DNA of 38,873 nt from Succinivibrio sp. (lineage in GTDB: Bacteria > Pseudomonadota > Gammaproteobacteria > Enterobacterales > Succinivibrionaceae): NCBI GenBank assembly GCA_017469335.1, contig JAFUGP010000184.1:1-38873 (forward strand), in the 5' to 3' direction. Both the position numbers and the translations under genes were made by a program. This document shows positions 1 to 38,873 of the stretch, one piece after another (the stretch's first letter is position 1; each line of letters begins with the position of its first letter). Under the pieces are notes generated by a model. The model saw only the letters and a list, made by a program, of their open reading frames with translations, had not been told where the DNA came from and did no database searches.

Positions 1-1071
1 ATCCGGATCGCCAAAGTTATCAGGCTCGGCACTTAAATAACCTAAGTGGGTGAGCAAGGTCAGTACGTCATCGCGGCTTTTGAAGGTGGTCATGTCATTT
101 TCAAAGGTACTGACATCCACTCTGACAGTCTCTCCCGCCAGCAGTTTTACTATCTCATCCTTAAGACCCTGGTGGTTAAGCTTGAGGTAAGCGGCCAGTG
201 CCTCCCAGGTCTCGGTGCGGGTCCAGTAACTTGAGAACTTTTTACGCCTCAAGGCGCTGACTACCGAATTGGTGTTGTAGATATGTTCCGCCTCGCCTAA
301 GGTATAACCGTCATACCACTGACTCATTTCCTCACAGCTCATGGAGTAATCAGTGCACAAAGTTGTTACTTCTTCTTTGGTAAACCCAAGGTAAGGAGCA
401 AAATCCCCGGGCTCAGTCACCGAGTACTCATCAAACATGTTAATCGCGCTGTGCTTGCCGTATTTTTTGATGGGCAGAATGCCGGTCAAGTAAGCGAGGG
501 CTATGTAGGACTTGCCCTTGAACAGGCCTTCGAGGAAATCCAAGTAGGTTTTAATGTCCGCATCGGGGGCCTTTTCTCTCATCACGCAGTCCCATTCATC
601 GATGATGACCACGAACTGCCTTTTGCCGTAAGCGCAGGCATCCTGCAGTTCCAGGTTGAGATCCCCATCTTTTGAGTACTTAATTTCAGGATAGAGTTGC
701 TTAAGTTCTCGTCCGATGATCTCCCCGAGCCAGCTTTTGAGCTCCTCAAGGTTATGGTGACAGCGGCTGAACTCATCGTTCATATTGATGAAGATGACGT
801 GGTATTGATTGAGGTGGGTACGGTAGCTCTCATCTTGGGCAATTTGCAGGGGAGCAAAAAGCTCTGCGCTGTCCTCCTGACCATAGTAGGCACAGAGCAT
901 CTCGGCCGTTACGCTCTTGCCAAAACGCCGGGGGCGGGAGATGCAGACGTATTTGTTTTTGGTAGCTATAAGGGGGTTTAGCAGGGCCAGCAGCGGGGTT
1001 TTATCCACGTAGGGCTTCGTCTTCAAACTCTCTGCAAAATCGCTGTTGCCCGGGTTGAGGTAATTTGCCAT
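1..1071 (-). CDS. AAA-ATPase-like / PD-(D/E)XK family protein, 3' end outside window
   Basis: The minus strand reads open for 357 codons from an ATG to the left edge, so the C-terminus is missing. The N-terminus has the typical opening of the AAA-ATPase_like family (YVDKTPLLALL), then a Walker A variant RPRRFGKS at residues 46-53 and a Walker B strand VVIIDEWD near residue 140. Family members usually end in a PDDEXK_9 nuclease-like domain, which would lie outside the window. An AGGAGA Shine-Dalgarno 8 nt upstream supports the start. The family is common and multi-copy in gut anaerobes. Its function is not established; defence or mobile-element roles are suspected. A related gene lies at the right edge (38184), so the window is bracketed by two members. 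Confidence 0.85.
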   Translation of the reverse strand, partial: MANYLNPGNSDFAESLKTKPYVDKTPLLALLNPLIATKNKYVCISRPRRFGKSVTAEMLCAYYGQEDSAELFAPLQIAQDESYRTHLNQYHVIFINMNDEFSRCHHNLEELKSWLGEIIGRELKQLYPEIKYSKDGDLNLELQDACAYGKRQFVVIIDEWDCVMREKAPDADIKTYLDFLEGLFKGKSYIALAYLTGILPIKKYGKHSAINMFDEYSVTEPGDFAPYLGFTKEEVTTLCTDYSMSCEEMSQWYDGYTLGEAEHIYNTNSVVSALRRKKFSSYWTRTETWEALAAYLKLNHQGLKDEIVKLLAGETVRVDVSTFENDMTTFKSRDDVLTLLTHLGYLSAEPDNFGDPD

Positions 1072-1130
1072 GTGGTGTTCTCCTGTGCGCTGTCGTCATG
1101 AAAAATAAGTGTGTCTTCAGGCACGCTCAA

Positions 1131-1202
1131 TCACGCAGTGTGGGTTTTAGTCTTCAAGCTCTCCGCAAAGTCGCTGCTGCCAGGATTAAGATATGTTGCC
1201 AT
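1131..1202 (-). pseudogene. N-terminal remnant of a second AAA-ATPase-like gene
   Basis: Directly upstream of the AAA-ATPase-like gene, the minus strand encodes 23 residues starting MATYLNPGSSDFAESLKTKT and then a stop. The intact neighbour begins MANYLNPGNSDFAESLKTKP. The two stretches also align at DNA level with only scattered differences, so this is a broken duplicate of the gene's 5' end. No Shine-Dalgarno precedes it. It is probably left from a recombination or replacement event between paralogues. Confidence 0.7.
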
Positions 1203-1591
1203 CTATGACGGTCTTCTTAGTGCTAAAGCGCAGTCTGGGTTTATCTTAACATGTAGGAGATGGTCAATTCCTTACAAGACAGGTGTTAAACGCGGTCATG
1301 TGGCTAATGCCCTTATGTGTCAGTGTGTTGTGTTGGACCCTGCAAGCGGAGGACAGCCTGCTAAACAGTCATATTTTCAATTTAAATGTTATAAATCAAT
1401 CAATTATACAATAAACTGGCAACAGAACCATAAACTTTGTGGAAATAGCGATCTCACTGCGAACCAAACCTGCACCCCGCGCTTCCATTCGGGGCGTTTT
1501 GTAACTTGGCTCTTCTTAATAGTTCTGTGCGGGGCGGTATGCTGAGTCACATCGGCAAGCAGACAGGCATAGCGCCTTGTTTTTTGTAGCA
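1203..1591. other. Intergenic region, no gene seen
   Basis: Open frames here show no family resemblance and lack ribosome binding sites. A weak hairpin (CCCCG / CGGGG with a 10-nt loop, followed by CGTTTT) lies near 1474-1502 and could be a poor terminator. The 1380-1440 part is AT-rich. Nothing else is recognisable. Confidence 0.4.
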
Positions 1592-1620
1592 ATGACAGCA
1601 TCAATCGGGCAAAATATGCT
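1592..1620 (+). promoter_or_regulatory. Candidate sigma70 promoter for proQ-prc
   Basis: ATGACA, a 17-nt spacer and TATGCT form a reasonable -35/-10 pair. Transcription would start near 1627, leaving a 5' leader of about 160 nt before the proposed proQ start. This is a sequence match only. Confidence 0.4.
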
Positions 1621-1786
1621 AAACTCTAACCCGGCATGGGTGTGCCCAGAACTTTTTGTATCATATAGTTTTTTAGGTTCATGCGGCGCCTTGGTGTCAG
1701 GGCAGGATAAACGAGTGTGGAGCCGGGGATCAGATCCCTGGAAGCCGTTTGTCTGCTTTATGGTGTTTGAAAATGAGGATTTTTTT

Positions 1787-2617
1787 GTGACCAGCGAAGA
1801 GAGCAGTCCGTCTTTTACCACGCAGGAGAGTGTTGAGGCAGCCGTCACAACCGGTGCCGAGCCCGGTCAGGAAGGACCGGAGCAGGAAGGCACACGTTTT
1901 GAACATATCAAGGAAGCCTTAGAGCTGCTCTATACCTACTTTCCGCAGTGTTTTATCAAAGAAGGCGACTGCAAGCCGCTGAAGGTCGGCATTTTTGATG
2001 ACGTGCGCTCCCGCCTGGGCGACAAACCGGGGCTTACCGTGTCCAAGGTCAGGGCGGCCATGCGTTTTTATACCGGACGTCTGCGTTATCTTTACAGTCT
2101 GCAGGCCGGGGCCAAAAGGGTCGATTTGGACGGTAACGAAGGCGAGGAGGTCAGTGCCGAGCACGCCGCCTTTGCCGCCGAACGCGCCGCAAGCATACGG
2201 GCCAAATTAAAGGAGCGTAAACAAACCAAACTTGCCTCGCAGGGGGATGAGAATTCAGCCGTATCTGAGAATGCCTCAAAAAGCGGCGGTGCGCGTCGTC
2301 AGCCGTTCCCCCAGAGCAAGGCCGATAAGCGTCGCGGTTTACCGAGCGGACGCCGCGCCACGCCTAAGTTGGTGCGCCGTCAGCCTGCGCAGACCGAGCA
2401 GGTTGCCCCCATGCCGTCGCTTGAGCTTGAGGAGATCTCTCCTGGTGCGGCCACCCGCGGCATGACGGTGTTCGTGCTGACCGGGCAGGGCGAGAGTTAT
2501 GTGCGCGGACAGATTGAAGGCGATGAAAACAAGGGCGTGGTGCTGGTGCTGCTTGACAGCGGCATGAGTCTGCAGGTGCCGCTAGAGCGCCTGAGGGTCG
2601 AGCGCAAGCCCGGTTAA
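1787..2617 (+). CDS. proQ: RNA chaperone ProQ
   Basis: ProQ binds structured RNAs and mRNA 3' ends and helps small RNAs act on targets in the cytoplasm. An acidic N-terminal tail is followed by the ProQ/FinO domain at about residues 38-150 (YFPQCFIKEGDCKPLKVGIF; RAAMRFYTGRLRYLYSL; GAKRVDLDGN), a long basic linker, and a C-terminal Tudor-like domain at about 218-270 (VVLVLLDSGMSLQVPLERL). The order and about 276 residues fit the family (E. coli about 230), with a longer tail and linker. I chose a GTG with GAGGA 7 nt upstream; an in-frame ATG nine codons earlier (1760) has no Shine-Dalgarno. The next gene is prc, the same pair as in E. coli, which supports the assignment. Confidence 0.93.
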   Translation: MTSEESSPSFTTQESVEAAVTTGAEPGQEGPEQEGTRFEHIKEALELLYTYFPQCFIKEGDCKPLKVGIFDDVRSRLGDKPGLTVSKVRAAMRFYTGRLRYLYSLQAGAKRVDLDGNEGEEVSAEHAAFAAERAASIRAKLKERKQTKLASQGDENSAVSENASKSGGARRQPFPQSKADKRRGLPSGRRATPKLVRRQPAQTEQVAPMPSLELEEISPGAATRGMTVFVLTGQGESYVRGQIEGDENKGVVLVLLDSGMSLQVPLERLRVERKPG

Positions 2618-2706
2618 ATCGCCACCTGGGGCGGCGTCTTACATAACTAAGAGAATATTTGAGTACTGAAGGTTCATTCAGCCACATTGTTTCAGGAAGG
2701 TGCAGT

Positions 2707-4782
2707 TTGTCTAACTACCTCAAAGTCTCCTTGGGTGTCTTACTGCTGGGCAGTGCTCTCAGCGTGGCGGCCAAAGTCAGCGTACCGGCCTATGAAAAGC
2801 TGCCGGTGTTCAGCATGGAAGGGCAGCATAAGACCTCCTGTCAGCGTCTGTCCGATGACTTCACGCGAGCGCACTTTCGTATCGTCGATCTCAATTCCGA
2901 GTTTGCCAACAAGGTCATCGACCGTTATCTGGAGTACCTGGACTACAACCGCTCGCTTTTGACCAAAGACGAGGTCAGTTCCATCTACGGCAACTATCAG
3001 AACATCATCTATTCGATCAGCAACTGTGATCTGGGCTATCCCATGAAGCTCTACGGGGATGCCTTGAGAAAGCGCTACAACAAGTATGTCTACTTCACCA
3101 AGATGCTGGACAAGCCCCTTGACCTCAGCAAAAAGGAGAGTGTGGAACTCGACAGGCGCAAAAGCGAGTTCTTAGACTCGGAGAGCGCCATCCGCCATGA
3201 GTGGGAGCTGGAACTTAAGAACGAATACCTAAGTCAGCTGTTAAGCGATCCCACCAAAACCGACGCGCAGGTGCGCGACAAGCTCAAAAAACGCTATGAG
3301 ATTGCGCTTTCCAAATTAGGGCAGGTCAACAATGAAGACGCCTTTTCGGCCTTCATGAACAGCTTTGCCCGCGCCATTGATCCCCATACCAGTTACTTCA
3401 GCCCCACCGATACCGAAAGCTTCAACGACGACATGAACCTCACCTTGGAGGGCATCGGCGCGGTGCTCAGCTCCGAGGACGAGTACACCGTGATCACGGA
3501 GATCATGCCCGGCTCCCCGGCCGAGCGCAGCAAGAAGCTCAAGCCTAAGGATCGCATTGTGCGGGTGACGCAGCAAAACGGCACTCAGGATGATGTCATC
3601 GGCATGCGTCTCTCGGACGTGGTCAAAAAGATCCGCGGCACCAAGGGGACCAAGGTCACGCTGGACATCGAGCGCGGCGAGGGTTCCTCGCTCAAGACCT
3701 TCAAGGTGGAGCTCATCCGCGACAAGATCAGACTGCAGGATCGCGAGGCCAAGGGCGAGGTGAAGCTCGCTGCCGACGGCAGCCGCATCGGCGTGATCAC
3801 CATCAAGAGTTTCTACTCGGGTCTGCATGATGATCTCTCCCGCGAAATCAACAAGCTCAAGGGCGAGAACATCAAATCTCTCATCATCGATTTGCGCAAC
3901 AACGGCGGCGGCTCGCTGCCGGAGGCCATCATGAGCACCGGACTGTTCATCAAGAGCGGGCCGGTGGTGATCGTGCGCGACGTGCTCGGTAATGAGCTGC
4001 CGCAGAATGACAACGACGAGGGGCAGCTCTACGACGGCCCGCTGGTGGTGCTGGTCAACCGTCTGTCGGCCTCCAGTTCGGAGATCATGGCTGCCGCACT
4101 GCGCGATTACGGCCGGGCGCTGGTGGTGGGCGACACCACTTTCGGCAAGGGCACCGTGCAGCAGAACAAGTCCTTGGCTCGGGTCTTTGATTTTGCCGAT
4201 TTGGGCCTGGGCTCGGTGCATTACACCATCGCCAAGTTCTACCGCATCAACGGCGGCTCCACGCAGCTCAAGGGTGTCAGCCCCGATGTGGCCATGCCCG
4301 CCCTGGTCGATGACAACGAGTACGGCGAGCGCAATGAACCCAACGCGCTGCCCTGGGACAGTATCCGTCCGGCCAACTATCAGACTTTGCTCAATATCGC
4401 CGCCTACGTGCCGCAGATCAATGCCCGCCACGAGGAGCGCGTGCGCAATAACGAGGAGTTCGCCATTTTTGAGAACGACATCGCCCGCTACCACGAGCTC
4501 AAGGAGCAGAACAAACTCTCCGTGAACTTGGAGGAGCGCCGCCGCCTCAAGGCGGCCGATGACGCATTGGCCCTGAAGAACACCAATGTCAGATTAAAGC
4601 ACATGGGCAAGAGCCCGGTGAAGGCTGTCAAGGATCTGCCCGAGGACTTCCAGTTCGACGATCCCATCTTGGATGAGACCTTAAACGTGGCCTCGGATTA
4701 TGCCGATCTGATTGCCGGTGCCGGAGTAAGCGCCGGCAACACGCCCGTTCTGTCCAGGTTTGCCAGACCGGAGGAGGAGTAA
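2707..4782 (+). CDS. prc: Carboxy-terminal processing protease Prc (Tsp)
   Basis: This periplasmic serine protease cleaves proteins at nonpolar C-termini, processing FtsI and degrading tagged proteins in E. coli. The sequence follows E. coli Prc along its length: a signal peptide (MSNYLKVSLGVLLLGSAL), an N-terminal helical domain, a PDZ domain near residues 235-330 (LEGIGAVLSSEDEYTVI), the protease core with the SASSSE nucleophile region (Ser about 456) and the general-base Lys about 481 in FGKGTVQQ, and the DUF3340-like C-terminus. I chose a TTG with AGGAAGG 6 nt upstream, because it gives a compact signal peptide. An earlier TTG at 2659 would add 16 residues and has a weaker ribosome site. 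It lies about 90 nt after proQ, probably co-transcribed. Confidence 0.93.
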   Translation: MSNYLKVSLGVLLLGSALSVAAKVSVPAYEKLPVFSMEGQHKTSCQRLSDDFTRAHFRIVDLNSEFANKVIDRYLEYLDYNRSLLTKDEVSSIYGNYQNIIYSISNCDLGYPMKLYGDALRKRYNKYVYFTKMLDKPLDLSKKESVELDRRKSEFLDSESAIRHEWELELKNEYLSQLLSDPTKTDAQVRDKLKKRYEIALSKLGQVNNEDAFSAFMNSFARAIDPHTSYFSPTDTESFNDDMNLTLEGIGAVLSSEDEYTVITEIMPGSPAERSKKLKPKDRIVRVTQQNGTQDDVIGMRLSDVVKKIRGTKGTKVTLDIERGEGSSLKTFKVELIRDKIRLQDREAKGEVKLAADGSRIGVITIKSFYSGLHDDLSREINKLKGENIKSLIIDLRNNGGGSLPEAIMSTGLFIKSGPVVIVRDVLGNELPQNDNDEGQLYDGPLVVLVNRLSASSSEIMAAALRDYGRALVVGDTTFGKGTVQQNKSLARVFDFADLGLGSVHYTIAKFYRINGGSTQLKGVSPDVAMPALVDDNEYGERNEPNALPWDSIRPANYQTLLNIAAYVPQINARHEERVRNNEEFAIFENDIARYHELKEQNKLSVNLEERRRLKAADDALALKNTNVRLKHMGKSPVKAVKDLPEDFQFDDPILDETLNVASDYADLIAGAGVSAGNTPVLSRFARPEEE

Positions 4783-4870
4783 TCACCCCCTCCTGCGGCG
4801 GCATCAGCTGTGTACCTTCGGCCCCGGGGAGTCCTGCGCTTATCCTACGGCCTGAGGTGGGAGTATTAAA

Positions 4871-7489
4871 TTGAAAAGCAAAAGCAAATATCAGGCGGTA
4901 CGCCGGGCCGACTATAAGGCCCCGGCTTTTCTGACGCCGAGCATCAACCTTACCTTCGAGCTTTCCGATGATCATACCGTGGTACGCAGCAGCGCCCGCT
5001 ATAAGCGGGTGGGCCGGGGGGCGCTGCGCTTAAACGGCGAGGGACTCACCCTCAAGTCACTGCGTTTAGACGGCACGGTGTGCAAGTACAAGACGGAGAA
5101 AAACGGCGATCTTATCTTGGAGGACGTGCCCGACGAGTTTGAGCTGCAGATAGAAAACGAGATCTCGCCTATCGCCAACACTGAACTCATGGGCCTGTAC
5201 AAGTCCAACGGTACCTACTGCACGCAGTGTGAGCCCGAGGGTTTCCGGCGCATCACCTATTTTCAGGACCGTCCCGATGTGCTCTCCCGCTTCAAGGTCA
5301 CCATCCTGGGTCCCGAGTATGGCTGCGGGGTGCTGCTCTCCAACGGCAATCTCGTCGACAGCGGCACCCGTGACGGCCGGCAGTACGCGGTGTGGGAGGA
5401 TCCTTTCCCCAAACCCTGTTATCTGTTCGCGCTGGTGGCCGGTACCTTTGACATTCTCAACGACAGTTACACCACCAAGAGCGGCCGCAAGGTGCAGCTC
5501 TCTCTTTACGTGGATCGCGGTGCCATCGAACGCGCGCCCTGGGCCATGGAGTCCATCAAGAGCGCCATGCGCTGGGATGAGGAGCGCTGGGGACTGGAGT
5601 ACGATCTGGACAATTTCAAGGTGGTGGCCGTGGACTTCTTCAACCAGGGTGCCATGGAGAACAAGTCCCTCAACATCTTCAATTCCATCTATGTGCTGGT
5701 AGACAAGCACTCCGCCACCGATCGGGCCTTCTTCAATGTGCAGAGCGTGATCGGGCACGAGTACTTCCACAACTACACCGGGGATCGGGTTACGCTGCGT
5801 GACTGGTTCCAGCTCTCCCTGAAGGAAAGCCTTACGGTATTCCGCGATCAGGAGTTCAGCTCGGATGTGGCCTCCCGTACGCTGACGCGCCTGGAGGCGG
5901 TCAATGTGATCCGCGGGGCACAGTTTGCCGAGGACGCAAGTCCCATGGCCCATCCGGTGCGTCCCGATGAGGTCATGGAGATGAACAATTTCTATACCGT
6001 GACCATCTACGACAAGGGTGCCGAGATCATCCGCATGATCCATACCCTGATAGGTGAGGAGGCTTTTGCCGCGGGATTGCGTCTGTACCTCAAGCGTTTC
6101 GACGGCCAGGCGGTGACGGTGGATGATTTTATCGGCAGCATGCAGGAGGCCTCGGGTTTTGACTTCACTGCCTTCATGCGCTGGTACAGTCAGCGCGGCA
6201 CCCCCCGGGTTGAGGCCGGGTGGCAGCATCAGGGAGGGCAGCTGCAGCTTGAGTTAAAGCAGAGTTTGGTCGATCCGGTCACGGGCAGGGAGCTTTTGCC
6301 CATGGTGATCCCGCTGCGCGCCTCGCTTCTGGATAAGGCGGGGCAAAAGGTTCAGGCCCCGGAGTTGCCGCAAAACGGCGTACTGGTTTTGCAGGAGCCT
6401 GAACAGAGCTTCAGCTTCAGCGTACCCGAGGGCACGCTGCCGGTGCTGCTCGAGGATTTCTCCGCTCCCGTAAGACTTAAGGCTCCCTACAGCGCCGAGG
6501 ATTACGTGCGCATGCTTGCCCACAGCGAGGATCCCTTTATCAAGGCCGACGCCTCCTTCCAACTGCAAAGCCGCTATGTGTATGACTGCCGCGCCGCCGA
6601 CGGCAGTTATAAGACGCCCGAGAGTTTTATTGAGGCCTGTGCGCGGCTGTTGGAGGGGCTTGGCGTGGAGGATGATCTCATCACCGCCGCCGCCGGACTT
6701 AAGGTGCAGACTCTGCAGACTTTGATGGAGACTGAGGCGCACATCGACTTAGATGCCCTGGAGGCGGCCCGCCGTGAGCTGCAGGGGCAGAGCGCGGTGG
6801 CCCTCTATGATCACTATCGGCGCGTTTATCGCGACATCCGAGCCATCTCCGATGAGTACAGCATGCAGAACCTCAGCAGGCGCAGCCTCAATCTCACCGC
6901 CTTGCACATGCTCTGCGTGGCGCTGTGCCGTAAGGAGCGTGCGGAGGATGCCGCCGCTCTGGTCGAGGAGCATTACCGGGGCCATCAGAATATGACCGAT
7001 CAGCTGGCCGCCTTAGGTGAGGCGGTGCATCTTAAGCTGCCCAACGCCGCAAAATTACTGGATATTTTTGAACGGCGCTGGAGCGGCGATCCCCTGGTCT
7101 TTGACAATTTCTTCAGGCTGCAGGCCACGGTGCCGGAGATTGAAACCGTCTTTGAGGTGCGTAGGCTGCTTTCGCATCCGCGCTATGATCAGAGCAATCC
7201 CAACCGCATCCGCGCTCTGCCCGGGGCCATGATCCTGCAAAATCCGGTGGCGTTGCACCGTCCGGACGGGGCCGGGTACAAACTGGCCTATGACATCATC
7301 GCCGCACTCAACTCCAGCAACACCATGATGGCCGCGCGACTGCTTACGCCGCTTTTAAGTTTCCGGCGCTTTGACGGGAAAAGACAGGAGCTTATGCGCA
7401 CGCAGCTAGGCAGTCTGCTCAAACTGCCAGATATCGCGCGCTCGGTTTATGAGAAGGTTCAGGCGGCTTTGCAGGTCAAGGAGTCCTAG
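4871..7489 (+). CDS. pepN: Aminopeptidase N (M1 family)
   Basis: This cytoplasmic zinc metalloprotease removes N-terminal residues from peptides. Its 872 residues match E. coli PepN (870). The exopeptidase signature GAMEN is at 260-264 and the zinc site HEYFH at 296-300, with the third ligand Glu in KESLTVF about 20 residues later. The Ig-like and C-terminal helical domains follow (DUF3458-type). The start is TTG with a purine-rich GAGGTGGGAG about 7 nt upstream; no better start is visible. The stop codon overlaps the next start by one base, so it is translationally linked to the DUF2835 gene and probably to pyrD. Confidence 0.95.
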   Translation: MKSKSKYQAVRRADYKAPAFLTPSINLTFELSDDHTVVRSSARYKRVGRGALRLNGEGLTLKSLRLDGTVCKYKTEKNGDLILEDVPDEFELQIENEISPIANTELMGLYKSNGTYCTQCEPEGFRRITYFQDRPDVLSRFKVTILGPEYGCGVLLSNGNLVDSGTRDGRQYAVWEDPFPKPCYLFALVAGTFDILNDSYTTKSGRKVQLSLYVDRGAIERAPWAMESIKSAMRWDEERWGLEYDLDNFKVVAVDFFNQGAMENKSLNIFNSIYVLVDKHSATDRAFFNVQSVIGHEYFHNYTGDRVTLRDWFQLSLKESLTVFRDQEFSSDVASRTLTRLEAVNVIRGAQFAEDASPMAHPVRPDEVMEMNNFYTVTIYDKGAEIIRMIHTLIGEEAFAAGLRLYLKRFDGQAVTVDDFIGSMQEASGFDFTAFMRWYSQRGTPRVEAGWQHQGGQLQLELKQSLVDPVTGRELLPMVIPLRASLLDKAGQKVQAPELPQNGVLVLQEPEQSFSFSVPEGTLPVLLEDFSAPVRLKAPYSAEDYVRMLAHSEDPFIKADASFQLQSRYVYDCRAADGSYKTPESFIEACARLLEGLGVEDDLITAAAGLKVQTLQTLMETEAHIDLDALEAARRELQGQSAVALYDHYRRVYRDIRAISDEYSMQNLSRRSLNLTALHMLCVALCRKERAEDAAALVEEHYRGHQNMTDQLAALGEAVHLKLPNAAKLLDIFERRWSGDPLVFDNFFRLQATVPEIETVFEVRRLLSHPRYDQSNPNRIRALPGAMILQNPVALHRPDGAGYKLAYDIIAALNSSNTMMAARLLTPLLSFRRFDGKRQELMRTQLGSLLKLPDIARSVYEKVQAALQVKES

Positions 7490-7719
7490 TGTACGGTTAC
7501 AGCAACTTCTACTTTTCCATCAGTATGAGCAAGGAGCAGCTGCTGGCGGTGTACTCCGGCTCGATCCGCCGGGTGAGGGTGCGCACCGAAAGCGGCATGG
7601 TGCTGGACATAGATGCCGAACACCTCAAGAATTTCACTACCATGGACGGCATACACGGGCGCTTCAAGCTGACTGTCGACTCGCGCAACCGTTTTGTCAG
7701 TCTGAACAAGATAGGCTGA
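7489..7719 (+). CDS. DUF2835 family small protein
   Basis: A 76-residue protein starting with GTG, whose G is the last base of the pepN stop codon. The sequence (FYFSISMSKEQLLAVYSG; VRVRTESGMVLDID; HGRFKLTVD) matches the gammaproteobacterial DUF2835 family of about 70-80 residues, which has no assigned role. It contains no membrane segment or metal motif. Its place between pepN and pyrD, with tight spacing, indicates one operon. Recognition is from pattern memory. Confidence 0.8.
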   Translation: MYGYSNFYFSISMSKEQLLAVYSGSIRRVRVRTESGMVLDIDAEHLKNFTTMDGIHGRFKLTVDSRNRFVSLNKIG

Positions 7720-7728
7720 GGAGCATAC

Positions 7729-8754
7729 ATGCTGTACAACCTCTATCCGCTGTTGCGGCCGTTGCTGTTTGCGCAGGATGCCGAGCAGGCTCATGAAGAA
7801 GTGCTGAAACTGGCCGCCCGGGCCTCCCGTTACCCCAAAATGCTGGAACTGCTCGCGCAGAAAGCGCCGCCCCGGCCCTGCGAGGTGATGGGACTTAAAT
7901 TTCAAAACCCGCTGGGACTGGCCGCCGGGCTGGATAAAAACGCCGAGGCCGTGGACTATTTCGGGGCGCTGGGTTTTGGTTTCATTGAGGTAGGGACGGT
8001 CACGCCGCGCCCGCAGGAGGGCAATCCGCGTCCCAGGCTGTTCAGACTGCCTCAGGCTCAGGCCCTTATTAACCGCATGGGGTTTAACAATAAAGGCGTG
8101 GAGTATGTGGCAGCGCGCCTCAAGGAGCGCTCCTACCGGGGAGTCTTGGGGGTGAGCATCGGTAAAAACGAGGACACCAAACTTGAGGAGGCGGCCTCAG
8201 ACTACCTTTCCTGCATGGACGCGGTCTATCCCTATGCCGACTATATCGCGGTCAATATCTCCTGTCCCAACACTCCCGAGCTGACGCAGCTGCAGGAAGA
8301 GCGGCGCAGCCTGCAGCTGCTGAAAACCCTCAAGGAGCGGCAGGGCACTCTGGCGGCACGCTACGAAAAATACGTACCGCTGGTGGTGAAGATCGCCCCT
8401 GATTTGACTGAGGAGCAGTTAAACGCGCTCCTGGACAACTGCCTGGAAGTCAAGATAGACGGTTTGAACTGTACCAACACCACCCAAAGCCGCGAGCTGG
8501 TGCATGGTCTTACCCATGCCGCCGAGAGGGGCGGTCTGTCGGGACAGCCGCTGCGCTCTCTGAGCAACCGCATCTTAAAGACGGCCGCGGAGCGCTGCGC
8601 CGGCCGTCTGGCTCTGATTGGCTGCGGCGGGGTGGACAGTGCCACCGCCGCCCGGGAGAAACTGCACTCAGGCGCACAGCTCATACAGCTCTATACCGCA
8701 CTGATCTACCAAGGACCGCAACTGGTCCTGGACATCTTAAAAAGTCTTAGCTGA
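7729..8754 (+). CDS. pyrD: Dihydroorotate dehydrogenase, quinone-linked (class 2)
   Basis: PyrD oxidises dihydroorotate to orotate in pyrimidine synthesis and passes electrons to quinones at the inner membrane. The 341 residues and the N-terminal amphipathic segment (MLYNLYPLLRPLLFAQDAEQ) are class 2 features. The FMN-barrel motifs are clear: PLGLAAGLDKNAEAVDYF, GTVTPRPQEGNPRPRLFRL, NRMGFNNKG. The catalytic-base loop reads NISCPNTPEL, with Cys179 where class 2 enzymes normally carry serine and class 1A enzymes carry cysteine. A TGAGGAG site lies 4-5 nt before the ATG, 9 nt after the DUF2835 gene, and a terminator follows. Confidence 0.94.
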   Translation: MLYNLYPLLRPLLFAQDAEQAHEEVLKLAARASRYPKMLELLAQKAPPRPCEVMGLKFQNPLGLAAGLDKNAEAVDYFGALGFGFIEVGTVTPRPQEGNPRPRLFRLPQAQALINRMGFNNKGVEYVAARLKERSYRGVLGVSIGKNEDTKLEEAASDYLSCMDAVYPYADYIAVNISCPNTPELTQLQEERRSLQLLKTLKERQGTLAARYEKYVPLVVKIAPDLTEEQLNALLDNCLEVKIDGLNCTNTTQSRELVHGLTHAAERGGLSGQPLRSLSNRILKTAAERCAGRLALIGCGGVDSATAAREKLHSGAQLIQLYTALIYQGPQLVLDILKSLS

Positions 8755-8773
8755 CACATCTGCCTGCCATAAG

Positions 8774-8794
8774 GCCGCCTGCGGGCGGCTTTTT
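8774..8794 (+). terminator. Rho-independent terminator of the pepN-pyrD operon
   Basis: GCCGCC, loop TGCG, GGCGGC, then five T. It lies 20 nt after the pyrD stop. Confidence 0.85.
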
Positions 8795-8981
8795 GGTACG
8801 CATTCCCCACGTTACAAAGAGGTCCTGACACGCTCCGGCAGATCCCGGGTGTGCCCTTGGAGGGCTCGTGCCTGCGTGCGCGCGGTCTGCTCTCAAGATT
8901 AAACGGTCCGGGGCAGCTCCACCGTCGCGGCGCCTGCCGCAGGGTGGGTGACAGTGAAAAGGGCGAGGTGGGCCGACCGGA

Positions 8982-9020
8982 TAAAAAACGGCATGCGCCC
9001 TGAACAACTGGCGTATGCCG
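8982..9020 (-). terminator. Minus-strand terminator-like hairpin without an upstream gene
   Basis: On the minus strand an 11-bp stem (CGGCATACGCC with GGCGCATGCCG, one G-U pair) with a 10-nt loop is followed by six T. The plus strand has no T run after the stem, so it would terminate leftward transcription. No convincing minus-strand gene lies to its right before zapC (divergent); a short untranslated RNA is possible. Confidence 0.5.
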
Positions 9021-9366
9021 GGATCTTAAAAAGAGAGTCAAAAGAGAGTCTGAGCGAGACCACAGTTAAACTTAGGTCACATCAGTTAGCTAATATTTTT
9101 ATCGGTAGGAAGGGCAGAGAACTTTAAACAAGCGAAGAGCAATTTTTGATGAGAACAGACGAGGAAAAAGTGCAGGTTGTGGGAAATCTGGTGGGAAGGA
9201 ATCAGTGGCGGTGGGAAGTTTTCCAAAATAGGATAAAAGTGGGATTTGGGTCAAAATTTTACATAAATGTAGTTTAATTACGAAAAGGTATAAAGTAGTA
9301 TGAGCGGAAAATAGGTAGGAATAATTGACGAGAAAATAGGAATTATTCTGTGGTTGGCGGGTAAGT
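9021..9366. other. zapC upstream region with short repeats
   Basis: No gene is seen. The stretch has a tandem 11-mer (AAAAGAGAGTC twice, near 9029-9050), four copies of GTGGGA starting at 9179, 9191, 9211 and 9239 (the first three GTGGGAA), and a 12-bp palindrome TACAT-AA-ATGTA at 9260-9271. AT content is much higher than in the genes, consistent with a regulatory region for zapC. No clean -35/-10 pair stands out. Confidence 0.4.
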
Positions 9367-9921
9367 ATGAAATTCACACCCTTGAATGATTGGAAATGGT
9401 CTTACAAGGACGGCAAGCTGATCATGCTGCTGCGTTCCGATGAAGGCAAACTGTTTTCATTCACCACCCACTACCGGCGCGTCGACCTGATGCTGGAGCC
9501 CGAGGACGGGCAGAAATTCTGTGTGGCCGACGCCAATTTACTTACGGATTATCAAGAGGGTCTGTACACCTTAAATCTCAGCGAAGGCGGCTGTTTGGAT
9601 TTGGGGATTAATGCAGTGGCCTGCGAAAGATATGTCAGACCCTCTTCTCCTGTCAGCAACCTGTTCGTGCCGATGGGCGCAGGTTATCGTTTCGGCCGTG
9701 GCAGCATAGTCTCGCTGTATTCCAAGCAGGGCAATATCGGCGACTGTCTGGTGATCAACGAAAACGACCAGGATAACCTGATGAGACTGATGCTGTTGAA
9801 TGTGGAGTTCAAGGCCAACCGGGACTTCGTGTTTACCTTAGGCAGTATGCTCCGGGTAAGAGCCGATTTGGCCTGCCCTTACCGGGCGATGGGAACTCAG
9901 TGGTCGGTGCGTTATGCCTAG
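9367..9921 (+). CDS. zapC: Cell division protein ZapC
   Basis: ZapC binds FtsZ and promotes Z-ring bundling in gammaproteobacteria. The 184 residues match its length (180 in E. coli). Recognisable segments are NDWKWSYKDGKLIMLL near the start (E. coli DNWRWYYD...), YTLNLSEGGCLDLGINAVAC (E. coli FNLS...LVLNALVA), and a following ERYVRP (E. coli IRYLKP). Divergence is otherwise high. The gene follows pyrD as in E. coli, which strengthens the call, although here a terminator and a 600-nt gap separate them. The ribosome site before the ATG is weak (GGGTAAG). Confidence 0.82.
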   Translation: MKFTPLNDWKWSYKDGKLIMLLRSDEGKLFSFTTHYRRVDLMLEPEDGQKFCVADANLLTDYQEGLYTLNLSEGGCLDLGINAVACERYVRPSSPVSNLFVPMGAGYRFGRGSIVSLYSKQGNIGDCLVINENDQDNLMRLMLLNVEFKANRDFVFTLGSMLRVRADLACPYRAMGTQWSVRYA

Positions 9922-9943
9922 ATTTATCTCCTAATTGCTGTAG

Positions 9944-9966
9944 TTCTTAACATGGATTGTTAAGAA
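9944..9966. repeat. Perfect 8-bp inverted repeat after zapC
   Basis: TTCTTAAC and GTTAAGAA flank a 7-nt loop, between the zapC stop and its terminator. It could be a regulator site or an mRNA 3' structure. Confidence 0.5.
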
Positions 9967-9974
9967 TCCTTGAT

Positions 9975-10010
9975 ACCCGCGGTGAAGCTCCATCATCGCG
10001 GGTTTTTTTT
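9975..10010 (+). terminator. Rho-independent terminator of zapC
   Basis: An 11-bp stem (ACCCGCGGTGA with TCATCGCGGGT, one G-U pair) and a 7-nt loop are followed by a run of eight T. Confidence 0.9.
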
Positions 10011-10442
10011 GACTTGTCCGTAGAGAACGTCCAGCCCGCCACAGATCGGCGCGCCCCGGCTGCAGGGCTCTTCCAAGCTAATTTTTCTCTCCAACTCTAC
10101 CACACTGATTACCGCATTAATCTTAACGATCTCATGGTGAGCCGCACCAAGCAAGGCAGATCGCTTGCTGTCCGCGCAGATTTAAGTGTCACTCAAAGAG
10201 GTATTCCGATCGTGATGGGTTGGCAACGCTTAAAAACTACCGTGCGTCACCGGCACAGCTTTAGCTGATTATGGGTTGTGGTAGTGTCTGAGCAGGGGCG
10301 GGGCAGAGCGGGAAACTTGGCTGAGTAGCCTGAGAGAGGGTCAAACTTAAGCATGGGGGAGAGGTGGCAGTCGCGGCGTAAATGGCGGTTACCAATGCTT
10401 TGGGGTGAACTAAGGGGGCAGGGTGAGAACCGTAAAAAAGTG
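10011..10442. other. Intergenic region, no convincing gene
   Basis: A 103-codon open frame runs from inside the zapC terminator to 10268, but it has no ribosome site and no family resemblance, so I do not call it. Downstream, purine-rich plus-strand sequence leads into the structured terminator at 10443-10525. It may be an untranslated transcript. Confidence 0.35.
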
Positions 10443-10525
10443 CGCTCTGAGGACCTAATTTTTTAATCAACGAGCCTCAGAGCGATTTGAGGCTTCCCGG
10501 TGCCTCCATTTGCGGGCGCCTTTTT
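10443..10525 (+). terminator. Complex terminator with competing hairpins (possible sRNA or attenuator 3' end)
   Basis: Three hairpins are possible. First, a perfect 10-bp pairing CGCTCTGAGG (10443-10452) with CCTCAGAGCG (10475-10484). Second, GCCTCA (10474-10479) with TGAGGC (10488-10493), which excludes the first. Third, GGTGCC (10499-10504) with GGCGCC (10515-10520) followed by five T, the terminator proper. No gene was found upstream, so its transcript is unknown. Confidence 0.5.
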
Positions 10526-11065
10526 GAGTAAAAGAGGTTATTTTCAGGAGCTGCTTAGAATTATGTAAATAAGATCACATAAAAAAGAGAGTTTATGAAA
10601 GTCCTATGAAAGTTCTGTCAAGGGAAGTCTTACACAAGGCTTCAGTTGAAAGTGTGACTTACCAAAATGTTGAAAGGTGAAATTAGACCAATTACGTAAA
10701 TATATTCAACTATATTTAGAGCATTATCTACATATAAGTCCTGTATTTACAACTAGCTAACTTAGTAAGCGAATTCATAATTGCAATTATTTTAATGACT
10801 ATTGAAAAACGAAAATTACTAAGATAAAAGTCTGTTTACATGTTTACAAAAACGAAAGTCGAGTTACGAAAACTTTCTGAAAATAACTTACAGAATTTCT
10901 TTCGGGATAGGTTGCGGTAAGGGCCGTGGCTGTAATTTTTTCTGTTCAGAAATGTAATTTACCCTCTTAATGGCTATTTTGAGGTTAGTGAATATTTTTC
11001 AAAAGAAATAAGGAAAATAACGATGGCCATAAATTTGCGATTTAAGGGGGTATGGCAAGGCGGGT
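10526..11065. other. AT-rich non-coding stretch
   Basis: About 540 bases much richer in A and T than the surroundings, with stops in all frames. It includes a tandem TGTTTACA TGTTTACA at 10833-10848 and two copies of TATGAAAGT near 10594-10615. No cluster of DnaA boxes is visible, so I do not call an origin. It may hold promoters for the unknown transcript ending at 11105. Confidence 0.4.
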
Positions 11066-11105
11066 AAGGGGGTAACTCATCCAAGCGGCAGTTACCCCCT
11101 TTTTT
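11066..11105 (+). terminator. Strong plus-strand terminator without an assigned gene
   Basis: A perfect 12-bp stem (AAGGGGGTAACT with AGTTACCCCCTT) and a 12-nt loop end in a six-T run. On the minus strand no T run follows. No coding sequence precedes it on the plus strand for over 1 kb, so it probably ends an untranslated RNA. Confidence 0.7.
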
Positions 11106-11514
11106 GACGTTCTGGCAAGATCGCCTTGAAGCGGCACGTGCCGAGGCGGCAGAAGGCTTTTGGGGCTGCCTTGGGTATGACAAGCAGATCTGTGGGACTG
11201 ATTATGGTCAGCCCGGCGTGAGGGCACGGTTCTGATCTCAGGATGCCAGAGTTTCGCGCCGGCGCTGTTAGGAGGCCGGCGGTCCAGAGCGCTCTTAAAA
11301 GCGTCACCTCGCAGTCTTGACAGCGCAATCGGGCTTGCGGCACACAATCGCCCTGCCGTCCGGGCCGCTCTTAGGCTTATTCTCCGGCTCTGAGGGGCGC
11401 GTGCAGCGGCTTTTCTGCAGCGGGTGCCGTGAGGATGCAGGTATGGTAAGAGCTGCTCTATGGCGCAGTCTATGGCCTCAGGGCTGATTATGAAAGGTGG
11501 CGGAGAGTGGTGGG
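11106..11514. other. Gene-free stretch beside tRNA-Pro, possibly eroded coding sequence
   Basis: GC content returns to gene-like levels but frames are broken. On the minus strand short coding-like pieces occur in different frames (AIDCAIEQLLPYL near 11450-11490; RLRCQDCEVTLL near 11300-11335, with a C-x2-C pair). They could be remnants of an element that entered at the tRNA 3' end, but I cannot assign a family. Confidence 0.25.
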
Positions 11515-11591
11515 TGGTCGGTGATACAAGATTCGAACTTGTGACCCTCTGCTCCCAAAGCAGATGCGCTACCGGGCTGCGCTAATCACCG
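11515..11591 (-). tRNA. tRNA-Pro (anticodon TGG)
   Basis: A 77-nt cloverleaf with encoded CCA. Acceptor CGGTGAT/ATCACCG, D arm AGCGCAGCCCGGTAGCGC, anticodon stem CTGCT/AGCAG with loop TTGGG-type around anticodon TGG, and T arm ACAAGTTCGAATCTTGT. It follows the E. coli tRNA-Pro(UGG) layout. It is the second gene of a minus-strand pair and can read all proline codons when U34 is modified. Confidence 0.95.
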
Positions 11592-11706
11592 ACGTTTAAC
11601 AACTTCCTGTGCAGTCTGCGATCGCTTATGACAGCCTTGCGGCAGTGTGCGGATAGAAAAACAGCAGGGAAGAAGGTTTTGGGTATACCACGCTGAGAAT
11701 TGGTGG

Positions 11707-11783
11707 TGGTCGGTGTTACAAGATTCGAACTTGTGACCCTCAGCTCCCCTAGCTGATGCGCTACCAGGCTGCGCTAAACACCG
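11707..11783 (-). tRNA. tRNA-Pro (anticodon GGG), with A at position 33
   Basis: A 77-nt cloverleaf with encoded CCA. Acceptor CGGTGTT/AACACCG, D arm AGCGCAGCCTGGTAGCGC, anticodon stem TCAGC/GCTGA and T arm ACAAGTTCGAATCTTGT. The anticodon loop reads TAGGGGA, giving anticodon GGG but A at position 33, where U is nearly universal; U32 and A38 could also pair and tighten the loop. It may be poorly functional or non-essential, since the neighbouring TGG tRNA can cover CCC. Its T arm matches that of the neighbour, so the two probably arose by duplication. Confidence 0.9.
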
Positions 11784-11791
11784 ACGCGCTA

Positions 11792-11799
11792 ATTTTATA
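11792..11799 (-). promoter_or_regulatory. Candidate -10 element for the tRNA-Pro pair
   Basis: TATAAAAT on the minus strand lies 8 nt before the first tRNA and is followed by a GC-rich stretch, as in stable-RNA promoters. No good -35 is visible, so the call is tentative. Confidence 0.35.
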
Positions 11800-12043
11800 C
11801 TATTTTTTGGGGGCGCGCGTAACTGTCAGAGTCAAATTGTCCCTAAAAATTTGCGGCGGCGACCTTTTTAAATTAAATTTATAAAAAAATCAACGAAATA
11901 AAAAATATTTGCAATTTTTAACGCCGACGCGTGAACTTTTTGCAAACCAGGCTGTCAAAGAAGTACATGCGGGGTGAGACGCAGTAAGTTAGGAAGTAAC
12001 TCCGCTACAGGTTTCATTCTTCATTTAAAAATCCCCAATCTAG
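11800..12043. other. AT-rich intergenic region
   Basis: No gene is seen. It holds a small hairpin AGTTA-GGAAG-TAACT at 11987-12001, inside a 17-mer that recurs with one mismatch at 34806-34822. Confidence 0.3.
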
Positions 12044-12073
12044 ACCCGGCTCAAAAAGCCGGGTTCGTTTTTT
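12044..12073 (+). terminator. Plus-strand terminator upstream of rubrerythrin, no assigned gene
   Basis: ACCCGGCT, loop CAAAA, AGCCGGGT, then TCG and six T. It looks like the terminators that follow tRNA genes, but no plus-strand tRNA is recognisable before it. Confidence 0.7.
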
Positions 12074-12167
12074 GGAGCAGTGCGCTTTCTGCTAAGATGA
12101 GCGCTGCGCCGCAGACAGCAGCGCGGATCTCGCCTCTTTTCTATCCACCTTTCACGGAGCCTAAGCC

Positions 12168-12743
12168 ATGCCCAGCATCAAGGACACCGCCACCGAAAAG
12201 AATCTGCTGACGGCCTTTGCCGCCGAATCGCAGGACCGCAACCGTTTCACCTATTATGCCTCGGTAGCCAAATTAGAGGGCTATGAACTGGTGGCGGCGC
12301 TGCTCAATGAAGCGGCCAATCACGAAAAAGAATACGCCAAGCGGCTGTTTAAGTTCTTTGAGGGCGGGGTGGTGGAGATCACGGCGAGCTATCCGACCTC
12401 CGGTGTGGGCGGGACCGCGGCCAATTTGGCCGCCGCTGCGCAGCGTGAGGGCGAGAAAAGTGAACTTATCTACCCTGAATACGCCAAAAAAGCGGTGGAA
12501 GAGGGCTTTTCCCTGATTGCCGAGGTGTTCTTGAGCATTGCCAAGGCCCAGGCGCAGCATGCGGCTGACTTTCAGCGCTTAAACAAACTGCTGACCGACG
12601 GGGAAATGTTCAAGCGCGAGGAGAGTGTGCGCTGGCGCTGCCGCAACTGCGGTTATCTGACCGAGAGTGAGCAGGCCCCGGAGGTCTGCCCCTGCTGCGG
12701 CCATGCGCAGGGCTATTTTGAGGTGGTGCGTGATCAGTACTAA
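12168..12743 (+). CDS. rbr: Rubrerythrin
   Basis: Rubrerythrin reduces hydrogen peroxide in the cytoplasm of anaerobes. The 191-residue length is typical. The N-terminal ferritin-like four-helix domain carries diiron ligands (ESQDRNRFTYYASVAKLEG; NEAANHEKEYA) with the repeat motif EVFLSIAKAQAQHAADF in the second helical pair. The C-terminal rubredoxin domain has the C-x2-C pairs CRNCGY and CPCCGH. CGGAG lies 8 nt before the ATG. It stands alone, between a terminator upstream and the one at 12880-12920, and fits an oxygen-sensitive lifestyle. Confidence 0.95.
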   Translation: MPSIKDTATEKNLLTAFAAESQDRNRFTYYASVAKLEGYELVAALLNEAANHEKEYAKRLFKFFEGGVVEITASYPTSGVGGTAANLAAAAQREGEKSELIYPEYAKKAVEEGFSLIAEVFLSIAKAQAQHAADFQRLNKLLTDGEMFKREESVRWRCRNCGYLTESEQAPEVCPCCGHAQGYFEVVRDQY

Positions 12744-12775
12744 CTATTTGAATTATCAAACAGCAAAAAACATAA

Positions 12776-12791
12776 TGTGATCAGGATCACG
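12776..12791. promoter_or_regulatory. CRP-like site 1
   Basis: TGTGA-N6-TCACG, one base off the consensus TGTGA-N6-TCACA. It is part of a cluster of three. Confidence 0.5.
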
Positions 12792-12809
12792 TTGTAGGAA
12801 TGAAATTAT

Positions 12810-12825
12810 TGGGATTTTGATCACA
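12810..12825. promoter_or_regulatory. CRP-like site 2
   Basis: TGGGA-N6-TCACA, one base off the consensus. Its centre is 34 bp from site 1. Confidence 0.35.
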
Positions 12826-12838
12826 TCTAAGAGGCAAT

Positions 12839-12854
12839 TGTGATATAGTTCACA
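12839..12854. promoter_or_regulatory. CRP-like site 3
   Basis: TGTGA-N6-TCACA, a perfect match to the CRP half-sites. Its centre is 29 bp from site 2. It overlaps a possible -10 (TATAGT at 12844-12849), so a bound regulator might repress there. Confidence 0.55.
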
Positions 12855-12879
12855 TACTCCTTATGTTTGTTTGATAGTT

Positions 12880-12920
12880 CCCCCCTGTGCCGGCCTTGGC
12901 CTGTCAGGGGGATTTTTTTT
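12880..12920 (+). terminator. Rho-independent terminator
   Basis: CCCCCTG pairs with CAGGGGG around a GC-rich 17-nt loop that can form an inner GGCC pairing; eight T follow. It ends rbr transcription or a short RNA started near the CRP-like sites. Confidence 0.8.
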
Positions 12921-12922
12921 GC

Positions 12923-13912
12923 TCAGCGTCCGCAGCATTTTTTGTACTTCTTCCCCGAGCCGCAGGGGCAGGGATCGTTGCGTCCTACCTTGGGGGTGCT
13001 GCGCTTGGCGGGTTGGCGGTACCTGGTGGGGTCAAGTAACCTGGCGGCATCGCTTATAGACATTTGTGTCCCCATCCTGGGCAAGTGCACAAAAGTAGCG
13101 GAATCCTCGGAGACGCCCTCAAGATGAGCCAGTTTTCTCTGCTCATAGATGCCGCAGGAGTATAAGCGCTGTTCAGGATTGTAGGGCTGCTCATTCTGGC
13201 CGAACAGTTTTCTCAGGCGCATGCACTTTTCCTGCTCTCCGCTCCTAAAATATAGGCGCATCGCGCAGTCAATCATGTGTACGATAACTTCATCTTTTAG
13301 ATCAGGCTGTTGCAGGTAGGGCAAGAGCAGTTCCTCCGCGCGCCTATATTTGCCATCCTCAGTCAGGTTGCAGGCGTAATGCAACTTCACGCGGTTCTGC
13401 TCAGCGCTGTTCTGCACAGTCTCAGCGAAAATCTGCTCGGCATCATCCTCCCGTCCGGCCCTGTTGAGGACAGTGGCCAGATCGATTTTGAAGGTGTCGA
13501 GCATGGCAGGTTGCGCCTTCAGGTCAAACAACGCGAAAACGTCGTCAAAAAACGCGAGAGCCTCTGCAGGAGAGTCCTGATTGCACAGTGCCATCTTGAC
13601 ATCCGTCAGAGCGTTGCCCAGCATCAGATCGTCTCCAGCTCTAGACTGCAGCCTATAGGGATCCAGACGCTCCCCGCTCGTGCGCTGTTTTATTTCAGAT
13701 TTGACCTGCGGCCACATTTCCCGGTAGATGAGCAGGACAGATTCGTCAGGATCTGACGGCAACGAGACTAGATCAGAACCTGCTGCCTCCAGAGCGTAAA
13801 CAAATTGAAAGAGCGGATCCTTAAGGTTATCCGGGTGTTCGCTAACGGCCTGTGTGAAAAACTCGCAATTGATGTGTGACAAATGTGCCGGCATAGTAAC
13901 TAAGGCTGTCAA
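12923..13912 (-). CDS. SEC-C motif protein with helical-repeat body
   Basis: The 329-residue protein ends in the SEC-C zinc motif ([19 protein letters not shown]), as in the C-terminus of SecA, where it binds zinc and contacts SecB or ribosomes. The body is helical and TPR-like ([40 protein letters not shown]). No catalytic motif is seen, so an adaptor role is likely but unproven. The start is a TTG with GGAGAG 9 nt upstream; an in-frame ATG six codons later (13894) lacks a site at the right distance. It is convergent with rbr. Confidence 0.75.
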
Positions 13913-14218
13913 GGGCTTGTTCTCTCCATTTCAGCGCAGGGCAAGGCAACGTCCCCACCGCCGTGCGGCGGACACCCGGCAGGGGCACCCTGCTCAAAGG
14001 TCCCTGCGGCCATGCCTATCCTAGCACGAGTTGCCTAAGGCGCTGCAGGATTGGTCTTTTTGCCGCTGCTGCCCGGTCTGAACAAAACTTTGGGGAGTTG
14101 CTCACGGTTTAGGTTCCTCTTTTGATGAATTCGGCACCCCAAAGCAGCGGCCCGGCCGCCTAACGGTGATCTATGCCTAACTTATGAGGATTCATGTCCT
14201 TTTAGACGCCTGACTTTG
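13913..14218. other. Intergenic region, no gene seen
   Basis: GC-rich stretch with short self-complementary pieces (CCGCCGTGCGGCGG near 13961-13974) and no open frame with a ribosome site. Nothing identifiable. Confidence 0.3.
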
Positions 14219-14247
14219 TTTACCTGCCATTTGCCCCTCTGTATAAT
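14219..14247 (+). promoter_or_regulatory. Candidate sigma70 promoter for the signalling cluster
   Basis: TTTACC, 17 nt, then a perfect TATAAT. Transcription would start near 14254, giving a GC-rich leader of about 190 nt. Confidence 0.6.
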
Positions 14248-14411
14248 CTTGAATACTAAGTTAAATTCATTAGTCTTCTGATTTATCAACTTTTTGTGCG
14301 AGTGAGGTCCGACCGGACCCCCGCTGCTACGGAGCCGGCGCACCCATATCCGACCCCGCAGCCTGAGCATCTGCACAGGCCTGCCGCCCCAGCCTACACG
14401 CTGCGACCTCA

Positions 14412-14427
14412 GTTCCTGAGCAGGAAC
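14412..14427 (+). promoter_or_regulatory. Leader hairpin just upstream of the ribosome binding site
   Basis: GTTCCT-GAGC-AGGAAC forms a 6-bp stem 8 nt before the GGAGGT site of the pseudokinase gene. It could modulate translation. Confidence 0.3.
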
Positions 14428-14446
14428 CAAACGGGTGGAGGTACAG

Positions 14447-16984
14447 GTGAGCAAGTTAGCCCCATTGAGCAGACGCAGCCGGCTGATGGTAGCGGTACTG
14501 GGGGTGGCCCTGGTGCTGTCGGTGGTGGCGGCGCTGCTCATCACCAGAGTCAACAGTTACATCAACTCCTATCTCTTAAACCAGGTCGCCGCTCAGGCTG
14601 AGTCTTACACCGTGTCGGTGCAGGAGAGTCTGCAAAAGGCCCTGTCCAATCTGGCCGTCACCGGTGAGAAACTGCCGATCCTCGATGAGGTGACAAGCGC
14701 CGCGGAGTTTTTGCAGTCAGGCGGCTCCTTCACCACCGGACTGCAGGATGCCGAGGATCATTCCGCCACCAGGAGACTGCTGCCGCGGGGCGAATACCCG
14801 GAGATCAATTCCGCCTTCAAGGGAAACAGCGCGGTGGGCTATCACCGCGAGACCGGGCTCTTGTTCGCCGTGCCGGTCTACAACGGCAGCTCTGCCGTCA
14901 AGTTCGTGCTGTACGGACATTATGCCGCACCGGCCGAACGCAACATCTTTCTGCCCAAAAGCTTCGGCGGCCGCGGCATCGTCTGTCTGCGCACGGTGGA
15001 AGGAGCCATGGCGGTCTCCCCGCAGAATCAGGAGCGCTACGAGGAGCTCATGCATGATGATGAAATCATCAAGGCCATCGACTCTCTGTCTCACCGCCTC
15101 GACCGCCGCGAGAGCGAGGCGCGATTTGTCAGCTCCAAATCCGGCAACTTCTACATCTTTGAGGGCATGGTGCCGCATACCCGTCTCATGGTCAGCGGCA
15201 TTGTCTCGGCCGATTACCTCAACTCCCATTTCTCCGGTCTGACCACCATCTTTCTGGCGGTGTTCAGCGTGCTCCTGGTGCTCATCGCCGGCGGACAGCT
15301 CATGATGCACTTAAGCTACATCAGGGCCGAGCGCAAGATCTTTTTGGAGGAACAGCGCGACTTCGTGGAGCGCTGCCTAAAGAGCATGAGCGCCCCGGTC
15401 ATCGAGATCGTGGATTTGAGCCATACCATCGCCCAGAGCAGTGAGAACGAGGAGATCAGACGGCAGGCCGCGGCCATCGACGAGCGCAGCCGCGAGATCC
15501 TAAACAGCATCGAGCAGCTGCGTCAGGAGGCCCAGCTGCAGCAGGAACTGCCCGAGGCCGAGGAACATCTGTATACCGTCTCCAATCTGGTGGAAGCCTC
15601 CTTTTTGGGCATGGAGACGGCGGTGCCCAAGCCGCAGCTGCGCTTAGCCCCCGGCATGCCCGCCATGCTGCTGGGCGATGAGCAGAGCATAGGGCGGCTG
15701 CTCAACAGTACCTTGCGTTTAGGCGAGCGCAGCGCCCCGCGCAGCATCACCCTCAAGTTTGAGACCGAGCCCGTGAACGAGTCTCGTGTCAGGCTCATCG
15801 CCGAGGTGGCCGTACGCGGCGGCAGCTTTGATGCCCAGGCGGTGGCCAATCTGCAGAACACCCTGCAAAACCGCGCCCTCAAGCTCACCGAGCTCGACAG
15901 CGGCACCATGGCCTTTGTGCAGGGCTGCCGTCTCATGGAAAACATGGGCGGCGAGTACTCCTTGGGCACGCTCTCGGGGGGCGGTTTTGATTACAAGTTC
16001 GAGATAGAGCAGGGGATCAAGCCCCAGAGCACTGCGCACAGGGCAGAGCCCGGCGGCAAAGCCGAGGCACAGGCGCAGGCCCTTGAGCAGGGCGATGATC
16101 TCTCCTGGCGCAGCCTCGCGCTTATTTTGGAGAGCAAGGCCGACAAGGCCGCCGCCGAGGCCAGCAGACTTAAATCCCGCGGCATCTCCCCTGAGGTCTG
16201 CACCGACCGCCTGAGAGCGCTGCAGGCCTTAAAGATGCGCCGTTACGGCATGCTTATGGTCAACGCGGCCATGTTAAGCGACGCCGAGCTGTTGGAACTC
16301 AACGAACTGCGCTCCGGCTCAGGCAAGCACAAGAGCACTCACCTGGTGGTGTACGGCCGCCCCATCTCCGAACAGTTAAAAGAGCTGCTCTCGCGCGGCG
16401 GTACCGTGGATGTGGTGCATGTCGAGGGCGCCAAACCCAAGGTAAAGAGTGCCGCTCCCGCCGCCCCGGCCCCGTCTCCGGCACCTGCCCAGGTGCCGGC
16501 CGCAGCTGCGGTGTCTGTGGAAGAGAGCACTTCAGAGAGTGACGAGGTGGTAAGCCTGGAGGATGAGAAGGCCTCGGGCATGGGCTTTAAGAAGTCCCAG
16601 GGACTTAAGTTTGCCGCAGGCAATGAGGCGCTTTATCAGAAATTCAAGCTGATGTTTGCCCAGAGCGCGCACAAGCGTTTGGAGAAGGTGCAGCGCAACT
16701 TCGAGAGTCAGAGCTGGAGCAAGTACGCCTCGCAGGTCGGCGCACTGGGCAAGGCAGCCGCCTCGGTGGGGGCGCAGCGTCTGAGCGCGCAGTGTCAGGA
16801 GCTGGAGCGGGCGGCCCGGGACATCCTGACCGAGGTCTCCCCCCCGGCCAAGAAGGTCAGCTACATTACCATTCACCACAACGAGATGATCGATCTCCTC
16901 AAGGACACCATCGCCTTCATCGAGGAGAATCAGGCCGGGGCGCTGCCCGGGCAGAGCCCCGCCGCGCAGGGGCCCTCATCGTGA
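14447..16984 (+). CDS. Membrane-bound degenerate hybrid histidine kinase (pseudokinase)
   Basis: The layout is that of a hybrid sensor kinase: TM about 13-34, a periplasmic domain (FAVPV at 140-144), TM about 262-285, a coiled helical region, an ATPase-like fold, a receiver-like fold, an Ala/Pro linker and a C-terminal helical bundle like Hpt. The key residues appear lost. The HisKA position MSHE reads MSAP (Ala316). The GxGL ATP lid reads GTMA. The receiver Asp aligns with Asn606 and its acidic pair is gone. The Hpt His aligns with Gly765. It probably regulates or scaffolds the active kinase at 20010 rather than signalling by phosphotransfer. The chosen GTG has GGAGGT 5 nt upstream; that GTG overlaps a possible GTG at 14435. 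The alignment is by eye. Confidence 0.75.
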   Translation: MSKLAPLSRRSRLMVAVLGVALVLSVVAALLITRVNSYINSYLLNQVAAQAESYTVSVQESLQKALSNLAVTGEKLPILDEVTSAAEFLQSGGSFTTGLQDAEDHSATRRLLPRGEYPEINSAFKGNSAVGYHRETGLLFAVPVYNGSSAVKFVLYGHYAAPAERNIFLPKSFGGRGIVCLRTVEGAMAVSPQNQERYEELMHDDEIIKAIDSLSHRLDRRESEARFVSSKSGNFYIFEGMVPHTRLMVSGIVSADYLNSHFSGLTTIFLAVFSVLLVLIAGGQLMMHLSYIRAERKIFLEEQRDFVERCLKSMSAPVIEIVDLSHTIAQSSENEEIRRQAAAIDERSREILNSIEQLRQEAQLQQELPEAEEHLYTVSNLVEASFLGMETAVPKPQLRLAPGMPAMLLGDEQSIGRLLNSTLRLGERSAPRSITLKFETEPVNESRVRLIAEVAVRGGSFDAQAVANLQNTLQNRALKLTELDSGTMAFVQGCRLMENMGGEYSLGTLSGGGFDYKFEIEQGIKPQSTAHRAEPGGKAEAQAQALEQGDDLSWRSLALILESKADKAAAEASRLKSRGISPEVCTDRLRALQALKMRRYGMLMVNAAMLSDAELLELNELRSGSGKHKSTHLVVYGRPISEQLKELLSRGGTVDVVHVEGAKPKVKSAAPAAPAPSPAPAQVPAAAAVSVEESTSESDEVVSLEDEKASGMGFKKSQGLKFAAGNEALYQKFKLMFAQSAHKRLEKVQRNFESQSWSKYASQVGALGKAAASVGAQRLSAQCQELERAARDILTEVSPPAKKVSYITIHHNEMIDLLKDTIAFIEENQAGALPGQSPAAQGPSS

Positions 16985-17039
16985 TCTTAAGCTGCGTTAG
17001 GGGGAATGTGGCCGCCTTTCACATAGGGGAGTTTGTACC

Positions 17040-17465
17040 ATGATTGATCTAGAAAACGTCAATATCCTGATCGTGGACGATGATGAGCTCATGCTCTCCA
17101 TGGCCCGGGAGATGCTGGTGCAGCGTCTGCCCTACAAGGTGCACGTGGCCGGCAGCGGTGCCGAGTGCCTGAGCATCTTAGGCCGCAAAACCCCGCATAT
17201 CGATCTTATCCTGATGGATGTCTACATGCCCGGCATGGACGGTTTTCAGACTCTGACCAAGGTCAGGCAGCTGCACGGTTACGAGAAGGTGCCTACCGTG
17301 CTGCTGACGGCGGCCTCCGATCGCGACACGGTGGCCAACGCTCTGAAGATGAAGGTCTCAGGGTATATCAAAAAGCCCTTTTTTGCCAACCAGTTAGCCG
17401 AGAAAGTGGCCACGGTGATCATGAACGAGGCCCTAGGAATGGACGATGAGGACGATGAAGACTGA
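17040..17465 (+). CDS. CheY-like single-domain response regulator
   Basis: The 141 residues form one receiver domain. Acidic pocket Asp13-Asp15, phosphoacceptor Asp60 (LILMDVYMPGMDGF), switch Thr90 (LLTAAS) and Lys112 (KKPF) are all present, so phosphorylation is expected. A short acidic tail follows (DDEDDED). There is no output domain, so it is probably a phosphate shuttle or sink, or acts by binding a partner. GGGGAG lies about 9 nt before the ATG, 55 nt after the pseudokinase gene. Confidence 0.92.
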   Translation: MIDLENVNILIVDDDELMLSMAREMLVQRLPYKVHVAGSGAECLSILGRKTPHIDLILMDVYMPGMDGFQTLTKVRQLHGYEKVPTVLLTAASDRDTVANALKMKVSGYIKKPFFANQLAEKVATVIMNEALGMDDEDDED

Positions 17466-17516
17466 CTCAGGTGAAAAAACGCCTTGTTTTGGTGCAAAAT
17501 TTTATGACAGTTGAAT

Positions 17517-17544
17517 TTGATATTTTAAGTACAAACAATATGTT
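17517..17544 (+). promoter_or_regulatory. Candidate promoter for the HD-GYP/BMP/kinase operon
   Basis: TTGATA, 16 nt, TATGTT in an AT-rich island inside an otherwise GC-rich cluster. It would give the last three genes their own start, with a leader of about 220 nt. Confidence 0.4.
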
Positions 17545-17732
17545 GTATTGCATTTTCAGCTCATGCAGCCTGAACGGCCGTGCCTTACCCCGGGCAGGAA
17601 TTTCAGGGACAGGCGCAGTTGGGCTTAAAATGCCCTTGAAGTGCGCCTGATTAGAACCACAAAAAAGCGCGGAACGCTGCCTGAGGCGGCCGGCCACAGG
17701 GCGGTTTGAACAAGAATAAAGCCAGGAGTGCT

Positions 17733-17786
17733 ATGGCGGCCATTTTTGGCTGCCCAGGCAGCCAACAACATGGACATACAGCTTAA
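17733..17786 (+). CDS. Possible 17-residue leader peptide overlapping the HD-GYP start
   Basis: An ATG with AGGAG 4 nt upstream opens a 17-codon frame (starts MAAIFGCPG) that ends 14 nt beyond the next gene's ATG at 17770. That ATG has no Shine-Dalgarno of its own, so translation of the short frame could feed it. Coding is unproven. Confidence 0.3.
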   Translation: MAAIFGCPGSQQHGHTA

Positions 17787-18888
17787 TCCCGCCCAGACCC
17801 TCATCGTGGCCGTGGACGATGATCCCATCATACTTTTTTTGCTCAAGGAGATTTTCGAGGGCCGGGCCGAACTGGATACCTACAACTCCGGAGATGAGGC
17901 CATGCGCGGCATGATCATGAACGGGCGGGTGCCCGATCTGATTTTGCTCGACTACCTCATGCCGGGACAGAACGGGGTGGAGGTGCTCAAGGAGCTCAGA
18001 AACCACCCTCTGCTCAATGAGGTGCCGGTGGTGCTGCTCACCGGCGATCTGGATACCAAGCTGGAGGCCGAGGTGTTAAGCGCCGGCGCCAATGATTTCA
18101 TCCGCAAGCCCTTCGTGCCGCAGGTGGTGCTCATGCGCGTGGAAATGCTGCTCAAATACCGCAAGCTCAGAAATCACTTGGAGAGCGAGGTGCGCGAGCA
18201 GACCAGGCTTGCCGAGGGCAGGCGCGAGCAGATTGAGCGTATCTTCGAGCAGATGTTGCTTGCGCTGACCAAGACCATCGACGCCAAGGATCTCTACACC
18301 CGCGGCCACTCCCAGCGCGTGGCGCAGTACTCGCGCCTGCTTGCGGCCTTAGACGGCTGTGACAAGCAGCGTCAGCAGGAGATCTACTATATGGGGATGC
18401 TGCACGACATAGGCAAAATCGGCATTCCCGACACCATCATCACCAAGCCTGACAAACTCACCGACGAGGAGTTTGCCAAGGTCAAGTCCCATCCGCAGAT
18501 AGGCGGCGGCATCCTGGACATGATCACCGACTTTCCCGAGCTGGGCGTGGGAGCGCGCTGGCATCATGAGCGTTATGACGGCAAGGGTTATCCCGACGGC
18601 CTCAAGGGTGAGCAGATCCCCGCTCCGGCCCGGCTCATCGCCGTGGCCGACACCTACGATGCCTTGACCTCCCGGCGCAGCTACCGCGACATCCTGCCGC
18701 AGAGCGTGGTGCGCGCGGAGCTGCAGAAGGGCTCCGGCACGCAGTTTGATCCTCACTACGCCGAGCTCATGCTCAAACTTATCGACGCCGACAAGAACTA
18801 CACCATGCACGAACAGCTGCCCGAGGAGGAAGAGAAGGCAGATAACGGCTTGGCTGCGGCTCAGGCGGGAGCGCTCGATCATGCCTAA
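17770..18888 (+). CDS. Response regulator with HD-GYP c-di-GMP phosphodiesterase domain
   Basis: The N-terminal receiver (acidic Asp16-Asp18, phosphoacceptor Asp61 in ILLDYLMPG, Lys in RKPF) is joined by a coiled linker to an HD-GYP domain. The active-site motifs are present: His212-Asp213 (LHDIGKIGIPD), the HHE motif at 265-267 in HHERYDGKGYPDG, and ADTYDAL. Such proteins hydrolyse c-di-GMP, favouring motile over sessile behaviour. An upstream GTG (17728) would add 14 residues, but its AGGA is directly adjacent. The 3' end overlaps the next gene by 8 nt. Confidence 0.9.
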   Translation: MDIQLNPAQTLIVAVDDDPIILFLLKEIFEGRAELDTYNSGDEAMRGMIMNGRVPDLILLDYLMPGQNGVEVLKELRNHPLLNEVPVVLLTGDLDTKLEAEVLSAGANDFIRKPFVPQVVLMRVEMLLKYRKLRNHLESEVREQTRLAEGRREQIERIFEQMLLALTKTIDAKDLYTRGHSQRVAQYSRLLAALDGCDKQRQQEIYYMGMLHDIGKIGIPDTIITKPDKLTDEEFAKVKSHPQIGGGILDMITDFPELGVGARWHHERYDGKGYPDGLKGEQIPAPARLIAVADTYDALTSRRSYRDILPQSVVRAELQKGSGTQFDPHYAELMLKLIDADKNYTMHEQLPEEEEKADNGLAAAQAGALDHA

Positions 18889-20017
18889 GCTGCCCAAACT
18901 GGGCCTGGGCACGGACCGGCAGTTCCGGCTGCTCAGGCTGGCCGTGGGGGTGCTGGTCACGCTGTTGATGCTGGCCATCATCACCGTCATGCTGTTTCGG
19001 GCCGGCAATCCGGTCAACGAGCAGGTGCGCAAGGTCGGTTTCATCATCCCCGGCGAGATCTCCGATCCCGGCTGGTACTCGCTGCAGTATCAGGGCATCA
19101 AAAAGGCCTGCGAGTCCTTCGGCGTGCAGCTTTTGGTGCAGCAGAACGTCAAGGAAGGCACCGGGCAGAGCCGCAAGGCGCTGCGCTCGCTGGCCCGCGC
19201 CGGGGCGCAGTTCATTTACCTGGGACATCACTCCTATCCCGCTGAGGTCAGGGATCTGGTGCTGCAGATGCCGCGTCTCTCCTTTGCCTCCAGCACCTCG
19301 CTGGGGCAGACGCGCAACCTGACCTCCTATTTTGTGCGCCTCTATCAGGCCCGCTATCTGGCCGGGGCGCTGGCGGCGCTGCGCAGCCAGAGCGGGGTGC
19401 TGGGCTATGTGGCCGGCGAGGAGAGCTCCGCGGTCAATATCGGTATCAATGCCTTCACGCTGGGGGCGCAGCGCATCAACCCCGACATTCAGGTCAAGGT
19501 GGCCTGGACCGGGGACTGGGACAATACCGTCCGCGAGCAGGAGCTCACCCGCAGGCTGGTGGAGGAGAACGGCGCGGACGTGGTCACCTACAACCAGAAC
19601 GAGCACTGGGTGGCGGTGGCCGCCGAGGAGCTGGGCGTGGACTATATTTCCTATCAGGAGGTGCTGCCCTTTGACTCCAAGCATAACTTAGGCGCGGTGA
19701 TGTGCCGCTGGGAGCTTTATTACAAGGATGTGGTGCAGCGCTTTTTAAAGGGCGAGGTCAATGCCATCAAGCACCGCTGGCTGGGCATCGAGGACGGCGT
19801 GGTGTGGCTGGAGATTGTCTCCCCGAGCGTAAGCGCGCATCAGCGGCAGATCCTGGGACGGATGCAGCTTGAGATCCTAAACCAAAATTTCATCTTCTCG
19901 GGGGACATCATCGACAACAAGGGGGTGCGGCACTGCTCCAAGAATCAGACCATCAGCGATGATGCCCTGCTGGAGCGTACCGACTATCTGGTAGCGGGGG
20001 CCAGAGTAATTGACTAG
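18881..20017 (+). CDS. Membrane-anchored BMP/PnrA-type periplasmic binding protein
   Basis: A short basic N-terminus and one hydrophobic helix (about 20-39) precede a BMP-family binding fold (VGFIIPGEISDPGWYSLQYQG; ARYLAGALAALRSQSGVLGYV; INAFTLGAQRINPDIQVKV; DVVTYNQNEHWVAVAAEELG). PnrA relatives bind purine nucleosides, usually as lipoproteins feeding ABC transporters. Here no lipobox cysteine and no signal-peptidase site is obvious, so the helix is likely an anchor, and no transporter genes are nearby. The start ATG lies in ATGCCTAA, overlapping the HD-GYP stop, and the stop overlaps the kinase start, so the gene belongs to the signalling operon. A sensing role, as with TorT or LuxP, is my inference. 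Confidence 0.85.
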   Translation: MPKLPKLGLGTDRQFRLLRLAVGVLVTLLMLAIITVMLFRAGNPVNEQVRKVGFIIPGEISDPGWYSLQYQGIKKACESFGVQLLVQQNVKEGTGQSRKALRSLARAGAQFIYLGHHSYPAEVRDLVLQMPRLSFASSTSLGQTRNLTSYFVRLYQARYLAGALAALRSQSGVLGYVAGEESSAVNIGINAFTLGAQRINPDIQVKVAWTGDWDNTVREQELTRRLVEENGADVVTYNQNEHWVAVAAEELGVDYISYQEVLPFDSKHNLGAVMCRWELYYKDVVQRFLKGEVNAIKHRWLGIEDGVVWLEIVSPSVSAHQRQILGRMQLEILNQNFIFSGDIIDNKGVRHCSKNQTISDDALLERTDYLVAGARVID

Positions 20018-22709
20018 CGAGAAAAGACAGCGTACCAGTGCGCAGCGCATTGTCAGCTCCAAGATCCACCTCATCATCGGCGAGGTGGTGTTCATGCTGG
20101 TATTGGTGGCGGGGTTCGGGCGTTTCATGCAAAGCCGCGTGGACACGCTGCTCAACGCCGCTGTGGAGGAGAGCGTCTCCCAGCAGATCGCCGACATGTC
20201 GGTGCTCGCCGAGGAAATGTTCCAGCGCGAGACCGCCGAGCTGCGTTACGCGGCCAACTTCATGGCCAACAACCCCGGCGCGGACACGGAGCGCAAGCTC
20301 ATGGAGGAGCTGGGCAGCACCCGCCCGGGCATCGAGGTGGGTCTGCTGTTTTATGACGGCAGCGTGCATTACGGTCATGAACTGCAGCGCAGCCACTTCA
20401 AGCGCCTGCACGGGGCCTTCCGCGGCGTCGATGTGATCGACTACTCCCCGGGCAACGGTCTGGTCTTTGCCGTGCCGGTGCTGCGCGGGGACAACGTCAC
20501 GGCGGTGATCTACCGCCTCATCTCCGAGTCGCTGCTCCCGGAGATGTTCGGCATCTCCGAGTACCGCTCCAATACCCGCATACTAATCTCCGAGCGCAAC
20601 GGTCAGATCATCATTCCCTATCGCGATTACGAGGAGGAGGACCGCGAGTTCCTCACCGATCCCCAGATTGAGGGCGATTTCGTCAAGGTGCGCTACAAAC
20701 TGCACAGGCACAAGGCGGCGGCGGTCTACTCCGAAGGTCCGAGAGGACGCTACTTCCTGTTCGGTGCCGATCTGCCGCATACCAACTGCTCCATGATAGG
20801 CTACGCGCCCTGGGAGATCATGGCAGGCGGCGTGGCCGGCATTCAGAACCTCATTTTGGGCGTGGGCGGCATGCTGCTGTTGCTCTTTGCCCTCATCAGT
20901 CTGTTTTTGTTCGTCACGCAGGCGCGCAGTCAGGAGAATGACGAATTGCGACGCGCCAACCGCGTGGCCGAGCGCGCCAACCGGGCCAAGAGCGATTTTC
21001 TGGCCAATATGAGCCATGAGATCCGCACGCCTATCAACAGCATGCTGGGCATGAACGAGATGATCCTGCGCGAGTGCCGCGATGAGACCATCCGCGGCTA
21101 TGCCGTCAATCAGGCCCGCGCCGGCGAGGCGCTGCTGACCATTGTCAACGACATTCTGGATGTCTCCAAGATAGAGTCGGGCAAGATGCAGCTGGTGGCG
21201 GTCAACTACTCGCTGCGCACGCTGCTCTTGGACGTGATGGACATGATCAGGGCCCGCGCCGAGCACAAGGGACTGGAGCTTAAACTGAACGCCTCGGCGC
21301 AGCTGCCGGATAACCTGCACGGGGACATGGTGCGGTTGCGGCAGATCCTGGTCAATCTGCTGACCAACGCCGTCAAGTACACCCGCCAGGGCAGTGTGGA
21401 ACTGGAGGTGCGTACCGGCGGCGTGGAGGATAACCGCGTCACCCTCATCTTTGCCGTCAAGGACACCGGCATCGGCATAAAGGAGTCCGATCAGAGCAAG
21501 GTCTTCAACGATTTCACCCGCTTTGATCTCAAAATCAACCGCGATATCGAGGGCTCGGGCCTGGGGCTGGCCATCTGCCACAAGCTGGTGGGCCTGATGC
21601 AGGGCACCATCAGCCTCAAGAGCGTTTACGGGCAGGGCAGCACCTTCACGGTCACGCTGCCGCAGCTCCACAACGATGACTCGGTGGTGGGCGATCTGAG
21701 CAATCAGCGCCGATCCTCAGCCGAGCTGGAGGAAGACCACCGCCCGGCCTTCATCGCGCCCAAGGCCCGGGTGCTGGTGGTGGACGACAACGAGATGAAT
21801 CTTTTGGTGGTCACCAGTCTGCTCAAGCAAAATCAGGTGGTACCGGTGACCTGCGGCGGCGGCAGCGAGTGTCTGCAGCTGCTCAAGGAACAGCCCTTTG
21901 ACGTGGTGCTGCTTGATCACATGATGCCGGTCATGGACGGCATCGAGACGCTGCATCACGCCCTGGAGCTCAAACTTGACCCCAAGCCGCATTTTGTGGC
22001 GCTCACCGCCAACGTCATCGGCAATGCCAAGGAGCGCTACTGCGAGGAAGGGTTTGAGGATTATCTGGGCAAGCCCATTGACTACCGCAGATTGGAGCAG
22101 GTGCTCATGGCCTACCTGCCCGAATATACCAGGCTGGACTACTCTGAGAACAGCGCCAAAGACCAAAACGGTCCGGGTGAGGAGGGAACGGCTGCGGCAG
22201 GAGAGGACAGTTCGGTTCCGGTCAGCGGTGATCTCTCCCCGGCTGCACCGGGCGCGGGCAGCGCCCCAAGCCGCGCGGTACCGGCTGCGGATACCGAGAC
22301 CGGCTACGATCCGCAGCTGGGACTTAAATACTGCGGCGGCATGAAGGAGATGTACGGCAAACTCGCGCACATGTTCTGCTCCATGCATGAGGTCAAGCTC
22401 CGGCAGATAGAGGAGGCGCTGGCCAGTGAAAACTGGAAGGAGTACACCACCTACGTGCACGCGCTCAAATCCTCGGCGCTGGCCATAGGCGGCTGTGCTC
22501 TCTCGCAGGCGGCCAAGGAGCTTGAACTCTCCGGCAAGCAATGTTACGGGGCGGAAGGCAGCAAGCGGGAGCAGGCCGCTCCGCTGGAGTTCATCCGCAC
22601 TCATCACCCGCAGCTGCGGGAACTGTACGCCGCCACCGTGGCGCAGGTAAAGGAGTATCTGGACCAGGAGAGTGACTCCTCTGCCGGGCAGGAGCAGACG
22701 CAGGGGTGA
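20010..22709 (+). CDS. Hybrid sensor histidine kinase with receiver and Hpt domains
   Basis: An 899-residue inner-membrane kinase: TM about 19-36, a periplasmic sensor (FAVPV at 153-157), TM about 280-302, HisKA with His336 (NMSHEIRTPINSMLGM), an ATPase with N box (ILVNLLTNAVKYT) and G boxes (DTGIGI; GSGLGLAI), a receiver with Asp636 (VLLDHMMPVMDG), a Ser/Ala/Pro linker, and Hpt with His817 (YVHALKSSALAIGG). All phosphorelay residues are intact. The TTG start overlaps the stop of the binding-protein gene by 8 nt. Phosphate could pass from the Hpt to the CheY-like protein and the HD-GYP regulator encoded upstream. The periplasmic part resembles that of the pseudokinase. Confidence 0.93.
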   Translation: MTSEKRQRTSAQRIVSSKIHLIIGEVVFMLVLVAGFGRFMQSRVDTLLNAAVEESVSQQIADMSVLAEEMFQRETAELRYAANFMANNPGADTERKLMEELGSTRPGIEVGLLFYDGSVHYGHELQRSHFKRLHGAFRGVDVIDYSPGNGLVFAVPVLRGDNVTAVIYRLISESLLPEMFGISEYRSNTRILISERNGQIIIPYRDYEEEDREFLTDPQIEGDFVKVRYKLHRHKAAAVYSEGPRGRYFLFGADLPHTNCSMIGYAPWEIMAGGVAGIQNLILGVGGMLLLLFALISLFLFVTQARSQENDELRRANRVAERANRAKSDFLANMSHEIRTPINSMLGMNEMILRECRDETIRGYAVNQARAGEALLTIVNDILDVSKIESGKMQLVAVNYSLRTLLLDVMDMIRARAEHKGLELKLNASAQLPDNLHGDMVRLRQILVNLLTNAVKYTRQGSVELEVRTGGVEDNRVTLIFAVKDTGIGIKESDQSKVFNDFTRFDLKINRDIEGSGLGLAICHKLVGLMQGTISLKSVYGQGSTFTVTLPQLHNDDSVVGDLSNQRRSSAELEEDHRPAFIAPKARVLVVDDNEMNLLVVTSLLKQNQVVPVTCGGGSECLQLLKEQPFDVVLLDHMMPVMDGIETLHHALELKLDPKPHFVALTANVIGNAKERYCEEGFEDYLGKPIDYRRLEQVLMAYLPEYTRLDYSENSAKDQNGPGEEGTAAAGEDSSVPVSGDLSPAAPGAGSAPSRAVPAADTETGYDPQLGLKYCGGMKEMYGKLAHMFCSMHEVKLRQIEEALASENWKEYTTYVHALKSSALAIGGCALSQAAKELELSGKQCYGAEGSKREQAAPLEFIRTHHPQLRELYAATVAQVKEYLDQESDSSAGQEQTQG

Positions 22710-22741
22710 CAGGCAGGGTGCGGCCGGGAACTTAAAATCCG

Positions 22742-22771
22742 GGCAGGTGGGGCGCTCGCGCTCCCCCTGCC
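22742..22771 (+). terminator. Stable hairpin after the kinase gene (no T run)
   Basis: GGCAGG pairs with CCTGCC, with an inner GGGG/CTCC pairing around CGCTCGCG. No U-tract follows, so it may only stabilise the 3' end or act with Rho. Confidence 0.35.
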
Positions 22772-22794
22772 GTTGTGTCAAACGCGGCCGCACC

Positions 22795-22824
22795 TTGAAA
22801 GGGCAAGCGGGGCAATGCTACAAT
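22795..22824 (+). promoter_or_regulatory. Candidate promoter of the Rpn-family gene
   Basis: TTGAAA, 18 nt, TACAAT, with a TG two bases before the -10 (TGCTACAAT). A hairpin ACATAT-CTATT-ATATGT at 22834-22850 lies in the leader. Confidence 0.55.
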
Positions 22825-22874
22825 TAGTTCCTGACATATCTATTATATGTGCTTAAAAAATAAGGATAATTATT

Positions 22875-23906
22875 ATGACAGAGCAAAATTCCCCTCATAC
22901 TGCCCTCTTGGAGAGTGACGCTGACAGCGCCCCGCAAGAGCAGACCAATTATCTCAATGACAGGCTCTTTAAGCATAATTTCGGCACTCCCGAGCGCAGG
23001 GCCATTGCCATTGATTTTCTCAACAGCGTGCTCAAGGAAGACGGCTATGGCACCATTACCGAGCTTGATTATCGCAACTCGGAGCTGATACCCGAGCGGG
23101 ACTACCAGAAACTGCTCATCATCGATATCCTGTGCACCACCGACAGAGGAGAGCAGATTGATATTGAGGTGCAGGTGATCCTGCAGGATGACTTTGCCAA
23201 AAGGATTATGGCCTACTGGTCAAAGCTCTACATCGCCGAGGTTAAGAAGGCCCAATCCTACGAGCAGTGCAGGCGTACCATCATCGTATCCCTGCTTGCC
23301 GACAACTTAATGCCTCATACTGATTATCACTCCCGCATTCAGGCGGTCGACCGCAGGCATGACCAGGTATTTACGGACGTCTTTGATCTGCATATCCTGG
23401 AGATTGACAAGTTCATCCCCGATAAACCGGTGACACAGATGAGCGCCGTGGAGAAATGGCTGGCCGTATTTTCCCGCAAGGTTAACCAAAAGGTTAAAGA
23501 TGAAATCGCCAAAAGCGAAGGAGCGATCGCTATGATGATGCAGGAGTCTGAGCTGTTTTTACAGGACCAGGATAACTACACTGCCTATCTGTTTGCCGAG
23601 GAGGCAGAGAGAGTACGCCGCTCACATGAACGGGCTTGGGAGAAGCGCGGCATCGAGATAGGTGAAAAACGCGGCATCGAGATGGGTGAAAAACGCGGCA
23701 TCGAGATAGGCATCGAGATGGGTGAAAAACGCGGCATCGAAAAAAATAAAGATGAAACAGTGCTGAAATTGCATGAGATGAATATGAGCAGGGATTTTAT
23801 AGCCAAGGCCTGCGATTACAGTCTAAAGAAGGTAAACGAGATCATCGCCGATGCTCAGAAAAAATCAGTCTCCCAAAAACAGGGAACAAAGAAAAATTCA
23901 AAATAA
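22875..23906 (+). CDS. Rpn family recombination-promoting nuclease / PD-(D/E)XK transposase-like protein
   Basis: Rpn proteins are PD-(D/E)XK DNA endonucleases that raise RecA-independent recombination and have been linked to phage defence. The N-terminal nuclease domain is typical (DRLFKHNFGTPERRAIAIDF; KLLIIDILCTTDRGEQIDIEVQ, with the D and E-x-Q catalytic pattern). A coiled region with 8-residue EKRGIEIG repeats follows (residues about 256-289), then a C-terminal segment (LKLHEMNMSRDFIAKACDYSLKKVNEIIADAQK). AGGA lies before the ATG. An internal in-frame ATG at codon 220 has GAAGGAG 8 nt upstream and could yield a separate 124-residue C-terminal product. Confidence 0.88.
   Translation: MTEQNSPHTALLESDADSAPQEQTNYLNDRLFKHNFGTPERRAIAIDFLNSVLKEDGYGTITELDYRNSELIPERDYQKLLIIDILCTTDRGEQIDIEVQVILQDDFAKRIMAYWSKLYIAEVKKAQSYEQCRRTIIVSLLADNLMPHTDYHSRIQAVDRRHDQVFTDVFDLHILEIDKFIPDKPVTQMSAVEKWLAVFSRKVNQKVKDEIAKSEGAIAMMMQESELFLQDQDNYTAYLFAEEAERVRRSHERAWEKRGIEIGEKRGIEMGEKRGIEIGIEMGEKRGIEKNKDETVLKLHEMNMSRDFIAKACDYSLKKVNEIIADAQKKSVSQKQGTKKNSK
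23517..23534 (+). promoter_or_regulatory. Internal ribosome binding site and in-frame ATG inside the Rpn gene
   Basis: GAAGGAG, 8 nt, ATG in the frame of the Rpn gene (codon 220). The predicted product covers the repeats and C-terminus without the nuclease domain. This is the arrangement described for intragenic RpnS antitoxins; expression here is inferred. Confidence 0.5.
23640..23741 (+). repeat. 24-bp in-frame tandem repeats in the Rpn gene
   Basis: Three full 24-bp units and partial ones encode EKRGIE(I/M)G. Unit length keeps the frame, so copy-number change would lengthen or shorten the linker without breaking the gene. Confidence 0.85.
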
Positions 23907-24038
23907 AAAATAAGATAGTAAACTTATTGTATTATCAATAAAAATATATTATCAAAAGCAGAATTTGACTGCAACTAAGAAAATTAGGCTGAATCTGACG
24001 GATCTGAGGGCTCCGGAGACTCAGGAGCTACAAATACG

Positions 24039-24401
24039 ATGACACTGATATCTGAAGCTTTTAAACATAGCATTGATGAAGTTCTAGCCAACTGGGATGT
24101 CGAGGAGGCAGAGAGAGTCCGCCGCTCATATGAACGAGCTTGGGAGAAGCGTGTTCTAGAAAAGGGCTTTAAACAGGGCCTTGAACGGGGTTTTAAACAG
24201 GGCTTTGAACAGGGCTTTGAAAAAGGGCGTGAAGAAGAAAAAATCCGTGGAGTGCTTAAACTGCATGATATGAACATGAGCAAGGAGTTTATAGCAGAGT
24301 TTGCCGGTTACAGTCTAAAGAAGGTAGACGAGATCATCGCCGACGCTCAGAAAATAGCGACGGCGACAGCAAATGACGCTGCGCCTGATCAGGAGGGCTG
24401 A
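24039..24401 (+). CDS. Small Rpn C-terminal-like protein (free-standing)
   Basis: A 120-residue protein that matches only the C-terminal part of the preceding Rpn protein: EEAERVRRSYERAWEKR, a repeat region of another sequence (GFKQGLERGFKQGFEQG), and LKLHDMNMSKEFIAEFAGYSLKKVDEIIADAQK. The nuclease domain is absent. The first 20 residues are unrelated to the Rpn protein. AGGAG lies 12 nt before the ATG, a long spacing. It may be a decayed duplicate or a working RpnS-like inhibitor of the neighbour; intact frame and conserved C-terminus favour function. Confidence 0.6.
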   Translation: MTLISEAFKHSIDEVLANWDVEEAERVRRSYERAWEKRVLEKGFKQGLERGFKQGFEQGFEKGREEEKIRGVLKLHDMNMSKEFIAEFAGYSLKKVDEIIADAQKIATATANDAAPDQEG

Positions 24402-24664
24402 GGTGCATGTAGTCCGCCGGAGATCCCCTCCTGTACCGTAGCGCTTAGAAGATATTGTGGCGAGCATCAAAAAAGCAGCGGTGAGAGATAGCTGCTGTGA
24501 CACGGCAGGTGCCTGAGAATAAGCAGGCCCAGGTGAGTGTTGTGGGCCAGATCACGTTGAGGCCTCACATAATGGGGTGCAGTGCTTTTAGGAAGTTTCA
24601 GGGCGGGGGCGGAACTTGAGTGTTGCTGACCTTGACCTTAGGTAAAAATCAGAGGGAGTAGATC

Positions 24665-25444
24665 ATGAACAAAAAACTGCATGTCGCGGCGCTGTGCCTG
24701 GGTACGGCACTCGCTACGGTCAGTCTCAACGGCTGTGTGGCAGCATTGGTGGGCGCCGGAGCCGCCGGAGCTGCCGGCGGCGCCATGGTGGGCGCCGAGA
24801 GTCGTACGGTCGATCTCATTTACTATGATGAGAAAATAGAGTATCAGGCCAAGCGGGTGCTCAGCGATCACCGCGCCGAGTCCTCGGCCGACAACTGGTC
24901 GGTTACGGCGCTGGCCATCTGCGGGAATGTGCTGTTGGCCGGCGAGACCACCAATACCTCCTACCTCAAGTGGTGCGAGGATGAGATAAGAAAGATTGAG
25001 CATGTGCGCAATGTCTACAACTATGTGCAGCTCAAGGAGCCGGTAGGGGCTTCCGTCGTCGCCAGCGACACCCTCATCACCACCAAGGTCAAGAGCGCGC
25101 TGCTGTTCGGCAAACAGATCAGCTCCGGGCGCTTTAAGGTCTTTACCGAGGATTCCAATGTCTTTTTGATGGGTTACGTAACCCGCGATGAGGCGGCCCG
25201 TGCGGTCAACCAGACCAAGAAGGTTTCCGGGGTGAACCGTATCATTACCATCTTTGACTACATGGACGCGCTCAACGACAGTCCCACGGTAAGTCAGGTC
25301 CAGGGTGAGGTGACGGCTCAGACCCCCACGCCGGTGGTGAACAATTCCTCCTCGCTGGCCTCCGAGCTGCAGAGCACAGTGGACAACGGCGGTGCCGCCA
25401 TCATCGAGGACAGCTCCTCGCAGTTGCAGTCGGCCAGTTGGTAG
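24665..25444 (+). CDS. dolP: Outer-membrane BON-domain lipoprotein DolP (YraP)
   Basis: DolP is a two-BON-domain outer-membrane lipoprotein supporting envelope integrity and the BAM complex. The signal peptide ends in lipobox LNGC with Cys24; the next residue is Val, so outer-membrane sorting is expected. A Gly/Ala-rich stretch, BON1 (about 50-120; VTALAICGNVLLAGET) and BON2 (about 130-200; DTLITTKVKSALLF; FLMGYVTRDEAARAV) match E. coli DolP. A low-complexity tail of about 55 residues is extra (259 versus 191). GAGGGAG precedes the ATG. The downstream gene starts 4 nt after the stop. Confidence 0.88.
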   Translation: MNKKLHVAALCLGTALATVSLNGCVAALVGAGAAGAAGGAMVGAESRTVDLIYYDEKIEYQAKRVLSDHRAESSADNWSVTALAICGNVLLAGETTNTSYLKWCEDEIRKIEHVRNVYNYVQLKEPVGASVVASDTLITTKVKSALLFGKQISSGRFKVFTEDSNVFLMGYVTRDEAARAVNQTKKVSGVNRIITIFDYMDALNDSPTVSQVQGEVTAQTPTPVVNNSSSLASELQSTVDNGGAAIIEDSSSQLQSASW

Positions 25445-25448
25445 CAGC

Positions 25449-27131
25449 ATGCCGGGTTCCAACCAGCTTTATTTTGTCGATGTCTGCCTGCCCAACGAGG
25501 GTGAGCCGGATCAAGCGCTGGAGATAGTCATCCTGCGCTGGAGCGGCCTGTTGAAGTTTATGGGAGGCAACTACAGCGCCCGCAGCGGCCCCGGGGAGCG
25601 CAGCTCGCGCCCCGAGGTCTACGTGCATTCCTTTTTAAAGCCTCTGTATCCCAACCGCCTGCGCTGGGGCAGTGCCATGGAGATGGGCTTTACCCGCGAG
25701 CTGGTGGGGACTTTTGACAACATGCCGGTCATCGCTGACATGATTAATGTCGATTATCTCAAAGGAAGACGGGTGGTGTGCTTTGACGATTCCCAGGAGC
25801 CTCTGCGCTCCTTATGTCAAAGTGCCCAGACGGTGGAACGGGTGAGCGCCCTGTGGCAGGAGCTGATGGCTCAGGATGAGGAGGCACTCACCTGCACCAG
25901 ACTGCCGCAGATGCTCGAATACCTCAACTTGAAGTCGCTGCGTGAGGAGAAAAGCCCCCATTACACCCCGGTGATGATCAGGTGCTTTGCCCTGGCCGGA
26001 CTGTGGTATCTGCTCAGCGAGGCCAAATCCCATCCCAAGCACCGCCTCAAACGCGATGATCTGCACTTAAATCCGGTGTGGCCGCTGCAGGAGGAGGGAA
26101 CGCAGTGGTTTGAGGGGAAGCCTGCCTCGCTGCGGGAGCTGACACGTACCGACATTGAGAATTTTTTTTCGGGCAGTCTGTGCGACCGCCTGGACTGGTA
26201 CCGCATGAACATGTATGCCAACGACTGGGTGTTCAAGCGTCCTCAGGAGCAGCAAGACGGATTCTCGCGCCAGTTGGAAAAACAGAGTCTGGTGGCCGAT
26301 TACATTTTCAACCGGGCGCTGCCCTTCAAGATGCAGTTGTGGGTACTGGTCTATTACGCCGTCTACGGCCATAAGCTTGATTATGCCCGCACCATCGCCC
26401 TGGCAGGCGGCAATTTCGGGCATATCCCCAAGAACATCACCACCAATTTCAGCTCTTTTTTAGTCTCCCATTTGGGGGATTTCCTGCAGCCTACCCAGAA
26501 GCTGGACTTTCTGCGCTCGCTCATCAATCAGCTCTTGCACGAGCGTGCCCAGGGCAGCTTTGAGGAGCTTGATTTTGACCAGATGAGCAAAGCCCAGCGC
26601 GAGAGCGGCAACACCGGCTATTTCTTCAAGAGCGAGATGGTCTGTCACGGCCGGCTGCGCTGCTTTAAGGAGATAGTCAACTCCGATCATGAGGTGGTCT
26701 ACCGCAGCTATGAGATCACAGGTCACGGTCAGGAGCGGGTGGAGTGCATGCTCAAGGTGCGCGAGCTGTTCAAGGATTTCATCTTGGAGGCCCAAAACCC
26801 CTACAGCTCTTTTTGGACCGACAGTTTCGTGCACGGCTGGATCCGCTATACCTTAGGGGTGACCTGGCAGGAGTTAAGCCGTCCCCCGCGCATGTCCGAA
26901 GAGCCCCGGCTCATCGAGGCGCGCCGCGCACTCTCGGAGATCATCGACAAGGAAAGTTACACTTATGTCAGACAGCTGCACCAGCATCTGTCCGAGGATA
27001 TCGTGGCCATCAGCCGCAACCCAGAGCGGGAGTTTACGGATCGCTTCTGCTTTATGGGGATGTCGGTGCAGGTGACGGTAAGCGACGGTGAGCATGGCAA
27101 GCTCTTTGGCAAACTCTTCTCGCTCTCTTAA
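25449..27131 (+). CDS. Protein of unknown function (560 residues)
   Basis: I do not recognise the family with confidence. It is soluble, with no signal peptide or membrane helix. The first 120 residues loosely resemble a DnaQ/RNase H-like exonuclease fold (YFVDVCLPNEGEPDQALEIVI; a strand ending VCFDDSQEPL, as in FD-containing Exo II), but the usual Asp-x-Glu reads Asp-Val-Cys, so catalysis would be lost. The remaining 440 residues are rich in Trp, Tyr and Phe with no known motif. The start is tentative: the ATG 4 nt after dolP lacks a Shine-Dalgarno. Tight spacing suggests co-transcription with dolP. Confidence 0.6.
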   Translation: MPGSNQLYFVDVCLPNEGEPDQALEIVILRWSGLLKFMGGNYSARSGPGERSSRPEVYVHSFLKPLYPNRLRWGSAMEMGFTRELVGTFDNMPVIADMINVDYLKGRRVVCFDDSQEPLRSLCQSAQTVERVSALWQELMAQDEEALTCTRLPQMLEYLNLKSLREEKSPHYTPVMIRCFALAGLWYLLSEAKSHPKHRLKRDDLHLNPVWPLQEEGTQWFEGKPASLRELTRTDIENFFSGSLCDRLDWYRMNMYANDWVFKRPQEQQDGFSRQLEKQSLVADYIFNRALPFKMQLWVLVYYAVYGHKLDYARTIALAGGNFGHIPKNITTNFSSFLVSHLGDFLQPTQKLDFLRSLINQLLHERAQGSFEELDFDQMSKAQRESGNTGYFFKSEMVCHGRLRCFKEIVNSDHEVVYRSYEITGHGQERVECMLKVRELFKDFILEAQNPYSSFWTDSFVHGWIRYTLGVTWQELSRPPRMSEEPRLIEARRALSEIIDKESYTYVRQLHQHLSEDIVAISRNPEREFTDRFCFMGMSVQVTVSDGEHGKLFGKLFSLS

Positions 27132-27233
27132 GCTTGGGATGGCTGAGCCGTCATGATCCTTATGCCGGGCTCTCAAAGCTGAAGGTTTTCGCAAATAACA
27201 ACCAAAAAACAAATAAAAATCAAGGATAGTTAA

Positions 27234-28067
27234 ATGAAAATAAGCAAGTTGAAAACACTGCTGTCCAAGACAGCCTGCGTGATGCTTCTGGTGCTGATCC
27301 CCTCCTGGAGCCACAACGCCGCCGCGCAGAGCAAGGGCAGCGAGATTTTCGGCACCTATAACAACGGCTGTATCCGCGGGGCGGTGCCGCTTAACAGCGG
27401 TGAGCATTACCAGGTGCTTATCTACGGCGAAGGGCGCAATTACGGCCACCCCAGCCTCATCGATTTCGTGCATAAGCTGGTGCAGCGCAGCCACGCGCAG
27501 GGGCTGCCCGATCTGCTCATCAGCGATATGTCCAAGCATTACGGCGGGCCGTTTGGGGCGGGCTCGGCGCACGGCAGTCATAACATCGGTCTGGATGTGG
27601 ATGTGTCCTTTGACTTTGCCTCCCCGCGCAAGAGCGGTGTGGAGCTGCGAAATCCCAAGGATATCTTTATGGTGGACACCAAGCAGCGTCCTACGGTTTA
27701 TTTCACCCGCGAGCGGGCCGAACTCATCCGTCTGGCCACCCAGGACCCCCGGGTGGAGCGCATCTTCGTGGCACCGGGGATCAAGCGGGGCTTGTGCGAG
27801 TTATACCGCGACAGTGATCGCAGCTGGCTGCGCAAAGTAAGGCCCTGGTTTGGGCACCGGGCACATATGCATGTGCGTTTGCAGTGTCCGGCCGACTCCC
27901 CTTACTGCAAAAAACAGCTGCCGCCGCCAGCCGGGGATGGTTGCGGCGAGGAACTGGCCAGTTGGTTTAAACCGCCCAAGCCTGCCGCCGGCGGCAAAAA
28001 GACCGTCACCAAACCCAAGCCCAGGGTCCTGCCCGGGCAGTGCCGGGCGGTGCTGCAGGGGCGCTGA
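27234..28067 (+). CDS. mepA: Penicillin-insensitive murein DD-endopeptidase MepA
   Basis: MepA is a periplasmic LAS-type zinc peptidase that cuts D-Ala-mDAP cross-links in peptidoglycan. A signal peptide (about 1-32) is followed by the catalytic domain: HGSHNIGLDVDV with zinc ligands His113 and a downstream Asp, and HMHVR with His211, the same residue number as in E. coli. GHPSLIDFVHKL and GGPFGAGSAHGSH are typical. It has 277 residues (E. coli 274) with a Lys/Pro-rich tail and Cys-containing end. AAGGA precedes the ATG. Confidence 0.93.
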   Translation: MKISKLKTLLSKTACVMLLVLIPSWSHNAAAQSKGSEIFGTYNNGCIRGAVPLNSGEHYQVLIYGEGRNYGHPSLIDFVHKLVQRSHAQGLPDLLISDMSKHYGGPFGAGSAHGSHNIGLDVDVSFDFASPRKSGVELRNPKDIFMVDTKQRPTVYFTRERAELIRLATQDPRVERIFVAPGIKRGLCELYRDSDRSWLRKVRPWFGHRAHMHVRLQCPADSPYCKKQLPPPAGDGCGEELASWFKPPKPAAGGKKTVTKPKPRVLPGQCRAVLQGR

Positions 28068-28170
28068 GCAGAGGCCAAAAATAGCCGGAAATTCCAGGCT
28101 CAGCGGCGGGATGTACCCGGCTCTGTCCCCGCGAAGGGGTTCATAGGGTAAATTTTGAGGAGAACCAAAT

Positions 28171-29175
28171 ATGTTGAAAGCTGCGGTGGCCGGTGCCAGC
28201 GGCTATGCCGGGGCGGTGCTGTGCGGATTGCTGCGCCGTCATCCTGAGGTGGAACTGAGGTACTTGTTAGTCTCGGAGCGCAGCGAGGATAAAGAAAAAC
28301 CCTTAAGCACTCTCTACGGCAATCTCGCGGGAGTGGTTGATGACAGGCTCACGGCCTGGCGCGGGGCTGAGGATCTGCCCTCCGATACCGATCTTATCTT
28401 TTTGTGCACCGACCACAAGGTCAGCCATGACGTGGTGCCGGGGCTGCTTAAGCGGGGGGTGCGGGTATTTGATCTCTCCGGGGCCTTCAGGCTTCATGAT
28501 CCTCAGGTGTTTGAGCGCTACTACGGGTTTGCCCATGAGCATCCACAGCTGTTGCAGGAGGCGGTCTACGCGCTGGCAGAATTTTCTGAGCCAAAGTGCT
28601 TGCAACAGGCGCGGCTGCTCGCGCTGCCGGGCTGTTATCCCACCGCCTCGCAGCTGGCCTTAAAGCCGCTGCTGCAGGACTCTTTGCTCGACACCGACTT
28701 TATGCCGGTCATCAACGCCGTCTCCGGGGTGAGCGGCGCGGGGCGCAAAGCCAAACTAACGAGCAGTTTCTGCGAGGTAAGTCTCAACGCCTACGGGGTG
28801 TTTACTCACCGGCATCTGCCGGAGATCTGCGAGCATCTTAAGCAGGAGGTGATCTTCACCCCGCATCTGGGCAACTTCAAACGCGGCATTCTGGCCACCG
28901 TTACCGCCCGTTTAAAGGCCGGAGTGGGCAAGGGGGAGGTTACGGAGTGCTATCAGCGTGCCTATGCCGGCCGGCCGCTAGTCAGGCTCAAAGATACCAT
29001 GCCTAAGGTACAGGACGTGCAGGGGACTGCTTATTGCGATTTAGGCTGGGCCTGCGATCGGGGGCATATCGTGATCTGCTCGGCCATCGACAACCTCATG
29101 AAAGGAGCGGCGGCGCAGGCCGTGCAGATCATGAACCTGTGCTACGGCTTTCCAGAGGGCACGGCACTGCTCTGA
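28171..29175 (+). CDS. argC: N-acetyl-gamma-glutamyl-phosphate reductase
   Basis: ArgC reduces N-acetylglutamyl phosphate to the semialdehyde with NADPH, third step of arginine synthesis. The NADP-binding GASGYAGAVLCGLL is at the N-terminus and the active-site Cys155 sits in LPGCYPTASQ. The 334-residue length matches E. coli ArgC. GAGGAGA lies well placed before the ATG. The other arg genes start 1.5 kb downstream, after an opposite-strand Rpn-type gene. Confidence 0.95.
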   Translation: MLKAAVAGASGYAGAVLCGLLRRHPEVELRYLLVSERSEDKEKPLSTLYGNLAGVVDDRLTAWRGAEDLPSDTDLIFLCTDHKVSHDVVPGLLKRGVRVFDLSGAFRLHDPQVFERYYGFAHEHPQLLQEAVYALAEFSEPKCLQQARLLALPGCYPTASQLALKPLLQDSLLDTDFMPVINAVSGVSGAGRKAKLTSSFCEVSLNAYGVFTHRHLPEICEHLKQEVIFTPHLGNFKRGILATVTARLKAGVGKGEVTECYQRAYAGRPLVRLKDTMPKVQDVQGTAYCDLGWACDRGHIVICSAIDNLMKGAAAQAVQIMNLCYGFPEGTALL

Positions 29176-29332
29176 ACGGGCAGGGGATTTTTAAAACTGC
29201 ACTCTGAGAGGCACGCAGCTTTGCCGTTTTTAACGGCGGGCGACAGAAGATTAGGCGCAGCAGCTTTCCGGAGTGTTTTGTCTCAGAGCCTTGCGTGATG
29301 CTCTGACTCGTCACCGGTATTTAGGTCGCGGT

Positions 29333-30301
29333 TTAGCTGATGCCGTATTCGGCGTACAGCTTTTCTCTCTCCTGAGGATTTTCGGCTTTCTTCATAGCCT
29401 CAAGCACATTTTTGCCGGCCCGGGCAACGGCGTTAAACAATTTCAGCAACTTACTCTCGCCTTCACCTCGGCCTTCCACGCGGCCCTCTTCACGGCCTTC
29501 CACGCGGCCCTCTTCACGGCCTTCCACGCGGCCCTCTTCACGGCCTTCCTCGCGGCCTTCTTCAAATTTCCGGTTTAATTCATTGAGCATGATTTTTCTC
29601 CCATCTTTGTCACGAAACTGGCCAAGTTCAGGTATCCCGGCACCCATGGCCGTCAGTGCATTGATTAGTTCCAAAATGTTGGCCAATTCCATGCCGTTCT
29701 CAGGCTTATTATAAGTGCCAAGATTACGTTTTTGCCAAATAAAATCGGCCACCCAGAAAAACGAAGAGGTGAAAGTGTCTATGATCTCACGAGGCAGACT
29801 ACCTACGTCTATCATCTCCACCTTAATGTCGATAAAACCCTTTTTACCGTTCTCATCCAAGCCCAGTTGTTCTGAGAGCGTCAGATGTCCGGAAAAGCTC
29901 TTTTCGGCGTTGAGATACAGCACCAGCGCATAGATGGGCACGTAGTGCTCGAGCTGTGAGGCGTGCCCTTCTTTGGCGGCTCTGATCTGATGCAACTCCC
30001 AGCGGTAGCCAGCACCCAAGTAGCTGAGGATTTTCATCGGCAATTCTGAAAGACCTTTGGTGAGATTCTCCAGGGTGAGAATCATCAGCGGCCGCCGCTC
30101 GGGCTCCCACATCTTCACCACGTCTTCTTCCTGATCGAAGATATCTCCCAAGAAAGTAACCTCTCGCTTGGGATCTAGCTCGCGTAACCCTTCCGGGGTA
30201 ATGTGTCGTCCGTTTTTGAATAAAAGCACATTGTAAATGTCAGCAAAAACTTCGGGTATGCTGGTTATGATTTTTTGTGTCTTGTCTTTGTCATTCGCCA
30301 T
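29333..30301 (-). CDS. Rpn/YhgA-type PD-(D/E)XK transposase-like protein
   Basis: A 322-residue member of the large Rpn/transposase-31 group, from a different branch than the 22875 protein. The N-terminal half has the typical VFADIYNVLLFKNG, LRELDPKREVTFLGD and HYVPIYALVLYLNAEK with a following WxG-like segment; catalytic residues are less clear than in the first Rpn. The C-terminal linker consists of GREEGRVE repeats, then a helical tail ending EKLYAEYGIS. A GAGGT precedes the ATG and a good promoter lies upstream. It separates argC from argB on the opposite strand, which suggests acquisition into an older arg operon. Confidence 0.8.
   Translation of the reverse strand: MANDKDKTQKIITSIPEVFADIYNVLLFKNGRHITPEGLRELDPKREVTFLGDIFDQEEDVVKMWEPERRPLMILTLENLTKGLSELPMKILSYLGAGYRWELHQIRAAKEGHASQLEHYVPIYALVLYLNAEKSFSGHLTLSEQLGLDENGKKGFIDIKVEMIDVGSLPREIIDTFTSSFFWVADFIWQKRNLGTYNKPENGMELANILELINALTAMGAGIPELGQFRDKDGRKIMLNELNRKFEEGREEGREEGRVEGREEGRVEGREEGRVEGRGEGESKLLKLFNAVARAGKNVLEAMKKAENPQEREKLYAEYGIS
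29470..29565 (-). repeat. 24-bp tandem repeats in the second Rpn-type gene
   Basis: Three near-perfect 24-bp units at 29470, 29494 and 29518 and a diverged fourth encode (E/V)EGREEGR repeats. Like the first Rpn gene the period is 24 bp, although the sequence is unrelated. It is not a CRISPR: there are no spacers. Confidence 0.9.
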
Positions 30302-30323
30302 TCTAAATACCTCTGTATGTAGA

Positions 30324-30352
30324 AGTATAATACGATTATTATGACTTGTCGA
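30324..30352 (-). promoter_or_regulatory. Promoter of the second Rpn-type gene
   Basis: On the minus strand TCGACA, 17 nt, TATACT. Two direct copies of TCGACAA, 12 bp apart (30346-30352 and 30358-30364), cover the -35 and its upstream flank and could be an operator. Confidence 0.65.
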
Positions 30353-30364
30353 TTAGTTTGTCGA

Positions 30365-30732
30365 AATTAAAAAACATCGCCGTTTGCTGCTCTTCTTCCT
30401 GGATAACTGCATAGAGAGCGCCTTCATATGGCGTCATGAGAATTGCCATTCAAATAACCTAGAACTGCCGTTTTTAAATGAGATGAGCATATCCTCGTGT
30501 TCCTCTCCTGACGCTAACCCTGCAGCCGCAAATGGTCAGGATACGAGTCGGTTTCAGCCGTAACTGTGAGACAGGAAAATCCGAGCGTAGCAGCCGGTTC
30601 GGTCTGTGCTCAGCAATAGCTCCTGCTGGTCTTCAAGGCCTCAGTCGTGTCAAGAAATCAGCTTTGCCCTCATTTACTCTGTTCCCGTTTTTTGGGGGCA
30701 CCTGAATTACTTGGTCCTTAAGGCACTACAAT
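30365..30732. other. Intergenic region between the Rpn-type gene and argB
   Basis: No clear gene. A TACAAT just before 30733 could be a -10 for argB, but no good -35 is present, and it would place the transcript start beyond the first possible argB ATG. Confidence 0.35.
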
Positions 30733-31584
30733 ATGGCTCTGGCAAGATTCTCTTGCCGACACGGCTATTCAAAAACAAAGATGCGAGCAAAAATGCAGAT
30801 GCAAGAGCAAACAACCGATCCCACCAGGTTCAAAGGGGCGCTGGCGGTCGTAAAGTTAAGCGGCAAGGCCTTAGCTGATGAGGAGCGTCTGGTGGCCTTG
30901 TTTAAGAGCCTCAAGGATGCCCCGGTGGTATTTGTTCACGGCGGAGGCGTGGAAGTGGACGAGCTCTTCTTAAAGCTGCACCTGGAAGTAAAAAAGCAGG
31001 ACGGTCTCAGGGTAAGTCCCAAGGAGCAGATCCCCTATATCAGCGCCGCGCTGTGCGGCATGTGCAACAAGCGTCTGCAGTCCCTGGCCCTGAGCGCCGG
31101 GCATAAGGCCTTAGGTCTTCTGTGCTCCGACGGCGGGAGCCTGATGGTAAGTCAGCTTGACCCAAAACTAGGGCAGGTTGGGGCGGTGGAGTGCGGGCAG
31201 GGTGCGTTTCTTAATACCCTGCTGCAGGAGGGCTTTACACCGCTGCTGGCCACGCTGTGCTTTGATCCGCAGGGGATTATGTATAATGTTAACGCCGACG
31301 ATGCCGCCCTGGGGGTGGCCCGCACTTTGGGCGCTCCCTTGTACTACATCTCCGATGTGCCGGGTGTGCTCAACGCCCAAGGAGAGCTTATTCCCACCCT
31401 CGATGAGCACAGCGCGCACGCGCTGATTGCCGACGGTACCATCGCGGGGGGCATGGTGGTCAAGGTCAAAAGCGCCTTACAGGCGGCCTCGCTGCTTAAA
31501 AGGCGGGTGTGCATCGCCTCTTACAAGGAGCAGGACCTGGGCGCTAAGATTCTTAAGCAAAGCCCCGTAGGCACGGTATTTTAG
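30733..31584 (+). CDS. argB: Acetylglutamate kinase
   Basis: ArgB phosphorylates N-acetylglutamate, second step of arginine synthesis. The amino-acid kinase fold is clear: VVKLSGKAL, VFVHGGGVEVDEL, KQDGLRVSPKEQ, MYNVNADDAALGVARTLGA, YISDVPGVL and AGGMVVKVKSAL. The length fits after allowing for the N-terminus. The homologous core begins at about residue 36; I give the outermost ATG, but in-frame ATGs at 30781, 30793 and 30799 are equally or more likely, and none has a clear Shine-Dalgarno. It is followed closely by argA and argD. Confidence 0.92.
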   Translation: MALARFSCRHGYSKTKMRAKMQMQEQTTDPTRFKGALAVVKLSGKALADEERLVALFKSLKDAPVVFVHGGGVEVDELFLKLHLEVKKQDGLRVSPKEQIPYISAALCGMCNKRLQSLALSAGHKALGLLCSDGGSLMVSQLDPKLGQVGAVECGQGAFLNTLLQEGFTPLLATLCFDPQGIMYNVNADDAALGVARTLGAPLYYISDVPGVLNAQGELIPTLDEHSAHALIADGTIAGGMVVKVKSALQAASLLKRRVCIASYKEQDLGAKILKQSPVGTVF

Positions 31585-31602
31585 AGCGAGACAGGCGGAA
31601 AA

Positions 31603-32289
31603 TTGGATAAGAACAAGGCCGAGCGCAGCAAGGCAGACAAAGAGACCTCCTTTGTAGTCTTGGACAGCATCAAGGACAGCACGGTAAGCGAACTTTACGA
31701 GCGGGCTCAGGATATGTACGCCCGCGGGCTCATCACTGCCCAGGACGTGCGCGATTTCTACCGGGCGGTAGTCTACGTCAACCGCATCTTCATCAAGCAG
31801 GACAATCCCAGGTTTTTTATCCGCCAGGCCACCCTGGAGGATGTGGACGCGCTCATGGACATGGTAAGTTACTGGGCCGCTCACGGCCAGAACCTGCCGC
31901 GCAAGCGCAACGAGATTGTGCGCGACATTCAGACCTATGCTGTCTGCATCAAGGATGCCCAGGTGGTGGGCTGTGCCTGCCTGTATGTCTATGACTCGGG
32001 GTTGGCCGAGATCCGCTCCCTGGGTGTTTCGCCTACGGTGCAGCGTCAGGGTCAGGGGCGGGCCATCGTGGAGTTCCTGCTCAAAAGAGCCCGGCGCATG
32101 TTCATCAACCGCGTGTTCGTGCTCACCCGCAGCCCGGAGTTCTTTGCGCGGGTGGGCTTTACCCTCACCACCAAGGAAGCGCTGCCCGAGAAGATTTTAA
32201 AGGACTGCGACAATTGTCCCAAGCGCGAGAACTGCGATGAAATCGCCTATATCTGCAATCTCGACCAAATACCCGTGCGTACGGAATAA
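31603..32289 (+). CDS. argA: N-acetylglutamate synthase, short GNAT type
   Basis: This enzyme acetylates glutamate with acetyl-CoA, the first step of the pathway. The GNAT domain occupies about residues 67-190 (FFIRQATLEDVDAL; EIRSLGVSPTVQRQGQGRAI with the acetyl-CoA loop QRQGQGRA). The C-terminal KDCDNCPKRENCDEIAY is characteristic of short N-acetylglutamate synthases. Unlike classical ArgA, there is no amino-acid-kinase domain; an unassigned helical N-terminus of about 65 residues precedes the GNAT. The start is TTG with a weak GGCGG. The location between argB and argD supports the role. Confidence 0.88.
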   Translation: MDKNKAERSKADKETSFVVLDSIKDSTVSELYERAQDMYARGLITAQDVRDFYRAVVYVNRIFIKQDNPRFFIRQATLEDVDALMDMVSYWAAHGQNLPRKRNEIVRDIQTYAVCIKDAQVVGCACLYVYDSGLAEIRSLGVSPTVQRQGQGRAIVEFLLKRARRMFINRVFVLTRSPEFFARVGFTLTTKEALPEKILKDCDNCPKRENCDEIAYICNLDQIPVRTE

Positions 32290-32341
32290 CTGAGCTCATC
32301 ATCAAGTGGAGAGCGGTGCCGTCAAGGCGCCGGTAAAGTCT

Positions 32342-33547
32342 ATGGAATTATCCCGCCAAACCTTTGATAAAGTGATGTTTCCCTGCTATCAGCCCTTTGA
32401 CATGATGCTCACGCACGGTCATGGCTCGTATGTGTATGACAGTGAGGAGAACCGTTATTTGGATCTCACCGGCGGCATCGCCGTCAACTGTCTGGGGCAC
32501 ACCCCCGACGAGGTGCAGGAAGTGATCAGAGAGCAGGCCTCCCGCTTAATTCACGTCAGTAACATCTTCACCAACAACAAGACGCTGGAGCTGGCGCAGC
32601 GCCTGACCGACGCCACCGGGTTTGAGCGGGTGTTTTTCGTCAACTCCGGTACCGAGGCCAACGAGGCGGCGCTGAAGCTCGCCCGCCGCGTGGCCTTTGA
32701 TGATTTCGGGGAGGAGAAAAACGAGATCATCGCCTTTGATCACTCCTTCCACGGCCGCACCTTTTTTGCCGTGTGCGTGGCCGGTCAGGATAAGTATTCC
32801 TCAGGTTTCGGGCCCAAACCCGGGGCCATCACCCATTTAAAGTACAACGACCTTGAGGCCATTGAGAGTCACATCAGCGATAAAACCTGCGCGGTCATCG
32901 TCGAGCCGGTGCAGGGTGAGGGCGGTATCATTCCCGCCGATCCGCTGTTCATGAAGCGTCTGCGCGCCTTATGCGACCAGCACCGGGCGCTGCTCATCTT
33001 CGATGAGGTGCAGACCGGGGTGGGACGCAGCGGCTCTTTGTACGCCTACATGCAGTGCCCGGTCAAACCGGACATTCTCACCACCGCCAAGGGCTTAGGC
33101 TCAGGGTTGCCCATCGGCGCGGTGTTAAGCTCCAGCGCCATCGCTGCCCATTTCGGCCCCGGCACCCACGGCTCCACCTTCGGGGGTAATGCGCTGGCCT
33201 GTGCGGTGGGCTGCTATGTGCTGCAGAAGGTGGGCAGCGAGAAATTCCTCTCCAAAGTGCGCGCAAAAGGCGAGTTGCTGCGTAATCTCCTCACAGACCT
33301 CGGGGAGCGCCACGGTGTGTTCGCGCAGGTGCGCGGGCAGGGACTGCTGCTAGGCTGCGTGCTCGCCAAACCCTACCAGGGCCAGAGCGCAAAGCTGCAG
33401 AAGCTGTGTTTCAAGCACGGTCTGCTTACCCTGGTGGCCGGGCCGGATGTGCTGAGACTGGCTCCTGCCTTAAACATCAAAAAGGCGCAGCTGCGCGAGG
33501 GGGCGGAGCTCCTGGAGCTGGCGCTGTTGGAGCTTAAAGAGGCCTGA
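32342..33547 (+). CDS. argD: Acetylornithine aminotransferase
   Basis: ArgD is a PLP-dependent class III aminotransferase that makes acetylornithine (and may serve lysine synthesis). It aligns with E. coli ArgD from SRQTFDKVMFPCYQ onward: GGIAVNCLGH, FFVNSGTEANEAALKLAR, FDHSFHGRT, VEPVQGEGG, FDEVQTGVGRSG, and PLP lysine at about 250 (TTAKGLGSG). I chose the ATG that gives an E. coli-like N-terminus; a GTG at 32306 would add 12 residues. Neither has a strong ribosome site. It closes the argB-argA-argD run. Confidence 0.94.
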   Translation: MELSRQTFDKVMFPCYQPFDMMLTHGHGSYVYDSEENRYLDLTGGIAVNCLGHTPDEVQEVIREQASRLIHVSNIFTNNKTLELAQRLTDATGFERVFFVNSGTEANEAALKLARRVAFDDFGEEKNEIIAFDHSFHGRTFFAVCVAGQDKYSSGFGPKPGAITHLKYNDLEAIESHISDKTCAVIVEPVQGEGGIIPADPLFMKRLRALCDQHRALLIFDEVQTGVGRSGSLYAYMQCPVKPDILTTAKGLGSGLPIGAVLSSSAIAAHFGPGTHGSTFGGNALACAVGCYVLQKVGSEKFLSKVRAKGELLRNLLTDLGERHGVFAQVRGQGLLLGCVLAKPYQGQSAKLQKLCFKHGLLTLVAGPDVLRLAPALNIKKAQLREGAELLELALLELKEA

Positions 33548-33673
33548 TCTCACGTACTGTTGCGATCGAGGTAAAAGATTTAACTTTTCAAGGCCTTTAT
33601 AAGGTCAACACCGTACGTGTGAGTGCCGATCTCCATGTTAGAATCAAGCCATGACTGACATATGGAGATTACA

Positions 33674-34684
33674 ATGATTAAAACCTTTCATGTGTTTTCT
33701 GCCGCAGTGGTGGCGGCAGGAACGGCGGCGGCGCTGACCTTCGGGCTAGGTTCCTTCTCTGAGGCTTACGCCGACAACACCTATACCATTGCCGGGGTGG
33801 GCAAACACGGCAGTCCTTGGTTCGTGCGTCACTTCAAGGGCGTGGCCAAGGGCGCGGAGGAAAACGGCATGAGCGCGGTCTACGCGGTGCCGCAGAACCC
33901 CACGCCTGAGGAACAGCTCAAGGTGGTGCAGGACTACGTGGATCAGGGTGTCAATGCCCTCTTGGTAGTGCCCAACAATGCTGAATCCTTAGAAGGAGTC
34001 TTCGAGCAGGCCCGTGCCAAGGGCATCGCCGTGGTAACCCAGGAGTCGCAGGGGCAGAAGAACGCCGACTATGACGTGGAACTGCTCGACAACACCAAGT
34101 TCGGCGAGCTCATGATTGACGATCTGGTCAAAAACGCCGCCCAGAAAAAAGGCTCCTACGCCATCTTCGTGGGCTCTCTGACCGTACCGGCGCACAACAT
34201 GTGGGCCGATGCCGCGGTGGCCCGGCAGAAGCAGGCCTATCCCGATCTCAAGTTCATCGACAAGTTCCCGGTCTCCGAGGATCGCAACGCCTCCAGGCAG
34301 ACGGCCTTGTCCTTAATCGATCAGTACCCCGATCTGCTCGGCATCATCTGTACCGGCTCGGAGGGCGCGCCGGGCGTGTCCATGGCGCTGCGCGAGAAAT
34401 CCCTGGATACCAGCAAATTCGTGCTCATCGGCGTGACCACCCCCAACGTGGCGCGCAAGACCTTAAAGGACGGCTACATGACGGAGGCGGTGCTGTGGGA
34501 TCCCGCCGAGGCCGCCCGGGTGCAGGCTTATGTGGCCAAGCTGGTGTTGGACGGCAAAAGTGATGAGATCAAGGAAGGCTTTGAGGTGCCGGGCTTTGGC
34601 AAGCCCGAGATCCGCGGCCGCGATCTCATCTTCAACATCCCGCTGGTCATCACCAAGGAAAACGTGGACAAATACCACTTCTAA
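33674..34684 (+). CDS. Periplasmic sugar/AI-2-type substrate-binding protein
   Basis: A 336-residue protein with a signal peptide ending near SEAYA-D (about residue 34) and the Peripla_BP_4 fold of ribose, rhamnose and AI-2 (LsrB) binding proteins: YTIAGVGKHGSPWFVRHFKG, ALLVVPNNAESL, VVTQESQGQ, IICTGSEGAPGVSMAL, VLWDPAEAARVQAY. The ligand cannot be told from sequence. GGAG 6 nt before this ATG chooses it over the ATG at 33662. No ABC permease or ATPase gene is adjacent, so it either serves a transporter encoded elsewhere or acts as a sensor protein. Confidence 0.85.
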   Translation: MIKTFHVFSAAVVAAGTAAALTFGLGSFSEAYADNTYTIAGVGKHGSPWFVRHFKGVAKGAEENGMSAVYAVPQNPTPEEQLKVVQDYVDQGVNALLVVPNNAESLEGVFEQARAKGIAVVTQESQGQKNADYDVELLDNTKFGELMIDDLVKNAAQKKGSYAIFVGSLTVPAHNMWADAAVARQKQAYPDLKFIDKFPVSEDRNASRQTALSLIDQYPDLLGIICTGSEGAPGVSMALREKSLDTSKFVLIGVTTPNVARKTLKDGYMTEAVLWDPAEAARVQAYVAKLVLDGKSDEIKEGFEVPGFGKPEIRGRDLIFNIPLVITKENVDKYHF

Positions 34685-34740
34685 GCGCGACCGGGGCGCC
34701 TGAGTGGGCGTCTTGAACACGTGCGTTCAAAAGCTTTCAG

Positions 34741-34762
34741 CCCGGGCAGGTCCCGGGTTTTT
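34741..34762 (+). terminator. Rho-independent terminator of the binding-protein gene
   Basis: CCCGGG, loop CAGGT, CCCGGG, five T. Confidence 0.85.
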
Positions 34763-34778
34763 GCTGGGGCTTTCGGAA

Positions 34779-34827
34779 GATTTTTGCTCCTTAACTGCTA
34801 AAAAAAGTAAGTTAGGGAGTAAAAATC
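34779..34827. repeat. 18-bp inverted repeat, unexplained
   Basis: GATTTTTGCTCCTTAACT pairs with AGTTAGGGAGTAAAAATC (two G-U pairs) around a 13-nt A-rich loop. No T run follows. Part of the right arm recurs near 11983. It could be a site, a leader hairpin or an element remnant. Confidence 0.6.
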
Positions 34828-34922
34828 CTGCGCTGACGGAGTACTGCAGGTTCAAGTGGTGAGAATGAATGGTGGATTGGTTGCTCTGGGATTGATGCTC
34901 TCAGTGCTCCTGAAGAGGCCCT

Positions 34923-36377
34923 ATGGAAAGAGCGCTTATGATTGGCAGAGAGGCAGAGCTTGCCTTATTGCAGCGCCGCCTCAACTCGCCTGTTTCTGAG
35001 TTTGTGGCCGTTTACGGCCGCCGCGGGGTGGGCAAGACCTACCTCGTACACCAGCTGCTCGGGGAGCGGCCGGATTTTGAGTATACCGGCAGTTGCCGGG
35101 CCGGCGCCCGGGTGCAACTTAAGCAGTTTCACGCCGCGCTGAAACGCCGCGGCGGAGGTGACACTAAAATCCCGCAGAGTTGGTTTGAGGCTTTTTCTGA
35201 GCTCAAACAATACCTCTTAGGCTTAGGCAAGGACAAGGTGGTAGTGTTCTTAGATGAACTGCCCTGGATGGCTACGGCCAAAAGCTCATTTAAGGCGGCG
35301 CTTGCCTACTTTTGGAATGGCTGGAACAGCAACAGGACTCTCCTCAAACTGGTGGCATGCGGCTCTTCGATCACCTGGATGACAGACAAATTGCTCGGCG
35401 ATCCCGGCGGTCTGTACGGCAGAGTCAGTCGCGCCATTTACCTGGCGCCCTTTACCCTGAGGGAGACCGAGCTTTATCTCAACGAGGTCAAAGGACTGCA
35501 CTATGGCCGCGAGCAGGTGCTGGAGTGCTACCTGAGTTTAGGCGGGATCCCCTATTATCTTGAGCAGCTTAAAGCAGGAAAGTCGCTTGAGCACAACCTT
35601 GGGGCGCTGTTTGGGACCGGGCACTCCCCGCTTGGGGAGGAATTTGAGTTTCTATACCGCAGCTTGTTCAGGAACAGTAACAAGTACCTAAAAGTGGTGG
35701 AGTATCTGGCCCGCAGCCTGTCAGGACGCAGCCGCGAGGAGATTGCCCGGGCGTGCCGGCTTACGGGAGGTGAGCTCAGCATCTTAGCTAAGCTGTGCAA
35801 GGAGGATTTCCTCAGAGCCTTTTTGGTGCCCTATAAAAAAGAGCGCGGTCGCATCTACCATTTGTGCGATCAGCTCTCGTTGTTTTACCTCAGCCAGGTC
35901 AAAGCTGAGAGGAGCAGCGCCGCTAATTTCCGGATGTCGATCTCACAGAGCGATCCTAAGGAGGCCTGGGCTGACTATGCCTTCACGCAGGTGTGCCTGC
36001 AGCATCTGCCTCAGATCAGGCAGGCACTGGGCATTACCGGTGTGCTAAGCAAGGTCTATGCCTGGTCGGTACCGGCACCAAAAGATGAGACTGGCAGCGT
36101 GAGCAGCGCCACGCAACCGGCTCTCATCATCGACAGAGCCGATTCGGTGATGAATTTTTGTGAAATGAAGTACTCTCATGATGAATACGGCATTGATACC
36201 GCCTCTGAGCGCAGCTTGCGAGAGCGGATGGCACAGTTCAGGCGGTCGGTGTCCGGCAAAAAGACCGTGCGCTGCACCTTGATCACGCCTTACGGAGTCA
36301 GACAGGATGAGCACAGCGCTTTGGTGGCCGCTCAGGTACTGCTCGATGATCTTTTCTGCGAAGTTAAGCCCCTATGA
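34923..36377 (+). CDS. AAA ATPase with C-terminal PD-(D/E)XK-like domain (ATPase_2/DUF234 type)
   Basis: A 484-residue protein of the 'archaeal ATPase' group. Walker A is GRRGVGKT at 32-39, Walker B VVVFLDELPW near 105; the sensor segment reads LVACGSSITWM and the lid GRVSRAIYLAPFTLRETELYL. A winged-helix region follows (EIARACRLTGGELSILAKL). The C-terminus has a nuclease-like D...E-x-K pattern (LIIDRADSVMNFCEMKYS). Members occur in mobile and defence contexts; the substrate is unknown. AGAGG precedes the ATG; a second ATG at 34941 lacks a site. Confidence 0.83.
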   Translation: MERALMIGREAELALLQRRLNSPVSEFVAVYGRRGVGKTYLVHQLLGERPDFEYTGSCRAGARVQLKQFHAALKRRGGGDTKIPQSWFEAFSELKQYLLGLGKDKVVVFLDELPWMATAKSSFKAALAYFWNGWNSNRTLLKLVACGSSITWMTDKLLGDPGGLYGRVSRAIYLAPFTLRETELYLNEVKGLHYGREQVLECYLSLGGIPYYLEQLKAGKSLEHNLGALFGTGHSPLGEEFEFLYRSLFRNSNKYLKVVEYLARSLSGRSREEIARACRLTGGELSILAKLCKEDFLRAFLVPYKKERGRIYHLCDQLSLFYLSQVKAERSSAANFRMSISQSDPKEAWADYAFTQVCLQHLPQIRQALGITGVLSKVYAWSVPAPKDETGSVSSATQPALIIDRADSVMNFCEMKYSHDEYGIDTASERSLRERMAQFRRSVSGKKTVRCTLITPYGVRQDEHSALVAAQVLLDDLFCEVKPL

Positions 36378-36554
36378 TGAGGGCAACGCTGTTGTGCTCA
36401 ATAGTCAGCGCCGCAGTGGGGCGAAAACAGCCCGGAGTCTGCCATGTCAAGGAGCCCACCCGGGACAGCAGAAGAATGACAGCAGGGCAGTCTGCGGGCC
36501 TTACGGCGGGGGGCTTGGTTACAGAAGCATTTTATAGCCGGACTGCCTGAAAAG

Positions 36555-37016
36555 ATGTACGGAGCAACGATTTTTCACGGTTCCAACGCTGAAGTGGCCA
36601 TGCCACGTCTGCCGCAGCACGGGCAGTACCGCGACTTTGGCTACGGCTTTTACTGCACCCACGACGAACAAAGCTCCCGGCGCCGGGCGCTTACCCGCCG
36701 GGGATCTTCGGTATTAAACAGTTATACCTACAGCGAAAATCCTCAGCTCAAGCTTAAAATCTTCTCTGAGATGACGGACGAATGGCTGGATTTTGTGGCC
36801 GCCTGCCGCCTGGGTACCCCTCACCGGTTCGATGTGGTGGCAGGTCCTATGGCTGATGATCAGATCTGGAACTATGTGGAGGCGCTCCTCGCAGGCAGGA
36901 TAAGCAGGGCTGCTTTTTGGGAATTGGCCAAATTCAATCATCCCACCCATCAGCTGGCCTTCTGCACTGAACTCTCCTTGCAGACTCTGTCCTTCACAGG
37001 GAGCGTTGCTCTATGA
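36555..37016 (+). CDS. DUF3990 protein, ADP-ribosyltransferase-like (putative toxin)
   Basis: A 153-residue protein with the DUF3990 hallmark TIFHGSNAEVAMPRL...RDFGYGFYCTHDEQ and later RFDVVAGPMADDQ and FHNPTHQ-like (FNHPTHQLAFCTE). DUF3990 belongs to the ART superfamily and occurs with DUF3791 genes in likely toxin-antitoxin pairs. The HG, FGYGFY and TxxDEQ segments suggest a working NAD-binding fold; activity is not shown. It overlaps the next gene by 4 nt (ATGA). Its ribosome site is weak. Confidence 0.75.
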   Translation: MYGATIFHGSNAEVAMPRLPQHGQYRDFGYGFYCTHDEQSSRRRALTRRGSSVLNSYTYSENPQLKLKIFSEMTDEWLDFVAACRLGTPHRFDVVAGPMADDQIWNYVEALLAGRISRAAFWELAKFNHPTHQLAFCTELSLQTLSFTGSVAL

Positions 37017-37483
37017 AAAACAAATACTTTCCCGAAGAAGAGATCCAGGAAGATGATCTGTATTTTCTCTGCTATATGATTGAACGGGTAGCCCGTCAAC
37101 TGCACCAGAAAAACCGCTATGTGGTCAATGCCCTGGGGCAGGATGCCCTGTACCATCTGCTCAGTGTGGCGCAGGTGCTGCACAGTGCCAACCCCTTGCA
37201 GGTAGAGCAGGACTGGATCGCCGATTATAAGTTGCAGCACGGTGATTTTGATTTCACGGTCGTGGACCGTACTTTGGCCACGAGAATACCTACCGCCTTG
37301 GAAATGGGGGATGTCTATCGCCGGTTGATCGTGGATACCTTAGGCTTTCGGGAGAATTACGTGGAGGGGATCCTGCGCGTCTACAACGCTGAGATCTGCG
37401 AGGTAATAGACAATTACAACTGCAGCGCCTTTTATGAGCCGCGCTATCTCATCGCCAGAGCCTACCAGGAGGGCGGATTTTAG
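37013..37483 (+). CDS. DUF3791-like protein (putative antitoxin)
   Basis: A 156-residue acidic protein translationally coupled to the DUF3990 gene. The first half (YFLCYMIERVARQLHQKNRYVVNAL...LYHLLSVAQVLHS) has the DUF3791 pattern. The second half (DVYRRLIVDTLGFRENYVEGILRVYNAEICEVIDNYNC) may be a related helical unit, making the protein about twice the usual DUF3791 length. Antitoxin function is inferred from context. Confidence 0.65.
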   Translation: MKNKYFPEEEIQEDDLYFLCYMIERVARQLHQKNRYVVNALGQDALYHLLSVAQVLHSANPLQVEQDWIADYKLQHGDFDFTVVDRTLATRIPTALEMGDVYRRLIVDTLGFRENYVEGILRVYNAEICEVIDNYNCSAFYEPRYLIARAYQEGGF

Positions 37484-37797
37484 GGGGGTGATCCGAAAAA
37501 TTGGGTGCTGCCCGACGGCCTGGTGCAGAGAGCGGCATATTTCCATGCCACGGAGATGAGTGCGGTCATAATGGGTAAACCCGGAGCCGCAATTTAAGCG
37601 TGGCACGCGGGGCTGAGTCTGGCGCTTGCCAAGGCCTGGGCGTATCCTCTGATCTGGCAGGGCCGGGGGATGCTCTCTGCCAACCCAGGTGAACGGCAGC
37701 CTGAGTTAGGGCTTGGGCAGGGACAGGGCGTGAAAAAGGCCGCGGTTTTAGATAAAACCGCTCTGCCGGAGGATTGAGAGAGTAAGGAGCGATGTTT
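37484..37797. other. Intergenic region with one perfect hairpin
   Basis: No gene is seen. GCGGTTTT-AGAT-AAAACCGC at 37742-37761 is a perfect 8-bp stem; no T run follows. It lies in the leader of the zinc-ribbon gene. Confidence 0.4.
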
Positions 37798-38010
37798 ATG
37801 CACGGAACGGATAAATGTGATAAGTGCGGCAGCACGGATCTCTATGAGACCAAACATCTGCCGCCCCCGCCTGATGCCGGGGTGTTTACCAGGTTGTTTG
37901 CGGCAGTGCGCGGCAGCGGTATTGGCAGTGCTCCGCGCTCGCGCTGGGGCCGGGTGTACGTGGTATGCCGCAACTGCGGGCATGTGTGCTCGGTGATGCA
38001 GGTCATGTGA
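37798..38010 (+). CDS. Small zinc-ribbon-like protein
   Basis: A 70-residue protein with two C-x2-C knuckles (CDKCGS near the start, CRNCGH near the end) separated by a Pro/Arg-rich loop, forming a zinc ribbon. AAGGAG is 8 nt before this ATG but only 2 nt before another in-frame ATG at 37792, so I prefer this one. No specific role can be assigned. Confidence 0.6.
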   Translation: MHGTDKCDKCGSTDLYETKHLPPPPDAGVFTRLFAAVRGSGIGSAPRSRWGRVYVVCRNCGHVCSVMQVM

Positions 38011-38183
38011 GATTGAATAACTGTCACTCAGAGCTAAGTGACGACCTGCCTTCGTATTGCTCAAGCTTGACTGCAGGATCAGGGACAGCCTGGACAGGGC
38101 AGGTGCCACCGGGCTCTGTTCTCGCCTTGGCAGCATAATGCGTTAGAATAAAAGCAGAGCCTTAAACTTACGGAGGATCTGCC

Positions 38184-38873
38184 ATGGGCGTACCCATTCT
38201 GAGTAAAGAGGAAATATTCCGCCTGCCGCAGGGCACTACCGGTTTTCCGCAGATGAAGCTGCGCCATAAAATCTATGTTGACAAAACCGCTTTGATATAC
38301 GACATCGCAGGCGGTGATGCTCCCTGCTTTCTCTCAAGGCCCAAACGCTTTGGCAAGTCACTTTTGGTTTCAACCCTGGAGTCTTTGTTCTCCCAAGGTC
38401 TGAAGGACTTTGAGGGCCTGGCCATCGAAAAGCTCTGGCATGAGGATAGGACCTACAAGGTCGTGCATCTGGATTTCTCGCTTTACGCCGACATGAGTGT
38501 AGAGGATCTCAAACTCTACTTAAGCCGCGATCTGGCCGATCTACTCTCTGCATTCAAAACCGTGTCCGTTCTGGACGAGCTGGGGCGTCCTACTCAACCG
38601 GGAGCCCTGCTCAATCAGATTTGCGCCAATGACGCCGTGCCGGTCTCCTCTTTGGTACTGCTGGTCGATGAATACGATGCTCCCATCACTCATCACCTGG
38701 ATGATCCCGTCATGAGGGAGGCGATTGTGGGCGTCATCAACGGCTTTTTCGCGGCCGTAAAGAAATGCCAGATCTGTTTTCGCTTCATCTTTGTCACCGG
38801 CATCACCAGGATTGCCCACGTCAGTCTGTTCTCGGTCTTCAACAACCTCAAAGAGCTGACGCTCTCCGGTGAC
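38184..38873 (+). CDS. AAA-ATPase-like / PD-(D/E)XK family protein, 3' end outside window
   Basis: Open to the right edge, 230 codons. YVDKTALIYDI, Walker A variant RPKRFGKS at 52-59 and Walker B LVLLVDEYDAP near 155-165 place it in the AAA-ATPase_like family, followed by the conserved FVTGITRIAHVSLFSVFNNL. GGAGG lies about 7 nt before the ATG. It is a paralogue of the gene at the left edge but clearly diverged: its first 25 residues are different and typical of the FPQMKLR-type subgroup. Confidence 0.88.
   Translation, partial: MGVPILSKEEIFRLPQGTTGFPQMKLRHKIYVDKTALIYDIAGGDAPCFLSRPKRFGKSLLVSTLESLFSQGLKDFEGLAIEKLWHEDRTYKVVHLDFSLYADMSVEDLKLYLSRDLADLLSAFKTVSVLDELGRPTQPGALLNQICANDAVPVSSLVLLVDEYDAPITHHLDDPVMREAIVGVINGFFAAVKKCQICFRFIFVTGITRIAHVSLFSVFNNLKELTLSGD

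Follow-up and report, generated by a model that had tools for sequence, protein, structure and literature searches.

A run of five genes in a 38,873-nucleotide stretch of Succinivibrio sp. DNA (hereafter the window) raises the question of what a BMP-type solute-binding protein does in the company of two hybrid kinases, a CheY-like receiver and a receiver-HD-GYP protein. The original prediction was that the binding protein triggers a hybrid kinase, with c-di-GMP hydrolysis as the output. On the comparisons described below, the cluster likely encodes a phosphorelay triggered by a solute-binding protein, with a cyclic-dinucleotide phosphodiesterase as its output.

Genes and domains of the cluster

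The list of open reading frames and Pfam domains confirmed that all five genes are present. The features of the cluster are as follows.

14435..16984, + strand: HK1, membrane pseudo-hybrid-kinase, 849 aa; sensor of the HK2 family; dead HisKA, HATPase, REC and Hpt
17040..17465, + strand: CheY-like protein, a lone receiver domain, 141 aa; Response_reg (Pfam)
17517..17544, + strand: putative, weak promoter-like match (9/12 positions) between the CheY-like and HD-GYP genes
17770..18888, + strand: predicted receiver-HD-GYP phosphodiesterase; ATG at 17770, alternative start GTG at 17728
18881..18888, + strand: 8-nt overlap of the HD-GYP and BMP genes (ORF coordinates)
18881..20017, + strand: BMP-type (PF02608) binding protein; ATG start; one N-terminal hydrophobic helix; AtzT/3s99-like fold
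20010..20017, + strand: 8-nt overlap of the BMP and HK2 genes, TTGACTAG (ORF coordinates)
20010..22709, + strand: HK2, intact hybrid kinase; TTG start; HisKA-HATPase-REC-Hpt with a predicted periplasmic double-Cache sensor
20127..20849, + strand: predicted periplasmic double-Cache domain of HK2, about residues 40-280 of the model

The HK1 frame begins at 14435, and the codon at 14447 is a later in-frame start. Pfam found Response_reg in the CheY-like protein, Response_reg and HD_5 in the third gene product, HisKA, HATPase_c, Response_reg and Hpt in HK2, and Hpt alone in HK1. The last three genes do overlap by 8 nt each, at 18881-18888 and 20010-20017, which suggests that HD-GYP, BMP and HK2 would be translationally coupled. 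Of 49 BMP/sensor-partner gene junctions, 26, among them that of the window, offer a start codon 8 nt upstream of the BMP stop, so such coupling appears widespread. The CheY-like gene is separated from the HD-GYP ATG at 17770 by 304 nt. Because this gap holds a weak promoter-like match, at a level reached by 7 sites in the scanned region vs 2.8 in shuffles, the cluster may comprise two transcription units. Downstream of the cluster lie an ORF for an Rpn-type PD-(D/E)XK transposase (PF12784; 22875-23906) and a shorter ORF (24039-24401) whose C-terminal part resembles it by eye.

HK2 was found to be an intact hybrid kinase with Hpt, as predicted: in addition to the Pfam domains, the alignment showed that the catalytic residues of HisKA, HATPase, REC and Hpt are kept. 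The periplasmic part is predicted to have a double-Cache fold, the model containing a long helix and two PAS-like sheets. Searched against the PDB by sequence, this sensor gave no match up to E 1; LuxQ was not among the 50 structural matches listed for it, which does not count against a LuxQ-like fold. The NCBIfam ranking for HK2 placed TorS first and LuxQ fourth, both below cut-off (TIGR02956, 361.9 vs 676.5 bits; NF041947, 279.6 vs 1200).

HK1 had been described as degenerate, a description that is correct and understates the loss. We aligned it with the window's HK2 and four other HK2-type kinases and scored the phospho-acceptor histidine, N and G boxes, receiver aspartate and Hpt histidine, which we take to be the relevant kinase motifs. 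None of these survives in HK1, the G1 and G2 boxes both being gone. As HK1 is left without any phosphorylation site, phosphotransfer by it is impossible, and we ruled it out as an active phosphorelay kinase. Across 56 family genomes, clear matches to HK1 were found only in the window and in one other genome (G016, locus L025), where the same sites and most of the receiver region are lost; weak matches of at most 31 bits, some of them unaligned, occurred in G018, G025, G034, G076 and G078. Both HK1 and its L025 relative are open frames with C-terminal pseudo-Hpt parts 42% identical, and the adjoining CheY-like proteins are 64% identical. A profile match places the HK1 sensor in the same family as that of HK2. 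On the simplest reading of these sequences, HK1 is probably a non-catalytic regulator; that it exerts DivL-like control of HK2 through the CheY-like protein is a conjecture from analogy. Retained in two genomes, the dead hybrid kinase offers a system of its own in which to study how receptors are controlled without catalysis.

Signalling neighbourhoods and the shared sensor

Bmp matches were detected in 18 of the 56 genomes of the window's family. One genome was left out of the tally (G026, whose match, on a contig of 3 kb with no called BMP gene, scored below cut-off), leaving 21 loci from 17 genomes. At 20 of the 21 loci the BMP gene adjoins a kinase, GGDEF, EAL or HD-GYP gene on the same strand and at one it has neither kind of neighbour; ABC genes adjoin BMP at none of the 21, the window included. 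A control of six Bmp loci outside the family, from the same order, comprised five BMP-ABC runs, one locus with neither and no signalling locus. This comparison supports the central idea of the prediction.

Relatives in other named genomes were found in assemblies filed as Selenomonadaceae (RUG12289), Veillonellaceae (RUG102) and Halodesulfovibrio; the RUG names presumably denote rumen genomes. All 5 BMP loci of RUG12289 and RUG102 are signalling loci, as are none of the 4 in Halodesulfovibrio (2 ABC, 2 neither). Of 46 BMP loci taken from genomes near RUG102, 39 were signalling, 4 ABC, 1 both and 2 neither; several loci in this set are nearly identical because their genomes are closely related to RUG102, and the set omits the BMP places G097:C11, G102:C16 near 162 kb, G133:C6 and G139:C43. 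Signalling BMP loci thus occur in about 40 genomes (17 from the family, 2 named, 21 relatives) and have varied outputs, the architectures being assigned with profiles built here on few seeds and with Pfam run on 20 + 20 selected proteins. The family and control counts, together with the sensor-BMP adjacency reported below, reject chance as the source of this neighbourhood.

Gene order, whose conservation in relatives the prediction called for, was found to be conserved in part. The window's last three genes, REC-HD-GYP > BMP > kinase, recur in L144 and L156; L075 has the order REC-HD-GYP > REC > BMP > BMP > kinase; and L025 is a tight run of HK1 > CheY-like REC > BMP > HK2 without an HD-GYP gene. 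The exact five-gene set occurred only in the window among the compared loci. A kinase and a cyclic-dinucleotide enzyme are present in the same run at 2 of 21 loci in the family and 18 of 49 in the other set. These orders bear on the view that HK1-CheY and HD-GYP-BMP-HK2 are two unrelated signalling units lying side by side, as the 304-nt gap with its weak promoter-like match and the single other clear HK1 match in 56 genomes (G016) might suggest. The tight L025 run joins HK1 and CheY to BMP and HK2 with no HD-GYP gene present, and HK1 bears the same sensor family, so we consider two unrelated units unlikely.

Other arrangements were also observed. In L172 the BMP gene (7291-8520) is followed by a gene for a single-Cache chemoreceptor (MCPsignal, 5532-7277), a possible use of BMP in chemotaxis. 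In both L031 and L032 a transketolase gene lies behind the run sensor-EAL > BMP > BMP, and L032 also has genes for phosphoglycerate kinase and aldolase further along; genes of similar size are found downstream in L033, L038 and L083-L085. A run of REC-HD-GYP, FIST-domain protein and hybrid kinase genes without BMP was found at L087 (359-5481).

We built a sensor profile from the pre-HisKA region of 43 BMP-adjacent kinases. The profile also matches HK1, a sensor-HD-GYP fusion in L074 (E 5.5e-82; its frame reaches the end of the contig) and EAL or GGDEF-EAL proteins in L163, L031-L033, L038, L083-L085 and, more weakly, L034, every one of them beside BMP; the matches in L032, L033, L038 and L083-L085 extend over about the first half. 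Because these loci had been preselected for BMP, we searched whole genomes with the sensor alone. Of 18 matches in family genomes, 14 are directly beside BMP, 2 are the HK1 genes in BMP clusters and 2 lie elsewhere: a kinase in the window's own genome (G000:C145, L086) and a weak match in G063. The kinase at G000:C145 shows that this sensor can be present where no BMP gene is adjacent. The search of 60 genomes around RUG102 gave 67 matches, 50 of them at no less than 100 bits. The search alignment was made from BMP-adjacent sensors and favours BMP-adjacent matches; with this bias, matches lay within 1.5 kb of BMP in 39/50 cases at ≥100 bits, 39/42 at ≥200 and 34/34 at ≥250, and without the 16 rows of the alignment in 23/34, 23/26 and 19/19. 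The 11 of 50 matches (≥100 bits) without BMP nearby include GGDEF-EAL proteins (L208, L209) and kinases (L199-L207). The window's own genome was the only one of 398 taken from the phylum to have a sensor match at E ≤ 1e-20. At L211 (3337-10532), three tandem GGDEF proteins each match the profile.

We then compared evolutionary distances across 38 of 49 adjacent pairs, using complete domains only. The correlation, uncorrected for rate and possibly raised by like evolutionary rates in BMP and sensor, was r 0.83 between BMP and sensor, 0.59 between BMP and kinase and 0.59 between sensor and kinase core, while the kinase, REC and Hpt domains intercorrelated at 0.73-0.85. Without pairs of BMP identity ≥60%, the BMP-sensor value was 0.77 vs 0.51 for sensor-kinase; the top BMP-sensor value in 2000 permutations (39 pairs) was 0.23. 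The sensor therefore follows BMP, the product of a separate gene, more closely than the kinase core of its own protein. A BMP gene that both adjoins a kinase gene and co-varies with its sensor is what would be expected of a kinase triggered by a solute-binding protein, and the comparison (20/21 neighbourhoods, r 0.83) supports the predicted pairing of the BMP-type protein with HK2. The HK2 sensor might otherwise bind a small ligand of its own in the double-Cache pocket, in the manner of chemoreceptors like PctA, and BMP only deliver or buffer it. The sensor fold does resemble ligand-binding double-Cache domains, and some sensor-bearing proteins have no BMP neighbour; the linkage and co-variation of BMP and sensor argue against this alternative, which we regard as quite unlikely.

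In a BMP tree of 101 rows, with several deep forks open, the window BMP fell in a well supported set of 11 rows, 9 beside kinases and 2 beside c-di-GMP enzymes, with family members and RUG12289 among them. The 14 ABC-labelled rows (the labels of AtzT and 3s99 were assigned by us) were all located in one 22-row part, whose other members are 5 unassigned rows and 3 linked to c-di-GMP. The c-di-GMP-linked family BMPs L030, L035 and L036 grouped with this ABC side; 78 of 81 signalling BMP rows lay outside it. Family members were intermixed with genomes filed under Bacillota, and if these labels, which come from two record titles, are taken as filed, this suggests BMP transfer between phyla. A 16S search across six genomes gave a match only in G014, from the same genus, in one full-length piece 85.2% identical to E. 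coli 16S.

An ABC transporter using the binding protein would have told against the prediction; none came to light, ABC genes being adjacent at 0/21 family loci. That BMP simply serves as substrate-binding subunit for an ABC importer whose genes lie elsewhere, and adjoins the kinase for co-regulation only, is very unlikely: the Bmp family is classically ABC-linked, 5/6 control loci are ABC and the genome (3.32 Mb, 201 contigs, 89% complete, so that a transporter could lie outside the assembled sequence) has ten BPD_transp_2 permease matches, but each of the ten has a Peripla_BP_4 match no more than 3.5 kb away (checked by hand), and the family loci, the stronger co-variation of the sensor with BMP than with its kinase core, and the position of 78/81 signalling BMPs in the tree all speak against it. 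Elsewhere in the window, a Peripla_BP_4 binding-protein gene (33662-34684) precedes an ATPase_2 (AAA) gene (34923-36377); with no BPD_transp_2 permease match on the contig, it is possibly a second transporter-less binding protein.

Ligand and messenger

The BMP protein matches Bmp PF02608 above the Pfam gathering score (E 2.4e-39) and is predicted to be anchored in the membrane by a single N-terminal hydrophobic helix. A lipobox pattern was found in 15 of 81 signalling BMPs vs 5 of 12 ABC BMPs, the anchor/lipobox pattern being too loose to separate the groups. By both sequence and fold, the nearest solved structures are AtzT (6pi5) and 3s99, in both of which a purine base was found or modelled, according to PMC6834077. 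The AtzT pocket is an aromatic sandwich of Y45 and W194 with polar contacts S97, E165, N218 and N220. In the window BMP the aromatics (W, W) and N, N are kept, and S97 and E165 are replaced by H and A. The paralogue L003 keeps W, W, S and E and has H and D at the remaining positions, like 3s99. A full purine-type pocket was present in 31 of 81 signalling BMPs, and both stacking aromatics in 57 of 81.

The nucleoside-type binding fold of the original prediction stood insofar as the Pfam family and fold are those of PnrA/BmpD; on the ligand a change is called for, since free purine bases are what its closest relatives of known structure bind. The window BMP fold is also nearer to base-binding members than to nucleoside-binding PnrA/BmpD. 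These structures, the pocket residues and the fold comparison disfavour a plain nucleoside as the likeliest ligand; a free purine base or a similar flat heterocycle is more likely. Almost all Bmp-family members in the model bacteria of one survey were predicted sugar binders (PMC9602780). At L078 (5646-11722), a BMP gene with a purine-type pocket adjoins genes for a 2OG oxygenase and molybdopterin hydroxylases of the xanthine dehydrogenase kind, neighbours that fit a purine ligand for that BMP.

For the output, the translation of the REC-HD-GYP protein shows by eye HD and HHERYDGKGYP (HD_5 E 1.6e-32), HD and HHExxDGxGYP being what we take to be the HD-GYP phosphodiesterase motifs; receiver aspartates are also visible by eye in the translations. 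The best PDB sequence match of this protein is a 3'3'-cGAMP phosphodiesterase (E 3.9e-36), so c-di-GMP should not be assumed to be the messenger. Later matches are other phosphohydrolases, including 4r8z, named as a cyclic di-GMP phosphodiesterase. Cyclic-dinucleotide enzymes recur as BMP partners, in line with the output proposed earlier; the best PDB match makes 3'3'-cGAMP a possible messenger.

Proposed mechanism and known systems

In the mechanism we propose, BMP, tethered to the inner membrane, would close in the periplasm on a small, flat heterocycle resembling a purine base. Judging from linkage and co-variation, closed BMP would dock on the double-Cache domain of HK2 and alter its autophosphorylation. 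Phosphate could then pass through the HK2 receiver and Hpt, whose sites are intact, to the receiver of REC-HD-GYP and probably also to the CheY-like protein, and the HD-GYP domain would hydrolyse c-di-GMP or possibly 3'3'-cGAMP. Because HK1 shares the sensor family and has no phosphorylation site, it is probably a non-catalytic co-receptor that would compete for BMP or modulate HK2/CheY.

A broader model, which we offer tentatively and hold at somewhat under even chances, is that BMP and its double-Cache receptor form one input module that evolves as a unit and is interchangeable among hybrid kinases, HD-GYP, EAL and GGDEF-EAL proteins. This module would be shared between a gammaproteobacterial family and Bacillota-filed genomes, would connect a purine-like signal to cyclic-dinucleotide levels and, in the window, would be tuned by a dead hybrid kinase co-receptor. 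About 40 genomes with varied outputs make it possible to test directly which surface makes the contact, which ligand is bound and by what rules an input is rewired.

TorT-TorS and LuxP-LuxQ are established systems in which a periplasmic binding protein triggers a hybrid kinase encoded beside its gene. The window is similar in that the binding-protein gene adjoins a hybrid kinase gene, but differs in that its binding protein belongs to the Bmp family, with a predicted anchor and an AtzT-like fold, and in that the run also contains an HD-GYP gene. DivL-DivK-CckA and RcsD are cases in which kinase-like proteins that lack kinase activity act together with a lone receiver or an active hybrid kinase. 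RcsD keeps its Hpt histidine, whereas HK1 has lost that residue too. Among solute-binding proteins, the PnrA/BmpD nucleoside-binding lipoproteins have the Pfam family and fold in common with the window BMP; AtzT and 3s99 are its nearest solved structures but fall on the ABC side of the tree.

NspS-MbaA of Vibrio cholerae, in which a periplasmic binding protein controls a neighbouring c-di-GMP enzyme and the coding regions overlap (PMC8967002), would be similar in operation to the EAL and HD-GYP variants of the BMP-sensor module. NspS binds polyamines, whereas the window's protein is Bmp-type and would act through a phosphorelay. According to PMC8846402 (2022), SBP_bac_3 was the only one of the 27 families in the periplasmic-binding-protein clan studied in c-di-GMP networks. 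PMC9602780 (2022) lists about ten characterised examples in which a binding protein activates a sensor kinase, and attributes action on receptors to 13 of 22 binding-protein families, a group that may include Bmp. The literature matches listed, from open-licence papers, included no report in which a kinase or a c-di-GMP enzyme is triggered by a protein of the Bmp family.
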